From positions 1 to 64,000 of the forward strand of contig NZ_JGZE01000002.1 of the NCBI RefSeq assembly GCF_000741285.1: a stretch of DNA of 64,000 bases, written 5' to 3'. A model generated the notes under the pieces. The model saw only the letters and a list, made by a program, of their open reading frames with translations. It searched no databases and was not told the DNA's origin. Positions 1 to 64,000 of this stretch are shown here, in pieces. Made by a program: the position numbers and the translations under genes. Source of the DNA: Bifidobacterium mongoliense DSM 21395. GTDB lineage: Bacteria > Actinomycetota > Actinomycetes > Actinomycetales > Bifidobacteriaceae. The first letter of the stretch is position 1. Each line of letters begins with the position of its first letter.

Positions 1-733
1 GGCTCGATGAGCTCCAAACCCTCGGCGGCGTTGGGCAGGTGTCCGCGGATGCCTGGGCGAACCCCGGCTCATGTCGCAGGTGACCGGTGCCACCCGGTTC
101 GGGTCACCGTTGTGGTCCATGAAATCCAACGCGAACCGTTTGACGGTGTTCGCGTCCTTGCCGGGCACCACGCGGATCACGTTGCGCTCCGCCGGATCGG
201 CGACCACGGTGATGTACCGGTGGCCTTTGCGGCTGGTCCCGTCGATGCCGATCGCCTCCACGCCCGTGTCATCCCCGTACAGGCGGGCCTGGTCCACATA
301 ATGTCTGATGAACCGCCACGATCCCGTGTCATGTTCGCCGACCTGCCCGGCTATGTCCGCGACCGGCTGGCTTTTCGCCGGCTCCACGACCATCGCCTCG
401 AACAACAGTGGACCCGCTGCCTGGACGGGCCCACGGCACCGGCACCGCACGCACGCCGTGCTCGGGGCATGATACGCGCGGCACGCCCGCGTGGATGAAC
501 GCCTGGTACCGGAAGAAGTTCAAGTGCCGCCACACCCGGTTGCTGACATCATGCATCGGGCACGCCTCCCGCCCGCACTCCGCATGCGGGCAAGAAAAAC
601 GCGAGCCGGGCTCGAATCCGATCGTGATGTGCAATTCGCGTCCGCCGCCCTCCCCGTCACGCAACTCCACACCCGAAACCCTCCAGGGATCAGGCAACTG
701 CAAGGCGGCGGTGAACAACAACGTGGTATCCAT
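1..733 (-). pseudogene. ISL3-family transposase remnant, frameshifted and cut by the window edge
   Basis: The gene runs leftward from an ATG at 733 (MDTTLLFTAALQL). The N-terminal part has the zinc-finger region of ISL3-type transposases: a CPH-6-residue-C pattern, then a second Cys/His cluster (VSCPEHGVRAVPVPWARPG). Near 395 the frame breaks. The DDE-domain text continues in another frame as PLLFEAMVVEPAKSQPV, then EAIGIDGTSRKGHRYITVV, which holds the first catalytic Asp region, and VTCDMS. Close to 55-60 a second shift restores GIRGHLPNAAEGLELIE. At least two indels therefore separate it from a working enzyme, and the C-terminal half lies outside the window. It marks the left side of a lower-GC accessory block. 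The family is recognised from motifs; I could not determine the exact IS name or terminal repeats. Confidence 0.8.
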
Positions 734-880
734 ACCCCCCAAACTACCCGCCAGCCACCTCCACCCGACCAGCCCACCCACACCAAACAGCGAAAAGCCA
801 CTTAACTTTTGTTTAAGTCTTGAAACCTCTTCCCCTGTCGTATTACAAAGATTGCACGCCTCGGCAGAGGCTAAAGAATT

Positions 881-3346
881 TCAATGGTTTCTTCTGAATT
901 TCAAACTGCATATAGAACCGCCAATGAGCAAGGTTACGATTGCAAAGACAGTCATCGGTGCAATCTGCGATCCAGTGGAAGCCAAGGTTCCTTGCCTGTG
1001 ATTTGAAATAGAATTGGTCGTTCCCTTACATGCATCCGGATTGCTGGAGGAAGGATGGGCAGGGTGAGAGTTTGACCCTCCGGATGGATTTGCCTGTGCA
1101 GTAGAAGCCACGATGAATGTGTCCACCGATTCGACTGATTGTCCGAGATCGTCAAAGTATGTGATTGTATATGAATATGATCCAGGCGTTTTCGCTCCTT
1201 CGAATGTTACTGAATCATTGCTACGAGAAACTGAGACGGATGCAGATGATGGATTTGATGCTGCCGGTGTCACCGTCGTTTTCTTCCAGTCTATGTTCGA
1301 TGGATTGACTGTAGGTAACTGAGGAGCATTGGCCGAACGAACATCGTTCCGTACGGATGATTCCTTGTCATTGGCGACGTGCAGCACGCTATGCCGAGTG
1401 GCAGTCGGCGCCGGCTGGACATAAATCACGTCAGTCTGCGTGGTCACTGTCTTATTGTTTCGCAGATAGGTAACCTGCAACTGATATGTGCCAGGAATCG
1501 ACATTCCGGGAAAAATCAGTTGTCCGTCCGGTTTGGCTTGAACTGAGTCCGCCTTCAGGTGGGCACCTTGTGGCTTCGAGAGCACCTTGACGCTCGCAGC
1601 ATTCGGAACGGTGCTGGTGATGCCAGCAGATGTAACCTTTGATATTGCATTCTTGATTGTCAGGGATTTCTTAGCGGCGACCTTCGCATAGTCTACCAAG
1701 CCCATGTCTTCCGCAGCGAGAACCTTTTTTGCGGCATCGGATGTGGCATCAGAGGCAAACCATTGCTTGAGTTGGTCATTGTTCACCGCATTATCGATTG
1801 CTGCCATAATCATGGACTGGTCGAGCACAAGACGCCGATGTCCGATTGAACCTGTTGTTGGATTAACAGCGTCATAGAACCCGCCATCGTCTGAATATAT
1901 CCCCGGATAATCCTTCATCAGCGTCTGAATATTGTCATAGGCCTGCTGCGGCGCTACGTCGAGGGCGAGGAACGAGGCGTGTGGTGTGACCGTGGATTCA
2001 ATCGTGTCATCACAGATATTTGCCCCTTGCGCCAGCAGGGGAGCAGATGTGTTGGCGGTTGCTGTGCAGTCATTTCCCCAGGCTTTGCCAGTGGCACCAA
2101 AGGCATTGTATCCTCCCGTATCATCTGCCGTGGAAGAAGGCGATATGCCCCACACCTTATAGCCGAGCTTATCCGTGGCATATCTGATCTGTACCTGCGC
2201 ATACAGTCTGTCGGCAATCCCGTAAGATTTGGTTCCCCAAGTTGTCTCCGGCACTATCTCATTCGCCATCAGAGCCTCGAATTGGCCTCCCCCATATGTT
2301 GGCAAGAAGGTGTAGGAGCTATCCGGATAGGTGTAGTTTCCCTCGAAAACATTGAAACTACCACCGGAAATGGGATCTTTGACCGTTGTCCAGAATCCTT
2401 GCGGAATCTGACCTTCCCAACTGGTGAAGTCGGGATCCGAATCGCATTGCTGAGGAGCAAGGGTCCGCCACGTCTTCCACCATACGTCTCCCGGCATCTG
2501 ACCAAGTCCCATGCCCATGTACATCGAGATTCTTGGGTCGGAATATTGAGCGCCGTTATGATACATGTTGTCACTGGCATTGTCCGAGCCTACATATAAA
2601 CCGCCATATTGCTGCCCCGTTGGAGGGTTATCTGCGAGTGTGCTGTTCACATTGCATGAGGTTTGCGCTCGGCTGTCATAGAAGACGCTAAAATCCATGT
2701 CGGAAAGCAATGCCGTGGCAAGGGATGAAACATGTGGCAATGCCCTGCGCACAACTACCAGACCAGATGCATACCAGCCATTGTCAACTGCCGAGAGAAA
2801 ATTGCAGTTATCTTTTTCTCCGGGTGTAATCGTTGCCGGACAGTTGCCTTGCCCAGGATTTACTATTCGTTTACCTGTTGCAGTGTCATACCATTGGGTG
2901 AGAAATCCGTGATATCTGTCCATCGATTTCACTTCGGTCAACGTGTTTGTTGCCAAAGAAGTTGCTTCCGCCTTGGATATGATGCCCAGGTCAGAGGCTG
3001 AAACGATCGCCCACAAATATACCCCAATATTCGCGGAGGAAGTGTAGCTTCCTTTTTCATTTCCCGGACCAAGATTATCCATAGGCAAATGAGTGGTCGG
3101 ATCGACGTCCTGTTCATAAAAATTCCATGTCGAGGATGCTATGGATTTCAATTCTGTAATTTGTTGAGAGTCCAAACCTTGCTGATTCGTCGCAGTTTCG
3201 AGCATTGAAGCAGTTAACAAATCCGCATTGCTCTGGTTGATTGAATTAGGTTCGGCGCTGGCTAATTGAGTCGATTCCAAACCAATCACAACCATGCCGA
3301 CTGAAATTAATGCAGCTACAACCCTTTTGTATTGAAAGTTATGCAT
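881..3346 (-). CDS. Secreted, wall-anchored DUF3131 (glucoamylase-like) protein
   Basis: An 821-residue secreted protein. I chose the ATG at 3346 (MHNFQYKRVVAALISVG) because GAAGG lies just upstream and it gives a clean signal peptide with cleavage after ASA; an upstream ATG at 3394 has poor spacing to any ribosome site. The body carries the DUF3131/glucoamylase-like pattern: SSANIGVYLWAIVSA, GFLTQWYDTATG, AVDNGWYASGL, then VTPHASFLAL and HRRLVLDQSMIMAAID. Related folds include endo-beta-1,2-glucanase-type enzymes, so a glycan substrate is plausible but not shown. Two Ig-like tandem segments follow. The C terminus ends LASTG, a hydrophobic stretch and KFRRNH, a sortase signal of the LAxTG type. 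AT content is clearly higher than in the core genes, suggesting transfer. No sugar transporter is adjacent. Confidence 0.72.
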   Translation of the reverse strand: MHNFQYKRVVAALISVGMVVIGLESTQLASAEPNSINQSNADLLTASMLETATNQQGLDSQQITELKSIASSTWNFYEQDVDPTTHLPMDNLGPGNEKGSYTSSANIGVYLWAIVSASDLGIISKAEATSLATNTLTEVKSMDRYHGFLTQWYDTATGKRIVNPGQGNCPATITPGEKDNCNFLSAVDNGWYASGLVVVRRALPHVSSLATALLSDMDFSVFYDSRAQTSCNVNSTLADNPPTGQQYGGLYVGSDNASDNMYHNGAQYSDPRISMYMGMGLGQMPGDVWWKTWRTLAPQQCDSDPDFTSWEGQIPQGFWTTVKDPISGGSFNVFEGNYTYPDSSYTFLPTYGGGQFEALMANEIVPETTWGTKSYGIADRLYAQVQIRYATDKLGYKVWGISPSSTADDTGGYNAFGATGKAWGNDCTATANTSAPLLAQGANICDDTIESTVTPHASFLALDVAPQQAYDNIQTLMKDYPGIYSDDGGFYDAVNPTTGSIGHRRLVLDQSMIMAAIDNAVNNDQLKQWFASDATSDAAKKVLAAEDMGLVDYAKVAAKKSLTIKNAISKVTSAGITSTVPNAASVKVLSKPQGAHLKADSVQAKPDGQLIFPGMSIPGTYQLQVTYLRNNKTVTTQTDVIYVQPAPTATRHSVLHVANDKESSVRNDVRSANAPQLPTVNPSNIDWKKTTVTPAASNPSSASVSVSRSNDSVTFEGAKTPGSYSYTITYFDDLGQSVESVDTFIVASTAQANPSGGSNSHPAHPSSSNPDACKGTTNSISNHRQGTLASTGSQIAPMTVFAIVTLLIGGSICSLKFRRNH

Positions 3347-4059
3347 GCAAACCTTCGATTCTTTAGTTCTCTTGTCTTCTCTTTTTGTTCTCATAGACTA
3401 GATAGTCCATTACCTCTAGATACTGTTATTTATTGATGAAAAAAATGAAAGCCATAAAACCTCATTGATATGTATGCGCATTCATCCTCAGTTTCAATTG
3501 TACCATAGTGTACAGTATTTTCAATAATCCAGTGATTATATGATTCTTTAAGATGGTTTTGCCTGTCTGCAAGGGCCCAATTCATATCTGCTTGGCATAA
3601 ATATGTAAGCGCTAACATATTTAAATTCGCTACGATTGCAGATATCCAAAGCAACATGGGTCACACGGCCAAGAAGCCAATCATTTCCAAAATGAGCGAC
3701 ACCGTATGATGGTTGAGAACCCAGACAGTGGAACACATCACAGGAATGGAAAGGCGCCGCGAATATCTCCATCTCTGGCAGCACTGTTTGTGTATCGTTC
3801 CGGGATCATCGATGATGAAGCCACATGCAGCTCGGACAGACGCGGCAAATATCCGAAATAGATCGCCCTGCAAGTAATTCCGAAGGATTGCCAGGATAGA
3901 CACGGAATTCCTTTAAACGTTCGTTTTACGCACCAAGAGTTAACCTACACAGCTATCACCATAGGCAATCGAATCAACCGTGGTTGTTGATTCGTGCGCC
4001 AGTGCCAGCAGCATGATCGAGCTGATCCAGATCGGCAGGTGTGGGCAGCCGCCCACGAT
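3347..4059. other. AT-rich intergenic stretch, about 0.7 kb, no convincing gene
   Basis: I see no protein of recognisable family here on either strand. Small open frames exist but lack ribosome sites and homology that I can recognise. Two short elements are visible: TAAGCGCTAA at 3606-3615, resembling the core of LacI-family operators about 260 bp upstream of the DUF3131 gene, and a small inverted repeat GACTA-GA-TAGTC at 3396-3407 in its leader. The right end carries the hairpin shared with the second fic copy (3970-3994). Confidence 0.4.
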
Positions 4060-4783
4060 TCATCTCCCCCGCTTACGCTTCTGCTGCGTGACGTCGGAAG
4101 GGGATTGCTCTGTTTTGAGTTGCTTGGTTTCCTCTCTGAGTGCCTGGCGTATGTCGCTGACGCTCTTCTTCGCCTGTACACTGCCTTTGGTCTGGTAGCT
4201 GTAGCGTTGGCGCTGCTGCTCGTACTCGCTGGCGCTCAACGCCTGGTACACGTTCGGCGTCGCTGAATCATCATGACCACCGGGCTTGAAGCCGATGGAC
4301 GGTAGGAGCCTCCTATCCTGCCCGGGAGGCAACGGCTTGGTGATCCTGTCGAACATGGCTTCCAGCTTGCTATGGTCCACGTTCTCGTGGGCGATGAACG
4401 AGGCCATGTCGTTCTCACGCTTGGACACCTGCGACCAGTCCAGGCCCCAACCGGCGTCACGGGCTATCAGCGTCCAGAAGACGCGCTGCGTGCGACCATT
4501 GCCCTCGCGGAACGGGTGCAGGGTATTGAAATTATCGAAGCTGACGGCCAGACGCTCGATGAACCGGCCGCGATCCAAGCCTTGCAGCATATGATCGTTG
4601 CGCAGCGTCGTCTCGGCGTACTGCACGCCTGTGGAGAAGAGTTGCAAGGGTTGGAAGACGCTACCTCCGCCCTTGCTCATGTCGATGGTGCGGATCCGCC
4701 CCGTCCACTCATACACATCCTGGAAGAGATAATGGTGGATCCACTGCAACTGGCTAACCGTACCCTCGGCCCTGAGAGGCATC
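3966..4783. repeat. Direct repeat copy 1 (fic gene plus 3' flank)
   Basis: This segment matches 8487-9300 in the same orientation along its whole length, including about 90 bp beyond the fic stop codon (both read GAATCAACCGT then TTGTTGA, later CTGATCCAGATCGGC and CCCACGATTCATCTCCCCCG). The copies have drifted by perhaps 10-20 percent and by small indels. Similarity fades just after the shared ACCGTACCCT, where copy 1 runs into an MFS gene fragment. The two copies bracket the MFS remnant, the TetR gene and the oleate hydratase gene. Confidence 0.8.
3970..3994 (-). terminator. Perfect 9-bp hairpin downstream of fic copy 1
   Basis: CGAATCAAC (3970-3978) and GTTGATTCG (3986-3994) form a perfect inverted repeat with a 7-base loop, 65 bp past the fic copy 1 stop. 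Copy 2 keeps a shorter version (ATCAAC/GTTGAT at 8491-8509). There is no T run on the reading side, so the terminator role is an inference. Confidence 0.45.
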
Positions 4784-4785
4784 CT
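4060..4785 (-). pseudogene. Fic-domain toxin, copy 1, truncated at its N terminus
   Basis: Encodes the C-terminal part of a Fic (filamentation induced by cAMP) protein, an enzyme class that transfers AMP to target hydroxyls. The active-site loop HPFREGNGRTQR is intact (HxFxEGNGRxxR), preceded by IHHYLFQDVYEWTGRIRTID, the normal Fic core. The first about 45 residues seen in copy 2 (VDTGIDPYLISGASVLRN...) are missing, and the frame runs upstream into unrelated MFS sequence. No antitoxin gene lies next to this copy, and no ribosome site precedes the frame. An open frame exists up to 4803, so a shortened product is formally possible. Most likely a 5'-truncated remnant that inserted into or recombined with the neighbouring efflux gene. 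Confidence 0.72.
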
Positions 4786-5205
4786 GGGGAAGATGGCCGA
4801 CACCTATGGCGAGAGAACAGTTGCGGTGGCGGGGTTCATACTTCAGACAGCAGGGTACGGGTGGATTGCCTTCGCTTCACACCCAGGCACGCCATACGCA
4901 ACATTAGCGTTAGCGCTGTCAGTGTGCAGCGCAGACATATCGATGACGGACCTGCGCTGCAGAAAGCCATGCTCGGTTCCGTTGCAAGGGAATACATTAC
5001 TAACGCCTCAGGCGTATTCAACGTATCAAGACAGCTGGGCGGCGCTGTAGGCACAGCAATATCCGTCATGGTGTTCTACCATTTCAGCACCACACTGTCA
5101 TACCCCGCGTTCGCCCAAGGATTCACCGCAGTCATGACCGTCTCGGCATTGATATGCCTCGGGGCATGCTTCATGACATTGCTGACGAACAGCGCACACC
5201 AATAG
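4777..5205 (+). pseudogene. Truncated MFS (DHA2/EmrB-like) drug efflux gene
   Basis: Only the last third of a 14-helix-type major facilitator remains. The first visible part reads MADTYGERTVAVAGF, the loop motif before a membrane helix, then ILQTAGYGWIAFA. Near 4950 one base is missing (GACCT where GACCCT is expected) and the reading continues in another frame as PALQKAMLGSVAREYI, GVFNVSRQLGGAVGTAISV and a final hydrophobic helix ending LLTNSAHQ at 5205. The 5' end is replaced by fic copy 1. In its intact form such a transporter would sit upstream of a TetR regulator, which matches the next gene. Confidence 0.75.
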
Positions 5206-5535
5206 GCGAATGCCCCCAACCTGGATCGAGCGCGCCAAAACGTCTCCACCGCGAGAAATGCCTCTTTCTCGTCCCGCAGATGCAGGACACCCGATTCCCC
5301 CAACAATCCCACGTCGAACAAAACTACAAGTCAAACGCGTCTCATGGTCCCAGACTCAGCGTCTGCCCAAAGAACAGTCCTTTCATTATCCGCGTTAATC
5401 AAAGTGAAGACCGTGTCAGGCACACTGACTGCAGAGGTGGGGGTTGTTTGCCTGTTTAACTGAGATTTCGCATGCACTGTTCCGCCGGCTGAAGGTATGC
5501 AAGGCAGCGTACTTTCTCTGACAGGACAAATTTTA

Positions 5536-5563
5536 GAGTATACTCGTTTTAGAGTATGCTCTA
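5536..5563 (+). promoter_or_regulatory. Twin palindromic operator upstream of tetR/ohyA
   Basis: GAGTATACTC (5536-5545) is a perfect palindrome. TAGAGTATGCTCTA (5550-5563) is a near-perfect one with the same half site. The centres are 16 bp apart. They lie 48-75 bp upstream of the TetR start, as expected for an autoregulatory TetR dimer pair. The remaining sequence from 5206 to 5535 shows nothing I can name. Confidence 0.7.
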
Positions 5564-5610
5564 TAACTATAGGTAGATTCAGCTAGCGCATCATCAAAGA
5601 GGTAGGAAGC

Positions 5611-6378
5611 ATGACCACAGGAATGCAAGAGAGGATGAAGATTAGCCGCCGTGAACGTAACACCACTGCTACGCGTGCGAAAATTTTCGACGTTGCACAT
5701 GAATTGTTTTCTGAAAAAGGGTATGACGCGGTAACTGTCCAACATATTGCTGACACGGCTGATATTGGTATCGGAACGCTGTTCTATCATGCATCTTCGA
5801 AAACTGAGTTGTTTCTCATGGTGTATAACTCTTCGCTGGAACAAGCAATACAAGCTGGCCGAAAAGCCCAGAATGATCTTCCGGCGGATGCTAGTCTTTG
5901 CGATCGTATTCTTGCTCTCTCGCTTCCCATTGCCGATGCGATGAACAGTCCTGAAGCTGGAAACTTTGCCAGATATCACAAGGAGTTGCTGTTCGGTGAT
6001 TCCAACGATCGTTATAGGCGTGCCGGCATTGATTTGGTCAGAGGCTTTGAAAGCGAGGTTGCAGGTGTGTTAGGCGGCGCGCTGCATATTGATGCGCACA
6101 GTTTGCTGACACGACTGACCGCCCGTGCAATCTTCGCTGCATTGCATTTCGATATTGCCTTACCTGAGACGGATTTGAACCCGGCCACCAGATTCGCGGG
6201 TGCTGGTTCGATGAGTCTTCGCATGCAGATTCAGATTATCGTCGAAGGTTTTGAAAGTATCGGCGCACGCCACGCCACACCCAACCGTGGTGAGTTGAAT
6301 CTGGGGACGCAAGCAGCTCACACCAGTGACGACAACGACTCTTGGTTGGCCGTCATCCCGGCTCACGATGTTTCCTGA
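5611..6378 (+). CDS. TetR-family regulator, likely controls oleate hydratase
   Basis: A 255-residue TetR repressor. The start is supported by GAGGTAGGAAGC directly before the ATG. Residues about 17-65 form the helix-turn-helix ([20 protein letters not shown], then [20 protein letters not shown]), a classic TetR DNA-binding domain. The rest is a helical ligand-binding domain that I cannot assign to a ligand. The oleate hydratase gene begins 53 bp downstream on the same strand, so the two are probably co-transcribed, and the twin palindrome at 5536-5563 is the obvious operator. A fatty acid or another membrane-active compound is a reasonable inducer, but this is inference from the neighbour only. 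Confidence 0.85.
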
Positions 6379-6431
6379 TAGTTCTATCGCAACAATTCAC
6401 AGATATGTCATTAGCTTCGAAAGGAAATACT

Positions 6432-8219
6432 ATGCATTACTCAAGTGGTAATTATGAAGCGTTCGTTCACCCACGCAAACCAGCTCGATCTGATTCAGTG
6501 TCAGCATATATTGTCGGGAGCGGACTAGCTGGCCTTTCGGCCGCCGTGTTCCTCATCCGAGACGGGCAGGTTGCTGGGGAGCGCATCCATATATTGGAGG
6601 AACTGCCGTTGGCAGGAGGTTCACTTGATGGCATTCAGCGACCTGATATAGGGTTCATCACCAGAGGCGGTCGCGAAATGGAAAACCATTTTGAATGCCT
6701 GTGGGACATGTACCGGTCCATCCCATCCTTGGAAGTTCCGGGAGCCTCATATCTCGATGAATACTACTGGCTTGACAAAGATGACCCGAATTCTTCAAAC
6801 TGCCGACTCATACACGAGCGAGGTGACCGCGAGCCTAGTGACGGCGATTTCACACTCACAGATGATGCGCAGAAGGAAATCGTCAAACTGATACTGATGC
6901 CGGAGAGTGAAACCGGCGATAAGACCATCGAAGACTTCTTCTCTGAGGAATTCTTTGCCAGTAATTTCTGGTACTACTGGGCGACCATGTTTGCATTTGA
7001 AAAGTGGCATTCGCTTGCCGAGATGCGTCGCTATCTTATGCGGTTCATTCATCATATTGATGGGCTTCCCGATTTCACCGCGCTCAAATTCAACCGCTAC
7101 AACCAGTATGATTCCATGGTCAAGCCTCTCCTCGCATACCTTGAAGAACACCATGTTGACATTCGCTATGGCACCACTGTTCGCAATATTGAAGTCGAAT
7201 CGCATGGGGACAGCATCGTTGCGAAGAAACTGATCCTCACTGTCAGCGGCGAGGATCAGGAACAGCCATTGAGTGAGGATGACCTGGTATTCGTCACCAA
7301 CGGTTCCATCACCGAATCGACGACCTATGGAGACCACCACACTCCTGCGCCCGTCACCAAGGAGCCAGGAGGCAGCTGGACCCTTTGGAAGAACCTCGCT
7401 AAACAGTCACCTGAGTTCGGGCATCCTGAAGTGTTCTATAAAGGTTTGCCTCAACGAAGCTGGTTCATTTCTGCAACAGCGACCATAGAAAACACTGAAG
7501 TCGATCCATATATCGAGCGTCTGACCAAGAGACCTCTGCATGACAACAAAATCAATACCGGCGGTATCATCACCGTCACCGATTCCAACTGGCTGCTGAG
7601 TTTCGCCGTGCATCGTCAACCTCACTTCAAAGAACAACGACCGAACGAAACCACTGTGTGGATTTATGGCCTGTATTCCGATACCGAAGGCAACTACGTG
7701 CACAAGAAAATTACCGAATGCACTGGTGAAGAAATTACTCAGGAGTGGCTCTATCACCTTGGTGTTCCCGAGGCGCTGATCCCGAAGCTTGCAAAACAGG
7801 ATTCCATCAACACCAACCCTGCATACATGCCGTTCATCACGAGCTATTTCATGCCACGCAAGGCAGGCGACAGGCCTGCGGTAATACCACAAGGATCAAA
7901 GAACCTTGCCTTCATCGGCAACTTCGCCGAATCACCCACCAGAGACACGGTATTCACCACCGAATATTCAGTACGCACGGCAATGGAAGCGGTTTACTCT
8001 TTCCTCGATGTGGAGCGCGCTGTGCCTGAAGTATTCGGATCCACATATGACATCAGAGAATTGTTGAAGGCAGCTTACTATCTGCGCGATAGAAAGAGCC
8101 TTCTCGAAGCTCCTCTGCCAACTAAATTACCAATACCTGCTCTTGTGAAAAACAAAGCATTACACAAAATCCAAGGCACCTGGATAGAAGAACTCCTCAA
8201 AGAGTCCCACCTCCTGTAA
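6432..8219 (+). CDS. ohyA: Oleate hydratase (FAD-dependent, MCRA family)
   Basis: A 595-residue enzyme that adds water to the cis-9 double bond of oleic and related free fatty acids, giving 10-hydroxy acids; in gut bacteria this detoxifies unsaturated fatty acids. The start is the ATG at 6432 behind AAGGAAA; a longer in-frame opening has no ribosome site. FAD-binding motif IVGSGLAG lies at residues 27-34. The signature [15 protein letters not shown] follows at 78-92; Glu82 and Tyr201 fall at the same numbers as the residues proposed as catalytic in the Staphylococcus enzyme. Length is normal for the family (about 570-650). It probably forms an operon with the upstream tetR. GC content is lower than the core genome. 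Confidence 0.93.
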
Positions 8220-8571
8220 AACGGATTGAATTCAAAATCGATTCGTAACCAGGATCCTCTACAACAGGACTACGGAAAACGCATCTTCTCTCGGCCAAGT
8301 CAAAAATACGCATAGCCAAGAGAAGATGCATTCTTGATGCCATCATTACCTTGTCATGTGGCAATGCCCACAGTTTCTCCGTGAAACACCTCCGCAGATG
8401 ATCACAAGGCCATACCACAGTCATACGAATCCATACGCTTTCTTTCCAAGCTGAAACGCCCCACCGCCAGCCAGCATACGAGGCAGTCGAATCAACCGTG
8501 ATTGTTGATCCATGCTCTAGGAGAATGGTCGAACTGATCCAGATCGGCGGGTGTGGGCGGCAGCCCACGAT
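8220..8571. other. Intergenic region between ohyA and fic copy 2
   Basis: I see no gene in this stretch. Its right third (from about 8487) belongs to the direct repeat shared with fic copy 1, including the short ATCAAC/GTTGAT inverted repeat at 8491-8509. The left part contains the 3' flank of ohyA with no clear terminator hairpin. Confidence 0.5.
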
Positions 8572-9300
8572 TCATCTCCCCCGCCCGTGCCGGTACTTCG
8601 AGATCTCAGGCGGAGATTGATCTGTCGTGAGCCGCTTGGCCTCCGCCTTGAGTTCCTGACGTAGGTAACTGGCGGTCTTCTTTAATTTGGACTTGTCACT
8701 GCCTTTGGTCTGGTAGCCGTAGCGTTGCCCCCTGCCGCTCGTACTCGCTGTCTGAAAGCACCTGATAGGTGTTCGGCTGACCTGGCGTCTCAACCGTGCC
8801 GCCCTTGAAATCGATGGAGGGTGGGAGCCGTTGATCCTGCCTGGTGGCAGGGGTTGGGTGATCGTCTCGAACATGTGCGTCAGCAGGTGGTAGTCCACGT
8901 TCTCGTGCGCGATGAACGAGGCGACATCATTCTCACGCTTGGACACCTGCGACCAGTCCAGTCCCCAGCCGGCATCCCTCGCTATCAACGTCCAGAACAC
9001 GCGCTGGGTACGGCCGTTGCCCTCACGGAAGGGATGCAAGGTGTTGAAATTATCATAATTGGCGGCCAGACGTTCTATGAATCGGTCTCGATCCAAGCCT
9101 TGCAGCATATGATCATGCTGCAGCGTCATCTCGGCGTACTGAGCGCCTGTGGTGAACAGTTGCAAGGGTTGGAAGACGCTGCACCCACCCTTGCCCATGT
9201 CAATGGTGCGGATCCGTCCCACCCACTCATACACATCCTGGAAGAGATAATGATGGATCCACTGCAACTGGCTAACCGTACCCTACGCGGTCAGGGGCAT
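8487..9300. repeat. Direct repeat copy 2 (fic gene plus 3' flank)
   Basis: The longer of the two fic copies, in the same orientation as 3966-4783 and about 4.5 kb away. Shared landmarks are the flank CTGATCCAGATCGGC, the gene end CCCACGATTCATCTCCCCCG and the region around the Fic loop. Recombination between the copies would delete the tetR-ohyA module. Confidence 0.8.
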
Positions 9301-9435
9301 GATGCTGAGTTTGCTGTAACGGACATTGACCAGATCACTCTCAGCGTCAGCCAACGCCTGCCTGCTACGGGCACTCACCCTGTTGCGCAGCACGCTGGCG
9401 CCAGAAATCAGATACGGGTCAATGCCCGTATCCAC
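8572..9435 (-). pseudogene. Fic-domain toxin, copy 2, interrupted by an amber codon
   Basis: The frame starts at a GTG (9435) three bases after the stop of the antitoxin gene and reads VDTGIDPYLISGASVLRN, the usual N terminus of actinobacterial Fic proteins. After SIMPLTA an in-frame TAG (9283-9285) breaks it, and the same frame continues GTVSQLQWIHHYLFQDV through the intact active-site loop HPFREGNGRTQR. The C-terminal part after PLPPGRINGSHPP appears scrambled compared with copy 1, suggesting a further indel near 8740-8830. A restart at TTG 9267 would give 231 residues, still with the catalytic loop. Fic enzymes of this class AMPylate targets such as gyrase and are silenced by the small antitoxin encoded immediately upstream. 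As it stands the full-length toxin cannot be made. Confidence 0.75.
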
Positions 9436-9438
9436 CGG

Positions 9439-9618
9439 TCATGCTGTTTCCAACCCATACCGGACACGAGTACGGTGAATCAGCCCATCCTCATCGATGA
9501 GGCCATCAATATAATCCTGCGCATCACGACGGTAGGCGTCGGTGACGCGCCCGCCTTCAAGCTCGGCGGAATGCATACCATCACGAACAACCAAGCTCCG
9601 ACGCGTGCGCTCATCCAT
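9439..9618 (-). CDS. VbhA/FicA-like antitoxin of the Fic system
   Basis: A 59-residue protein starting at ATG 9618 behind AGGAGG (a GTG three bases earlier is an alternative start). It contains SAELEGG, which fits the inhibitory motif (S/T)xxxE(G/N) whose glutamate reaches into the Fic active site and blocks ATP positioning. The remainder (RRDAQDYIDGLIDEDGLI) forms the three-helix antitoxin fold of the VbhA family. The gene precedes fic copy 2 with a 3-base gap, the normal antitoxin-first order of class I Fic modules. It appears intact even though the toxin gene is broken. An A/T-rich -10-like GATAAT lies about 35 bp upstream. Confidence 0.8.
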   Translation of the reverse strand: MDERTRRSLVVRDGMHSAELEGGRVTDAYRRDAQDYIDGLIDEDGLIHRTRVRYGLETA

Positions 9619-9739
9619 CACACCCTCCTGAATTCGAATCCTCTATTATCTCACAAACAGCGGAATCACACCGTGCCACACGCTGGGTGAGCAGACTCAC
9701 AATCTGTGTCTTCTCGCTCCGGCTCATGGTGAACCGGTC

Positions 9740-9829
9740 GAATTATCCCCGCGAATGCGGGGCACGTCCCAAGTTGAAACTCCACAGTCAACTTCTCAGG
9801 GGGATCATCACCGCGAATGCGATGCACGG
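9740..9829 (+). repeat. Two degenerate type I-E-like CRISPR repeats with one spacer-length gap
   Basis: Repeat 1 includes ATTATCCCCGCGAATGCGGG (9742-9761) and then GCAC; repeat 2 includes ATCATCACCGCGAATGCGAT (9804-9823) and then GCAC. The shared core CCGCGAATGCG is offset by 62 bp, matching 28-nt repeats plus a 33-34-nt spacer. Repeat 1 keeps the CCCCGC-GAAT-GCGGGG stem typical of type I-E repeats; repeat 2 has lost it. The gap contains an inverted repeat AAGTTGA/TCAACTT (9771-9794). No cas gene is in the window. It sits about 120 bp upstream of the Fic antitoxin start. It could be a relic array or a chance pair of GC-rich hairpins; I favour a relic. The remainder of 9619-10034 shows no gene. 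Confidence 0.5.
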
Positions 9830-9980
9830 AACTTCATGATTTCACTTGGATGACATTCTCAGTATAGAGGCAAACACCCCTGCGAAGAATGTAACGAACG
9901 CCACGTGACGGAGCTGTATCCGACAACGAGAGTCCGCGGACTGCACAGGTTTTGGTCCACGATGGCCGAACGCGCTTGCG

Positions 9981-10026
9981 GCTGCGGTGAAGGATCCACG
10001 CAAACCACGTGATTCGCCACCGCAGC
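9981..10026 (-). terminator. Possible ileS terminator hairpin
   Basis: GCTGCGGTG (9981-9989) and CACCGCAGC (10018-10026) are perfect complements just past the ileS stop codon at 10035. The 28-base loop is long and there is no strong T run, so this is a tentative call. Confidence 0.35.
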
Positions 10027-10034
10027 AGGTATGC

Positions 10035-13000
10035 TCAGACCTTCGCGACCGTCACGCCCAACTCACTCGCGCCTTCATCCGCAACGATCTCCAGACTGGT
10101 CGCCAGCGTCTCACGCGCGATGAGGTCACGGAACTGCTCGGCCTTGGGGGCGTCGGCCGCGGGGACGACCAAGCGCAGCGAGATGCGGTCTGAAATGTCC
10201 AGTCCGGTCTCCTTGCGGGCGTCTTGGACGGCGCGGATCGCATCGCGGGCGTAGCCTTCGGCCAATAGGTCAGCGGTGATCACCGTATTGAGAATCACGA
10301 AGCCGCCAGAGGGCAGCGCCGCCGAGGCGACGTCTGACGAACGCGCGGCGTCCTGTTCCTCGACCTGATTGAGCAGCTCGTATTCGCCCGCCTCCAGCGC
10401 GACGTCCCCATTCGGGGTCTCGACCACAGGCGCACCCGTGGCGGCGTCCACATGCCAGGCACCGGTTTTGGAGGCCTTGATGCAGAACTGCACCTGCTTG
10501 CCTAGGCGCGGGCCGGCGGCACGAGCATTGACCTTGAGCTCGTGCAGCACCTTGAGACCGTGTCGTGGCGCATCTTCAAGCGTGGAGAACGTTACGCGCT
10601 TGACGTTGAGCTCGGACTCGAGCAACTCGGCGTAAGCGGCCGCGGCATCCGGATTCTCGATCAACACCGTGAGCTCGGACAGCGGCTGACGCACGCGAAT
10701 CTGCTCCGCCTTGCGCAGCGAAAGAGTGCCGGAGACGATTTCTCGGACCTGTTCCATCGCGGCGACGAGCTCGGGGTTGGCCACGAGTACGCGCCCCAGC
10801 TCGGTCGCGTGATCGTCGGCGCCGGATGCATGCTGCGCAGCCTCGGTACCAGCACCGGTATCGGCAGCGCCAGTCCCCCGGGCAGCGCCAGTCCCCTGCT
10901 CAGTGAGGAATGGCCAGTCGGCCAAGTGCACCGATTCGCCGCCCGTCAGGCCGCGCCACACGGTTTCGGCCTCCATCGGGGCCAGCGGGGCCAGCACGCG
11001 CATGAAGGTTTCCAACACGGTGTACAGCGTGTTGAACGCCTGCTCATCCTCATGCCAGAAGCGATCGCGGGTGTTGCGAATATACCAGTTGGTCAGCACG
11101 TCAAGGAAGTCCTGCGCTGCGGCACAGGCGTCGGAAATCGCGAAGTCGTCCAGCGCTCGCTCCACCTGTTCCACGAGCATCCGCGTGCGGGCCAGCAGGT
11201 AGCGGTCCATCTTAGGCAGGCCGGCCACCTCGTCGGGTTTGAGACAGCGGGCGCTGTAGCCCGCTCCCCCGTTGGCCGCGTTCGCGTACAGCGTGAAGAA
11301 GTAGTACGAGCTCCATACGGGCAGCATGACCTGACGCACGGTGTCACGAATGCCCTCCGCCGTGACGACGAGGTTACCGCCGCGCAGAATCGGAGAGCTC
11401 ATGAGGAACCAGCGCATCGCGTCGGAACCGAACTTGTCAAACACGCCGTTGACGTCCGGGTAGTTGCGCAGATGCTTGCTCATCTTCTGGCCGTCGCTGC
11501 CGAGCACGATACCGTGGCAGATCACGTTCTTGAAGGCCGGGCGGTCGAACAGCGCCGTGGCCATGACGTGCAGCAGATAGAACCAACCACGCGTCTGGCC
11601 GATGTATTCGACGATGTAGTCGGCCGGGTAGTGCTGCTCGAAGTACTCGCGGTTCTCGAACGGATAGTGGAACTGCGCGTAGGGCATGGAGCCCGAATCG
11701 AACCAGCAGTCGAGCACGTCCGTGATGCGGTGCATGTGCGACTTGCCGGTCGGGTCGTCCGGGTTGGGCCGCACGAGCTCGTCGATGTACGGGCGATGCA
11801 GATTGACCTTGCCATCGCGGTCACGCGGGTAGTCGCCGAAGTCGCGCTTGAGTTCGTCGAGCGATCCATACACGTCCACGCGCGGGTAGCGGTCGTCGTC
11901 CGAGACCCACACCGGAATCGGCGATCCCCAGAAGCGGTTGCGGGAGATCGACCAGTCGCGCGCGTTCGCCAGCCACTTGCCGAACTGGCCATCCTTGACG
12001 TTTTCGGGAATCCAGTTGATCTGCTGGTTGTTCTTCAGCAGCCGGTCCTTGAACTTTGTCACGGCCACGAACCAGGACGACACGGGCTTGTAGATGAGCG
12101 GCGTGCCGCAACGCCAGCAGTGCGGATAGGAGTGCACGTAGCTCTTCTCCTGGAACAGCAACGCGCGGTGCTCGGCCGGGATCTGGTCCAACGGTCCGTC
12201 GCCGGCACGCAGGTTCCTCAGGATCGGCAGATTCGCATCGAAGACATACATGCCCTCGTACTCCGGGCAGGCGGAGGTGAAATGGCAACCGACGTCGAGC
12301 ACGTCGGTGGTCTTGATGTCGAACTTGTTCAGCGTGTTCATATCATCCTCGCCGTAGGGCGCCTGATGAACCAAGCCGGTGCCTTCAACGGTGTCGACGT
12401 AGTCGGCCAGCAGAATCTGATAGGCGTTCGGCCCGGGCATGCCGCCCTGGGCCGTCGCCTTCTCCCCCGCGAAATAGGGGAACACCGGCCAGTAGCGCCA
12501 ACCCTGCATGTCCTTGCCCTTGAGCTCGCGAACCACCTCGTAGTCCTCGCCCAGCTCCTTGGCGTAGGCACCGAGCAGGGGCTTGCCCAGATAGAACTTC
12601 TTGCCGGCGAAGTTGCCGGATTTCGGGCGCACCTCGACATAGTCGATGTCGGCGCCGACGACGATGGCGAAGTTGGTCGGCACGGTCCACGGAGTCGTGG
12701 TCCAGAAGACGGCATAGGCGTCCTCCTCGTCGCGCAGCTTGACTGCCACCGAAACCGTGGTGTCCTGCCGATCCTTATAGACGTCGGCGTCCATGCGAAG
12801 CTCATGTGCGGACAGCGGCGTTTCGTCTTTGGGGCAGTATGGCAGCACCCGGTAGCCCTGATAAGCCAGACCCTTGTCGTAGAGCTGTTTGAAGGCCCAA
12901 ATCACCGACTCCATATATGGGGTGTTGAGCGTCTTGTAGCCATGCTCGAAATCGACCCAGCGAGCCTGGCGATGCACGTAATCCTGCCATTCATGCGTAT

Positions 13001-13451
13001 ATTTCAGCACCGAAGCGCGGCAGGCGTCGTTGAACTTCTCGATGCCCATCTTCTCGATCTGATCGACGGATTCGATGCCCAGTTCCTTCTGCGCCTCGAG
13101 CTCGGCGGGCAGGCCGTGCGTATCCCAACCGAAGACACGGTTGACGCGGTGGCCCTTCATGGTCTGGTACCGCGGAATGACGTCCTTGGCGTAGCCGGTC
13201 AGCAGGTGGCCGTAATGCGGCAGGCCGTTGGCGAATGGCGGGCCGTCGAAGAAGACGAACTCGTTCTGGCTGTGGTCGCCGGAGGGACGGCGGTCGATGG
13301 ACTTCTGGAAGGTGTCGTCCTTGTCCCAATACCTGAGGACATGCTCCTCAAGCTGGGGGAAACTGGGATTCGGCGTCACTTGCGCTTCTGTTCCCTCGAC
13401 GGAAGCCTTGGGATACACATGCGCAGCGCTGGTTGCGGTGGTCTCGCTCAC
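10035..13451 (-). CDS. ileS: Isoleucyl-tRNA synthetase, type 2
   Basis: A 1138-residue class Ia synthetase charging tRNA-Ile. The HIGH-type ATP motif is HYGH at residues 79-82 ([16 protein letters not shown]), and [11 protein letters not shown] lies near residue 653. The editing (CP1) domain and a C-terminal anticodon-binding region complete the normal layout. HYGH and the eukaryote-like context place it in the IleRS2 group, which resists mupirocin; this agrees with the known mupirocin resistance of bifidobacteria. The start is GTG at 13451, preceded by GAGGAGAG, which is sequestered in the T-box leader. It is transcribed alone; the next gene on the same strand (ribokinase) ends about 350 bp upstream of the start. 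Confidence 0.97.
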
Positions 13452-13700
13452 GATTGCTCTCCTCGTGTGGCAGGGTGTTCATTGCTACCACGAGGACGAT
13501 GGCCGCATATCGCAGTGCCCCTGCGATTCGCCCGCCACCGCGGTACCACCTCGTTTGCGCGGGCGACCGGTTCGAGACCGATCGCCCGCGCCACTTGAGT
13601 ACGGCGCGTTCGCGCCGATTTCGCCGGTTCTACTGGGCGATGCCCGCCCGCCGCATGCTCCCGGAACCGGGACCACGGGGCGGCCAATCACGCTGTTCTT
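13452..13700 (-). promoter_or_regulatory. T-box leader of ileS, translational type
   Basis: The T-box consensus is present on the minus strand as AGGTGGTACCGCGG (13538-13551), the element that pairs with the uncharged tRNA acceptor end. Upstream is a strong hairpin GCGCGGGCGA/TCGCCCGCGC (13557-13591), and before that an ATC isoleucine codon flanked by GGGC/GCCC (13635-13645) that could be the specifier on a very short Stem I. Downstream, GTCCTCGTGG (13488-13497) can pair with the ribosome-site strand CACGAGGAG (7 bp, CCTCGTG with CACGAGG) immediately before the GTG start. No T-rich terminator is present, so control is likely at translation initiation, as described for actinobacterial ileS leaders. 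This accounts for most of the gap to the ribokinase gene. Confidence 0.88.
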
Positions 13701-13800
13701 CCGAAGGCTCCCCGCTGATAACGGATCGACGCCTGGTGTCGCGACACACTCTACCACCCGTGGGAGCCAAGCCGGCGAGCACGTCTCGCGACCATCCGCG

Positions 13801-14775
13801 CTATGCGAAATAGGCCCTGATCTGCTCGGCGGTCCCGTAGGAGGCCTGGGCGCCTCTGCCCGTGGCTGCGTAGGCCGAGACGTAGGATGCCAGTCTGGCC
13901 GAACGATCCAGCGCGAACCCGGAGGCGAGGCCGGCCAGCACAGTGCCCATGTATGCGTCGCCGCATCCAGTGGTGTCGACCACGTCGACGTGCACGGGGT
14001 TGATGACGCTGACGGGCGTATCCGACCGGGCATCGAGTACGACCGATCCGTCCGCTCCCAGGGTGACGATCGCCTGATCGAAGCCCAACGCGTGAAGACC
14101 AGCGATGACCCTCGCCCAGTCGTATGTGGACCAGTCGTCGTCCTGCGGTTCGTCGAGGTCGAGCATGGCGGCCATCTCATGCTCATTGACGAGCAGCACG
14201 TCGCAGGCCTCGGCCAGAGCGCGCGGTATCACGGGGATGAACGGTGAGTTGTTGAGCAGGACGCGCCCAGCGAAATCGTGACAGATGCGTGCCGCGGCGG
14301 TCACGGCATCGATCGGGCTTTCGAGACACAGACCGAGCGTGCCCGAAGCCTCGATCGCCGTCCGTGCGGCATGCACGTACTCCGTATCCACGCGTGCGTT
14401 GGATCCCGGGGAATACACGATGGTGTTCTCGCCGTGCGCGTCGACGGTGATCACCGTGGTGCCACTGGGACCGGGGGCATGCATGACCTGGCTGGTGTTC
14501 ACACCGGCCTCGTTCAACTTGCCCAGCAGCAGATCGGCATTGGCATCCGAACCCACGGCCCCGAACAGCCTCGATTCCACGCCTAGGCGGGCGGCCGCAG
14601 CCGCCTGGTTGCCCGATTTGCCGCCGGGCAGGATGCGCAACGGGCCACCATTGACGGTCTCCCCCGGTCCGGGCAGACGTTCGGTGGTCACGGTGTAGTC
14701 GGCGTTCATGGAACCGACCACCGCGATCGTGCCATCGAGGCGATCAAGGTCGGCGAGTGTGTCATACGTGGCCAT
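13801..14775 (-). CDS. rbsK: Ribokinase (PfkB family)
   Basis: A 324-residue sugar kinase that would phosphorylate ribose to ribose 5-phosphate. The N-terminal motif VVGSMNADYTVTTERLPGPG and GGKSGNQAAAAARLG are the ribokinase substrate-binding signature; DTTGCGDAYMG near residue 275 is the PfkB anion-hole/catalytic-base motif with Asp as base. The ATG at 14775 follows AAAGGTG with good spacing; the longer upstream frame has no ribosome site. It is the last gene of a three-gene set with an MFS permease (stop 114 bp upstream of this start) and a nucleoside hydrolase, so ribose released from nucleosides inside the cell is its probable substrate. A broader PfkB specificity cannot be excluded. Confidence 0.9.
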   Translation of the reverse strand: MATYDTLADLDRLDGTIAVVGSMNADYTVTTERLPGPGETVNGGPLRILPGGKSGNQAAAAARLGVESRLFGAVGSDANADLLLGKLNEAGVNTSQVMHAPGPSGTTVITVDAHGENTIVYSPGSNARVDTEYVHAARTAIEASGTLGLCLESPIDAVTAAARICHDFAGRVLLNNSPFIPVIPRALAEACDVLLVNEHEMAAMLDLDEPQDDDWSTYDWARVIAGLHALGFDQAIVTLGADGSVVLDARSDTPVSVINPVHVDVVDTTGCGDAYMGTVLAGLASGFALDRSARLASYVSAYAATGRGAQASYGTAEQIRAYFA

Positions 14776-14889
14776 GGCGGTCACCTTTCCATCCGTGGTC
14801 ATTGCGACCGGTCTCAGCGGGAATGTCATACACCGACGCGTCGTGCATCGGGTGATGCGCGACGCGTCGGCCATTCATGAATACGTCAT

Positions 14890-16239
14890 TCATCGATTCG
14901 CCGCGTAGATATGCCTGCGGAACACGAGGAACACGACCAGCCCCAGCAAGACCACGGCCCCGCAGATGAGCAGCAGGTTGGCGTACGAACTGGCGTTCCC
15001 GGAGACGCCGAACAGGCTGGCTCCGCCCAACGCCGGGGAACCGATCAGACTGCCGATGATGGCGATGCCGATCGATCCGGCGACGTTCATGACCAGATCG
15101 TTCATGCCGACCCCTCGCCCGGACTCGTCCTTCGGCAGGGTGTCGAGCACGCTCGACACGACCGGCGAGTACATGAGCCCGGCGCCCGCGTAGAAGACCG
15201 CGGCCATGATGGCGAGCACGAGGAACCCGGATTCTATGCACACCGCGACCCCGACGAAGCCGGCGAGCATGAGGCAGCCGGCGACGATGATGGCCGCCTG
15301 ACGACCGATCCGCCCCACGATGGCACCCGAGGATGTGCCCACGACCGCCGCGACGACGAACGCCCACACGAGGTAGTTCGAGACGGTCGAGGTCTGCATG
15401 CCGTACAGATTATGCGCGATGGCATTGAACACCGGCGAGATGCAGTAGTTCACGAAATAGAACACGAGAATCAGGCTGATGGCGCACAGCCACCGGGTGT
15501 TGCGGAAGAACGCCGAAGTGATGAATGGATGATCGGCGGTCCTGATGTAGTAGGCGAAGCCCAGGAATAGGACGGCCGCGATCAGCAGCATCCACCAGCT
15601 CAGATACGAGAAAAACAGCGTGAGGAAGGCGGTGGCCACGCCGAAGATCGCGAACCCGAAACCGTCCACCCGCTGACCGCTGTGGTTGCCGTCAGGAAGA
15701 TTCTTGAGCAACAGCGGCAGGAACACGATGGTGACGGCGGGGATGAGGAAGAGGAACTGCCAGCTGATCGAGCTGAGCATACCGGCGGCGAAAACGCCGA
15801 TGGCGGCGGAGAGCTGATACCCCGCGGTGAACAGGCCGAAGAAGATGACCTTGAGCGAGTTCTTGAGATACTTCGTGGCCACGACCAGGTAGACCGAACC
15901 GGCGACCTGCTCACCGGCGGTCTGCAGCACACGGGCGATGATGACGGTCCACAGATTCGCACTGAAATAATAGTTCGAGATGAATCCGAACAAGGACCCG
16001 ATGAGCAGCGTCACAAGGCCGAACGCCACGAGTTTCTTGAGCGATACGAAGTCGCCGAGGGAACCGTAGATGAAGCACACGATGCCGAGCACGATGCTGG
16101 GCAACGCCGTGATGAGCGACGCCTGTCCGGGTGCCCGCACGGCCTCCCCCACCTGGGTGAACACCAGGTTGAACCCCTGCAGGCACAACGTGCCCAAAAT
16201 GAAGGTGACGAGCAACGGGACCAGTGCCCGTATGGCCAT
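14890..16239 (-). CDS. MFS permease of the nucleoside operon, with in-frame amber codon near its start
   Basis: About 450 residues with 12-14 hydrophobic helices, resembling the 14-helix MFS group (LVPLLVTFILGTLCLQGFN start, GVGMNDLVMNVAGSIGIAI near the C terminus). Its place between a nucleoside hydrolase and ribokinase suggests nucleoside or ribose uptake. The ATG at 16239 has no good ribosome site. A well-placed GGAAAGG precedes another ATG at 16311 that is in the same frame and reads MSDHSDNAVSMGTDATDVDE, followed by TAG at 16249-16251, then TNA and the 16239 ATG. So either the gene carries a nonsense mutation at codon 21, or a 20-codon leader peptide is translationally coupled to the permease. 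The membrane part is otherwise intact. Confidence 0.78.
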   Translation of the reverse strand: MAIRALVPLLVTFILGTLCLQGFNLVFTQVGEAVRAPGQASLITALPSIVLGIVCFIYGSLGDFVSLKKLVAFGLVTLLIGSLFGFISNYYFSANLWTVIIARVLQTAGEQVAGSVYLVVATKYLKNSLKVIFFGLFTAGYQLSAAIGVFAAGMLSSISWQFLFLIPAVTIVFLPLLLKNLPDGNHSGQRVDGFGFAIFGVATAFLTLFFSYLSWWMLLIAAVLFLGFAYYIRTADHPFITSAFFRNTRWLCAISLILVFYFVNYCISPVFNAIAHNLYGMQTSTVSNYLVWAFVVAAVVGTSSGAIVGRIGRQAAIIVAGCLMLAGFVGVAVCIESGFLVLAIMAAVFYAGAGLMYSPVVSSVLDTLPKDESGRGVGMNDLVMNVAGSIGIAIIGSLIGSPALGGASLFGVSGNASSYANLLLICGAVVLLGLVVFLVFRRHIYAANR

Positions 16240-16340
16240 GGCATTGGTCTACTCATCCACGTCCGTGGCGTCCGTACCCATGGAAACCGCGTTATCCGAA
16301 TGATCCGACATGATATCGATACCTTTCCTTGAACGCTCCG

Positions 16341-17297
16341 TTAGCATGCGGCTTGGGCGACCGCGGTGATGCGGGTCATGAATTCATGGAGGAAGCGGTC
16401 CACGTCGACGCCGACCGCGACCTGCATGGTCTTGACCGGGTCGTTGAGCCGGTCATTGTCGCCGATGGTGCGGCCACGGGTGGGCCCCTCCACGTCGACC
16501 TTCATGTTGATCGGCAGTGTGGTGACCAGACTCGGGTCGACGGCCACGCCCACGGCGAGCGGATCGTGCAGGCCGCAGCCGCCCAACTTGGGCGCCGTCG
16601 TCTCATAGGCCTTGATGTAGTAATCGGTCATGTCGGCGAGGAAGGCGCCGGCTTTGGTGCCCAGATCGCGCCAGCGTTGGGTCTGGCGGTAGGTCAGGAG
16701 GGTCTGCAGCGTGACGTCGAGGCCCACCATCGTCGCTGGTGCACCGGAACGGAAGAGCTCGTCGGCGGCGTCCGGATCCTGTGAGATGTTCGCTTCGCTC
16801 CAGGCGTTCACATTGCCGCAGGCGGTCAATGCGCCGCCCATGAGGACGATCCTGCCGATCTGGTCCTTGATCTCCGGGGCTTTGCGCAGGGCCGCAGCGA
16901 TGTTGGTCATGGGGCCCGTCGGCACGTAGACCAGATCCTTGCCGTAGGTCTTCACGGCGTCGATGATGAAGTCGACGGCCGACTCGGTTTCGGGTTCGCG
17001 ATTCGAATCCGGTATCGACACGTCGCCGATGCCGTTGTGGCCATGGATGAACGCGGAGATCTCGCCCACGCTGAACGCATCCTTGCGCATGGCATGCGGC
17101 AGGCCTGGATAGACCTTCACCTCGGGATGACCCAACAGGTCGGTGATCGCCAGATCGTTACGCAGGCCCTGCTCGAGCAGCACGTTGCCGTAGGTGCCCG
17201 TGATGCCGATGAGGTCCATCTCCGGGCTGCCCAGCGCATAGGAAATCGCCAATGTGTCGTCGACGCCAGTGTCCAAATCGAGTATGAGTTTCGTCAT
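16341..17297 (-). CDS. rihC: Inosine/uridine-preferring nucleoside hydrolase
   Basis: A 318-residue ribonucleoside hydrolase that splits nucleosides into a free base and ribose. The N-terminal calcium-binding cluster LILDLDTGVDD is diagnostic, and later motifs VPTGPMTNIAAAL and GGCGLHDPLAVG carry further metal/ribose ligands. The start is ATG 17297 behind AAAGGTGG. It leads a minus-strand operon with an MFS permease and ribokinase, giving a complete route from nucleoside to ribose 5-phosphate for the bifid shunt. The symbol is by family; I cannot separate RihA/B/C or IunH specificity from sequence reading alone. Confidence 0.9.
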   Translation of the reverse strand: MTKLILDLDTGVDDTLAISYALGSPEMDLIGITGTYGNVLLEQGLRNDLAITDLLGHPEVKVYPGLPHAMRKDAFSVGEISAFIHGHNGIGDVSIPDSNREPETESAVDFIIDAVKTYGKDLVYVPTGPMTNIAAALRKAPEIKDQIGRIVLMGGALTACGNVNAWSEANISQDPDAADELFRSGAPATMVGLDVTLQTLLTYRQTQRWRDLGTKAGAFLADMTDYYIKAYETTAPKLGGCGLHDPLAVGVAVDPSLVTTLPINMKVDVEGPTRGRTIGDNDRLNDPVKTMQVAVGVDVDRFLHEFMTRITAVAQAAC

Positions 17298-17436
17298 GAT
17301 ATCCACCTTTCCCTGCACGGTCTCGTCGCCGTGCGCTATGGAGGGTTCTATCGTCTCCACTCTAGGCGTACCGGACTCAACGTTCCAACTCGACACCCGA
17401 GGACCGGCGGATATCCCGGCATCCGGCGACATGACA

Positions 17437-17473
17437 CGATGGCCCGCATCCTGTTCAAGGATGCGGGCCATCG
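17437..17473 (-). terminator. Strong hairpin after the ABC exporter operon
   Basis: CGATGGCCCGCATCCT (17437-17452) and AGGATGCGGGCCATCG (17458-17473) are perfectly complementary over 16 bp around a GTTCA loop, 13 bp beyond the stop of the second ABC exporter gene. It separates that operon from the nucleoside operon, which is read in the same direction. Confidence 0.85.
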
Positions 17474-17485
17474 CTCGGATTGCGC

Positions 17486-19579
17486 CTACTCCAGCTCGAC
17501 GGCGCCCGTGTACAGCTGGTAGTACTCGCCGTGCTGGGCGATGAGCTCGTCGTGCGAACCGCGCTCGATGATGCGGCCGTGGTCGAGGACCATGATCACA
17601 TCGGCGTTGCGTACCGTGGAGAGCCGGTGGGCGATCACGAAGACCGTGCGGCCCTTCATGAGTGCGTCCATCCCCTGCTGCACGACCTCCTCGGTGCGGG
17701 TGTCGATGGAGGACGTGGCCTCGTCGAGGATCATGGCCGGCGGGTCGGCCACGGCGGCGCGGGCAATCGAGATGAGCTGACGCTGACCCTGCGACAGGCC
17801 GCTGCCGTCTCCCTCGAGCACCGTCTCGTAGCCCTGTGGCAGCATGCGGATGAAGTCGTCGGCGTTCGTCAGCCGCGCGGCCTCGATGCACTCCTCGTCC
17901 GTGGCGTCGAGCCGGCCGTAGCGGATGTTGTCCATCACGGTGCCGGTGAACAGGTTGACGTCCTGGAGCACGATGCCCAGGGAGCCGCGCAGGTCGGGCT
18001 TGCGGATGTTGCGCACGTCGATGCCGTCGTAGAGGATCTGGCCCTGCTGGATGTCGTAGAAGCGGTTGATGAGGTTCGTCACCGTGGTCTTGCCCGCGCC
18101 CGTCGCGCCGACCAGGGCGATCTTCTGCCCGGGCTTGGCGAACCAGGTGATGTCGTGCAGCACCGGCTTGTCGGGGTTGTATCCGAACGTCACGTCGGTG
18201 AAGCGCACATCGCCGCTCAGGAGCGTGAGCCGCCCATCGGAGGACGTGACGGCGTTACTCTTCGCCTTCACGGCCACCTCGCGTGCGTCGCCCTCGAGCT
18301 TGGACGCGGCCGCCAGCGACCTGGTGCCATCATCGTCGGCCTCACGCTTCCAGGCCCACTGGCCGGTCTCGCATACCGTCTCGGTCATGGAGCCGTCGGC
18401 CCCGATCTCGACGTTGACGAGGCGGACGGTACCGCCGTCGCTTTCGCTGGGTTCGTCCATGAGGGTGAAGATGCGGGAGGCGCCGGCCAGCGCCATCATC
18501 ACCATGTTGAACTGCATCGACACCTGGCCGATGGGGTTGATGAAGGCTCGCGACAGGGTGAGCAGCGAGATCAGCGTGCCCAGGGTCAGGGGGCCCATCC
18601 CGGTCATGCCGAGGTTGTCCCACCCGGCGATGGCCATGGCGCCGCCGATGATCGCGATGAGCACGTAGAGCAGGTAGCCCATGTTGGCCGTGACCGGCAT
18701 GATGCTGTTGCCGTAGGTGTTGGCCGAAGCCGCGGCGTGGAACAGCTCCTCGTTGCGCCGGGCAAACTCCTTGCTGGTTTCGGGCTCATGGTTGAAGACC
18801 TTGATGACCTTCTGGCCGTTCACCGACTCCTCGACGAACGCGTTGACCGCGCCGAGGGTCTGCTGCTGGCGAATGAAGAACATGCCGCTGCGGGTCACCA
18901 TGGCGCGAACCAGCACGATGAGCAGCACGGTGAACAGGATGGTGAACGCGGTGAAGGGGATGGAGAGCCACAGCATCGAGAAGAGGGCCGCGATCACCGA
19001 GACGCCCGAGGAGAACATCTGCGGGAACGACTGCGAGATCGCCTGGCGCAGGGTGTCGGTGTCGTTGGTGTACAGGCTCATGGTGTCGCCGTGCTCATGG
19101 GTGTCGAAATAGCGGATGGGCAAGGCCTGCTGGTGGGCGAACATCTCGTCGCGGATGGTCTTGAGGGTGCCCTGCTCGACGGTGATGATGAGCCAGTTCC
19201 ACAGCCAGGTGCTCAGCGTGCCGACTAGGTACAGGCAACCCATGAGCACGAGGGCGCGCACGAGCGGCCCCCAGTCCGGGCTGGCCTTGCCGACCAGCGG
19301 CAGGATGTAGGTGTCGACGAGCGACTGCAGGAACAGGGCGGAGCCCGCCTGGGCCGCGGCGCCGATCAGGATGCACAGCACGATGACGCTGACCCGCCAC
19401 CGGTAGCGCATGACGTATCCGAGGATGCGCTTGGTCGTGCCGGGCTTGATCCGGCGCATGCGCGATGCCCCCGGTTTGCCGGCGGCGCGCCCGGAGGGCT
19501 TGCCCGCGGGTGCCGCCTTGGTCGTCTCGACGGGGCGTGACGGCTTACCGGCCGTTGCGGTTCCGGACATGTTAGGCAT
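17486..19579 (-). CDS. ABC exporter half-transporter (catalytic-site subunit)
   Basis: A 697-residue fusion of a six-helix membrane domain and an ATPase domain. Walker A is GATGAGKTT, the signature is LSQGQRQLISIARA, Walker B with catalytic glutamate is AMILDEATSSIDT, and the H-switch is VIAHRLSTVR, so this half carries the competent ATP site elements. A basic, proline-rich N-terminal tail precedes the first helix. An insertion of about 60 residues with charged text (ETGQWAWKREADDDG and following) sits between membrane and ATPase domains. The ATG at 19579 follows AAGGAGG and overlaps the end of the partner gene by 8 bp. Together they resemble heterodimeric multidrug exporters of the TM287/288 type; the substrate is unknown. 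Confidence 0.92.
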   Translation of the reverse strand: MPNMSGTATAGKPSRPVETTKAAPAGKPSGRAAGKPGASRMRRIKPGTTKRILGYVMRYRWRVSVIVLCILIGAAAQAGSALFLQSLVDTYILPLVGKASPDWGPLVRALVLMGCLYLVGTLSTWLWNWLIITVEQGTLKTIRDEMFAHQQALPIRYFDTHEHGDTMSLYTNDTDTLRQAISQSFPQMFSSGVSVIAALFSMLWLSIPFTAFTILFTVLLIVLVRAMVTRSGMFFIRQQQTLGAVNAFVEESVNGQKVIKVFNHEPETSKEFARRNEELFHAAASANTYGNSIMPVTANMGYLLYVLIAIIGGAMAIAGWDNLGMTGMGPLTLGTLISLLTLSRAFINPIGQVSMQFNMVMMALAGASRIFTLMDEPSESDGGTVRLVNVEIGADGSMTETVCETGQWAWKREADDDGTRSLAAASKLEGDAREVAVKAKSNAVTSSDGRLTLLSGDVRFTDVTFGYNPDKPVLHDITWFAKPGQKIALVGATGAGKTTVTNLINRFYDIQQGQILYDGIDVRNIRKPDLRGSLGIVLQDVNLFTGTVMDNIRYGRLDATDEECIEAARLTNADDFIRMLPQGYETVLEGDGSGLSQGQRQLISIARAAVADPPAMILDEATSSIDTRTEEVVQQGMDALMKGRTVFVIAHRLSTVRNADVIMVLDHGRIIERGSHDELIAQHGEYYQLYTGAVELE

Positions 19580-21379
19580 CCAGATCGCCTCCTTGGTGTT
19601 GGGTCTGCGATTCGTAGATGAAGCGGTATTCGTCGCAGGTGCGCAGCAGTTCCTCGTGCGTGCCCTGGTCGAGGATGCGGCCGTCCTGCATGACGAGGAT
19701 GAGGTCGGATTCCTGCACGGAGGCGACGCGCTGCGCGATGATGATCTTCGTGGTGTCGGGGATCTCGTGCTGCAGGGAATGACGGATGAGCTGATCGGTC
19801 TTCGTGTCGACCGCGCTGGTCGAATCGTCGAGGATCAGGATCTTGGGCCGCTTGAGCAGCGCGCGGGCGATGCACAGACGCTGGCGCTGGCCGCCGGAGA
19901 CGTTGGTGCCGCCCTGTTCGATCATGGTGTCGTAGCCCTCCGGGAACTCCTGGATGAAGCCGTCGGCCTGCGCTTGCTGGCAGGCACGGCGCAGATCCTC
20001 GTCGGTGGCGTCGGGATTGCCCCACCGCAGGTTCTGGGCGATGGTGCCGCTGAACAGCACGTTCTTCTGCAGCACCATGGCGACCTGATCCCTCAGGACC
20101 GTCATGTCGTACTGCCGCACGTCGACGCCGCCCACCTTGAGCGAGCCGGCGCTCACGTCGTACAGACGCGGGATCAGCTGCACGAGACTGGACTTCGATG
20201 AACCCGTGCCTCCCACGATGCCGATGGTCTGGCCTGAATCGAGCCGCACGCTGATGTCGTCGAGCACCGGCTTCTCGGAACTCGAGGAATAGCGGAAGGT
20301 TACGTGGTCGAAATCGATCGAGCCGTCGGCGACCTGCATGACGGGGTTCTGGGGGTTGCGCACCGTGCTGCGTTCCTGCAGCACCTGGCACGTGCGCTCC
20401 GCGGAGGCCTGGGAGATGATGACCAGGACGACGACCATGGAGAGCATCATCATGGACATGAGGATCTGCATGGCGTAGGTCACCAGGGCGGTCAGGTCGC
20501 CGGTGGTGAGGCCCAGGGCGGCGTTGTTGCCGGAGGCGACGATCTGCTGGGCACCCATCCACGAAATGAGGATCATGGTCACGTACATGCACAGCTGCAT
20601 AAGCGGCGAGGTGAAGCTCAGGAATTTCTCGGCCTTCATGAAGTCGGCGAAGATGGAACGGGAGATGCGCGCGAACTTGTGGTTCTCGAAATCCTCGCGG
20701 TTGTAGGACTTCACGACGCGCACGCCCTGCAGATTCTCGTCCACGACGTTGTTGAGCCGGTCGTAAGTGTGGAAGACGCGTTCGAAAATGGGGTGCACCA
20801 CGAAAATGACACCGAACATACCCAGCGCCAGCACCGGGATGGTGCCGAGAAATACCAGCGATATGGTGGGGCTCGTGCGGTAGGTGAAGATCCACGCGAC
20901 GACGATCATGACGGGGGCCCTGACCCCCAGGCGCATGATCATCTGGAAGGCGTTCTGCAGATTGGTCACATCCGTGGTCAGACGGGTGATGATCGAACCG
21001 GTCGAGAACCGGTCGATGTTGGTGAAGCTGAAATCCTGCACGCGGCCGAACAGGTCGTGACGCAGGTTCTTGGCGAAGCCCGCGGACGCGACGGCGGCGA
21101 AACGGCCCGAAAGGAAGCCGCACAGCAGCGACAGGATCGAGCATCCGACGAGCATGCCGCCGAAGCGCCAGACGTCGGGCATGGAGCGGGCCATGATGCC
21201 GCGGTCGATGAGGACGGCCATGAGCGAGGGGATGAGAATCTCCAGCAGGCTTTCCACGATCACGAACGTCGGGGTGAGCAGCGTCGGTTTGCGGTACTCC
21301 CTGAGGCTGGACGCAACGTACGCAGCAGATGCTTGGGTGCGGACGGCTCGGTGCCGGCCTGAACGGTGGCTTGCGTCAC
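19572..21379 (-). CDS. ABC exporter half-transporter (degenerate-site subunit), apparent frameshift near its start
   Basis: Membrane plus ATPase fusion. Walker A is GGTGSSKSS; Walker B ends ILILDDSTSAVDT, with Asp in place of the catalytic Glu, and the switch residue is Gln (IIIAQRVASV). These are the usual marks of the degenerate half of heterodimeric exporters. The expected start is GTG 21379, which overlaps the marR stop (GTGA) behind AAGGAGG, but that frame reads VTQATVQAGTEPSAPKHLLR and then leaves the transporter frame at about 21312-21319. Adding one G (TTGGCG for TTGCG) would give LRTLASSLREYRKP and restore a normal protein. No start codon exists in the transporter frame between marR and the first helix. 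This is either an inactivating deletion or a sequencing error. Confidence 0.8.
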
Positions 21380-21942
21380 TGATCCTCCTTGTTGGTATTG
21401 GCCTGATAAGCAGTGGTGGCGGAGTCGGAACCGGAGGCGGCGTCGAACGAACGCTGGGCCATGTCGACGTTGTTCCGCAGGCGCTTGAGATACTCCGCGA
21501 GCTGGCGCTCCTCACGCTCGGAGAACCCGGCCATGAGCTGGCGCTCCATGCGCTGGGCGTTCTCGCACAATTCGGCCACGATCGCGTTGGCCGCATCGGT
21601 CAGCGTGATCCTCTTGAGCCGTGCGTCGGCCGCGACCGACGTGCGCACGATCAGCCCTTTGCGCTCCATGAGGGAAAGCACCCGGGAGGCGGTGGAACGC
21701 GTGATCGAGAAACGACGCTCGATGTCATGCTGAAACACATCGCTCCCCTCGCTCTTGGCGAGGAACATGATGATATGCACATTGCCGCCGGTGACCTTCG
21801 TGCTTTCGGGCATCGTGGAGGTCAGGTACCGACGGATGGACCTGCTCACGCCCTGCATCTCGAGACTGAGCAGGCTCGCGGCATCGTCATGCCCCCCACC
21901 GGGGTCATGATCGCGCATCGTGACGGCGCACGTTTGGTTCAT
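21376..21942 (-). CDS. MarR-family regulator of the ABC exporter
   Basis: A 188-residue winged-helix repressor. The winged helix-turn-helix is in the middle: VFQHDIERRFSITRSTASRVLSLM, then ERKGLIVRTSVAADARLKRI as the wing. The ATG at 21942 (MNQTCAVTMRDHD) follows GGAAGGAA; longer openings read into the repeat array and are unlikely. It is the first gene of an operon with the two ABC half-transporters, its stop codon overlapping the next start. Such MarR-ABC arrangements typically give drug-inducible efflux. The four 15-bp repeats directly upstream are candidate binding sites. Confidence 0.9.
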   Translation of the reverse strand: MNQTCAVTMRDHDPGGGHDDAASLLSLEMQGVSRSIRRYLTSTMPESTKVTGGNVHIIMFLAKSEGSDVFQHDIERRFSITRSTASRVLSLMERKGLIVRTSVAADARLKRITLTDAANAIVAELCENAQRMERQLMAGFSEREERQLAEYLKRLRNNVDMAQRSFDAASGSDSATTAYQANTNKEDQ

Positions 21943-21964
21943 GGGCAACGATTCCTTCCGTACC

Positions 21965-22024
21965 ATACAACCGTTCTGCATACAACAGTCGTACATACAA
22001 CAGTTGCATATACAACAATGCGGG
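21965..22024 (-). repeat. Four 15-bp tandem repeats in the marR promoter region
   Basis: Consecutive units on the + strand: ATACAACCGTTCTGC, ATACAACAGTCGTAC, ATACAACAGTTGCAT, ATACAACAATGCGGG. ATACAAC is constant. The third unit contains the small palindrome CAACAGTTG. They end 23 bp before the marR start and could be MarR operators, a promoter with repeated hexamers, or both. Confidence 0.75.
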
Positions 22025-22082
22025 TATGACAAACACGCTCATGGCGCATCAGGCGTGTCGTTCGCCGCGTCATGGACAGAAT

Positions 22083-22098
22083 CGTTGGCATGCCAACG
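22083..22098. promoter_or_regulatory. Perfect 16-bp palindrome upstream of marR
   Basis: CGTTGGCATGCCAACG is a perfect palindrome with no loop, lying between the putative GH3 terminator and the marR repeat array. It looks like a dimeric regulator site, but no matching regulator can be named. Confidence 0.5.
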
Positions 22099-22102
22099 AC
22101 AA

Positions 22103-22142
22103 CGCGCCGTCGGAGCCGACCGAAGTCAGTTCCGACGACGCG
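22103..22142 (-). terminator. Hairpin downstream of the GH3 gene
   Basis: CGCGCCGTCGGA (22103-22114) pairs with TCCGACGACGCG (22131-22142) with one mismatch around a 16-base loop. On the minus strand it is followed by TTGTCGTT, so it can serve as the GH3 terminator, about 140 bp past the stop. Confidence 0.55.
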
Positions 22143-22283
22143 TTGATGTGACGAAGATTACTCGGTGAGCGCCCGGTCCCCTACGCGATGCGGGCACCAC
22201 CGGCAGCGCATGCCGGATGCCGCACGCCGCACGCCGCGATTCTCGTGCCGCTAGCGCTACCGACATCTCGGGCGATGCGCTCC

Positions 22284-24416
22284 CTACTTGATGCGACGGG
22301 CGTACTGCTCGAGCAGATACCGGGTGATCTCCTTGCCGCCCTTGCCCAGCAGCACGGTCATCGAATTGATGGGCATGCCGTCGAGGAACAGCTCGACCCC
22401 GGCGTTGTGTTCTGGCAACGCAGGCAACAGGCCGGCGTCGGCGTCGCGTTTCATCTGCTCGACGATCGGGCCGCCCACCGGATCGGTGCGCCATTCCTCG
22501 AAGGTCGACCATTCGTCGAGCGGCATGCTCTTGCCGTCGCCTTCCAACTCGACCGTCACCGTGTCGGCGATGTCGCGGCTCGAGGTGCCCACCTCGATCA
22601 CGTACCGCCCCGCCTCCACACGCCAGTCGCCGAAGCGTTCCGACCAGTAGGCGAACGAGCGCTCATCGAGAGCCATCTCCACGCGTTTCGACTCGCCGGG
22701 CTCCAATGCGACCTTGGCGAAGGCCTTGAGCTCATGCCGGGGGCGGGCCACGCGGGCCTTCGGCGGGGCCACGTAGACCTGCACGGTCTGCGCCGCCGTG
22801 ACCTCGGATGTGTTGGTCACGATCACGGCGACGCTCGCCGCCGCATCGCCGGTGCAACGCACCGTCACATCATGCAGCTCGAACGAACCGTAACTCAGGC
22901 CGTATCCGAACGGGTAGGCGACCTCGCGGTCGAAGGTGTCGTAGTAGCGATAGCCGACGAAGACGCCCTCGCCGTAATCGACGTGGCCCTCCTCTCCGGG
23001 CCAGTTCACCAGGCTCGGGTCGTCCTCGATGCGCATGGGGATGGACTGGGCGAGCTTACCCGAGGGGCTCACATCGCCGAAGATCACATCGGCGAGCGCG
23101 CGGCCGCCGGCCTGGCCGAGCAGCCACGCCTCGAGGATGCCCTGGACCTTGTCGCGCCACGGCGCCACGGACACGACCGATCCGTTGGACAGCACGACGA
23201 CCACATGGTCGTTCACCTGGGTGACCTGGTCGAGCAATTCCAACTGCTTGGCGGGCAGATCGAGCGTGGTGCGGTCGAAGCCTTCGGATTCCGCCTGATT
23301 GGGCAGCCCGAGGAACATGAGCATGCGGTCGCTGGCCTTCGCGGCGGCAAGCGCCTCGTCGGTAAGACGGGGATCCTGCGGGGCGTCGTCGAACGTGAAC
23401 CCGGGTGCGAACCGGGCGTCGACGTCGTCCTCGCGCAGGGCGTCGAGGAACCCGGTCATGCGGGTGGGGGTGATGTGCGAGGATCCGCCGCCCTGGTAGC
23501 GCGGGGTGCGGGCGAATTCGCCGATGACGGCGAGGCTGTCGCCGCGGTCGGCGGGCAGCACATTCGCATCGTTCTTGAGCATGACGATCGATTCGTCGGC
23601 GGCCCGGCGGGCGATCTCATGGTGCGCGTCGACGTCGAACCGATACCCCTCGATCTCCATGGCCTTGCGGGTCTTGGCCGACAGGTCGATCATGCCCTGG
23701 GCCATGGTTTCGAGCTGCTTCGGCTCCACTCGCCCATCCCTGACCCCGTTCACGATCTGCTCGTCGGTGAAGCTCGGCGACATCTCGAGGTTGAGCCCGG
23801 CATTGAGCGACGCCACACGGTCGTGGTCGGCACCCAGTCGCTCATCACGATGCGTCGTAGCCCCACTCCCCACGCAGCAGGTCGGTGTGAGCAACCAGTG
23901 GTTCTGTGCGCTGTGCTCACCGTTGATGCGGTTGTAGGAGCACATCATGGTCCACGGTTGGGCCGTCTTCACGATATGTTCGAAGGCGGGCAGGTAGATT
24001 TCGCGCAGCGCACGGGCCGAAACGTTGGCGGAGATGCGCAGGGGGTTGCGTTTGATGTTCACGCCGGGCCCCAGGATGACGGCGACCTTCTCCTGGATGC
24101 ATTCCTCGGCCATCGCCTCGCCGACGTTGCGGATCAACTCGGGGTTCCAGGAGCTGGACAGGCCGGCCGCCGGCGGGAAGCAGGTGGTGGGTACCGTGTG
24201 ATTGAGATCGATGGCTCCGGTGTCCCCGGCAGTCTTGCGCAGGCCGTGAGGACCGTCGGTGATCATGTAGCCCCCGATGCCCTTGCTCTCAATGCCCTGC
24301 AGGTGCCAGGCGTCTGCGCCCGAAGTCAGGCTGGCCTGCTCCTCGACGCTGAGGTCACGTGCGCGGGGAGCCTCCGTGGCCTTGCGTGCCGCATCGTCCA
24401 TTGATGTTTCGTTCAT
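22284..24416 (-). CDS. GH3 beta-glycosidase-like protein with damaged active site
   Basis: A 710-residue frame with glycoside hydrolase family 3 layout: N-terminal barrel (GYMITDGPHGLRK), C-terminal sandwich (AVIGEFARTPRYQGGGSSH) and fibronectin-III-like end. Two defects are visible. After GVNIKRNPL the text jumps to LRISANVSARALREIYLP, so the about 45-residue section that normally carries the second barrel part and the KHF substrate motif is missing. Further on, the expected LRGEWGYDGIVMSDWGADHD is scrambled: two extra bases near 23889 and single G losses near 23859 and 23843 put about 17 residues out of frame and remove the nucleophile motif SDW. Net frame is preserved, so the ORF stays open, but catalysis is very unlikely. 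Start ATG 24416 has AAGG upstream. Confidence 0.78.
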   Translation of the reverse strand: MNETSMDDAARKATEAPRARDLSVEEQASLTSGADAWHLQGIESKGIGGYMITDGPHGLRKTAGDTGAIDLNHTVPTTCFPPAAGLSSSWNPELIRNVGEAMAEECIQEKVAVILGPGVNIKRNPLRISANVSARALREIYLPAFEHIVKTAQPWTMMCSYNRINGEHSAQNHWLLTPTCCVGSGATTHRDERLGADHDRVASLNAGLNLEMSPSFTDEQIVNGVRDGRVEPKQLETMAQGMIDLSAKTRKAMEIEGYRFDVDAHHEIARRAADESIVMLKNDANVLPADRGDSLAVIGEFARTPRYQGGGSSHITPTRMTGFLDALREDDVDARFAPGFTFDDAPQDPRLTDEALAAAKASDRMLMFLGLPNQAESEGFDRTTLDLPAKQLELLDQVTQVNDHVVVVLSNGSVVSVAPWRDKVQGILEAWLLGQAGGRALADVIFGDVSPSGKLAQSIPMRIEDDPSLVNWPGEEGHVDYGEGVFVGYRYYDTFDREVAYPFGYGLSYGSFELHDVTVRCTGDAAASVAVIVTNTSEVTAAQTVQVYVAPPKARVARPRHELKAFAKVALEPGESKRVEMALDERSFAYWSERFGDWRVEAGRYVIEVGTSSRDIADTVTVELEGDGKSMPLDEWSTFEEWRTDPVGGPIVEQMKRDADAGLLPALPEHNAGVELFLDGMPINSMTVLLGKGGKEITRYLLEQYARRIK

Positions 24417-24509
24417 GAATGCCTTCGCTTCCTGTGCTTCCTGTGATGCCGGCCCGTCTTAGGACCGAACGCCAACGGTGTCGCGGCGCGGCGTCGTCGT
24501 CAACACCGT

Positions 24510-24527
24510 ACCTACCGATTGGTAGGT
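24510..24527. promoter_or_regulatory. Inverted-repeat operator between GH3 gene and tetR
   Basis: ACCTACC (24510-24516) and GGTAGGT (24521-24527) form a perfect 7-bp inverted repeat with a GATT centre, followed by a third GTAGG. It lies in the 310-bp divergent spacer and fits a TetR site for the rightward gene. The rest of the spacer holds no gene. Confidence 0.65.
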
Positions 24528-24726
24528 AGGTTATCATGATATCGTAGTGAAGACAAGTAAGCCGCGCCTCGACCGGACGACGCCGCCCCGCAGGACGTGC
24601 ACACTGGACGCCCACGCCGCACACCCACGCGACGCATCCACGGTGCGCCAGTCACAGCACGCCCACGCTGTGTGACACCCTCGCGGGCAACCAGCACATG
24701 AGAACCACAGAGGAGAACGAGGACCC

Positions 24727-25401
24727 ATGACCAAGCCCCATACCACGGCATCACAGAGCGAGCCGGGTGTCACCCCCAATACTCCCGAAGTCCACAACTC
24801 CCCCGCATCGGTCGCCTCCCCCGACCCACATCAGTTGACCGACCGCCACCAGGCGATCCTCGACGCCGCGGTGCTGGCCTTCGGCAGGCGCGGCTATTAC
24901 GGCACGTCGCTGCAGAGCATCGCCACCACGGTCGGGCTCACCAAACCGGGCGTGCTGCACTATATCGGCAGCAAAGAGGGACTGCTCACCCAGGTGCTCA
25001 CCGACGTCTACGACGCCGCGACCGACTGGGTGCTGGCACAGACCACCACGACGCCGCGACCTTCATTGGCGCGATTCCTGCGCCAGGTCGTGGCGATCAA
25101 CGCCCGCCGACCCGAACTCGTGCAGATGTTCTCGACCCTGAGCGCCGAGGCGCTGGACCCGGAGCACCCGGCGCATGACTACTTCGCCCGTCGCGAGCGA
25201 TCCTCGGTGCGCGCCGCGCTGCAGGTGCCATGGGCCGCCCCACCCTCGGTGGACGCCCGTGACGTATTGGAATCAGGACTCTGCCTCATGGACGGCCTGC
25301 AGCTGCGCTGGTTGCGCGACTCCGGCCAGGACCTCAACGCCATGTGGCGGCGCTGCGAGCGCACACTCATGCCTTCGCCGTTGTGGGACAAGTACCGATG
25401 A
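24727..25401 (+). CDS. TetR-family regulator divergent from the GH3 gene
   Basis: A 224-residue protein with a disordered Thr/Pro-rich N-terminal tail of about 40 residues, then a TetR DNA-binding domain: RHQAILDAAVLAFGRRGYYG and SLQSIATTVGLTKPGVLHYI, with GSKEGLL closing it. AGAGGAGAACGAGGACCC precedes the ATG. The divergent placement and shared palindrome suggest that it represses the GH3 gene and itself. In bifidobacteria TetR regulators next to GH3 genes are common; the ligand is presumably a sugar or aglycone, unproven here. The regulator is intact although the hydrolase is not. Confidence 0.87.
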   Translation: MTKPHTTASQSEPGVTPNTPEVHNSPASVASPDPHQLTDRHQAILDAAVLAFGRRGYYGTSLQSIATTVGLTKPGVLHYIGSKEGLLTQVLTDVYDAATDWVLAQTTTTPRPSLARFLRQVVAINARRPELVQMFSTLSAEALDPEHPAHDYFARRERSSVRAALQVPWAAPPSVDARDVLESGLCLMDGLQLRWLRDSGQDLNAMWRRCERTLMPSPLWDKYR

Positions 25402-25453
25402 ACGGCGTCAAAACCGGCGCGTGACCAAAATCGAACGTGACCGACATCGACCT

Positions 25454-25483
25454 TAGGGTTGGAACCTGAGTTCCTGAACCCTA
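25454..25483. terminator. Bidirectional terminator between tetR and gshA
   Basis: TAGGGTT-GGAAC-CTGA-GTTCC-TG-AACCCTA forms a two-part stem, followed on the + strand by GTTTCTGG. It sits between two convergent genes, 53 bp from the tetR stop and 12 bp from the gshA stop. Confidence 0.75.
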
Positions 25484-25494
25484 GTTTCTGGACC

Positions 25495-26778
25495 CTAGTG
25501 CTGGAACACGTCGGGATGGTGCGGATCGCCGGGCGCGGCCCGACGTTGCAATCCGTGCAGGCCGAGGAAATCGCGCCAGAAGTCCCACGGCCGCCCGAAC
25601 GGCGTGCTGTCCGCGCCCCGGGACTGCAGGTCCTGTTTCATGGCGGCGACGTCCTCCTCGCTCACACCATCGAGGAACGACGTCAGCCGTTCGAACTGCG
25701 CGTCATCGTAGAATAACGATCCCACGGTCTGTGTCAACCGTTCCGCCAGTGCGATGGGCAGCGAATCCCAGTGCCGCAGTTCGATGAAGTTCTTCAGCCG
25801 CACGTCGTTGAAATGCGTGGACAGCACATGGGCGATCTCGTAGTCGTTAAGCGCGCGGTCGGGGTATATCTCCCCGGCGTTCTCACGGAAGGCCGCGAAC
25901 TCGAGCGGACGTTCGCCGTCGCGTTGCGCCTCGGGGGTGTGGGTCAGGTCGGCGAACATCATCGGCGTCGACAGCACATCCACGGCGTAGTCGCGCCATC
26001 CGAACCGCTCGTCGTAGAGCCCGGGGATGATGCCGGTGCGCTGAGGGTCGATATGGTCCCACATCTCCTGGCGCAGCAGCAGATACGGGTTGTCGCCGCC
26101 TTCGAAATACGGGGTGTTGCGGAACAGCCACGCCAGAATGGGGCCGATGGCCGTGCCGACGCGCAGTTTGGCGATCGCATCGTGTTCGTCGCCGTAGTCG
26201 ATGCTCACCTGGGTGGAAGCCGAGCAACGCATCATGCACGGCCCGAAGCGGCCCACCCGGCCGAGATAATCGTCCATGGCCGCGTAGCGCAGCTTGGGGT
26301 TGACCGGTATGTCCGCGTACCCGGAACGTGGCTGGTAACCGTAGTTGACCAGACGGAAGCCGAGCTCATCGAGCACCGGATCCATCTCGCCGCGGAACTT
26401 CGCGTACGACGCCGTCAGATCCTCGGCATGGTGCAGCACGCCAATCGAACATTCCACCTGACCGCCAGGTTCCAGGGAGATGATGATGCCGTCGCGTTCC
26501 AGGCCGACCAGATGGCCGTCCTCCCAATGCTCCTTCTCAGCGTCGTAGAAGGGCCGCAGGCGGTTGAGCAGAGTTTCGATGCCGTTGGGCTCGTAATAGT
26601 TGACCGCCAGATCGGTGCCGTTGCGGACCGGCAAATGCTCGATCTCGACACCGAACCCGTCCTGGCGAACCGGCTTGGAGCCCTGTTCGAAGAACCGCAG
26701 CAGGCTGTCGACGTGCTTGGGGTTGACCGTGGCGTTCAGATGCGCGTAATTCACTCGAGGGGTCTTCATATGGGTCAT
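25495..26778 (-). CDS. gshA: Glutamate-cysteine ligase family protein
   Basis: A 427-residue enzyme of the GCS2/plant-type glutamate-cysteine ligase family, which joins glutamate and cysteine through a gamma bond. Motifs are FGVEIEHLP near residue 43 (metal/ATP site) and ISLEPGGQVECS near residue 100, where the acidic residues coordinate magnesium. The later RCSASTQVSIDYG and FRNTPYFEGGDNPYL fit the same fold. Length is normal. Start GTG/ATG region at 26778 with AAGGTG 12 bases before. No glutathione synthetase is nearby, so gamma-glutamylcysteine may be the end product; other ATP-grasp-like amidation reactions are possible. Transcribed away from tetR and probably alone. Confidence 0.85.
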   Translation of the reverse strand: MTHMKTPRVNYAHLNATVNPKHVDSLLRFFEQGSKPVRQDGFGVEIEHLPVRNGTDLAVNYYEPNGIETLLNRLRPFYDAEKEHWEDGHLVGLERDGIIISLEPGGQVECSIGVLHHAEDLTASYAKFRGEMDPVLDELGFRLVNYGYQPRSGYADIPVNPKLRYAAMDDYLGRVGRFGPCMMRCSASTQVSIDYGDEHDAIAKLRVGTAIGPILAWLFRNTPYFEGGDNPYLLLRQEMWDHIDPQRTGIIPGLYDERFGWRDYAVDVLSTPMMFADLTHTPEAQRDGERPLEFAAFRENAGEIYPDRALNDYEIAHVLSTHFNDVRLKNFIELRHWDSLPIALAERLTQTVGSLFYDDAQFERLTSFLDGVSEEDVAAMKQDLQSRGADSTPFGRPWDFWRDFLGLHGLQRRAAPGDPHHPDVFQH

Positions 26779-26927
26779 TCTAGGCTCTGCACCTTAAGGT
26801 CCGCCGGTATCCCCGGAGTCTGCGCTCTGCGAGGAACCCCGACGATACGACTTGCGGCGACACGATGGACTCCAGACACGTGAACGCCCGGCTCGCCGAT
26901 CGGCCGGCGCCAGCGACGTGAGCCGCC

Positions 26928-27635
26928 TCAGCTGGCGTCGCCCTCGCCGCCAGCGCGGTCCTTGCCGTAGATCTCGGGGATGAAGCGCTCCTGGTCGTGC
27001 TGTTTCGCCCAGATGACCGGCTTGCCCTGCTCGAACGAGCGTGGCACGTCGATGATCCGCTGGTTGCTGGAGCCGCGGAATTGCAGCAGGGAGTCGTGCA
27101 TGGTCTTGATGTAGCGACCGTCAACCAGGATGTCGATGTCATGCAGGAGCTCGAGCTTGTCCTCGCTCTCGCCCTGCCGCATGAGCTCCTCCCAGGTGTA
27201 TCCGGTCCAGCACCAGATGTCCTTGTCGTGACCGAACTCACGGCGCAGGCGGCGGGCCAGGGGCAGCAGAACACCGGTGTTGAGCAGCGGCTCGCCCCCG
27301 AGGAAGGTGATGCCCTGCACGAAGCTCTGGCCGATGTCGGCGACGATGCGGTCCTCGAGCTCCTGGGTGTACGGGATGCCGGCGCGGAAGTCCCAGATCG
27401 AGGCGTTATAGCATTCGACGCAGTGGAACGGGCACCCCGACACGTACAGCGAGCAGCGGATGCCCTCGCCATCGGTCATGAGGAAGCGCTTGTAGTCGGC
27501 CACCATGTTGTGGCTCATCCGTTCGCTGGTCCACTGCCCCGCCTTGGGGTTGTTGGTCAGCGCGCTGGGTATCGCCGGGCCGCGGTTGCGGTCGGTGGGT
27601 GAGAAATCATGCAGTCTGGTTGGTGCTGCTGGCAT
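26928..27635 (-). CDS. nrdG: Anaerobic ribonucleotide reductase activating protein
   Basis: A 235-residue radical-SAM activase that installs the glycyl radical on NrdD. The iron-sulfur motif is CPFHCVECYN (CxxxCxxC) near residue 68, and GGEPLL at about 114 binds S-adenosylmethionine. The N-terminal 40 residues are variable; a shorter start at MSHNMVADYKRF is possible. It follows nrdD on the same strand after 201 bp that hold two large hairpins. Together NrdD and NrdG make deoxynucleotides without oxygen, as needed by an obligate anaerobe. Confidence 0.93.
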   Translation of the reverse strand: MPAAPTRLHDFSPTDRNRGPAIPSALTNNPKAGQWTSERMSHNMVADYKRFLMTDGEGIRCSLYVSGCPFHCVECYNASIWDFRAGIPYTQELEDRIVADIGQSFVQGITFLGGEPLLNTGVLLPLARRLRREFGHDKDIWCWTGYTWEELMRQGESEDKLELLHDIDILVDGRYIKTMHDSLLQFRGSSNQRIIDVPRSFEQGKPVIWAKQHDQERFIPEIYGKDRAGGEGDAS

Positions 27636-27726
27636 GGGTGCTCCTTACATACTGTCTCGACGCGGACGTATAGCCTCGTGGCCGCGTAACCTCATAGCCA
27701 CTTAGCCACTTTGCCCCCGTCGCACT

Positions 27727-27765
27727 CGTTCGGGGCGGCCGCCATATGGCGAACCGCCCCGAACG
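27727..27765 (-). terminator. Second large hairpin in the nrdD-nrdG gap
   Basis: CGTTCGGGGCGG (27727-27738) pairs perfectly with CCGCCCCGAACG (27754-27765). It lies 92 bp upstream of the nrdG start and may end or attenuate nrdD transcripts before nrdG. Confidence 0.65.
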
Positions 27766-27788
27766 TCATACCGAAGGCTTGTTCACAG

Positions 27789-27825
27789 TCCGTGACGTCC
27801 CGGAAACGATCGGGGACGTCACGGA
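27789..27825 (-). terminator. First large hairpin after nrdD
   Basis: TCCGTGACGTCCC (27789-27801) and GGGACGTCACGGA (27813-27825) are perfectly complementary over 13 bp, 12 bp past the nrdD stop. There is no clear T tract, so it could terminate, attenuate or protect the nrdD 3' end. Confidence 0.65.
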
Positions 27826-27836
27826 AGCGACCGGTA

Positions 27837-30230
27837 TTACTTGGTCTCTTCGAACCACTCGCGGATCTGGCCGTTGCCGGTGGTCACATGGCCAGTCTCG
27901 CCGGACATGTGCTTGACGCGGTGTGCGATCTCCTCGTGGCGGCCGTGGACCATCGGGCGCTGGACCGGGTTACCGAGGTAACCGCAGGTGCGCTTGGTGA
28001 CGTTGCACTTATCGGGGTCGGAGTTGCCGCACTCGGGGCAGCGGAAGCCTTCCTCGGTCGGCTCGAAGTCACCTTCGAAGCCGCATTCGAAGCAGTGGTC
28101 GATGGGCGTGTTCGTGCCGAGGTAGCCGATGCCGATGTTGTAGGCGTAATCCCACACGGCCTCGAGTGCCTTGGGGTTGGACTGCAGGCAGGGGAACTCG
28201 CAGTAGTTGATGAATCCGCCGGAGGCGAGGTAGGGGAAGTCCTTCTCGTAGTCCAGCTTCTCCATCGGGGTCGGCGACATCCACACCGGGTAGTGGAAGG
28301 AGTTGGTGTAGAAGTCGTGGTCGGTGACGCCTTCGACGACGCCGAACTTCTCACGGTCCATGCGGTTGAAGCGGTCGGTGAGCGACTCGGCGGGCGTGCT
28401 GTACACCGAATAGTGATAACCCTCGGCGGCGCTCCACTGCTTGCACAGCAGATTCATGCGACGCACGATCGACAGGGCGAATTCCTTGCCTTCCGGATCC
28501 CAGCCGTGGTCGCGCATCCAGTGCTTGCCGAAGAACACCGACGTCGCCTCGTACAGGCCGATGTAGCCCAGCGACACCGTGGAGCGTTCGCGGTTGAAGA
28601 GCTGGTCGACGCTGTCATTGGCGCCCAAGCGCCCGAAGGCGCCGTAACGGAAGAGCGTCGGGGCATTCACCGGTGTGGCCTGCTTGCACCGCATGATGCG
28701 GAAGGCCAGCGCCTGGTGCGCCACGTTCATGCGCTCCTCGAACAGCTTCCAGAAGCGGTCCTTGTCGCCGTGCGATTCCAAGGCGATGCGCGGGATGTTG
28801 ACGGTGACGACGCCCAGGTTCATGCGGCCGTCCTCCTCGTCCTTGCCGGTGTCGGGGTTGATCCAGCCCTGCAGGAAGGAGCGGCAGCCCATCGGAGCCT
28901 TGAAGGAGCCGGTGATCTTGACGATGTTCTCATAGAACACGACGTCGGGGTACATGCGCTTGGTCGAGCATTCGAGCGCCAGCTGCTTCATGTCGTAGTT
29001 CGGATCGCCCTGATCGGCGTTGATGCCGTGCTTGATGGTGAAGACGAGCTTGGGGAAGATGGCGGTGTGACGGTCCTTGCCCAGCCCGCGGATGCGGTTG
29101 AGCAGGATGGCGCGCTGGATCTCACGGGCGAACCACGAGGTGCCCAGACCGAAGCCGACGGTGACGAACGGGGTCTGGCCGTTGGAGACGCGGTTGGAGT
29201 TGATCTGGTATTCCATGGTCTGCATGGCGTCGTAGATGGCCTTACGGGTCATGATCTTCGCGTAGACCTCACGCAGCTGCTCGAGCTCGTCGGCCTGATC
29301 GTCGAAGGGCGTGTCCTGGGCCAGCGGCTCGCGGTTCTCGAAGTGGAGATTGTCGGCCTCCTGCTCCTTCATGCCCTCGACCATGCGGCGCACCACGTCG
29401 ATCGGCGTGGAATCGGGGATCATGGCGTGGGCCATGCGCAGGTTCTTGTCGTAGTCCTTCTTGGCATAGGGCTCGAGCATCTGGTCGGCGCGGTTCACGG
29501 TCTGGCCGCCGTACTGGGCGCCCGCGATGTCCTTGATGATCTGCGTGATCTGCGTCGAGGCGGTGCCGATGGACTTCGGCGAATCCATCATCGCGTTGCC
29601 CAGCGCGAACCCGTGGGCGAGCATATCGCCGAAATCGGGCAGCGAGCAGTTGTTCATCGAGGTGAACGGCGAGTAGTCGGCGTCGTGGAAGTGGATGTCG
29701 CCCTTCATATGGGCGTTCGAGACCACATCGGGCAGCATGGAGAAGGCCGAGGCTTTGGAGACCGCGCCGGCGAGCAGATCGCGCTGCGTGGCGTAGACGT
29801 TGGAATCCTTGTTCGCGTTCTCGCGCACCAGGGTCTCGTCGCGGTTGACCAGACGGTTGACCGCCTCGTTGATATCGGTCGCCTTTGCGCGCTCGATGTC
29901 CTTGTTCATGCGGTAATTCGTATAGTTACGAGCCACTGCGTACAGGTGGTCCTCGATCAGGCCGTGCTCGACGAGGTTCTGGATGTCCTCGATCTTGGCG
30001 GGGCCGTTATAGCGGTCCTTGATCTCGGCTTCGACCTGGTTGGACAGGTCGCGAATCAGCTGCTCCTCCTCCGGGCCGACCTGCTTGTCGAGATCGGCGA
30101 AGGCCGACTTCACGGCGCTGATGATGTTGATGGGATCGAAATCGACGACTCGTCCATCGCGCTTCTCGACGAGCACCGCGCTGCGATGGGTGCCAACCGC
30201 CGTCCTGGCGTCCTGAACCTGAGTTTCCAT
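27837..30230 (-). CDS. nrdD: Anaerobic ribonucleoside-triphosphate reductase
   Basis: A 797-residue class III reductase that converts NTPs to dNTPs using a glycyl radical. The N-terminal ATP-cone (VLVEKRDGRVVDFDPINIISAV) is the allosteric domain. The body has the typical HDADYSPFTSMNNCSLPDF segment. Near the end a four-cysteine zinc site (CFECG and RCPECGN) is followed by RTCGYLGNP, whose glycine carries the radical. ATG 30230 follows GGAGGAATCGGC; a longer frame upstream lacks support. A 6-bp inverted repeat GTGCTC/GAGCAC (30247-30262) lies next to the ribosome site. I did not find a convincing NrdR box. Upstream TATAGT near 30291 may be the -10 element. Confidence 0.96.
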   Translation of the reverse strand: METQVQDARTAVGTHRSAVLVEKRDGRVVDFDPINIISAVKSAFADLDKQVGPEEEQLIRDLSNQVEAEIKDRYNGPAKIEDIQNLVEHGLIEDHLYAVARNYTNYRMNKDIERAKATDINEAVNRLVNRDETLVRENANKDSNVYATQRDLLAGAVSKASAFSMLPDVVSNAHMKGDIHFHDADYSPFTSMNNCSLPDFGDMLAHGFALGNAMMDSPKSIGTASTQITQIIKDIAGAQYGGQTVNRADQMLEPYAKKDYDKNLRMAHAMIPDSTPIDVVRRMVEGMKEQEADNLHFENREPLAQDTPFDDQADELEQLREVYAKIMTRKAIYDAMQTMEYQINSNRVSNGQTPFVTVGFGLGTSWFAREIQRAILLNRIRGLGKDRHTAIFPKLVFTIKHGINADQGDPNYDMKQLALECSTKRMYPDVVFYENIVKITGSFKAPMGCRSFLQGWINPDTGKDEEDGRMNLGVVTVNIPRIALESHGDKDRFWKLFEERMNVAHQALAFRIMRCKQATPVNAPTLFRYGAFGRLGANDSVDQLFNRERSTVSLGYIGLYEATSVFFGKHWMRDHGWDPEGKEFALSIVRRMNLLCKQWSAAEGYHYSVYSTPAESLTDRFNRMDREKFGVVEGVTDHDFYTNSFHYPVWMSPTPMEKLDYEKDFPYLASGGFINYCEFPCLQSNPKALEAVWDYAYNIGIGYLGTNTPIDHCFECGFEGDFEPTEEGFRCPECGNSDPDKCNVTKRTCGYLGNPVQRPMVHGRHEEIAHRVKHMSGETGHVTTGNGQIREWFEETK

Positions 30231-30534
30231 GCCGATTCCTCCCCCGGTGCTCGTCTGAGCACAACAAATTACACAATGGTAATTCCTTACTATACTCCTC
30301 TCCGGCACTAGATATGCCACTTACGTGTCGCCGCAGCACCCGCATATTGTGGTCATCCCCGGTATTTCGCCAAACGCTCCGACCGCACCAAATCCAGGCA
30401 ATCCTCGGCGATCAACGCTCAACCGTTCTGCACCGCGGTGTGTCGTGGCGTGTCGGTCCAAGCACCCCCGAACCAACGCCGCGGTCAGAGCGATCGGCCC
30501 ATGATTGTCCGTTGCCGCGGGCACGCTGGGATGC
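30231..30534. other. Divergent promoter region between nrdD and xseA
   Basis: About 300 bp without a gene. It contains the nrdD leader inverted repeat at 30247-30262, a TTAC-ACAATG-GTAA dyad at about 30269-30283 and a possible nrdD -10 near 30291. On the xseA side I see no clear promoter. Confidence 0.5.
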
Positions 30535-31839
30535 ATGAGTTCGGCATATGGATACGCTTCGGCGTCACGCGACAGGCAGCCCCCGCTCAGCGGTCCGCGG
30601 CCTTTGGATGAGCTGCCCCGGCTGGCCAGGGAAACCTCGGCCGAGAACCCGTGGCCCGTGAGCATATTGAGTCAGAAATACCACGACGCCGTCGCTCGAT
30701 GGCCCGGCGCCTGGGTCGAAGGCCAGATCGTCGAGATCAACATGCGTCGCGCGACCTCCGGATACATCACGCTGCGCGACAATTTCGACGAGATCTCCCT
30801 GCCCGTCATGGGTTTCCGGGAATTCGTCGCCAAGGCGCGCGACTTCCACCAAGGCGACCGCGTGGTCGTGCATGGGCGTCCCGACGTGTGGATGAAGGCG
30901 ACGCGGCTGAGCTTCGTGGCCGACGACATCCGCAGGGTCGGCGCCGGCGACCTGAAGGCGCAGATCGACGAGTTGCGCAAGCGGCTCAAGGGCGAGGGCC
31001 TGTTCGACTCGGAGCGCAAAGTGCCGCTGCCCGAATTCCCCGGTTGCATCGGATTGATCTGCGCCCCGCAGGCCCGGGCCGAAGGCGACGTGATCACCAA
31101 TGTGAACTTGCGCTGGCCCGCCGTGCGGTTCAAGGTCGTCCATGCCCACGTCCAGGGCCAGCAGTGCCCTCCCGACGTGATCGCCGCGATACAGCACCTT
31201 GATCAGGACCCGGACGTCGACGTCATCGTCGTCGCCCGCGGCGGCGGCAGCTTCGAGGATCTCATCGGCTTCTCCGACGAGGGTGTCGTGCGCGCCGCAG
31301 CGAATTGCCGCACTCCCCTGGTGACCGCCGTCGGGCACGAGGACGACTGGACGTTGATCGACCTGGCCGCCGACCTGCGTGCCTCGACGCCAACGGACGC
31401 CGCCAAACGCGTGGTCCCTGACGTGCGCGAACAGTGGCAGCTGGTCTCCGGCGCCCGAATGCAGATGTTCATGCGCATGGACGCGCGGGTCAACAATGAA
31501 CTGCGGCTCGTGGAGGGCTACGCGCAACGCCCCAGCCTCCTCCACCCCGAAACCATGCTGGACCCGCATGAACGGTTCCTCGACGACGCCACGCAAAGGC
31601 TGGAGCGGGGGCTGACCAGAATCGTGGACGACGCGGACTTCACCATCGAGAAGCTGCACGCCAGTTTGACGGCCCTGAGCCCCCAGTCGACGCTCAACCG
31701 CGGATACGCGGTGGTGCAGACGGGCGACGGACACGTGGTGGATGACACATCGCCGATTGCGGTCGGCGACGAGCTGACCGTGACCCTACGCCGTGGCACC
31801 CTCACCGCCACCACAACCGGCGTGGAGCCCGGACACTGA
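30535..31839 (+). CDS. xseA: Exodeoxyribonuclease VII large subunit
   Basis: A 434-residue subunit of the single-strand DNA exonuclease VII. The N-terminal OB-fold reads PWPVSILSQKYHDAV and WVEGQIVEINMRRATSGYI; the catalytic core contains VIVVARGGGSFEDLIGFSDE and TAVGHEDDWTLIDLAADLRASTPT, both diagnostic. A coiled-coil helical region and the C-terminal LNRGYAVVQTGDG segment follow. I use the ATG at 30535; a TTG at 30505 is in frame but neither has a strong ribosome site. xseB follows after 94 bp on the same strand. Confidence 0.95.
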   Translation: MSSAYGYASASRDRQPPLSGPRPLDELPRLARETSAENPWPVSILSQKYHDAVARWPGAWVEGQIVEINMRRATSGYITLRDNFDEISLPVMGFREFVAKARDFHQGDRVVVHGRPDVWMKATRLSFVADDIRRVGAGDLKAQIDELRKRLKGEGLFDSERKVPLPEFPGCIGLICAPQARAEGDVITNVNLRWPAVRFKVVHAHVQGQQCPPDVIAAIQHLDQDPDVDVIVVARGGGSFEDLIGFSDEGVVRAAANCRTPLVTAVGHEDDWTLIDLAADLRASTPTDAAKRVVPDVREQWQLVSGARMQMFMRMDARVNNELRLVEGYAQRPSLLHPETMLDPHERFLDDATQRLERGLTRIVDDADFTIEKLHASLTALSPQSTLNRGYAVVQTGDGHVVDDTSPIAVGDELTVTLRRGTLTATTTGVEPGH

Positions 31840-31933
31840 GGATCCGCCACACCGCAGGCACCGGCGCAGTCCCCACCGCTCCGCGGGACACCAATACCAG
31901 ACCGCACACACCAACCAGATGAAGGACAATGAT

Positions 31934-32296
31934 ATGAGCGAGAAGACCACCGCACAGGACGGCACACCGGACACCAGCACCGACACGACGGAGAAGACGA
32001 CCACCACCAACGGCATCGCGAAGGCGGCGCCGGCTTCGAGCCTGAGCGCCAAGGAACGCGACGAGATCGCCGCACTGCCCTACGAGGAGGCACGGGACCG
32101 TCTCATTCAATCCGTGCAGGCGCTCGAGGCCGGCGGACTCAACCTCGACCAGTCGATGCGCCAATGGGAACTCGGCGAGGCGCTGGCCAAACGCGCCCAG
32201 GCACTACTCAGCGAAGTGCGCGCAAAGCTCGACGCCGCACAGGCCCAGCAGGAATCCTCGGCGGACACCGCCGGAACGCAGTCGAATCTGGACTGA
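31934..32296 (+). CDS. xseB: Exodeoxyribonuclease VII small subunit
   Basis: A 120-residue protein whose residues about 45-100 match the short XseB fold: LPYEEARDRLIQSVQALEAG, then LNLDQSMRQWELGEALAKRA, a coiled helical hairpin that binds XseA. The first 40 residues are a Thr-rich, disordered extension not seen in short XseB proteins. The ATG at 31934 follows AAGGACAATGAT. It is co-transcribed with xseA. Confidence 0.92.
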   Translation: MSEKTTAQDGTPDTSTDTTEKTTTTNGIAKAAPASSLSAKERDEIAALPYEEARDRLIQSVQALEAGGLNLDQSMRQWELGEALAKRAQALLSEVRAKLDAAQAQQESSADTAGTQSNLD

Positions 32297-32370
32297 GCGA
32301 CCGCTGGTAAGCAGGCTGCCCCAGGAGTAGTGGGCGACACCAGGATCCGAACGCGGCCAAGTGCCCCCGC

Positions 32371-32396
32371 CCACCATCACCGCACGGTGATGGTGG
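32371..32396. terminator. Hairpin overlapping the end of the EEP gene
   Basis: CCACCATCACCG (32371-32382) and CGGTGATGGTGG (32385-32396) are perfect complements with a 2-base centre. It lies 75 bp after xseB and covers the final codons of the convergent EEP-family gene, so it can terminate xseB. Confidence 0.6.
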
Positions 32397-33414
32397 CCAG
32401 TAGCGCCCTATGGTCCGAGCCGGGCAGATGCACGGTATGCACCTGCCCCGCCCCCATGCCGCCGTCGAGGACGATATGGTCGATGCCGGCGAACGCCGGG
32501 ATCGCGCCCCGGTTCGCCGGCCAGCTGAACGTGAACCCGCGCCCGGCGTCCTGGGCGGCGTCGGTGAATCTGGAGCCGAGGAAGTCGCGGAACACCGTGT
32601 GGTCAGTGGTCGCGTTGAAATCGCCCATGAACACGTAGCGCGCATCGGTGCGCGAGCGCATGCGGCTCAACTCGTCAAGGCTGTTCCTCCACTGACCCCA
32701 GACGCCGGGCTTGGGCGACGTGGTATGGACGCTCACGAACCGCAGCGATCGGCCGCCGGAAAGCTTCACCGTGCCCGAGGGCATGAACGAGGCGCTGGAG
32801 CCCACCTCATCGTCGACCGGATCGCCGAGCGGTGTGGCGGACCACAGCCCGTTGCCGTAGACCCCGTCCGACGAGGAGATCTGCGCGTACGGCAGATAAT
32901 GGCCGATGCCGGCGCGGTTGAGCGCCTCGACGAATCCCGTGGTGGTCTCCTGCATGGTGAGCACCTGGATGTGCTCCTGCTTGACGATCTCCACGATGGC
33001 CGAGGGATCGGCCTGGCCTTTATAGACGTTGAAGGTCATGACGCGCACGGGGATGCTTGCAGCGTCGTCCGACGACCGCGAGGAGGAGGCCCTCGTGCCG
33101 GCTGAGGCATGATATCCCGCGAAGAACGGATACTGCCACCAGCACTGCAGGCACAGGCACAGCGTCATGATCAAGGCCACACCCCACCGACGCGACACCA
33201 GCGCGAACAACAGCGACAACGCCGACACCAGGATGAACCACGGGGTGAACGAGACGACGACCGGCACATACGGCAACGCCTGCAGCTCCTGCGGCAGCGC
33301 CCTGGCCAGGACGGACAGCAACGAGACAAAGGCCAGAAGCCCCGAAAGCGCGCCGAGCAGGCGATGTCTGCGGCGTGAGCGGGTGTTGATGGGCAACGGC
33401 ATGGTACGGCTCAT
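32377..33414 (-). CDS. Membrane-anchored endonuclease/exonuclease/phosphatase family protein
   Basis: A 345-residue protein. The first about 110 residues hold three hydrophobic helices (LLGALSGLLAFVSLLSVLA, VVVSFTPWFILVSALSLLFA, VALIMTLCLCLQCWWQ). The rest is a metal-dependent EEP domain, facing outside if topology is as in related proteins: VRVMTFNVYKG (start of fold), LTMQETT (metal Glu), FVSVHTTSP, YVFMGDFNATTDH (catalytic Asp/Asn) and IDHIVLDGG plus GSDHRALLATI at the end. All expected catalytic positions are present. The substrate could be nucleic acid, sugar phosphate or lipid; nothing nearby decides this. Convergent with xseB. Confidence 0.87.
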   Translation of the reverse strand: MSRTMPLPINTRSRRRHRLLGALSGLLAFVSLLSVLARALPQELQALPYVPVVVSFTPWFILVSALSLLFALVSRRWGVALIMTLCLCLQCWWQYPFFAGYHASAGTRASSSRSSDDAASIPVRVMTFNVYKGQADPSAIVEIVKQEHIQVLTMQETTTGFVEALNRAGIGHYLPYAQISSSDGVYGNGLWSATPLGDPVDDEVGSSASFMPSGTVKLSGGRSLRFVSVHTTSPKPGVWGQWRNSLDELSRMRSRTDARYVFMGDFNATTDHTVFRDFLGSRFTDAAQDAGRGFTFSWPANRGAIPAFAGIDHIVLDGGMGAGQVHTVHLPGSDHRALLATITVR

Positions 33415-34036
33415 ACGGTGGTTCCTCTCGAATGACTGCTCAGACGATAGCCCGATAACCTGCGCATTGCCTTACATCGGGCCACACCGTCACGAGACCT
33501 TGGAATACCCCCCCTGAACGACCCCTTGAATGCTCCCCCAGTGCGGGCATGACCCGCCATGCCATCTCACGATTGAGTTCACATAGTGGTCGCCGATTTG
33601 GCATACTCGGCGACGGCTCCCACAATGGGGGCACCACGCCGGCCCTTCGGTCGGCAGGAGAATAGCACTGGGAGAGGGTTCCACATGGAGCGCAATATGA
33701 TGCAGCGGGTCGTTACGATGAACACCATCGTCGTCGTCCGTCGAATTATCATCGCGTCCCTGCTGGCGCGCTAACCGTAGATTTCTCCCGTCGCATGGCC
33801 CGCTTATCAGCCGGGCATCACGACACCCTTCATATGATGGACACCGCGAATCGTCCGCGCGCATCACGACGCAGCACCGATTCCACGCGAAGAACAGCCA
33901 CAAGCATGTCACCGCGTACGTGCCGTTCATCTGTGATGTGCATCAGTTCCCCATATCTGTGATCTGATCAGTAATCCGACGATCCATCATCCCGCCACCA
34001 GCGGTCGGATCACCGTTCGCGAACCGCCGCACGCCG
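33415..34036. other. Intergenic stretch, possible zinc-ribbon gene remnant
   Basis: No convincing gene. A minus-strand frame within 33490-33930 reads WCPHCGSRRRVCQIGDHYV, which looks like a zinc ribbon of a transposase N terminus, but it has no ribosome site, flanks are unstructured and no catalytic domain follows. I regard it as a possible mobile-element scar. The repeat array listed next begins at 34037. Confidence 0.3.
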
Positions 34037-34190
34037 CGTATCGCATGTTGTCCTTGATACGTGACGTATCGCAGCACACGTCATGCGTTGCCCGCCACAC
34101 GTGGCCCGCCACACAGTGTCCGCCGCACGTCGTTGATTGCACGTCATCATTCGCACGCCGTCACCCACATCGTGTCCATCACATGACGCG
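34037..34190 (+). repeat. 14-bp periodic repeat array upstream of the BASS transporter
   Basis: Seven in-phase 14-bp units are clear from 34093: CGCCACACGTGGCC, CGCCACACAGTGTC, CGCCGCACGTCGTT, GATTGCACGTCATC, ATTCGCACGCCGTC, ACCCACATCGTGTC, CATCACATGACGCG. The common centre is RCAYR. To the left, CGTATCGCA occurs at 34037 and 34065, exactly two units apart, so the array may be longer. It also holds an inverted repeat GATACG-TGA-CGTATC (34056-34070). It ends about 140 bp before the transporter start. Confidence 0.6.
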
Positions 34191-34331
34191 ACCGTCGGCC
34201 CCCGCTTCCGAGGTCGATTCGACGGTCGTCCACCAGACTTGGCCCGAGACGCCACGGTCATGCCGCCCCATTCGGCGACATCGCCATCCGGCCTCCGGAC
34301 CACCCATAAGAGAGAGAAAAGAAGAAACACC

Positions 34332-35363
34332 ATGAATAGAACGAAACAAGCGGCCGCCTGGCTCACCAAGTGGTTCACGCTGATCGTCATCGTCTGGGCC
34401 GCGTTCAATTACGCGGTTCCGGCCACCAGCCTCTGGGCGAAGAGCTACACCGGGTATCTGCTCGGCGTAGTGCTTTTCGGCATGGGCCTGACCCTGTCGC
34501 TGGACGATTTCGGACGCATCCTGAAGCAGCCCCTCATGGTGATCGTCGGCACGGTGGCGCACTACGTGATCATGCCCTTGGTCGCCGTCTTCCTGTGCTG
34601 GCTCTTCCACCTCTCGGGCCCGCTGGCCGTGGGCGTCATCCTCGTCGGCTGCTGCCCGTCCGGCACCTCATCGAACGTGATGAGCTTCCTGTCCCGCGAT
34701 GACGTGGCGCTCGACGTGTCGATCGGCGTGCTCTCCACGCTGCTCGCGCCGTTCATGATCCCGCTGCTCATGCAGCTGCTCGCCTCGCGCTACGTGGCCA
34801 TCCCGTGGCAGTCCCTGTTCATCAACGCCCTCACCGTCGTGCTGCTCCCGGTCGCCCTCGGCGTGCTCTGCCACATGATCTTCCGTGAGAAGATCGAGAA
34901 GGTCACCGTGGCGCTGCCCATCGTGTCCCAGGTCGCAATCCTGCTCATCATCGGCGTGGTCGTCGCCGCCAACCAGCCCCGCCTCTTCAGCGCCGCGACG
35001 CTGCTCGCCATCCCCGTCGTCATCCTGCACAATCTCTCCGGCTACGCCCTTGGGTTCGGCTTCTCCAAGCTCATGTACCGCGTGTATCCGAAGGGCTTCC
35101 GCTACGCGCAGCAGAAGGCCATCACCTTCGAGGTCGGTATGCAGGACTCCGGTCTCGGCGCCACTCTCGCTCTGACGTCGTTCGCCGCCTCACCCGTCGC
35201 GGCCATCCCCTCGACGTTCTTCAGCGTGTGGCACAACATCTCCGGTTCGGTGCTCTCCGCCTGGTGGCGCGCGCATGATGACAAGCACGCGATCGCCCAC
35301 GATTCCGACAACGGAGAGAAGCGTTCGGCCACCGTCCCGGCGATGGCCACCGCGACCGACTGA
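34332..35363 (+). CDS. Bile acid:sodium symporter (BASS) family transporter
   Basis: A 343-residue membrane protein with about ten helices. Family marks are LFGMGLTLSLDDFGRILKQP in the N-terminal half, VGCCPSGTSSNVMSFLSRDDVALDVS (the crossover region with the sodium-binding residues) and FEVGMQDSGLGATLAL in the C-terminal half. Start ATG 34332 follows an AGAGAGAAAAGAAG purine run. The family carries bile acids, pantoate, pyruvate or sulfur compounds; the substrate here is open. The gene stands alone, facing a tRNA gene downstream. A cytosolic, hydrophilic C-terminal tail of about 35 residues follows the last helix. Confidence 0.88.
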   Translation: MNRTKQAAAWLTKWFTLIVIVWAAFNYAVPATSLWAKSYTGYLLGVVLFGMGLTLSLDDFGRILKQPLMVIVGTVAHYVIMPLVAVFLCWLFHLSGPLAVGVILVGCCPSGTSSNVMSFLSRDDVALDVSIGVLSTLLAPFMIPLLMQLLASRYVAIPWQSLFINALTVVLLPVALGVLCHMIFREKIEKVTVALPIVSQVAILLIIGVVVAANQPRLFSAATLLAIPVVILHNLSGYALGFGFSKLMYRVYPKGFRYAQQKAITFEVGMQDSGLGATLALTSFAASPVAAIPSTFFSVWHNISGSVLSAWWRAHDDKHAIAHDSDNGEKRSATVPAMATATD

Positions 35364-35489
35364 CCCCGGATTCGTCCACGGTTCGCGAATGGCGCCGAAC
35401 GCCGACACCGTGAACCGAACCCGAAGGCCGGTGGCCCGCATGACATACGCGGCGGCGCCGGCCTTCAGGCGTGTACAATACAACATGTT

Positions 35490-35562
35490 GCCCGGGTAGC
35501 TCAGGGGATAGAGCACCGCTCTCCTAAAGCGGGTGTCGTGAGTTCGAATCTCATCTCGGGCA
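35490..35562 (+). tRNA. tRNA-Arg, anticodon CCT (reads AGG)
   Basis: The 73-base gene folds as a normal cloverleaf: acceptor GCCCGGG with CTCGGGC, D arm around AGCTCAGGGGATAGAGC, anticodon arm CCGCT-CTCCTAA-AGCGG, and T arm with GTTCGAATC. The loop places CCT as the anticodon. Discriminator base A; no CCA is encoded. Confidence 0.95.
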
Positions 35563-35568
35563 CGACAA

Positions 35569-35607
35569 GAATCCCCGGATCATGCATGACGTATGATCCG
35601 GGGATTC
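35569..35607 (+). terminator. Terminator after tRNA-Arg
   Basis: GAATCCCCGGATCAT (35569-35583) and ATGATCCGGGGATTC (35593-35607) are perfectly complementary over 15 bp, starting 7 bases after the tRNA. Confidence 0.85.
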
Positions 35608-35648
35608 GTCGTATGACCGGTTACATCACGGCTGCATAACGACGACCG

Positions 35649-36518
35649 TCACACCAACTCGACGGTCGCGGGGACTTCGAGACCGTGCCTACGCAGGATG
35701 TCGATGCCGGTCATGTAGGCCGTGGTCGTCGCCGCCGGATCGAGCATGGCCGCACGCCATTGGGCATCAAGCGCACCGTCATGGTTGACGTCACGGTCGA
35801 CGTCAAGGGCACTAACGATCGCGGCGTCCAGTGTCGCGGTGTCGGCAGTGGTACCACTGTTCGCATCGGAGCCCGTGCCGCCAACGGCACCGGCATTGCC
35901 ATCGGCAACACCTTGAGCGGCGATATCGCCGGCGCCTCGCAACGCCTCCAACAACGGAGTGATGCGTCCGCCGCACGCTTCCACGATATCGGGCGCCTGA
36001 TCGTAGAGCGCGAAGAGCCAACGGCGCCGGGCTGATCCGAGCGGCTCGCCCTGTCCCGACCCGGGCTCCTGCCCGGACTCCGGCTCCCCCATCGCCGACG
36101 ATGCCAGCGCACGGGCCGTGGCCTGGGCCAGTGGCGTGCAATCCACCGATCCGACCTCGTCGGCACCGAGATGACCACGCCGGTCATCGATATCACCGAG
36201 CATATGCTGTATGCTCACGGCATCCCCAAGCACGCCGGCCTCGCCGTGCATCCGCGCGACCGCGTCGACGTCGATCTGCCGACCACCGGAGTTCTGGAAA
36301 CGCACCAGGCGTGGTCCGTTGCAGTAATGATCCATGGACGCGGTGACGAGCATGGGAAGCGTCCGCTGCACCTCCCACAACGCCTCGGCGGTCGGCCGCA
36401 GGGCCGTCAACGGTTGTCGGAGGACGAGCCTCGACATCGTCTGCTTCGCCCTGCGCACCGTGAGGGGAACGCCGATCCTCACCGCATTCGCTCCACCTTT
36501 GGAGAATCTCGATGCCAT
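35649..36518 (-). CDS. Hypothetical protein downstream of metI
   Basis: A frame of 289 residues from the ATG at 36518 (MASRFSKGGANAVRIGVP); it stays open to 36704 but would then overlap metI. I do not recognise the family. The N-terminal part is basic and helical (RRAKQTMSRLVLRQPL), the middle carries YDQAPDIVEACGGRITPLLEAL, and the segment GNAGAVGGTGSDANSGTTAD is low complexity. The end reads MTGIDILRRHGLEVPATVEL. No signal peptide or membrane helix. Direction and proximity suggest that it may be read with the metQ-metN-metI genes. It could be lineage-specific or a poor call on a GC-rich strand. Confidence 0.5.
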   Translation of the reverse strand: MASRFSKGGANAVRIGVPLTVRRAKQTMSRLVLRQPLTALRPTAEALWEVQRTLPMLVTASMDHYCNGPRLVRFQNSGGRQIDVDAVARMHGEAGVLGDAVSIQHMLGDIDDRRGHLGADEVGSVDCTPLAQATARALASSAMGEPESGQEPGSGQGEPLGSARRRWLFALYDQAPDIVEACGGRITPLLEALRGAGDIAAQGVADGNAGAVGGTGSDANSGTTADTATLDAAIVSALDVDRDVNHDGALDAQWRAAMLDPAATTTAYMTGIDILRRHGLEVPATVELV

Positions 36519-36664
36519 CGTTGCGAACCATCCCACTGGTATCCCTCGTTTCCGCGTATCGCGGCCCATCGGCATGGGCCCGGCACGCCCAGTGTAGGTC
36601 TCCCCGCCACGGCGCCGGGCGCGGGCGCGCTGCCCGCATGGCCCCGACCCCTCGGCCGGACCGC

Positions 36665-37324
36665 TCAATGCGTCAAACGTGCGGCGATGCGGTCGCCGAT
36701 CCATTGGATGACCTGGACCAGCACGACCAATATCACCACGATGGCCACAAGCACGCCCGTGTCGTAGCGGTTATAGCCGTATTGGATGGCCATATCGCCG
36801 ATGCCGCCGGCCCCGATCGCCCCGACCATGGCGGAGAATCCGATGAGTGAGATGACCGTCAGCACGATGCCCCGCACCAGCGAAGGCAGCGCCTGAGGCA
36901 GCATGACGCCCCACAGGATATGCCACGTGCTCGCCCCGGTCGCCTGACTCGCCTCCAGCAGACCATGATCCACCTCCGAGAACGCCCCTTCGGCGATGCG
37001 GGCGAAGAATGGTATGGCCGCGATCGCCAGTGAGATGGCGCCGCCGGTCGGGGTGTAGGGATCCCCCGTCAACCATTGCGCCACGGGAATGAGCACGACG
37101 AGCACGATGAGGAACGGCAGCGAGCGGATCGCGTTCACGACGAATCCGACGATGTCGTTGACGACGCGATTGGGATGGAACAGCCGGTTGCCCGTAAGGA
37201 ACAGACCGAAGCCGATCGCGGAGCCGAGCGCCACGCCGACCACCCCCGATACCACGACCATGTAGGCGGTGTCGGCCAATGCCTGGGGCAGGTTCTCCTG
37301 CAGTATGGTCCATGTTTCGTTCAT
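36665..37324 (-). CDS. metI: Methionine ABC transporter permease
   Basis: A 219-residue permease with five membrane helices and the cytoplasmic coupling motif EASQATGASTWHILWGVMLPQALP, matching the EAA loop of MetI-type permeases. ATG 37324 overlaps the stop of metN (ATGA), so translation is coupled. With MetN and MetQ it forms a D/L-methionine importer in the cell membrane. Confidence 0.95.
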   Translation of the reverse strand: MNETWTILQENLPQALADTAYMVVVSGVVGVALGSAIGFGLFLTGNRLFHPNRVVNDIVGFVVNAIRSLPFLIVLVVLIPVAQWLTGDPYTPTGGAISLAIAAIPFFARIAEGAFSEVDHGLLEASQATGASTWHILWGVMLPQALPSLVRGIVLTVISLIGFSAMVGAIGAGGIGDMAIQYGYNRYDTGVLVAIVVILVVLVQVIQWIGDRIAARLTH

Positions 37325-38358
37325 CGTCGATCATCCTTTCCCGCACGCGTGAGCACCCGGTATCCTAAGACTCGCGAACGCAACCGCGCCAAGGCCTCTC
37401 CGGTACGCCGCGCCTCGCCTGCCACCAGCACGACCAGCACGCCGATGGGTCGCGTCCCGAAATACTCGATATTGGCGTGCAGCACACTGATGGACGCGTC
37501 GTAGGTGCGGGCGATGTCGGTGATGAGCGGTTCGAACGCCGCATCGCCCCGATATTTGAGCTCCACCAGCGTCCCCTCGGGCAGATCGGGCGCAATCTGC
37601 TCGGGCAGCGCGACATCAAGGTATCGCGATACCAGGGCCGTGGTGGTCGGGTGCTGGGGTGCGCTGAAGACATCGAACGTCGCCCCCTGCTCGACGACGC
37701 GCCCCTCCTCCATCACCGCGACATGGTCGAAGATCCGCTTGGCGATATCGAGCTGATGGGTGATGAACACGATGGTGATATGCAACGTGCGGTTGATATC
37801 GCGCAGCAGATCCAGGATCCCCTCGGTCGTCTCGACGTCGAGCGCGCTCGTCGCCTCGTCGCACAGCAGGATCCTCGGATTGTTGGCGAGCGCCCTGGCG
37901 ATCGCGACGCGTTGCTGCTGGCCACCCGACAGGTCGGCCGGGTAACTCGTCGCCTTGTCGTTCAGCCCGACCAACCGCAACAGTTCCTCGGTGCGGCCGG
38001 CCCAATGCTCGAGATCCCATCCGCCGGCCTTGAGCGCGAAACGGATGTTGGCCCCCACGGTGATGTTGCCCACGAGGTTGAAGCCCTGGAACACCATGCC
38101 GATGGATCGCCGGATCCCGCGCAGCGCCGCCCCGCGGGCATCAGTGATGTCCTTGCCGTCGATGAGCACCCGGCCGGCGGTGGGGCGCTCGAGCAGATTG
38201 ATGGTGCGCACGAGCGTGCTCTTGCCGGCTCCGGAGAACCCGACGATGCCGAACACCTCACCCTGTTCGACGTTCAGGGACACGCCCCTGACGGCGCGCA
38301 CCTCCCTGCCCCGTTCGTGGAACGCGACCTCCACATCACGCAACTCGATGGCCTTCAT
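37321..38358 (-). CDS. metN: Methionine ABC transporter ATPase
   Basis: A 345-residue ATPase. Walker A is GFSGAGKST, the signature LSGGQQQRVAIARAL, Walker B ILLCDEATSALDVET, H-loop FITHQLD. The C-terminal third is the NIL/ACT-like domain (LVELKYRGDAAFEPLITDIA and ISVLHANIEYFGTRPIG), which binds methionine and inhibits transport in the Escherichia coli protein. Start ATG 38358 follows AGGAGGACC. It overlaps metI by four bases and lies 106 bp after metQ. Confidence 0.95.
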   Translation of the reverse strand: MKAIELRDVEVAFHERGREVRAVRGVSLNVEQGEVFGIVGFSGAGKSTLVRTINLLERPTAGRVLIDGKDITDARGAALRGIRRSIGMVFQGFNLVGNITVGANIRFALKAGGWDLEHWAGRTEELLRLVGLNDKATSYPADLSGGQQQRVAIARALANNPRILLCDEATSALDVETTEGILDLLRDINRTLHITIVFITHQLDIAKRIFDHVAVMEEGRVVEQGATFDVFSAPQHPTTTALVSRYLDVALPEQIAPDLPEGTLVELKYRGDAAFEPLITDIARTYDASISVLHANIEYFGTRPIGVLVVLVAGEARRTGEALARLRSRVLGYRVLTRAGKDDRR

Positions 38359-38464
38359 GGTCCTCCTCATCTCCGTCCTGCATCCTGTGCCCCGCCCGAC
38401 GATGCGGCGATCACGCCGCTCTCGTCGATTCCGTGACTCTGAGCGATTCGTTCGCTCTCGGCAC

Positions 38465-39373
38465 TCACCAGGTGGTGGGCTTGCCGAAGTCGGCGAACTT
38501 GCTGTGCGCGATCTTGTCTTTGAACTCCTGGCTCACCAGCAGGCGCTTGACCTCCTTGGCGAACGGGGTCTTGGCGTCGGCCTTGCGCACGGCGACGACG
38601 TTGATCACCCCGGCGGACTGGCGTTCGACGGCGAGGGCCGCGGACGGCTTGAGTTTCGCGGCCCAGGCGAAGTTGCCGGGCACGAGGCTCACATCCACGT
38701 TGGCCAGCGACCGGGCCAACTGCGCGGCATCGATCGTCTTGAGCTTGAGATGCTTCGGGTTCGTCGCGATATCGTTGACGGTGGCCTTGGTGTCGTCGAC
38801 GTCGCCCTTGACCGTGATGAGGCCGTTCCGCTGCAACACACCGAGCGACCGAGCGAGATTGCTGGCGTCGCTGGCGATGGAGACCGTCGCCCCGTCGGGG
38901 ATCTGGCTGAGTTTGGTGTACTTGTTCGAGTAGACGCCGAGTCCGAGCGTGGGCACCTGGCCGAGCGAGACGATGTCGAGATGGTTGTCGGCCGAGAACT
39001 TGCGCAGATAGTTGATGTGCTGGAACAAGTTGGCCTGAATGCTGCCCGAATCCAACGCCTTGTTCGGCTGGACGTAATCGTTGAACAGCTTGGTCGTGAG
39101 CGTGTACCCATGTTCCTTGAGCAGGGGTGCGAGCACGTCCTCGACCATCTCGCCGTACGGACCGGGGCACACGCCTACGACGACCTTGGTGTGGCCGCCG
39201 GTCTGGGTCAGGGTGTCCTTGGAGGCGGATGAGGCTCCGCACGCCGACAGACCGGTGCCGAACGCCACGACGGCGGCGGTTACGGCGGTCAGGCGTTTCA
39301 CCCACCGTGCCAGGGGGCCCCGCCCCGCCGATGCGGACCTGTGCGCTGTGCTGGTTTCATATGTGCTGGTCAT
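38465..39373 (-). CDS. metQ: Methionine-binding lipoprotein
   Basis: A 302-residue substrate-binding lipoprotein. The leader ends in the lipobox LSACGAS, with Cys anchoring to the membrane. The NLPA/MetQ body reads KVVVGVCPGPYGEMVEDVLAP, then FNDYVQPNKALDSGSIQANLFQH, the typical MetQ signature. ATG 39373 follows GAGAGGAAGC. It leads the operon metQ-metN-metI. A structured leader of about 190 bases lies upstream. Confidence 0.94.
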   Translation of the reverse strand: MTSTYETSTAHRSASAGRGPLARWVKRLTAVTAAVVAFGTGLSACGASSASKDTLTQTGGHTKVVVGVCPGPYGEMVEDVLAPLLKEHGYTLTTKLFNDYVQPNKALDSGSIQANLFQHINYLRKFSADNHLDIVSLGQVPTLGLGVYSNKYTKLSQIPDGATVSIASDASNLARSLGVLQRNGLITVKGDVDDTKATVNDIATNPKHLKLKTIDAAQLARSLANVDVSLVPGNFAWAAKLKPSAALAVERQSAGVINVVAVRKADAKTPFAKEVKRLLVSQEFKDKIAHSKFADFGKPTTW

Positions 39374-39560
39374 GGTGTGCTTCCTCTCACCGATCTCGTG
39401 GGGCATCCAAGGATGCCGGTCATCGCCCGCCCCGACCGATCGAACCATGCATCAGGGGACGGATTCGGCCGATCATTGTCGTTCCTGTCACGATCTGTCG
39501 GCCGAGTGGTTCCGAGCGTAAAGGCTGGGCGGGCGTCACACACCCTGTGCGATATCGGCG
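39374..39560 (-). promoter_or_regulatory. Structured leader upstream of metQ, class unknown
   Basis: Two copies of the palindrome TCGGCCGA (39465-39472 and 39498-39505) flank a stretch that repeats TGTC/CGAT elements, and GGCATCC-TT-GGATGCC forms a tight 7-bp hairpin just before the ribosome site. This could be a metabolite-sensing or protein-binding leader. It does not match a SAM riboswitch core that I know. Confidence 0.4.
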
Positions 39561-39600
39561 TTGGTTATGGCCGTTTCAACAACCGCGTCACCGCAACGAA

Positions 39601-40590
39601 TCAGCGCTGCGACGATTTCGCATATTCGGGGTGGTGGATGGAGAAGGCGAGCTCGGCAAGATGCAGTTCCTCGGTCACGAACTCATGCAGCCGGCAGACG
39701 TAGCCATGCTCGCGCCCGATGCGCGCGATGTAGCCGTTGATGTAGTCGACCTCGGTGGGACGGCCCTTCGTGAGGTCCTGGTACATGGAGGGATAGTGCA
39801 GCGGGTGGGCGACTCCGGCGGTGTGGCATATCGTGTCCACCTCAGAGTCGCGCGTCCCCAGCAGCGTGATGCCGGCATGCTCGGCGGCCGTATACGCCTC
39901 GTCGACCAGCTGCTCGGTCATGCGGCGGGCGCCGGGATGGCGCATGAATTCGCCGAAGCGGATCTGGTACATGGTGCACAGCGTGTTGAGCACCGAATTG
40001 AACACGATCTTGGCCATGCACATGCCCATGAAATCGTCGACGATCGTCGGGTTGAGCGTCGCCGCGGTGAAATCACCGCAGATCGTCCGCTCCGTCGGAT
40101 CACTGTCGGCGCCATGGCCGTCGTAGGCGCACATGTTCATGGACTTGGCGTGGGCGCCGCCCGTGAAGTTCACATCGCCCGGGCCGTATATGCTCGCGCC
40201 GATGAGCGCGGTGCCGCCGTATATCCGGGATGTGTCGAAATACCGCGCGAGGATCTCGAAATGGCCGTATCCGTTCATGGCCGAGAACACGACCTGATGC
40301 TCCTTGAACAACGGCGCGCATCGCTTCAGCACCGCTTCGAGCTGCATCTGCTTGAGGAACACGATCCACACATCCGGATCCCCTTCGTACTCCTCGGGGT
40401 AATACACGTCAATGGGTACGAGGTGGCGGTCCCGGCCGTCCTGGGAGACGTAGGTGCCGCCCTGCTCGCGTATCCGCTCGACGTTCGGCTTCCAGGTGTC
40501 GATGAAGTCGACGTCCTTGCCCGCGAACTCCTGGAGGAGTACGCCGTACTGCGTACCCATGCCGCCCGCTCCGATCACTGCATATTTCAT
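39601..40590 (-). CDS. panE: Ketopantoate reductase-family oxidoreductase
   Basis: A 329-residue NADPH enzyme of the ApbA/PanE family. The dinucleotide motif is KYAVIGAGGMGTQYG at the N terminus. The family core includes VWIVFLKQMQLEAVLKRC, with the conserved lysine, NGYGHFEILARY, and in the C-terminal helical domain FNSVLNTLCTMYQ, DEAYTAAEHAGI, YPSMYQDLTKGRPTEVDYINGYI with the catalytic Lys/Glu-type residues. Pantoate synthesis is possible, but the family also includes paralogues for other 2-keto acids, so the symbol is tentative. ATG 40590 follows GGAAAGGCGAGG. Five 10-bp repeats lie just upstream. The preceding gene is a PLP aminotransferase on the same strand. Confidence 0.82.
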   Translation of the reverse strand: MKYAVIGAGGMGTQYGVLLQEFAGKDVDFIDTWKPNVERIREQGGTYVSQDGRDRHLVPIDVYYPEEYEGDPDVWIVFLKQMQLEAVLKRCAPLFKEHQVVFSAMNGYGHFEILARYFDTSRIYGGTALIGASIYGPGDVNFTGGAHAKSMNMCAYDGHGADSDPTERTICGDFTAATLNPTIVDDFMGMCMAKIVFNSVLNTLCTMYQIRFGEFMRHPGARRMTEQLVDEAYTAAEHAGITLLGTRDSEVDTICHTAGVAHPLHYPSMYQDLTKGRPTEVDYINGYIARIGREHGYVCRLHEFVTEELHLAELAFSIHHPEYAKSSQR

Positions 40591-40642
40591 AGTCCTCGCC
40601 TTTCCTGTGTCAGATGGTCATCGTGATTCGTACGATCACTGG

Positions 40643-40692
40643 TTGTCATTCGTTGTTATTCGTTGTCATGGCTTGTCATTCATTGCCATTCG
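40643..40692 (-). repeat. Five 10-bp tandem repeats upstream of the panE-like gene
   Basis: Units on the + strand: TTGTCATTCG, TTGTTATTCG, TTGTCATGGC, TTGTCATTCA, TTGCCATTCG. The period is one helical turn. A dyad GTGAT-TCGTACG-ATCAC (40623-40639) lies between the array and the gene start at 40590. Confidence 0.75.
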
Positions 40693-40778
40693 TTTGCGCC
40701 GCCGGCCTCATGGCCCCGAAGCTGCCCGAAGGCCGTCGCCGGCCAGGCGGCGCACAATACGGCGGTGTGCTCTCGGCG

Positions 40779-42086
40779 TCACCACGCATCGCCGCGGGCA
40801 CGGGCGATGCGTTCGGCCGCACGGTGCAATACGGATTCGGGCACGAGCAGGCTCAAACGGACATACGACGCACCGGCCGGACCGAAATCCGATCCGGGGA
40901 TGGCGGCGACATGGGGATGAGCCAACAGCCACAAGGCGAAATCCTGGTCGGACCAGCCATCGGGTACACGCAACCATCCGAAGAGCCCGCCGTGGGACGG
41001 CACGAGTTCGAGTCCGGCCCGAGACAGGCCGTCCCGCAGCGTCTCATACCTGCCGGCATACCGCTCCGCGAGCGCACGCACGCTCGCCTGATCGCTGTTG
41101 AGCCCCGCTGCGCCGGCATCCTGGACCACGGAGGTGACCAGCAGGCTCGTCTGCTCATGCACGACCCGGACCGCCGCCATGAGCTCGGGGCGACAGGCGA
41201 CGAACCCCGCGCGCCATCCGGCCACCATGTACATCTTCGAGAGCGAGCACAGTTCGACGCCGACATCCAGCGCACCCGGGGTCTGCAGCAGGCTGATGGG
41301 CGGGTGGGCGTCGAATCCGATGCCGGCGTAGGCGAAATCATGCATCACGGTGAAATGATGCGCTTTGGCGAGCCGCACGGCCATGGCGAAAAGCTCCGGC
41401 GTCGCCGCGGCGCCGGTGGGATTGTTCGGATAGTTCAATATGAGAAGCTTCGCTTCGTCCCACACCCGCTCGGGGACGGCCTGCAGATCGGGGAGAAACC
41501 CCAGTTCGGGTTGCGCTTCGACCAGGTGGATCCTGCCCTGGGCGACCGCGGTCGATCCGCGATACTGCGGATAATACGGGTCGATCATCACGACCAGGTC
41601 GCCGGGGTCGATGAGCGCCTCGATGACCTCGCTGATGCCCACACCGGCACCCGCCACCGCGAGCAGCTCCGAAGCCGGCTCGAGCGCCACGCCGTACTGC
41701 CGGGCATACCACCGTGCGGCGGCCTGCAGGAAGGCGGGTTTGCCGGCGAAAGCGGGGTATCGGAAGTTCGCACGGTCGCGAACGGCGGTGACGGCGGCGT
41801 CAAGCATGAATTCGGGAGGCTCGCCGTCGGGGTTGCCTTTGCTCAGATCGATGACGTCGGCGCCGGCGGCCTGGGCCTTCCTCACACGCACATCAGAGAC
41901 CGCGAACGGATTCGCCGGGATTCCCCCGACCCGCCCGGCAATCGCCACTTCGGTCGCCACCCGGCCGGATGCCGGCGCCACGGGAGACGCCACTGACCGT
42001 CCGGCGGTCGGCTCCCCCTGGGTTCCCCGGTACTCCCGGGACCCGCGGGGATCTCGATCATGTTCTCGATCGTGTTGTTGAGCCAT
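40779..42086 (-). CDS. PLP-dependent aminotransferase, class I/II
   Basis: A 435-residue fold-type I aminotransferase. The cofactor lysine is in CSLSKMYMVAGWRAGF, near residue 265; LILNYPNNPTGA and VMHDFAYAGIGF provide the other cofactor contacts, and the final SYVRLSLLVPE carries the substrate carboxylate arginine. The closest groups are aspartate/alanine/LL-diaminopimelate-type aminotransferases; the substrate is open. The first 50 residues are a disordered extension. ATG 42086 follows AGGAGTGCCC. Six 14-bp repeats begin 7 bp upstream. The next gene on the strand is the panE-like reductase. Confidence 0.88.
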   Translation of the reverse strand: MAQQHDREHDRDPRGSREYRGTQGEPTAGRSVASPVAPASGRVATEVAIAGRVGGIPANPFAVSDVRVRKAQAAGADVIDLSKGNPDGEPPEFMLDAAVTAVRDRANFRYPAFAGKPAFLQAAARWYARQYGVALEPASELLAVAGAGVGISEVIEALIDPGDLVVMIDPYYPQYRGSTAVAQGRIHLVEAQPELGFLPDLQAVPERVWDEAKLLILNYPNNPTGAAATPELFAMAVRLAKAHHFTVMHDFAYAGIGFDAHPPISLLQTPGALDVGVELCSLSKMYMVAGWRAGFVACRPELMAAVRVVHEQTSLLVTSVVQDAGAAGLNSDQASVRALAERYAGRYETLRDGLSRAGLELVPSHGGLFGWLRVPDGWSDQDFALWLLAHPHVAAIPGSDFGPAGASYVRLSLLVPESVLHRAAERIARARGDAW

Positions 42087-42093
42087 GGGCACT

Positions 42094-42177
42094 CCTTACT
42101 TTGGGCGACTTGCTCTGGGCGTTCACTCTGCGCGGACTTACTCTCGGCGATTTGCTCTGGGCGTTCACTCTGCGCGA
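42094..42177 (-). repeat. Six 14-bp tandem repeats in the aminotransferase leader
   Basis: Units on the + strand: CCTTACTTTGGGCG, ACTTGCTCTGGGCG, TTCACTCTGCGCGG, ACTTACTCTCGGCG, ATTTGCTCTGGGCG, TTCACTCTGCGCGA. Units 1-3 and 4-6 also form a 42-bp duplication. The array abuts the ribosome site. It occupies the left part of the 322-bp divergent spacer before the DUF4391 gene; the remainder shows no gene. Confidence 0.8.
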
Positions 42178-42408
42178 CAGCGCCATCTTACGGACGTTTG
42201 CCCTCCCCGAACGCCCACGCACCTATACCTATTGGTTATGCCCCGTTCTCAACCCCCATCGGGAGTAGGCCGCAACGACCCCGGGTTCCGCGGGCCGGCG
42301 ATATCGTGGCGCGGCAGGGCGTCGAACCGCTAGGATACAAAGCAACACCACAGTCGTCAGGCGGTCGGGGTTTTGATGCGCCGGGCGACGAACGAAAGAG
42401 GGTCTTCG

Positions 42409-43173
42409 ATGACGGCGACACAGGCACAGTGCGGTTCCATAAGCGCATCCACGTTGGGGCTGCCCGACGCGACGGCCGTACCCCGACAGAAGGGCACATT
42501 GCCGACCGCGATGTTCTACGCGCGCACCCCGGTCTCCTCGAAACTCAAGCAGCGGTTCGTCAACGACATCGAGGCCATCACCATGCTGGCCATGCTGCGC
42601 CCGACGAACACGGGTATCGCCGGCACGCCCAAACTCGAGGAGATTCTGGTCATGGGCGTGCGGCATTCCAGCGCCGCCGCCCCGATCGAAGTGCTCGACC
42701 ATATCGCCGGACTGCGCCGTTCGGGCATCGTCTTCGTCTGCGTACGCGATCGCCCGTCGGACGAACCTTCTTCCCAGCAGGCGTCGGGCCATACCGAGCA
42801 CGGTCGCGAGCCGCAACGGCAGGAAGCCGCCTTGGCCATGCGCCGCCTTATGCCCGGCAAGCCGGGGCATCCGCAGCAGACCGCGGTGCTCGTCGGGCCG
42901 TGGCGCCCGGCCGATGCGATGCGCCTCGAACTCCACGGCGCCGATTTCGGCGCACTGTGGGATTCCCTATGCTCCCAGGCGGTGCTGGACAGCACGGATG
43001 GCGCCGATTTCGACGGACGATGGGCGGCGCGGGCGCATATCGAGACCCTGCGGGCGCAGGAGGCCAAGCTGACCAAGGATCACGCACGAGCCAAGCAGCC
43101 GGCGCAACGCAACGAGATCTACGCCAAACTCCATAAGATCCGCACTGAACTGGGCCGGTTGGACCAGCGCTGA
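42409..43173 (+). CDS. DUF4391 domain protein
   Basis: A 254-residue protein. The text LGLPDATAVPRQKGTLPTAMFY, then FVNDIEAITMLAMLRPTNTG and EEILVMGVRH is the pattern of DUF4391. The C-terminal helix IETLRAQEAKLTKDHARAKQ is a likely coiled coil. DUF4391 genes are often found beside SNF2/type III-like helicases and DNA methyltransferases in defence or repair loci; here no helicase or methylase is adjacent, only a convergent Vsr gene. Function is unknown. ATG 42409 has GAAAGAGGG upstream; an earlier in-frame start is less likely. Confidence 0.72.
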   Translation: MTATQAQCGSISASTLGLPDATAVPRQKGTLPTAMFYARTPVSSKLKQRFVNDIEAITMLAMLRPTNTGIAGTPKLEEILVMGVRHSSAAAPIEVLDHIAGLRRSGIVFVCVRDRPSDEPSSQQASGHTEHGREPQRQEAALAMRRLMPGKPGHPQQTAVLVGPWRPADAMRLELHGADFGALWDSLCSQAVLDSTDGADFDGRWAARAHIETLRAQEAKLTKDHARAKQPAQRNEIYAKLHKIRTELGRLDQR

Positions 43174-43235
43174 CCCGTTCGCGCCGGGTCGATGGCGAAC
43201 CGTCATCGGCGCGGCGCCGTCATCGATCCGCCGGC

Positions 43236-43263
43236 CCGCCGACCACGGTGATGATGTCGGCGG
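43236..43263 (+). terminator. Terminator between DUF4391 and vsr
   Basis: CCGCCGAC (43236-43243) and GTCGGCGG (43256-43263) form an 8-bp stem between the two convergent genes. Confidence 0.5.
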
Positions 43264-43308
43264 CGGACCGTTGTGCTGCACGTTCGCCGGCGGCTTGACC
43301 GACACACG

Positions 43309-43743
43309 TCAGGCCGTCGGCCCGCTCTCCGTGATCTCACGGTAGAGGCGCTCAAGGCGTTCGTCACGCGTATCGCGTCCGAGTTCGCATTCCCACACGT
43401 CGATCACGCGCCACCCCGCCTCCCGCAGCGCCCGGTGCTGTTCCCGATCGCGTTCGCGGTTACGCAGCAGTTTGGCGCTCCAGAATTCCACATGCGATTT
43501 GGGCATGCTGTGTTTGGCACACCCCTCGTGCATATGCCAGAAGCAGCCGTTCACGAAGACGATGGCATGCCACTTCGGCAGCACGACGTCGGGGTGGCCG
43601 GGGTATCGTCTGTCGTTCTTGCGGAAGCGTAAACCACGCGCGAACAGGTAGCGCCGGACCATCACCTCGATGCCGGTGTCCTTGCCGCGTATCCGCGACA
43701 TCGTGTAGCTGCGGGTGCTGCGCGCGTAACGCTCCCCGCTCAC
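43309..43743 (-). CDS. vsr: Very short patch repair (Vsr) DNA mismatch endonuclease
   Basis: A 144-residue nuclease that nicks at T:G mismatches made by deamination of 5-methylcytosine. Motifs: TMSRIRGKDTGIEVMVRRYL at the N terminus, FRKNDRRYPGHPDVVLPKW with the catalytic Asp, and FVNGCFWHMHEGCAKHSMPKS with zinc ligands Cys and His. The GTG start at 43743 overlaps the stop of the aldo/keto reductase gene (GTGA), so the two are translationally coupled. Vsr normally partners a cytosine methyltransferase, and none is in this window. Confidence 0.93.
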   Translation of the reverse strand: MSGERYARSTRSYTMSRIRGKDTGIEVMVRRYLFARGLRFRKNDRRYPGHPDVVLPKWHAIVFVNGCFWHMHEGCAKHSMPKSHVEFWSAKLLRNRERDREQHRALREAGWRVIDVWECELGRDTRDERLERLYREITESGPTA

Positions 43744-44690
43744 CGCTCTGGAACGGTAGCTGAAACCTTGTCGAGTCGGGCGAGCTCGTCGTCGCCGAGT
43801 TCGAGCTTGGTGGAATCGAGCAGTGCGGGTAACTGCTCAGGGATGCGAGCCGAGGCAATGGGTCCGGCGATCTGAGGCTGATGACGCAACCAAGCCAGCG
43901 CAACGGTGGCGATGGCCACGTGATGCGCGTTGGCCACGTCATCCAGAGCGGCGACCACGTCAAGCCCTTCCTTCGAGAAGTACCCTTTGACCATGCCGGC
44001 GCGCTGCTTGCCTTGCAGATCGTCTTCACTGCGATACTTGCCCGTGAGGAATCCAGCGGCCAACGCGAAGTACGGGAACACTGCCAGGTGCTCCCGCCGT
44101 GCAACGGGTAACAGGTTCCTCTCATAGTGCTTACGGGTCACGAGATTGTAATGAGGTTCAAGTGCCACAGGCAACGTCAGGTTGTTGGCGCGGGCGATGC
44201 GGAACCATTCCTCGACACGTTCCGCCGAATAGTTCGAAATGCCGATGGCGCGGATCTTGCCTTCCTTGACGAGCTTGTCGAAGGCGGCGGCGGTCTCTTC
44301 CAGAGGCGTCTTGGCATCGTCGAAATGCGCGTAATAGAGGTCGATCACATCCGTACCCAGACGGAGCAATGACTCATTGGCGGCGGCTTCGATATTGCGT
44401 GCGGCAAGTCCTGGATACTGAGGGTGCTGGGAGACTTTGGTGGCGATGAGCACCTTGCTGCGCTTACCGCTTGTTGCCAGCCAACGGCCGAGTATGATTT
44501 CGGATTCACCGCCGGAATGGCCCGGAGCCCACGCCGAATAGACATCGGCGGTATCGATCAGATTGCCGCCTGCGGTAACGAAATCATCCAACACCGTGCG
44601 AGTGTCGTTCTCCGAGCTGGTCCAGCCGAACGTGTTCGTGCCCAGAACCAGAGGATAGATTTCAGGTCCGCCTTGTCCCAATGTCGCCAT
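43740..44690 (-). CDS. Aldo/keto reductase
   Basis: A 316-residue NADPH-dependent oxidoreductase of the Tas/YajO-like group. The catalytic set is visible: Asp in NLIDTADVYSAW with Tyr four residues on, Lys in VLIATKVS, His in DLYYAHFDD. GISNYSAERV and the C-terminal cofactor loop IASARIPEQL complete the fold. ATG 44690 follows AAGGAGCC. It is coupled to vsr at its 3' end, an unusual partner that may reflect only gene packing. Substrate unknown. Confidence 0.92.
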   Translation of the reverse strand: MATLGQGGPEIYPLVLGTNTFGWTSSENDTRTVLDDFVTAGGNLIDTADVYSAWAPGHSGGESEIILGRWLATSGKRSKVLIATKVSQHPQYPGLAARNIEAAANESLLRLGTDVIDLYYAHFDDAKTPLEETAAAFDKLVKEGKIRAIGISNYSAERVEEWFRIARANNLTLPVALEPHYNLVTRKHYERNLLPVARREHLAVFPYFALAAGFLTGKYRSEDDLQGKQRAGMVKGYFSKEGLDVVAALDDVANAHHVAIATVALAWLRHQPQIAGPIASARIPEQLPALLDSTKLELGDDELARLDKVSATVPER

Positions 44691-45033
44691 ATGTGGCTCC
44701 TTCCCATCTGCAAATACCATTAGCAACCATTTGTAGTTACGAAGCCTGGCATGCGCAACGCGACACCGTGGATTCAGCCATAAGCACCGGTCCGGTCGAA
44801 TCCCTGCGCATTGATGTACGCATCTGCTCTGACGACCGACACTCCCCTATGGTCGGGGCGCGGCGGGAAACGTGACCATGTGATGTCACGAATGGTGGGA
44901 GTGGGTCGGTGTGCCACGGCCCCCACAACGAAGCCATCGGATATGCCCGCGATACACTGGTACCGCACGATGACGAGCCGATCGGACCCGCATACGACGG
45001 TTCACGGGCACCCACACGACGAAGGAGACGGTG
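44691..45033. other. Divergent promoter region, about 340 bp, no gene
   Basis: It separates the aldo/keto reductase gene (leftward) from the Gfo/Idh/MocA gene (rightward). I see no coding sequence, RNA gene or strong dyad. Confidence 0.5.
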
Positions 45034-46083
45034 ATGAGCACACTCAACGGTAAGCGCGCCGAGGCGCAGCAGCAGGGCAGGAAGATCAAGGTGGCCATCC
45101 TGGGCGCCGGTGGCATCGCCCACGCCATGGCGCTGACCCTCAATCGCATGGCCGACGACCCGAGGTACACGAACCTGGTCAAACCATATGCCGTGGCCGC
45201 CCGCGACGGTGAGCGCGCCGCCGACTTCGCCCGGCAGTACGGCCTGCCGGTGTCCTATGGATCCTACGAGGAGATGCTCGCCGATCCCGAGGTCGATCTG
45301 GTCTACATCGCCACCCCCCACAGCCTGCATGCCGAGCAAGGCGAACAATGCCTCAGGGCGGGCAAGAACATCCTGGTGGAGAAGTCGTTCACCGCCAACA
45401 CGGCGCAGGCCGAACGACTGCTGGCCACGGCGCGCGAGACCGGTCTGCTGTGCACCGAAGCGATCTGGACGCGGTACATGCCCTCGCGCACGATCATCCA
45501 CGATCTGCTGGCCTCGGGCATCATCGGCGAGATTCGTACGGTGAGCGCGAACCTGGGATACACGATCACCGGCAAGGCCCGTCTGACCGACCCCGCGTTG
45601 GCCGGTGGCGCCCTGCTCGACGTCGGGGTCTACCCCCTCAACTTCGTCGACATGATCCTCGAGGGCAGGCCCTACGACCGCATGGCCACCGCGATGACCC
45701 CCTACCAGACCGGCGTGGATGCGCAGAGCACGACGACCCTGTTCTACCCCGACACCGTCATGGCCGTGGCTTACTCCTCGATGGTTTCGATCTCGGACCG
45801 CGACGGCGTCGTATGGGGCACGGACGGACACCTCATCTGCCGGAACATCAATGACATCAGTGCGGTGGATGTGTACGACCGCGACTACCGGTTGGTCAAG
45901 CACGTCGACATGCCCGAACAGCTCACCGGCTATGAGTACGAGGTCGCCTCGGCCGCCAACGCGATCCTCGACGGCGCGCGCGAATGCCCTGAAGCGCCGC
46001 ATACGGACACGCTGCGGATCATGCGGCTCATGGACGACATCCGGGGGCAGTGGGGTCTGCGTTTCCCCTTCGAACAGGAGTAA
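45034..46083 (+). CDS. Gfo/Idh/MocA-family oxidoreductase
   Basis: A 349-residue NAD(P)-dependent sugar or polyol dehydrogenase. The Rossmann motif is KVAILGAGGIAHAMAL at residues about 18-33. VDLVYIATPHSLHAEQ follows, then ILVEKSFTAN at the usual EKP position, where Pro is replaced by Ser. The C-terminal domain has GGALLDVGVYPLNFVDMI, with the catalytic Asp/His-region replaced by a VGVYP pattern typical of the dihydrodiol-dehydrogenase-like branch. ATG 45034 follows AAGGAGACGG. It is convergent with the sortase gene, 38 bp apart. Substrate unknown. Confidence 0.9.
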   Translation: MSTLNGKRAEAQQQGRKIKVAILGAGGIAHAMALTLNRMADDPRYTNLVKPYAVAARDGERAADFARQYGLPVSYGSYEEMLADPEVDLVYIATPHSLHAEQGEQCLRAGKNILVEKSFTANTAQAERLLATARETGLLCTEAIWTRYMPSRTIIHDLLASGIIGEIRTVSANLGYTITGKARLTDPALAGGALLDVGVYPLNFVDMILEGRPYDRMATAMTPYQTGVDAQSTTTLFYPDTVMAVAYSSMVSISDRDGVVWGTDGHLICRNINDISAVDVYDRDYRLVKHVDMPEQLTGYEYEVASAANAILDGARECPEAPHTDTLRIMRLMDDIRGQWGLRFPFEQE

Positions 46084-46121
46084 CCTCCCGGGCTGGATGC
46101 GACGCCGGAACGCCGGGCGGT

Positions 46122-47051
46122 TCAGCGGGGTCGCGGCATCGTTCCCCGTGCGGACCTCGGCCTGGGCGGGTACCCCGAACGCCATACGAAGACGACGGAC
46201 GAGACCGCTCCAGCGGACAGTATGACCGCCCACCATGGGAATCCGGGCAGACCGGATGGTCGCTTAGCCGCGTCACGATCCTTCTTCGGCGTCGGAGTCA
46301 CACGCTGCCCCGTCACCAGGATGCGCTGCGAGTTGATTCCCAACGGCGTGCAGGTCACCAGAGCCACCAGATCCTTGTCCGGCTCCGCCTTCAATGAGGC
46401 GGTGTCGGACGGATCCACGACTCTGATGTCATGGACCCGATAGGTGAGCACCTGGTCCATGACCTCGATGGTGAAGGTGTCGCCCTTTCTGACCCTGTCG
46501 AGATTCGTGAACATGGTGGCGGTGGCCAGGCCGCGATGGCCGGTCAGCACGGCGTGGGTGCCCTTGCCACCCACCGGCAGGGATGTGCCCTCCAGGTGCC
46601 CGACGCCTTTGAGCAACGTCGCATCGGAGGTCCCGTGGTAAATGGGCAGATCCACATCGATGGCGGGGATGCGCAGCCTCGCCATAGTGCCTGACGGATT
46701 CACAAGAATCGTGTTGTAATCGAGCGATGCCTTCGTATCGCTGCTCATGCCAGCGCCGGTGGGCAGCCGATGGTTCGCCTCCAGCACCGCCCCCGATGAC
46801 AACGCGTCGTTATACTCGTGCGCCTCGCGCAGCTGCTGGGTGATGGACGGCGAGAGTGTGCCCGAATCAATCTGTTCGACGCTGGTCGCGATGACCCGGG
46901 ACTGGTCGTACTGGGCGAACCAGGCGGCCGCGGATGGATACGTAAGAACGACGAGATCTGCCATCACCATGAGTGCGGGTACCAAGGCATACCACCGCAG
47001 TCTCCAGCCGTGCGTCGTTCGCCCCATCGTCGTCGCGGTCCGTGTCGTCAC
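46122..47051 (-). CDS. Class C (pilus-type) sortase
   Basis: About 309 residues with membrane helices at both ends (YALVPALMVMADLVVLTYP and WWAVILSAGAVSSVVFVW). The catalytic set is complete: His in AVLTGHRGL, Cys in LVTCTPLGINSQRILV and Arg in the same segment. A lid-like NPSGTM segment precedes the core. Class C sortases polymerise pilins; no pilin gene is in the window. The start is uncertain: GTG 47051 sits too close to GGGAGG, and ATG 47027 is the alternative. Convergent with the Gfo/Idh/MocA gene. Confidence 0.87.
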   Translation of the reverse strand: MTTRTATTMGRTTHGWRLRWYALVPALMVMADLVVLTYPSAAAWFAQYDQSRVIATSVEQIDSGTLSPSITQQLREAHEYNDALSSGAVLEANHRLPTGAGMSSDTKASLDYNTILVNPSGTMARLRIPAIDVDLPIYHGTSDATLLKGVGHLEGTSLPVGGKGTHAVLTGHRGLATATMFTNLDRVRKGDTFTIEVMDQVLTYRVHDIRVVDPSDTASLKAEPDKDLVALVTCTPLGINSQRILVTGQRVTPTPKKDRDAAKRPSGLPGFPWWAVILSAGAVSSVVFVWRSGYPPRPRSARGTMPRPR

Positions 47052-47301
47052 CTCCCGCTCCGACTCCCCGGTAGCGCGAATCTACCGGGCACGCGGTGAT
47101 TTCGAGTCCACGGATCGATGACGAGGACCGGTATGCGCGTTGCGTTCGTTGTCGGTCATTGTTCCCCCGCCACCATCGTCTGCATCATCATCGTCTGCCT
47201 GTTTCATCATAGAACACGGACCGTGCCCTCCGCCTCGACTCCCACCGGTTCGCACGACGCGTTCCGTCGTCACCCCGGCGATACGCGCTGCGATCAAGAA
47301 T

Positions 47302-47323
47302 CCACCGTGATGAACCACGGTGG
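47302..47323. promoter_or_regulatory. Inverted repeat upstream of the 568-residue protein gene
   Basis: CCACCGTG (47302-47309) and CACGGTGG (47316-47323) with an ATGAAC centre, 115 bp before the start at 47438 and directly followed by GTATGCT, a possible -10. The remaining spacer from 47052 contains a 15-bp-spaced CATCGTCTGC duplicate (47174 and 47189) and no gene. Confidence 0.5.
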
Positions 47324-47437
47324 GTATGCTGGTGGACACACGTAGGGACGCTTCGTCGGCAATCCGGCCCACAGCCCGAGCGTGATGGCATCAATCCCAC
47401 AACCATCTCCCACCAACGCAACGAAGGAGCATCACCC

Positions 47438-49144
47438 ATGAGCATGGACTTCCTGACCTTCTTCGACGACTTCAAGATCACGGGTACGGGCAAGCACGCG
47501 CATCCGCGGACCGAGGCGGACGACCGCGATGCGATGCACCGTTCGTCGCTGCCATGCCGCCAGCTCAACCTGCTGCGCGACTTCGTCGACGGGGAATCCG
47601 ATTCCTTCGCTTCCGAGGATGGCCCCACGTTCCTGTGGGACGCGCAGATCGAGGACATCTCGAGCCGCAATGACCTTGTGGCCATCGAGAACTCCCCCGT
47701 GGCGCCGAAGGACCAGGCGCACGAGGTCATGGCCCGGCCCATCGAATGGTATTTCAACGGTTTGGCCTCGGTTATTCCGACCGCGCAACGCCATGATATC
47801 GGCATTGAGATCCCCAACGAAGACATGCCGACCTACCACGCCGACTCCGAGGCCCTGGCCGGCGTGCGCAGCGTGGTGGCCAATGCCACGGCAAGCACGC
47901 ATTGGCTCGACGCCGCCACGAACCTCGCCTCCGCGTTGGGGCTCACCGCGGTGTTCCTGAGCAACGTGGCCGACCGCAACAATGAGGGATTCGACTTCAT
48001 CAACGATCTGACGCGTACCGTGCGCATCTATTTCGATTCACTGGCGCGCAACGCCACGCCGTCGGTTGCCGGCCAGGCGCTGAACACCCTGGTGTCGTCG
48101 GTGTGCAACGAGAATTTCATGCTCAACCCCGTGCAGATGGTCGAAATCCTCTCCTGCACGTTGTCCTACGCCCGCTGGGACGACACCCGCATCCTCGCCT
48201 TCGACGCGATCGCCAAGGCCGATGCCGCCGTGACGACGTTCCTTAGCACGTTGCGCGAGCATGGCGACCAGGCGGACACCAACGAGGTGGACATGACCGA
48301 GGCGTCGGTGCTGTCCGGTCTCATCGACCACGATCAGACCGAGGATCTGCACACGCACTACGACCATCTCATGCTGTTCCTGCGCCACGATCTGCTGCGA
48401 TTGAGCGGTGATCACGAGGCGGCGAACCGGGTGCTGTCCGACCACGTGGGCACCCCGCCGTTCGCCGACGTGCTCGCGGCCCGACTCATCCACGAGGAAC
48501 GATGGGAGGATCTGCTCGGGTTCTGTGATACCCTGCTCGCCCACTCCCCCAATCAGCAGCTGCTGCTCTTCCCCATGGACATAGCGCCCTACGGTTGGGA
48601 TTCATTGCGCGAAGGGGCCTTGGAATCGCTGGGGCGCCGCGAGGATCTGCGCATCCTGTATCGCCAGCGGATCGTGGAAGCGTACGACGCCGACGAGATC
48701 TTCAACGTGCATTGCCTCAAAGCCCTGAGCGCCGACGACTGGCCCGATCAGGTGCGCCGCATCGTCGACGAATACGACGACGGATTGGATCGCTTCACCC
48801 GGAACATGGCCTACGAGCACCTGCTCATCAGCGAGCATCTGGGTGAGGAGGCATGTCGGTACGCGGAGAATTTCCCCAAGGCCCGGGCCAAACTGGCGAA
48901 GACGATCGCCGCTTACCAGCCCGACACGGCCCGTAGGATCATCCTGGGGCCGTTGGGCCTGGATGGTTCGTATCACGGCAATCTGCCGAATCGACGTGAG
49001 GCCTACCGACGCATCGTCCGTGCCCTGACGAAATACGCGTCGGTTTTCACCGTGGCCGAGGCCCAGCAGGTCGCTTCGCGTCTGGTGGAACGCTATCCGT
49101 CACGTCGGCTGCTCGCCGAAGCGCTGCACGCCTTCCTGGAGTGA
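47438..49144 (+). CDS. Large helical protein of unknown function
   Basis: A 568-residue soluble protein. I do not recognise a catalytic motif. From about residue 150 it is built of repeated amphipathic helices, resembling TPR-like superhelices: NATPSVAGQALNTLVSSVCN, ANRVLSDHVGTPPFADVLAA, EERWEDLLGFCDTLLAHSP, then a C-terminal half with RREDLRILYRQRIVEAYDAD, and ARKLAKTIAAYQ-like helices. The final VASRLVERYPSRRLLAEAL looks like a short dimerisation helix. No signal peptide or membrane segment. ATG 47438 has AACGAAGGAGCATCACCC before it. It stands alone between sortase and def. Conserved-hypothetical status in bifidobacteria is likely but untested here. Confidence 0.7.
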   Translation: MSMDFLTFFDDFKITGTGKHAHPRTEADDRDAMHRSSLPCRQLNLLRDFVDGESDSFASEDGPTFLWDAQIEDISSRNDLVAIENSPVAPKDQAHEVMARPIEWYFNGLASVIPTAQRHDIGIEIPNEDMPTYHADSEALAGVRSVVANATASTHWLDAATNLASALGLTAVFLSNVADRNNEGFDFINDLTRTVRIYFDSLARNATPSVAGQALNTLVSSVCNENFMLNPVQMVEILSCTLSYARWDDTRILAFDAIAKADAAVTTFLSTLREHGDQADTNEVDMTEASVLSGLIDHDQTEDLHTHYDHLMLFLRHDLLRLSGDHEAANRVLSDHVGTPPFADVLAARLIHEERWEDLLGFCDTLLAHSPNQQLLLFPMDIAPYGWDSLREGALESLGRREDLRILYRQRIVEAYDADEIFNVHCLKALSADDWPDQVRRIVDEYDDGLDRFTRNMAYEHLLISEHLGEEACRYAENFPKARAKLAKTIAAYQPDTARRIILGPLGLDGSYHGNLPNRREAYRRIVRALTKYASVFTVAEAQQVASRLVERYPSRRLLAEALHAFLE

Positions 49145-49164
49145 AGGTGTTCGGTGTGTGCGCC

Positions 49165-49183
49165 GTACCCCTGCACGGGGTAC
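49165..49183. terminator. Terminator between the helical-protein gene and def
   Basis: GTACCCC (49165-49171) and GGGGTAC (49177-49183) pair around TGCAC, 20 bp past the stop of the rightward gene. Confidence 0.65.
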
Positions 49184-49275
49184 ACGCCTAATGGCATTGC
49201 CACAGATGACAACCCCATGGTTGGCAACGCAACCGATGCCTTCGTATGGGATCACACCACAGCGATGATCTCGAA

Positions 49276-49929
49276 CTAGATGGCGAAGCCCAGCTCTTCG
49301 GCCGCGGCTGTCGGGACCGGATCCTCGGCCCAATAGTCCTCGAGGTTCTCGTCGGTGCTGAGCGAACGAATCTCCGCCCGGTCGATGTACAGCTCGCCGC
49401 TGAGATGATCGGTCTCGTGCTGGAAGATGCGCGCGGGCCAGCCGTGGAGCCGTTCCTCGTGCTGGTGCCCTTTCTCGTCCTGCCAGCGTGCGGTGATGTC
49501 AAGCCAACGCTGCCGCACCGCTTGGAATCCGGGGACACTCAGGCACCCTTCATAGAAGCTGCGGGTTTCGACACCGACCGGCTCATAGACGGGGTTGATG
49601 ATCGCGTGGAACGGGAATTCGGCGATTTCGCGCGGATCCTCGTCATCATCACGCAGATGGTCCTCCACGACCGCGAAGGCGAACCCCAGCCCGATCTGCG
49701 GGGCGGCAAGCCCCACGCCGGGGGCTTCGACCATGGTCGTGTGCATCATGTCGATGAGTTTGGACAGCGTGTTCGCGCTGAGCTGGCCATGATAGCGCAC
49801 GGCCCGACGACGCAGGATCGGCACGCCGGCGTGAACGATGGGGAGGATGTGATCCTCGCCCGCGGTCTTCATGAGTTGTTCGACGGCGCGATTGAGGCCG
49901 ATGTCGATCTTCGCGTTGTGGCCGAACAT
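49276..49929 (-). CDS. def: Peptide deformylase
   Basis: A 217-residue metalloenzyme removing the formyl group from new proteins. All three motifs are present: GVGLAAPQIG, EGCLSVPGF with the metal Cys, and QHETDHLSG with the HExxH pair of metal His residues. The ATG at 49929 overlaps the glmM stop (TGATG). The C-terminal about 35 residues are acidic and longer than in minimal deformylases. Its coupling to glmM appears to be a lineage-specific arrangement. Confidence 0.95.
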   Translation of the reverse strand: MFGHNAKIDIGLNRAVEQLMKTAGEDHILPIVHAGVPILRRRAVRYHGQLSANTLSKLIDMMHTTMVEAPGVGLAAPQIGLGFAFAVVEDHLRDDDEDPREIAEFPFHAIINPVYEPVGVETRSFYEGCLSVPGFQAVRQRWLDITARWQDEKGHQHEERLHGWPARIFQHETDHLSGELYIDRAEIRSLSTDENLEDYWAEDPVPTAAAEELGFAI

Positions 49930-51311
49930 CAGAGAGCGAGCTCCTCCGCCACCACTGCGGCGAGACGGGCGCAGACCTCGTTGGCCTGACGCTGGGTCTC
50001 GGCCTCGGCCATGACCCTGACGAGCGGTTCGGTGCCGCTGGCGCGCAGCAGGACCCTGCCCGAGTCGCCGAGCAGCTTGGATTCGCGGGCCACCGCCGCC
50101 TGGACGATGGCATTCGTGGACACGGCCTGCTTGTCGACGTGAGGCACGTTGACCAGCTGCTGCGGCAGCTGCGGAAAATCGGCCGCGAGGGACTTGAGGC
50201 TCTTGCCGGAGGACACGACCTCGTTGCACAGGGTCAGCGCGGTCAGGGTGCCGTCGCCGGTGGTGGCGAATTCGCGGTTGATCACATGGCCGGACTGTTC
50301 GCCGCCGATCGAGTAATCACCGCGCAGCATCTCCTCGAGTACGTAGCGGTCGCCGACGTTGGTCTGCACCGTGTCGATGCCCATGTCCTTGAGCGCAAGC
50401 TTGAGTCCAAGGTTGCTCATGACGGTGACGACGAGCGTGTCATGGTTGAGCTTGCCGGCGCGGTGCTTGGCCCGGGCCAGGATGCCCATGATCTGATCGC
50501 CGTTCACCATGGTCCCGTCCTCGTCGACGGCGAGGCAGCGGTCCGCGTCGCCGTCGAAGGCGACGCCCAGCACAGCGTCCGAAGCCTTGACCATGGCCTG
50601 GAGCTGCTCGGGATGGGTGGAACCGGCGTTGCGGTTGATGTTATAGCCGTCAGGCGAGGCGTTGATGACGACGACCTCGGCACCGGCACGGCGCAATGCC
50701 GCCGGCGCGACGACGGAGGTCGCCCCGTTGGCACAGTCGGCGACGATCTTGAGTCCCTGCAGCGGCTTCGGCTGGGCCTTGCCCGGCTCGATCGGCGCGA
50801 TGGCGGAGACGAGATGGTCGATGTACCGGTTCGTCGCGGTGGTCATGTCACTGCTGATGCGGCCCACGCCGGCGCCGGTGGGACGTTCCCAATCCTGTCC
50901 GAGGACCGCCTCGATCTCGTCCTCCTTGGTGTCCGGCAGCTTGAAGCCGCCGCGTGCGAAGAACTTGATGCCGTTGTCGGGCATGGGGTTGTGCGATGCC
51001 GAAATCACCGCACCCATCTCGACGTTGAGCACCGAGGTGAGGTAAGCCACGCCGGGCGTGGGGATGATGCCGGCGTCGATGACGTCGAATCCGCCCGCGC
51101 TCATGCCCGCCGACAACGCGGCGGCGAGGAAATCACCCGAGACGCGGGTGTCGCGGCCGATCAAGGCACGACGACGCCCCTCGTGGGGTGCGCCACCGTG
51201 CGAATCGCCCAACACCCGAACCGCGGCGTCGCCGAGGTCCAACGCCAACTGTGCGGTCAGCTTCTTATTCGCCAATCCGCGAACACCATCGGTCCCAAAC
51301 ATCCTAGGCAT
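49929..51311 (-). CDS. glmM: Phosphoglucosamine mutase
   Basis: A 460-residue enzyme that converts glucosamine 6-phosphate to glucosamine 1-phosphate for peptidoglycan precursors. N terminus MFGTDGVRGLANKKLT, active serine in GAVISASHNPMPDNG, metal loop GVAFDGDADRCLAVDE, sugar loop GGEQSGHVI and phosphate loop RASGTEPLVRV are all intact. The start at 51311 (MPRMFGTDG) follows GAAGGATAG. def begins at the stop codon. pepN lies upstream on the same strand, separated by a terminator hairpin. Confidence 0.97.
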   Translation of the reverse strand: MPRMFGTDGVRGLANKKLTAQLALDLGDAAVRVLGDSHGGAPHEGRRRALIGRDTRVSGDFLAAALSAGMSAGGFDVIDAGIIPTPGVAYLTSVLNVEMGAVISASHNPMPDNGIKFFARGGFKLPDTKEDEIEAVLGQDWERPTGAGVGRISSDMTTATNRYIDHLVSAIAPIEPGKAQPKPLQGLKIVADCANGATSVVAPAALRRAGAEVVVINASPDGYNINRNAGSTHPEQLQAMVKASDAVLGVAFDGDADRCLAVDEDGTMVNGDQIMGILARAKHRAGKLNHDTLVVTVMSNLGLKLALKDMGIDTVQTNVGDRYVLEEMLRGDYSIGGEQSGHVINREFATTGDGTLTALTLCNEVVSSGKSLKSLAADFPQLPQQLVNVPHVDKQAVSTNAIVQAAVARESKLLGDSGRVLLRASGTEPLVRVMAEAETQRQANEVCARLAAVVAEELAL

Positions 51312-51375
51312 ATGCTTCTATCCTTCGCTTACGAACAACTTGCCACCATCCATATTACGTATGCAACGGTATCGC

Positions 51376-51411
51376 GCGGGGGAACCCGACGAAACTGCCC
51401 GGTTCCCCCGC
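51376..51411 (-). terminator. Terminator after pepN
   Basis: GCGGGGGAACC (51376-51386) and GGTTCCCCCGC (51401-51411) pair perfectly over 11 bp, 64 bp past the pepN stop and before glmM. Confidence 0.8.
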
Positions 51412-51474
51412 ATTTGGCGGCGCCTCAAGGAATCTACTCCGAGGGCGTCCCCATACCAAGCGAGCATCGCCGGG

Positions 51475-54081
51475 TTACAGCGCCTCGTTGTAGGCGCGCA
51501 CCATGAGCGTGCGCTGCGAGGTCTCGAGGTTCGCGCTGATGAGATGGCGCAGGGCGCGGTCGGCCTCCGTATGGGCGGCGATCCACCGTTGCCCGGCCTC
51601 GACGAGCGCCTTCGGATCGGCGTGGATCGGGTACAGCCCTCCGATCAGGCTTTCGGCCATATGGAAGGAACGGTGTTCCCAGATCCAGTCGACGGCCTCG
51701 TAATACCGTGCGACATAAGGCTGGGCGAGCGACTCCCGGGCGGAGGCGAATCCGGCGATCACGGCCTCGAGCTGGCTGTTGGTCAGCTCCTCGTGATGCA
51801 ACGCCTGATCCCAGGCCCACGACTTTGCCTCACCGGTCGCACGCGAAGCCTTGGCGGCATAGGCGAACTCGCGGTTCTCCGTGGTGTCGCGCTTGGCGAG
51901 CTCGCGGTCGATGCCGGCATCGTCAATGAGATTCGTCCTGGCCAGCGCCCGGATGATGACCCAGCGCAGGTTGTTGTCGATCTCGAGACCTTCCAGGGTC
52001 ACCGAACCGTCGAGCAGCCCCTGGGCGTCACGGGCGAACTCCTCGTCGCCCTCCTGCCCATAGGACAGATAGGCCATGACCAGCTGCAGTTGTTCGTCGG
52101 AGCCGGATTCGGCAGCGTTGGCCAGCTTCCACAGCTCCTGCGCGGTGTGCTGCATGGTGCGCTCACGATCGGCGGACGCCACGTAGTGCATGACCGTGGT
52201 GTTCAGCGTGCCGAGGGCATAGCGGAAGGTCGTGGACTCGTGCTCGGTCGACAGCATGGCGAGGCTCAGGTCGACGAAGTCCCGTGCCGGGTATCCGCCG
52301 TCGCGGGTCATGTCCCAGAAGGACAGCCAGATCACGGCGCGGGCCAGGGCGTCGGAGAACCGGTACAGGTTCTCGGCGGCGAAGGCCAACGAACGATCGT
52401 CAAACCGCAGCTTGGTGTAGGTCAGATCGTCGTCGTTCACGAGGATGAACGCCGGGCGGCGCTTGCCCACGAGGGCATCCACGGAGGTGGACTCGCCGTC
52501 GACGTCGAGTTCGACGCGATCGGTGCGGACCACGGCGCCGGTCTCGTCAACGTCGTAGCAGCCGATGGCCAAACTGTGCGCGCGTAGAATCGGGTGCTCG
52601 GCGGGCGCGCTCTGCTTCAAGGTCAGGGAGGCGATGATGCCGTCGGGGTTCTCCTCGACCTCGGTGCGGATCGTGTTGATACCCGCCTGCTCCAGCCACT
52701 GCTTCGACCAGGCCTTGAGGTCCCGACCGGAGGCGGATTCCAGCTCGCCGAGCAGGTCGGCCAGCGTGGCGTTGCCGTAGGCGTGGGCGTCGAGGTAATG
52801 GTTGATGCCAGTGAAGAACTGCTGACGCCCGACATAGGCGACCAGCTGCTTGAGTACGGAGGCACCCTTGGCATAGGTGATGCCGTCGAAGTTGACCTCG
52901 GTGTCGTGCAGGTCGTTGATCGGCGCGACGATGGGGTGGGTGGTGGACAGCTGGTCCTGGTTGAGGGCCCAGCTCTTCTCGCCCGAAGTGAACGTGGCCC
53001 AGGAATCGGTCCATTCGGTGGCTTCGGCCGTGCACAGGGTCGACATGAACTCGGCGAAGGATTCGTTGAGCCACAAATCATTCCACCACTTCATGGTGAC
53101 GTAGTCGCCGAACCACATGTGGGCGAGCTCGTGCAGGACCGTGACGACGCGGCGTTCGGCCAGGGCGTCGGTCACCTTGGATTCGAAGACGTAGGAGTCG
53201 CGGATGGTGACCATGCCGATGTTCTCCATGGCGCCCGCGTTGTATTCCGGCACGTAGATCTGGTCGTACTTGGCGTACGGGTAGGGCACGCCCCACGTCT
53301 TGGCGTAGAAGGCGAAGCCCTTCTTGGTGATGTCGAAGAGGTAGTCCACATCCTTGGCGAAGGCGTCGCGCAACGCCTGGCGGCAGTACATGGCCATGGG
53401 CACGGTGCGGCCGTCCTCGTTGGCGTATTCGGTGTGCCACTCGGCGTACGGGCCGGCGCAGATCGCAGTGAGGTAGGAGCTCATCTTCGGGGTGGTCTCG
53501 AAGACCCAGCGCCGCGCCGTCTCGGCCGGCCGGCCGCCCAGCGTGCCGTCGGCGGTCATGATGCCGTCGAGCAGCTCACGGTGTGCGACGGGCATGTTGG
53601 AGGTGACGATCCAGCTTTCGGGGGCTTGTACCGAGAAGTCGAAGATGGCCTTGAGATCGGGCTGGTCGAACACGGCGTAGACGCGGCGGGCATCGGGCAC
53701 CTCGAACTGGGTGTAAAGGTAGACGTTGCCGTCCGAGGGATCGACGCTGCGGTGCAGGCCCTCCCCCGTGTTGGAGTAGCGGCACAGGGCCTTGACGGTC
53801 ACGGTGTTGCGCTCCTGCAGATCATGCAGGGCGATGCGGTGATCCGCCACGCAGTACTCCGGGTTGACCGATTCGCCGTTCACGAGCACCGCGCTGACTT
53901 CGTCGGCGATCAGGTCGAGGAAGGTGTTGCTGCCGGTCTGCGCCCCGAAGGTGATGGTCGTCTCCGAGACGAACTGCTTCGGTCCCCGCGTCAGATCAAG
54001 TCCGACGGTGTAGTGAATCGGGGCCGAGATGACGGTCGCGCGCTCCTCGGCTTCGGTTCGGGTGAGATTGGCACCTGGCAT
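51475..54081 (-). CDS. pepN: Aminopeptidase N, M1 family
   Basis: An 868-residue zinc metallopeptidase releasing N-terminal residues from peptides. The exopeptidase motif GAMEN is at residues 283-287, and the zinc site HELAH at 317-321 with the third ligand Glu340 (WLNESFAE). The N-terminal beta domain and the C-terminal ERAP1-like helical domain give normal length. The start is ATG 54081 (MPGANLTRTEAEE) behind AAAGGGGG. No signal peptide, so it is cytosolic. Single gene between rnj and glmM. Confidence 0.96.
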   Translation of the reverse strand: MPGANLTRTEAEERATVISAPIHYTVGLDLTRGPKQFVSETTITFGAQTGSNTFLDLIADEVSAVLVNGESVNPEYCVADHRIALHDLQERNTVTVKALCRYSNTGEGLHRSVDPSDGNVYLYTQFEVPDARRVYAVFDQPDLKAIFDFSVQAPESWIVTSNMPVAHRELLDGIMTADGTLGGRPAETARRWVFETTPKMSSYLTAICAGPYAEWHTEYANEDGRTVPMAMYCRQALRDAFAKDVDYLFDITKKGFAFYAKTWGVPYPYAKYDQIYVPEYNAGAMENIGMVTIRDSYVFESKVTDALAERRVVTVLHELAHMWFGDYVTMKWWNDLWLNESFAEFMSTLCTAEATEWTDSWATFTSGEKSWALNQDQLSTTHPIVAPINDLHDTEVNFDGITYAKGASVLKQLVAYVGRQQFFTGINHYLDAHAYGNATLADLLGELESASGRDLKAWSKQWLEQAGINTIRTEVEENPDGIIASLTLKQSAPAEHPILRAHSLAIGCYDVDETGAVVRTDRVELDVDGESTSVDALVGKRRPAFILVNDDDLTYTKLRFDDRSLAFAAENLYRFSDALARAVIWLSFWDMTRDGGYPARDFVDLSLAMLSTEHESTTFRYALGTLNTTVMHYVASADRERTMQHTAQELWKLANAAESGSDEQLQLVMAYLSYGQEGDEEFARDAQGLLDGSVTLEGLEIDNNLRWVIIRALARTNLIDDAGIDRELAKRDTTENREFAYAAKASRATGEAKSWAWDQALHHEELTNSQLEAVIAGFASARESLAQPYVARYYEAVDWIWEHRSFHMAESLIGGLYPIHADPKALVEAGQRWIAAHTEADRALRHLISANLETSQRTLMVRAYNEAL

Positions 54082-54191
54082 GGTGCCCCCTTTCATGCGA
54101 TGCGGCGTGGAGGGATCCTATGCCGCGATGGTTGTCTGCTGGTGGATAAACGGATGAATCACATACATCAATGAACTGACGGACCGATGAC

Positions 54192-54228
54192 TGCGCCGAC
54201 GCCGTAGTGCAACCACGGCGTCGGCGCA
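54192..54228 (-). terminator. Terminator after rnj
   Basis: TGCGCCGACGCCG (54192-54204) and CGGCGTCGGCGCA (54216-54228) form a perfect 13-bp stem, 19 bp past the rnj stop. Confidence 0.8.
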
Positions 54229-54246
54229 AGGAAGCGACCGAATGAA

Positions 54247-56256
54247 CTAGCGGCGATCCTGGGGATCGTCGTTCTGCGCGATGTCGGCCACGACCGGCAC
54301 GACCATCGGCTTGCGATGCAGCTGGCGCGACACCCAATTGCCGATCGTGCGACGCATGATCTGCTGGAGCTTGTAGGTGTCCTTCGTGCCCTGCATCATC
54401 GCGTCCTGCAGCTGCTCGACGATCTGACCGCGCACGCGCTCGAAGTCGCTCTCGTCCTCGGCCATGGCGTTCAGGTAGATCTTCGGCGTGGTGATGACGT
54501 CGGAGGACTCAGTGTCGACCACGACGAAGCAGGAGACAAAGCCTTCGGTGCCAAGAATCAAGCGCTTTTCGAGCTCGTCATCCGTGATCTCGCCGACGGA
54601 ATCGCCATCGACGTAGACGTAGCCGCACGGCACCGAACCGACGACGGCAGCCTGGCCGTGGTACAGATCGACGACGTCGCCGTCCTCAGCGAGCACGACG
54701 TTGTTCGGATCCACGCCGGTCTTCACGGCGATAAGGCCGTTGGCGACCAGGTGGCGGTTCTCGCCGTGGATCGGCATCGCGCACTTGGGCTTGATGATGT
54801 TGTACAGGTACAGCAGCTCGCCCTCGTCGGCATGGCCGGAGACGTGGATGGCCGCGTTGTCCTTGTTGATGACCCGCGCGCCCTTCTGGATGAGCTTGTT
54901 GATGACCTTGTACACCCCGTGCTCGTTACCCGGGATGAGGGAGCTGGCCATCACGACGGTATCGAACTCGTTGATGGTGATGTCGCGGTGGTTGCCATCC
55001 GCGATGCGGCCCAGAGCTGCCATCGGCTCGCCCTGCGAACCGGTGCACATGTAGACGATCTTGTTGTCCTGGATGTCGTGGGCCTTGCGCAGATCGACGA
55101 CGGCGCCCTCGGGAATCCTCAGATAGCCCAAATCGGCGGCGATGGACATGTTGCGTACCATCGAACGCCCGACGAAGACGACCTTGCGGCCGACCTTCTG
55201 TGCGGCGTCGATGACCTGCTGGACACGGTGGACGTGGCTGGAGAAGCTGGCCACGATGATCTTGCGGGTCGCCTCGGCGAACGCGCGCTCCAAAGCCGGG
55301 CCGATGGAGGTCTCAGGCTTGACGAAGCCGGGCACCTCGGCGTTGGTGGAATCCATCATGAGCAGGTCGATGCCCTGCTCGCCGAGCTTGCCGAACTCCA
55401 CGAGATCGGTGATGCGGTGGTCGAGGGGCAGCTGGTCGAGCTTGATGTCGCCCGTGTCGATGAGGCTGCCGGCCGGGGTGCGCACGCATACGGCGAGCGC
55501 GTCGGGAATCGAATGGGTGACGGCGATGAACTCAAGGTTGAAGGGACCGACCTTGAGCTTGTCACGGCCGTTGACCTCGACCATGGTCGGGTTCTGGTGA
55601 TGCTCCTTGCACTTCGCGTCGACGAAGGCAAGGGTCAGCTTGGAGCCGATCAGCGGGATGTCGGGACGCAGGTTGAGCAGGAAGGGCACGCCGCCGATAT
55701 GGTCCTCGTGACCGTGGGTGAGCACGAGCGCCTCGATGTCACCGAGACGATCCTTAATGTAGTTGAAGTCGGGCAGGATCAGATCGACGCCGGGCTGCTC
55801 CTCTTCGGGGAAGAGCACGCCGCAATCGATGAGCAAGAGGTGACCGTTGTACTCGATCACGTTCATGTTGCGCCCGATCTCACCCAGACCGCCGAGCGGC
55901 ACGATGCGCATGGAACCCTTGTGGTACTTCGGCGGGGCGATGAGGACCTCGTCCTGCTGCGGGGCGATCGAATCGCCGCGACCGCGACCGGAACCGCCGC
56001 GACCGCCGGAGCGACGCGAGGAACCGGACTGGCGCGAGCCACCGCGGGAGGAGTCGGAGCGGGAACGGGTGGAGCGACCCGAACGCGAGCGCCCGCCGGA
56101 GGTCTTGGAACCGCTCTTGGTCGGGCTCTCGGCGTCGGAGGACTTGGCGCTGCGAGTGCGAGGGGCGCGCTCGGGCGCGGACTCGACGGCCTCGTCACGT
56201 GAGGCCGCAGCTTTGCTGCCGCGCCGGTGTGTGGTCACTGTTATCTGTTCTTCCAT
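54247..56256 (-). CDS. rnj: Ribonuclease J
   Basis: A 669-residue RNase of the metallo-beta-lactamase/beta-CASP group, with endo- and 5'-exonuclease activity in mRNA and rRNA processing. Metal motif LTHGHEDHIGG, DTGDIK, the beta-CASP segment ASFSSHVHRVQQ, and HVSGHADEGEL with MPIHGENRHL near the end are present. The first about 110 residues are an actinobacterial Arg/Ser/Gly-rich extension (SRSGRSTRSRS type), probably disordered and RNA-binding. ATG 56256 follows TAGGAAAAG. It follows dapA on the same strand, a common actinobacterial gene pair. Confidence 0.96.
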   Translation of the reverse strand: MEEQITVTTHRRGSKAAASRDEAVESAPERAPRTRSAKSSDAESPTKSGSKTSGGRSRSGRSTRSRSDSSRGGSRQSGSSRRSGGRGGSGRGRGDSIAPQQDEVLIAPPKYHKGSMRIVPLGGLGEIGRNMNVIEYNGHLLLIDCGVLFPEEEQPGVDLILPDFNYIKDRLGDIEALVLTHGHEDHIGGVPFLLNLRPDIPLIGSKLTLAFVDAKCKEHHQNPTMVEVNGRDKLKVGPFNLEFIAVTHSIPDALAVCVRTPAGSLIDTGDIKLDQLPLDHRITDLVEFGKLGEQGIDLLMMDSTNAEVPGFVKPETSIGPALERAFAEATRKIIVASFSSHVHRVQQVIDAAQKVGRKVVFVGRSMVRNMSIAADLGYLRIPEGAVVDLRKAHDIQDNKIVYMCTGSQGEPMAALGRIADGNHRDITINEFDTVVMASSLIPGNEHGVYKVINKLIQKGARVINKDNAAIHVSGHADEGELLYLYNIIKPKCAMPIHGENRHLVANGLIAVKTGVDPNNVVLAEDGDVVDLYHGQAAVVGSVPCGYVYVDGDSVGEITDDELEKRLILGTEGFVSCFVVVDTESSDVITTPKIYLNAMAEDESDFERVRGQIVEQLQDAMMQGTKDTYKLQQIMRRTIGNWVSRQLHRKPMVVPVVADIAQNDDPQDRR

Positions 56257-56412
56257 ATGTCTTTTCCTAGTGGATCTTGTAGTTGGTGTCCGTGGCTCTT
56301 GATGCACGGACGAGGAATGGTTGTTGCGTGGGTTTCAGGTGGGGGCTGAGCCGGCGGGTTTATCGCCGTTCGGTGGCACGCGGTACGACCGGTGCCCAAC
56401 GCCTGGTGGCGC

Positions 56413-57318
56413 TCAGAGCACCTTGGCTTCGCGCATGCCTTGTTCGGCGCGGAAGAGCTCCTCCGGGCTCGGACCGACGTTGGGCAGCCGCATGGTGGTG
56501 TTGTCAAGCACCCCACGGACTTTGAGCGCGGCCTTGGCCATGACGGCCTGGAAACCGTTGCCGTTGAGGGCCTCCACGAGCGGGGCGAGTTGCACAGCCA
56601 GCCGCTGGGCGATGTGGATGTCGCCACGGTCGAAGGCGTCGGCCAGCTCATGCATCGGGCCGGCGGCGGCGTGGGCAATCACGGAGATCACACCGACCGC
56701 ACCGACGGACAGGTACGGCAGGAACAGCCCGTCGTCCCCGGAGTACCAGGTCAGCCCCGTCTCCATGCGCTTGCGTATGGCTCCGGCGACGTCACCGGTC
56801 GCGTCCTTGACGGCGGCCACATGGTCGAGATTCGCCAGACGCCGGTAGGTGCTCAGCTCCAGATGCAGTCCAGTTCGGCTGGGCACGTCGTAGATGATGA
56901 TGGGCTTGTCCGCGGAGGCATCGACTGCCGCATAATGCTGGTAGACGCCGTTCTGCGACGGACGCGAGTAATACGGTGCTACGACGAGCACCGCGTCAGC
57001 CCCGGCCTCCTGCGTCTGCTCGACCATGCGAACCGTATGGATGGTGTCGTTCGAGCCGGCTCCCGAGATGATCGGCACGTCGACGACCTCTTTGACGGCC
57101 TTGACGAGCTCGACTTTCTCCTCCATATGCGTCACGGGGGATTCGCCCGTGGTGCCGTTGACCACAAGGCCATCGGCGCCATCCGCCACCAGACGCTTGG
57201 CGAGGCGTTGCGCCGCCTCGAAATCAATGGATCCGTCGGAGGTCATGGGGGTGACCATGGCGGGAAGTACGCGCCCAAACGGTGCGGGGTCAAGAAGATG
57301 CATGGAACCGTCAGTCAT
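56413..57318 (-). CDS. dapA: 4-hydroxy-tetrahydrodipicolinate synthase
   Basis: A 301-residue lysine/diaminopimelate pathway enzyme joining pyruvate and aspartate semialdehyde. Family motifs GLVVNGTTGESPVTHMEEK, VVAPYYSRPSQNGVYQHY (catalytic Tyr) and HVAAVKDATGDV (Schiff-base Lys) are intact. The start is uncertain among 57327 (GTG), 57318 and 57303; I use 57318. rnj lies 156 bp downstream. Its pathway partner dapB is 4.3 kb upstream, separated by the gluconate genes. Confidence 0.95.
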   Translation of the reverse strand: MTDGSMHLLDPAPFGRVLPAMVTPMTSDGSIDFEAAQRLAKRLVADGADGLVVNGTTGESPVTHMEEKVELVKAVKEVVDVPIISGAGSNDTIHTVRMVEQTQEAGADAVLVVAPYYSRPSQNGVYQHYAAVDASADKPIIIYDVPSRTGLHLELSTYRRLANLDHVAAVKDATGDVAGAIRKRMETGLTWYSGDDGLFLPYLSVGAVGVISVIAHAAAGPMHELADAFDRGDIHIAQRLAVQLAPLVEALNGNGFQAVMAKAALKVRGVLDNTTMRLPNVGPSPEELFRAEQGMREAKVL

Positions 57319-57435
57319 AAGGTCCACGGTACTTCGCGGGCGGGACGCTGACGGTTACGTCTCCGGGTTCGCGGGCGGAGTCATGACCGCTTTCGCAGGA
57401 GATGGGGCGTTCAGACGCAATGCGCACGCGATACC

Positions 57436-58320
57436 CTATGCACGTTCGCTATGCACGGCATGGCCGCCGAACTGGTTACGCAGTGCGGCGACCACCTTCA
57501 TCGTCATGGGGTCGTCGAGCTGTGAGTTCTGTCGGGCGAACAACGAGGCCGCCGTCACTGGCAATGGCACTCCCATATCCAGACCATCCTGCACCATCCA
57601 ACGTGCCTCTCCCGTCTCCTCCGCCCTGCCCGCGATCCGTGCCAGATCAGGATCGTCCTTGAGGGCTCGCACCAGCAGGTCGAGCAGCCACGACCGCACT
57701 ACCGAGCCCTCACGCCACGAGTCGCAGACCCGGTCGGGGCATTCGACCAGATCGCTGGCCTCCATCATGGCGTATCCTTCGCCCAGAGCCTGCATCATGC
57801 CGTATTCGATGCCATTGTGAATCATTTTCACATAGTGACCCGCGCCGACCGGACCGGCATGCACCAACCCACTGTCACCGGACGGCTTGAGCGTTTCGAA
57901 GACCGGGAGGATGCGCTCGAAGTCCGAGTCATTGCCCCCTACCATGAGCGCATAGCCGCACTCACGCCCCCATACACCTCCGGAAGTGCCGACGTCCATG
58001 AAATGGATGCCATCACGCCCCAGTTCCTTAGCGTGACGCTGATCATCGCGATATCGCGTATTGCCGCCGTCAATCACCAGATCCCCCGGATCAAGCAGCT
58101 CCGACAACTCAGCGATGGTACCGTCCGTCGCCGCGCCCGCCGGCACCATGACCCACAAGGTGCGCGGGCTTGGCAACGCCTCGACGAGACCCGACAGTGA
58201 ATCCACGTCGCGCCCCGAGTCGGCGGCCATATCGTAGCCGACGACCCGGTGCCCTCCCTCACGTAAACGTTGCACCATGTTGCCGCCCATGCGGCCCAAC
58301 CCAATCATACCGATGTCCAT
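57436..58320 (-). CDS. gnd: 6-phosphogluconate dehydrogenase, short decarboxylating type
   Basis: A 294-residue enzyme oxidising 6-phosphogluconate to ribulose 5-phosphate. N-terminal Rossmann motif MIGLGRMGGNM, VIDGGNTRYRDD, the catalytic MDVGTSGGVWG and GHYVKMIHNGIEYGMMQ with Lys/His/Asn/Glu. The about 300-residue size marks the short (GntZ/YqeC-like) class rather than the 480-residue pentose-phosphate enzyme. Start ATG 58320 follows AAAGGAATCGAT. It lies in a gluconate set with gntK and gntP, giving uptake, phosphorylation and entry to pentose metabolism. Confidence 0.93.
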   Translation of the reverse strand: MDIGMIGLGRMGGNMVQRLREGGHRVVGYDMAADSGRDVDSLSGLVEALPSPRTLWVMVPAGAATDGTIAELSELLDPGDLVIDGGNTRYRDDQRHAKELGRDGIHFMDVGTSGGVWGRECGYALMVGGNDSDFERILPVFETLKPSGDSGLVHAGPVGAGHYVKMIHNGIEYGMMQALGEGYAMMEASDLVECPDRVCDSWREGSVVRSWLLDLLVRALKDDPDLARIAGRAEETGEARWMVQDGLDMGVPLPVTAASLFARQNSQLDDPMTMKVVAALRNQFGGHAVHSERA

Positions 58321-58434
58321 ATCGATTCCTTTCCTCTTGTTGTGCATTGTTGCGACGACGGCAGTACCCGACCTGCTGCGCCGACCCGTCCCGACCGGGA
58401 ACGCGTTTCCCGGACTCCACGCCTCCGGGTACGG

Positions 58435-59091
58435 CTACGCCGTTCGAGGTGCGAGATGCAGGATCTCGACGATGGCGCGAGACTCCTCCTCCACCGTCGG
58501 ATGCCGACCCAGATCAAGAGACACATGAACCTCGTCATTCCCGGGACGTTCAAGAATCGCAAACTGCGATGCGAGCATCTCGGGTTTCATGAAATGCCCC
58601 TGCCGATGCGAGAGCAGCCCCATCACCGTGTCGTAATCACCGTCGAGATACACGAACACCACACCGGGCATACGCAGCCTATCGCGATAGATGCGCTTGA
58701 GCGCCGAACAGGTGACCACGGCGGGCCGGCGCTCATCAACATGCCGACGAATCCAAGTGGCAATGGTATCCAACCACCCCCAACGATCGTCGTCGTTCAG
58801 GGGAATGCCGGCGGCCATCTTGTCGATGTTGGCCTGTGGATGGAAATCATCGGCTTCCGCGCTGTCCCAGCCCCGATCCCGGGCGATCATTGAGGCCACG
58901 GCCGTTTTGCCGCTACCGGCGGGACCCATCACCACAAGGACGGGCTCGGCCGAATCAAAGTATCCGGCTGGAATCGTGTTGGCGACGATAACGTCATCCC
59001 TGCCCAACGCCCCCAGATCCGTATCTTCACGGGATGCGGATCCCTGTTGTACTGCGGAGGACCGGGAATCGATGGTGGACTGGCTACGCAT
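58435..59091 (-). CDS. gntK: Gluconokinase
   Basis: A 218-residue kinase of the GntK/IdnK P-loop family. Walker A VVMGPAGSGKTAVA near residue 54, EADDFHPQANIDKMAAGIPLNDDDR as the substrate loop, TCSALKRIYRDRLR and HFMKPEMLASQFAILE as lid. An N-terminal extension of about 45 residues precedes the core. ATG 59091 follows AAAAGGAGA. gntP ends 45 bp upstream and gnd begins about 115 bp downstream on the same strand. Confidence 0.94.
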   Translation of the reverse strand: MRSQSTIDSRSSAVQQGSASREDTDLGALGRDDVIVANTIPAGYFDSAEPVLVVMGPAGSGKTAVASMIARDRGWDSAEADDFHPQANIDKMAAGIPLNDDDRWGWLDTIATWIRRHVDERRPAVVTCSALKRIYRDRLRMPGVVFVYLDGDYDTVMGLLSHRQGHFMKPEMLASQFAILERPGNDEVHVSLDLGRHPTVEEESRAIVEILHLAPRTA

Positions 59092-59136
59092 AAGCAATCT
59101 CCTTTTCTGGAACAACATACAATGAGCACGACAGGA

Positions 59137-60546
59137 TCAGACAATGGGCACGAAGAGGCTCACGGCCATCACCAGCAGGAAAATGACCACGGACAACAGG
59201 CACTCGAGCACAGACCAGGTCTTGAACGTCTGGCCCACATCGAGACCAAAATACTCTTTGACCAGCCAGAATCCGGCGTCGTTGACGTGGGAGAGGAATA
59301 TCGAACCGGCGCCAATCGCCAGAACGAGGAGCACGACGGCCGGCTGCGAAGCTCCCATGCCGTCCATCACGGGACCGAGAATACCCGCGGTCGTCATGAT
59401 GGAAACGGTTGCCGAACCCGTTGCGACACGGACGAAGATCGCGATGAGCCAGCCAAGCAGCAGTATGGAGATGTGCGACTGTTCAACGAAGGATCCGATG
59501 ATCGAACCGATGCCGGTGTCGACGAGCACGCCCTTGTATCCGCCGCCGCCGCCAACGATGAGCATGATCCCGGCGACCGATGGCAATGACTCGCCCAACG
59601 ACCGATTCATCGTGGCGAAGGGGATATGCCCCACGCCACCGAGCACGCCCATCGACAGCAGCAACGCGGCGAGGAGTGCGATCTCCGGCTTGCCGAGGAA
59701 GATAAGGGCCTGCGACCAGGCACTTCCGGAATGATAAGCCGTGGGGTCGGCGATTTCGAAAATGGCGGCGATGAGCATCAGCACGGCCGGCAGCAGAATG
59801 CAGGCGACGGCGAGCGGGAACGGAGGCAACCGCTTGCTCCCGTCGCGGTCCTGCTCCGATACCGCAAATGACTCCGGCGCACCGACGGGTACCCACCGGG
59901 ATGCGAACGACGAGAAGGCGGGACCTACGATGGCGATGGTGAGAATCGCAATGGGAATGCCCACCATCATGGTCATGCCCACATTCGCGTCTCTGAAGCA
60001 ACTCAGCGCGGCAAGCGGACCGGGGTGCGGCGGCACGGCGGCATGCATCACCGACAATCCCGCCAGCGTCGGAATCGCGACCTTCATGAGGGGAAGTCCG
60101 GTTCTGCGGGTGACGAGGATCACCACCGGGACCAGCATGACCAATCCGACCTCGAAGAACATCGGCAAACCGATAAGCGCTCCGATCACCGCCATCGTCC
60201 ATGGGATCATGGCACGGCTCGAACGGTCGACCAGCGCATCGACGATGCTGTCGGCGGCACCGGTATCCATAAGCAATCGGCCGAGCATGGAACCCAGACC
60301 GATGAGGATGCCGACGCTCGTCATCGTCGATCCGAACGACATCGAGAAGCTGGCAATGGTGTTCACCGGGCCGTATCCGGAACCAAGACCGACCACAAGC
60401 CCCGCAAGAATGAGCGATACAAACGGATGCAGCTTCGCCACCGTCACCAACAGCACCAATACCACGACGCTGGCGATGATGCTCACACCCAACCGCGTGG
60501 GGTTAAGTTGCGGCACCGTTGCGGCCACCGCTAGGACACTACCCAT
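59137..60546 (-). CDS. gntP: Gluconate permease, GntP family
   Basis: A 469-residue symporter with 12-14 helices. Family motifs: ILAGLVVGLGSGYGP, AVPPHPGPLAALSCF, MLIVGGGGGYKGVLVDTGIG, ATGSATVSIMTTAGI, and SHVNDAGFWLVKEYFGL at the end. The start is ATG 60546 (MGSVLAVAATVPQL) behind AGAGGTGG. It imports gluconate, which GntK phosphorylates. The divergent gntR gene and the shared spacer suggest gluconate-responsive control. Confidence 0.95.
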   Translation of the reverse strand: MGSVLAVAATVPQLNPTRLGVSIIASVVVLVLLVTVAKLHPFVSLILAGLVVGLGSGYGPVNTIASFSMSFGSTMTSVGILIGLGSMLGRLLMDTGAADSIVDALVDRSSRAMIPWTMAVIGALIGLPMFFEVGLVMLVPVVILVTRRTGLPLMKVAIPTLAGLSVMHAAVPPHPGPLAALSCFRDANVGMTMMVGIPIAILTIAIVGPAFSSFASRWVPVGAPESFAVSEQDRDGSKRLPPFPLAVACILLPAVLMLIAAIFEIADPTAYHSGSAWSQALIFLGKPEIALLAALLLSMGVLGGVGHIPFATMNRSLGESLPSVAGIMLIVGGGGGYKGVLVDTGIGSIIGSFVEQSHISILLLGWLIAIFVRVATGSATVSIMTTAGILGPVMDGMGASQPAVVLLVLAIGAGSIFLSHVNDAGFWLVKEYFGLDVGQTFKTWSVLECLLSVVIFLLVMAVSLFVPIV

Positions 60547-60838
60547 AATCCACCTCTTCTTTGAGCGATTCATGCCGAACGCGGTGCCCCAAGCCCTCAA
60601 ACGGTTCCGCATTCGTACTAAATTGTATGACAAGACAACACAACATCTCTGTTTTGTATGCCTTATTGTGAAATTATATCCATTCGTATGCCATATGCAA
60701 GAGCAATGTATCGGTGTGTCACACATGACAATGAAGTACCACACGAGCGGATGTCCACATGGCAGTGACGAACCGGTGCCGGGCCACCCTTCCCACCGGA
60801 CCCCGCTTGGTTCACACGGACCGTGCCATACTGGATAT
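60547..60838. promoter_or_regulatory. gntP/gntR divergent control region
   Basis: TTGTATGACAA (60623-60633) is a palindrome matching the TNGTNNNACNA half-site rule of FadR-subfamily GntR proteins. TTGTATG recurs at 60654 and TCGTATG at 60684, spaced 31 and 30 bp (three helical turns). TGTCA-CACA-TGACA (60717-60730) is another inverted repeat. These are good candidates for GntR operators on both promoters. Confidence 0.6.
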
Positions 60839-61669
60839 ATGTTCCAGCACCACCCGCAACTTACCCCCAGCAGCCGCACGAGGGACACCGCAACACGCCA
60901 TCAACCCTCGTCGACAGCCACCGATGCCACCTCCACTCACGCACGCGGAACCGAATCAGGACAATCACTGCACGACCGGCTGGTTGAGGAATGGGGGTCG
61001 GCGATCGTATCGGGAGTCGTGGCAACGGGGAAACGGCTACCCGAGCCAAGCCACGCGTTGGGAAACCCATCGAGAACGGTAACCCGTGAGGCCACGCGGG
61101 TGCTTGAATCCAAAGGCCTCGTCGAAGTCAAGCGTAAGACCGGTGCGATCACCACCCCGTCTTCCGCATGGAATCCCTACGACCCGCAGATCATCACATG
61201 GAAACTCAACGGGCCGGACCGCATCGCCACGCTCCACCAGATCTCCCAGCTGCGCGTCGCCATCGAGCCGACGGCCGCTTGGCTTGCGGCGCGAGCCTCT
61301 ACACCACAGGATTGGGCGGAACTCACCCGGGCCAGCATCGATATGGTCGCCCATTCGGACCACGCCGACGAATCCGATTATCTGCAAGCCGATATCCGAT
61401 TCCACCGAGCGCTGCTCACCGCAACGGGCAATCCCATGTTTTCCGCACTCGATGACCTTGTCGCAGCCACGTTGCAGGGACGGACCGAACATGAACTCAT
61501 GCCCACCACTGCCAATGCGGAAGCGCTGCGCTGCCACGTCGACGTAGCGGCGTTCATCCGCAAAGGGGACGGGGCGGCGGCCCGACGTGCGATGGAACGA
61601 ATCGTCGACGAGGCGGACGAAGCGATGACGGGCACGGACTCCCAACACCCGGCACCACGCGACCAGTGA
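60839..61669 (+). CDS. gntR: GntR (FadR subfamily) regulator of gluconate genes
   Basis: A 276-residue regulator. The first about 40 residues are disordered. The winged helix follows: LHDRLVEEWGSAIVSGVVAT, then RTVTREATRVLESKGLVEVK and RKTGAITTP. The C-terminal FCD domain (RIATLHQISQLRVAIEPTAA, DYLQADIRFHRALLTATGN, HVDVAAFIRKGDGAAARRAM) binds the effector, with Asp/His metal ligands in DIRFHRAL. Start ATG 60839 has only a weak ribosome site (TGGATAT), so it is tentative. It is divergent from gntP; the effector is presumably gluconate or 6-phosphogluconate. Confidence 0.88.
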   Translation: MFQHHPQLTPSSRTRDTATRHQPSSTATDATSTHARGTESGQSLHDRLVEEWGSAIVSGVVATGKRLPEPSHALGNPSRTVTREATRVLESKGLVEVKRKTGAITTPSSAWNPYDPQIITWKLNGPDRIATLHQISQLRVAIEPTAAWLAARASTPQDWAELTRASIDMVAHSDHADESDYLQADIRFHRALLTATGNPMFSALDDLVAATLQGRTEHELMPTTANAEALRCHVDVAAFIRKGDGAAARRAMERIVDEADEAMTGTDSQHPAPRDQ

Positions 61670-61694
61670 CCCCGCGGGGTAGGCGGCAGGGCCT

Positions 61695-62447
61695 TCACAG
61701 CTGCAGGAAGGTCTCCAGCCCAGTGTGCAGACCGGTATAGCGCCCTGAAGCGACCTGGCGCACGGCCAGAAGCACGCCCTGCATGAACGAGCCGCGGTCG
61801 AAGCAGTCGGAGCGGATGACCAGTTGCTCGCCGGGATTGCCGAAGAGGATCTCCTCATGGGCGTTGAGGCCGCGCAGACGCACCGCGTGGACGTGGACGC
61901 CCTCGACCACCTGGCCGCGGGATCCGGCATCCGAACGGGTGCCGTCGGGCATCGCCCCCAGACCGGCGTCGCGACGGGCCTTGGCTATGGCATGGGCGGT
62001 GTTGAGCGCCGTGCCGGAAGGGGCGTCGATCTTGTCCGGGTGATGCATCTCGATGATCTCCGCCGATTCGAAGTAGCGCGCCGCCTGGGCCGCGAAGTGA
62101 TCGGCAAGGACGGCCGAAATCGCGAAGTTCGGCGCCACGAACACGCACTGGTTCCGGTGCTCGGGCCGCTCCAGCACCTCGCGGACCTTCGCCAGCCGGT
62201 CCTCGTCCCAGCCCGTCGTGCCCACGACCACGTTCACACCCTGATCCACGAGGGCGAGCACGTTGTCGAGGGACGCGGACGGCACCGTGAACTCCACGGC
62301 CACGTCGGTGTTACCCGGAGTGATCTGCGCGATATCCTGCCCATGATCGATGGTATGCGACAGCCGCGTATCCTCGGCGTCGTTCACCGCGTCGACCACG
62401 GTCGACCCCATCCGGCCCTTGGCCCCCACCACTGCCACTGCGATCAT
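61695..62447 (-). CDS. dapB: 4-hydroxy-tetrahydrodipicolinate reductase
   Basis: A 250-residue NAD(P)H enzyme of the lysine/diaminopimelate pathway. The Rossmann motif VAVVGAKGRMGSTV, the DVAVEFTVPSA segment, VGTTGWDEDRL, and the catalytic EMHHPDKIDAPSGTAL (His/His/Lys) are intact. ATG 62447 (a GTG precedes it) follows AAAGGCGGG. It stops 26 bp from the convergent gntR stop. Four 16-bp repeats lie upstream. Confidence 0.96.
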   Translation of the reverse strand: MIAVAVVGAKGRMGSTVVDAVNDAEDTRLSHTIDHGQDIAQITPGNTDVAVEFTVPSASLDNVLALVDQGVNVVVGTTGWDEDRLAKVREVLERPEHRNQCVFVAPNFAISAVLADHFAAQAARYFESAEIIEMHHPDKIDAPSGTALNTAHAIAKARRDAGLGAMPDGTRSDAGSRGQVVEGVHVHAVRLRGLNAHEEILFGNPGEQLVIRSDCFDRGSFMQGVLLAVRQVASGRYTGLHTGLETFLQL

Positions 62448-62519
62448 CACGAACCCGCCTTTCTCACGATGGCACGCATACGGTCGATCCAGTCGACGTC
62501 AACGTGCCATAACGCCGCT

Positions 62520-62583
62520 GTGTGCCACCCACTGCATGTGTCATCCAATGTATATGTCACTAAACGTATATGCACCCAGAGGA
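62520..62583 (-). repeat. Four 16-bp imperfect tandem repeats upstream of dapB
   Basis: Units on the + strand: GTGTGCCACCCACTGC, ATGTGTCATCCAATGT, ATATGTCACTAAACGT, ATATGCACCCAGAGGA. The shared element is RTRTGYCA. A fifth, weaker unit may precede them at 62504. They lie 73-136 bp before the dapB start. Confidence 0.6.
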
Positions 62584-62608
62584 CATCGCCGAACTCACCG
62601 ACACTCGA

Positions 62609-63937
62609 TCACCCGCGACGAGCACCGGCCCAGGCGACCAGCGCGAACACCAACGCCGCCAGGGTGGTGACGCACGGCATGAGCAGTCCGACATGGAAAT
62701 CGAACCGGTCCAGGAGCATCCCCGCGATGGTCGAGCCCAGGGACGCGCCGATCTGCCCGGCGGTCGTCAGCCATGAGAGGCCTTCGGTGAGCTGCCGTGC
62801 GGGCACCTCGCCCTTGACGATGAGGTTGCCCGTGGCGAAGATCGGCGAGACGCACAGTCCCGACAGCAGCGACATCACCCCCAGCGCCATGAGATGGTCC
62901 ATCACCAGACGGATGAGCACATAGCCCACCGTCAGGAGCGCGAGGAACAGCACCAGATGGCGCCAGTTCGACCCGCGCAGCGGCTTGAGCCCGAACAGGA
63001 GACCACCGATGCACGAACCGACGGCGAACATGGCCAGCTGCACGCCGAGCAGCGGCTCCATGCCGATATACTTCATCATCGCGGTGATGGACAGATCGAA
63101 GGCGTTGAAACTCATGTTGAACACCGCGAAGATGACCAGCACGGGCAGCACGCCACGGTACAGCAGCACGTTCTTCGGCTTGGGGGCCCGAGTGCGCAGC
63201 GCGCGGAGACGAATTGCGCCGAGCCCCGTACCCGGCGCACCGTCGCCGAGCGCCTCACGCACATCGGCGTCGTTGCGGTCGGCAGGTGCGACCTGGATCA
63301 TCTCGATGACGGGCGGCTGGGTGTCCTTGAGGGATAGGAAGACCGCACCGCCGATGGCGCACGCCAGGGTGGGAACGAACAGCTGCGACACCGGGTGGAC
63401 CGATGTCGCGAGGAACGCCGCCAGGATGGGCCCCAGAATAAACACCATCTCGTCGATGGCCGATTCAAGCGCATAGGCGGTGTTCAGTTGACGCTCATGG
63501 CCGGAGCCGCGCAGCGCATAGGACCAGCGTGTGCGCACCAGGGCACCGAAGGAGAACTGCGTGAGCCCCATCGCGACGGCCAGCACGAACAGCAGCGGGA
63601 TCGGCACACGGAGCAGGGCGGCGAACGCGAAGACGAGCATCGCGATGACCTGGATCGTCAGCACGACGGCACCGACCCGTCGTTGGCCGAACCGGTCGAA
63701 GAGCCGCGCGTAGAACGGCGTCACGGAAGCGACAGCGAGGATATACGCGGCGCTCATGGCGCCCGCTATCGTCCAGTTGTCGTAGATGTGGTTGAGGGCC
63801 AGTACGATGCCCAATCCCATCATGGAGATCGGCAGACGCGCGACGGCGCCGGAGAGGCAGAAGGCTTTGGATCCGGGAATGGAGAACAACGCACGGTAGG
63901 GCGACCCATGTGCGGATGTGGTCGTCGGCCGCTCCAC
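62609..63937 (-). CDS. MFS transporter, start possibly beyond the window
   Basis: A 442-residue 12-helix major facilitator from the GTG at 63937; the frame stays open to the window edge, so the true N terminus may be longer. Helices in the first half (PISMMGLGIVLALNHIYDNW, then MSAAYILAVASVTPFYARLF) are followed by the loop motif DRFGQRRVGAVVL. A central loop of about 60 charged residues divides two six-helix halves. The C-terminal half reads VLVIFAVFNMSFNAFDLSI and GASLGSTIAGMLLDRFDFHV. The type resembles sugar-efflux or drug-type MFS proteins of actinobacteria; the substrate is unknown. Separated from dapB by the repeat array. Confidence 0.85.
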   Translation of the reverse strand: MERPTTTSAHGSPYRALFSIPGSKAFCLSGAVARLPISMMGLGIVLALNHIYDNWTIAGAMSAAYILAVASVTPFYARLFDRFGQRRVGAVVLTIQVIAMLVFAFAALLRVPIPLLFVLAVAMGLTQFSFGALVRTRWSYALRGSGHERQLNTAYALESAIDEMVFILGPILAAFLATSVHPVSQLFVPTLACAIGGAVFLSLKDTQPPVIEMIQVAPADRNDADVREALGDGAPGTGLGAIRLRALRTRAPKPKNVLLYRGVLPVLVIFAVFNMSFNAFDLSITAMMKYIGMEPLLGVQLAMFAVGSCIGGLLFGLKPLRGSNWRHLVLFLALLTVGYVLIRLVMDHLMALGVMSLLSGLCVSPIFATGNLIVKGEVPARQLTEGLSWLTTAGQIGASLGSTIAGMLLDRFDFHVGLLMPCVTTLAALVFALVAWAGARRG

Positions 63938-64000
63938 AGACGCTGTCGGTCTGGTCGACGCCGGACCGGACGATGCGGCCGAACGCGTCCAGATGAACCC

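Follow-up and report, generated by a model that had tools for sequence, protein, structure and literature searches.

The 64,000-nucleotide window analysed here (Bifidobacterium mongoliense DSM 21395, assembly GCF_000741285.1, contig NZ_JGZE01000002.1, positions 1 to 64,000, forward strand) carries a long leader ahead of a gene for a BASS-family transporter. In the reading that we favour, with a probability of roughly 0.7, the degenerate 14-bp array at 34037-34190 is debris of local tandem duplication and the leader is descended from an isoleucine attenuator, the two being unrelated features that share one leader. The conserved part of the leader, a small ORF with a hairpin (33685-33774), lies outside the repeat region. 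Judged from sequence comparison, the window leader is a divergent member of a family of isoleucine attenuators of Bifidobacterium that is apparently undescribed. A literature search found no paper on this attenuator; at gathering scores, a tRNA was the only Rfam 15 match in the window, and six loci searched against Rfam at E<=1 gave one tRNA and nine matches below the gathering scores.

The small ORF of the window encodes a predicted leader peptide of 29 codons, MERNMMQRVVTMNTIVVVRRIIIASLLAR* (33685-33774, + strand). It is preceded by the Shine-Dalgarno-like sequence GGGAGAGGG (33670-33678, + strand) and, in the promoter region, by the motif CACATAGTG (33580-33588, + strand), which is common to other leader copies and occurs a second time in the window at 57829. 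Homologues that are likewise 29 codons long stand before the BASS gene of the nearest relative, G095 (L058), and before MHS2, which encodes an MHS-type MFS transporter, in the window's own genome (L091), in G095 (L092) and in G079 (L134). The five divergent copies thus come from three genomes and precede two kinds of gene. A purine-rich site is seen, by reading, at the Shine-Dalgarno position of all five, and each has the string CGYCGAATTAT and, where the ORF stops, a hairpin. In the window, the codons ATT ATC ATC (Ile-Ile-Ile; 33745-33753, + strand), preceded by CGT CGA, are the candidate control codons, and the hairpin CGCGTC-N6-GGCGCG (33753-33770, + strand) occupies the 3' end of the small ORF and adjoins its stop codon. 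Together with an outer stem of four pairs, 92% of the 50 cells of this hairpin pair in the five copies, compared with 10-48% in slid versions; its covariation is no better than in shuffles (198/500). Folding of the window's small ORF with a further 120 nt gives an unremarkable energy (z 0.73), and the other four copies range from z -0.93 to -2.62. When the 921-bp leader was searched as DNA against 112 genomes of the genus, 33671-33778 matched G095 at 80% and the sole further match was a 30-bp piece in G056. Several candidate relatives were rejected: one in Corynebacterium flavescens (L059) lies, by reading, inside a longer CorA-like coding frame; a pattern search gave 19 matches, comprising the five known copies and 14 others, of which 11 were read and judged to be chance; and among ten loci read after weak protein-model matches, only the G079 copy (L134) held up.

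R1, a covariance model that covers the 38-nt end and was built only from divergent copies, found many canonical leaders, the best at 33.1 bits (E 1.5e-4). The window copy, with its short ORF, candidate control codons and first hairpin, scores 56.7 bits with R1, which was trained on it. A second model of the element (R2) gave matches at E<=0.01 in 87 of the 112 Bifidobacterium genomes, among them that of the window, usually with one copy each. In the canonical layout, a Shine-Dalgarno site precedes an ORF that opens with ATG, continues with variable residues and mostly ends in ARII[I/S]PSSLAD; after the stop codon come CCCCGCCAACGAAGGCAGGG and a GCCCTGC..GCGGGGC-TTTT-type terminator. The core is CGAATTATTA or a near form of it, which also served as the search pattern. 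By this pattern and the downstream gene we located 69 copies, 65 of them distinct: 62 precede an MHS gene, six a BASS gene and one ilvC, and the six BASS copies are suggested to represent three species, each seen twice. Every distinct leader (65/65) has an in-frame start with GGAGG, AAAGG or GAGG before it, and the peptides of the 65 are 17-44 codons long, most with the ending given above. A run of at least four T is found in 57/65, a T tract of at least five after a G/C run in 44/65, and CACATAGTG upstream in 30/65, where leaders with fewer than 200 upstream bases were counted as misses.

The canonical leaders contain complementary segments that compete. The first hairpin, formed by regions 1 and 2 with an outer stem, is paired in 91.8% of cells over 28 sequences, with two pairs changed on both sides; the antiterminator helix between regions 2 and 3 is paired in 93.4% of cells over 28 sequences, compared with 28-58% in slid controls, and changes on both sides occur in 4 of its 12 pairs. 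Region 2 is common to both helices, which are mutually exclusive. Region 3 can also fold on itself (3a:3b, 96.4% of cells), with one-sided changes only. Gene order, a conserved ORF, competing segments with some compensatory changes and a terminator are properties of the family, and we infer from them ribosome stalling and a switch. The ribosome would translate the short leader peptide and, if charged Ile-tRNA is scarce, would stall on the Ile codons, so that region 2 would pair with region 3 as an antiterminator and transcription would read through. If isoleucine is plentiful, the ribosome would reach the stop codon, region 3 would fold on itself and the terminator would form. The alignment shows that GGCAGGGC is complementary to the first arm of the terminator, which suggests how 2:3 pairing could free GGCAGGGC to break the terminator.

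Outside the genus, the element stands before a BASS gene in an Actinomycetales MAG (L047, 39.0 bits) and in Actinomyces polynesiensis (L043, 26.6 bits). A class-wide R2 search that sampled 394 genomes yielded no other copy that convinced, three weak matches besides the window's genome being located, by reading, within long open frames. Among known systems, the leader-peptide (uORF) attenuators of Corynebacterium ilvB, named the ilvB-II motif (PMC10272879), are similar in that a short ORF rich in branched-chain residues precedes a branched-chain amino acid gene and attenuation proceeds via translation of the ORF. Set side by side by description, they differ in the gene controlled, which is ilvB there and MHS with ilvC, or BASS, here. 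Seliverstov et al. 2005 described candidate RNA elements of amino acid genes in Actinobacteria, among which ilvB operons, trp and leuS have a leader peptide together with a terminator; the sections of that paper available to us report no Bifidobacterium ilvC, MHS or BASS leader (PMC1262725).

The genes downstream make isoleucine a sensible signal. We fetched 16 regions, of which 12 have the leader before MHS1 and ilvC, while the others have it before BASS (L275), directly ahead of ilvC (L276, one copy) or before MHS2 (L277, L285). IlvC is encoded by the next same-strand gene after the leader-preceded MHS1 in all 12 such loci; it was identified by HMM in 10, the window's genome (L270) included, and by motif in two, and six of the 12 ilvC genes had not been tagged by the gene-calling script and were recognised by reading before confirmation by HMM. 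One genome (G050) has leader copies before ilvC, BASS and MHS2. Since an ilvC locus under an isoleucine leader makes pathway sense, BASS and MHS2 probably belong to the same regulon, and the BASS gene of the window would accordingly be placed, with probability rather than certainty, in an isoleucine/valine regulon. This gene (34332-35363, + strand) encodes a protein of 343 aa of the SBF family, PanS-like (PF01758, 138.6 bits against a cut-off of 24.3), which scores 244.8 bits with TIGR00841 and 237.2 bits with the PanS model NF047939, both under their curated cut-offs. If the regulon is as supposed, the protein probably carries branched-chain amino acids or the corresponding 2-oxo acids, and the resemblance to PanS would be compatible with a 2-oxo acid substrate. 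Orthologous BASS genes carry the canonical form of the leader in B. avesanii, B. moraviense and B. vespertilionis. Across the genus, the majority of BASS genes are without this leader, R1 reaching E<0.05 in 5/62 BASS loci and in the window. The attenuator offers a genus-wide and directly testable regulatory connection of isoleucine supply with ilvC and with transporters of three types (MHS1, MHS2 and BASS), and a handle on the exchange of branched-chain amino acids or 2-oxo acids by bifidobacteria.

Some neighbouring features were recorded in passing. Two adjacent ilvC-like genes lie downstream of MHS1 in L271 (on opposite strands), L272, L273, L281 and L282. A tRNA-Arg (CCT) gene is situated at 35490-35563, just downstream of BASS, and a tRNA follows BASS in L058 too. 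At 881-3394 and 5611-6378 of the window there are long frames of atypical codon usage, with scores under the caller's threshold, which were perhaps acquired.

The window copy retains the CACATAGTG motif, the small ORF, the Ile/Val codons and the first hairpin. Its downstream part is different. No intrinsic terminator was found in the 557 nt between the small ORF and BASS, and R2 did not match the window even at E<=1; in L058 of the nearest relative, R2 reached just 13.5 bits (E 0.42). The best downstream complement of region 2 in the window (-21.5) is no better than the shuffle mean (-24.8) and no region 3 was found, so this copy shows no 2:3 switch of the classical kind. The array was also tried as the attenuator's missing region 3 and rejected, the duplex energy being no better than in shuffles. 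Expression of BASS probably still depends on translation of the leader peptide in the window copy, and Rho may perhaps, on tentative grounds, replace the intrinsic terminator. Since one group of copies has no terminator, nature provides a comparison of two ways of finishing an attenuator.

A rival reading, in which Rho loads on the C-rich stretch after the small ORF, array included, and the leader peptide belongs to a Rho-dependent attenuator that took the place of the intrinsic terminator, is in our opinion doubtful, though it has several points in its favour. Rho is encoded, and no T run after the small ORF is longer than three. The C/G ratio of 33775-34331 is 1.55, a value reached by 5/139 gene-proximal leader stretches in the genome sample (<=300 bp; median 0.89), and in the five divergent copies the ratio is 1.18-1.78, compared with 1.05-1.39 in seven canonical leaders. 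However, these two ranges overlap, the canonical leaders compared number only seven and contain a balanced terminator that lowers C/G, richness in C predicts Rho action weakly, and the array itself is not conserved. Attenuators of the E. coli tnaC type are Rho-dependent, with a leader peptide followed by a stretch that has no intrinsic terminator. The leader peptide of the window likewise precedes such a stretch, whereas its ligand, its stalling peptide and its Rho site are only putative. In the Actinobacteria study, the tna operon is named Rho-dependent, and Rho-dependent termination is suggested for cys operons and for the cbs gene of B. longum, where leader peptides were found without clear terminators (PMC1262725).

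The missing terminator and region 3 could also mean that the attenuator of the window has decayed into a non-functional remnant and that BASS is expressed constitutively. We consider this unlikely, as the length of 29 codons, the Shine-Dalgarno-like site, the Ile codons and the hairpin are all kept in the five divergent copies, and their maintenance in three genomes and ahead of two kinds of gene argues for selection. A bolder combination, in which the BASS and MHS2 attenuators of the window's genome, G095 and G079 swapped the intrinsic terminator for Rho and the growing C-rich 14-nt repeats of the window's species tune BASS through their length as a Rho loading region, seems quite improbable to us.

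The array itself is real and strongly diverged. The initial annotation had described at least seven in-phase 14-bp units and an exact duplicate spaced by 28 bp; both descriptions hold, with eight 14-mers in register from 34085 and the duplicate CGTATCGCA at 34037-34045 and 34065-34073 (34037-34073 overall, unstranded). The consensus of the eight 14-mers is ACGTCGTCCRCCRC, in which position 14 is C in 8/8 units and position 1 is A in 7/8. Self-identity of 34037-34190 at lag 14 is 0.514 (z 6.16), followed by lags 28 (z 4.22), 56 (z 3.58) and 42 (z 3.29), and none of 1000 dinucleotide shuffles of this region reached the observed maximum z over lags 5-60. The maximal segment of lag-14 self-repeat extends over 34064-34184 (unstranded; score 25.9, z 12.7), and no periodicity was detected in the flanks (33420-34036, P 0.26; 34190-34331, P 0.94). 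The units are not near-identical: lag-14 identity is 0.49-0.56, varying with the stretch taken, and Tandem Repeats Finder reports just 3.1 copies at 34089-34130 with 80% matches. Identity is highest between neighbours and lower at longer distances, which would be the pattern expected of tandem duplication with later divergence, although the fall with lag is not monotonic (0.51 at lag 14, 0.45 at 28, 0.42 at 35 and 42, 0.44 at 56). As a stable RNA structure the array was rejected (fold z +1.0). Elsewhere in the window, at 42095-42178, a 42-bp unit is present twice at 92% identity and has 14-bp substructure within.

Short degenerate arrays are common in the intergenic DNA of the window's genome and are not limited to leaders. 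We scanned 310 kb of this genome for maximal self-repeat segments at lags 5-40 in intergenic regions of at least 60 bp, with genes called by a custom script and dinucleotide shuffles of the same region as the null. The initial scan covered 155 regions, 30 of them at P<=0.01; after L098 (4-kb overlap with the window) and L108 were dropped, 147 regions remained, of which 27 (18.4%) have an array at P<=0.01. The arrays are enriched genome-wide, and others exist within the window as well, 9 of 37 called intergenic regions there having such a segment at P<=0.01. Since the periods differ and the enrichment is genome-wide, a process of duplication or slippage is likelier than one regulator's operator set, as had been proposed. 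The accompanying idea of a recurrent way of building leaders is not supported. At P<=0.02, arrays occur in 8/23 convergent, 17/89 tandem and 3/35 divergent regions of this sample, hence they are no rarer between convergent genes, where leaders are absent, and the 14-bp array is not conserved in the leader of the nearest relative.

Applied to samples from six further members of the genus, the same scan gave arrays at P<=0.01 in 7/15 regions of G095, 7/32 of G001, 5/33 of G074, 3/31 of G028, 3/33 of G079 and 1/28 of G015. In regions around BASS loci, Bifidobacterium had 19/125 at P<=0.01 versus 2/56 in other genera, and 38/125 versus 12/56 at P<=0.05, where the gap is narrow; from the counts of the other genera at the two thresholds the null was judged somewhat lenient. 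The set of other genera comprised 27 listed loci, from which L077 was dropped for runs of N, and two of its members (L039 and L040) belong to the same family as Bifidobacterium. Among regions of at least 200 bp in G000, near lags gave 13/64, lags 60-95 gave 4/64 and lags 105-140 gave 3/64. In the favoured reading, local tandem duplication in fast-changing intergenic DNA has left the 14-bp array behind as debris, and duplication of this kind would be habitual throughout this Bifidobacterium genome and, to a varying degree, in the genus. The arrays suggest that bifidobacterial intergenic DNA is rewritten quickly via tandem duplication, and they advise caution, as similar repeats should not be taken for regulators.

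Two functional readings of the array have to be weighed against the debris reading. Binding of a transcription factor or an RNA-binding protein to the repeated units of the array would account for a core recurring at a fixed 14-bp spacing; we regard it as very improbable. Fourteen base pairs is not a helical repeat, the DNA search did not find the array in the remaining 111 of the 112 genus genomes, the gene caller gave a BASS leader in five of 52 other Bifidobacterium BASS loci and none of the five has a repeat at P<=0.05, and the other arrays of the genome have different periods. An operator set in particular was rejected on this lack of conservation together with the other periods. Least credible of all is a role in the BASS promoter as an element that varies in phase or is tuned by copy number, since the array, real as it is and about 150-270 bp upstream of the BASS start codon, consists of units so diverged that slippage should be hindered, is missing from the leader of the nearest relative, contains no site in a simple promoter scan and has counterparts no rarer between convergent genes. 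Variable-number tandem or slippage repeats are a known class of short tandem units in intergenic DNA; the array shares with them these short intergenic units and differs from them in the strong divergence of its units. The nearest relative, G095, is still richer in short arrays (L160 4767-5145, 5911-7194 and 8251-9740). In the window's genome, the strongest self-repeats of the sample have a 21-bp period (L098 14568-14802 and L099 6696-6983) and may be missed coding repeats.
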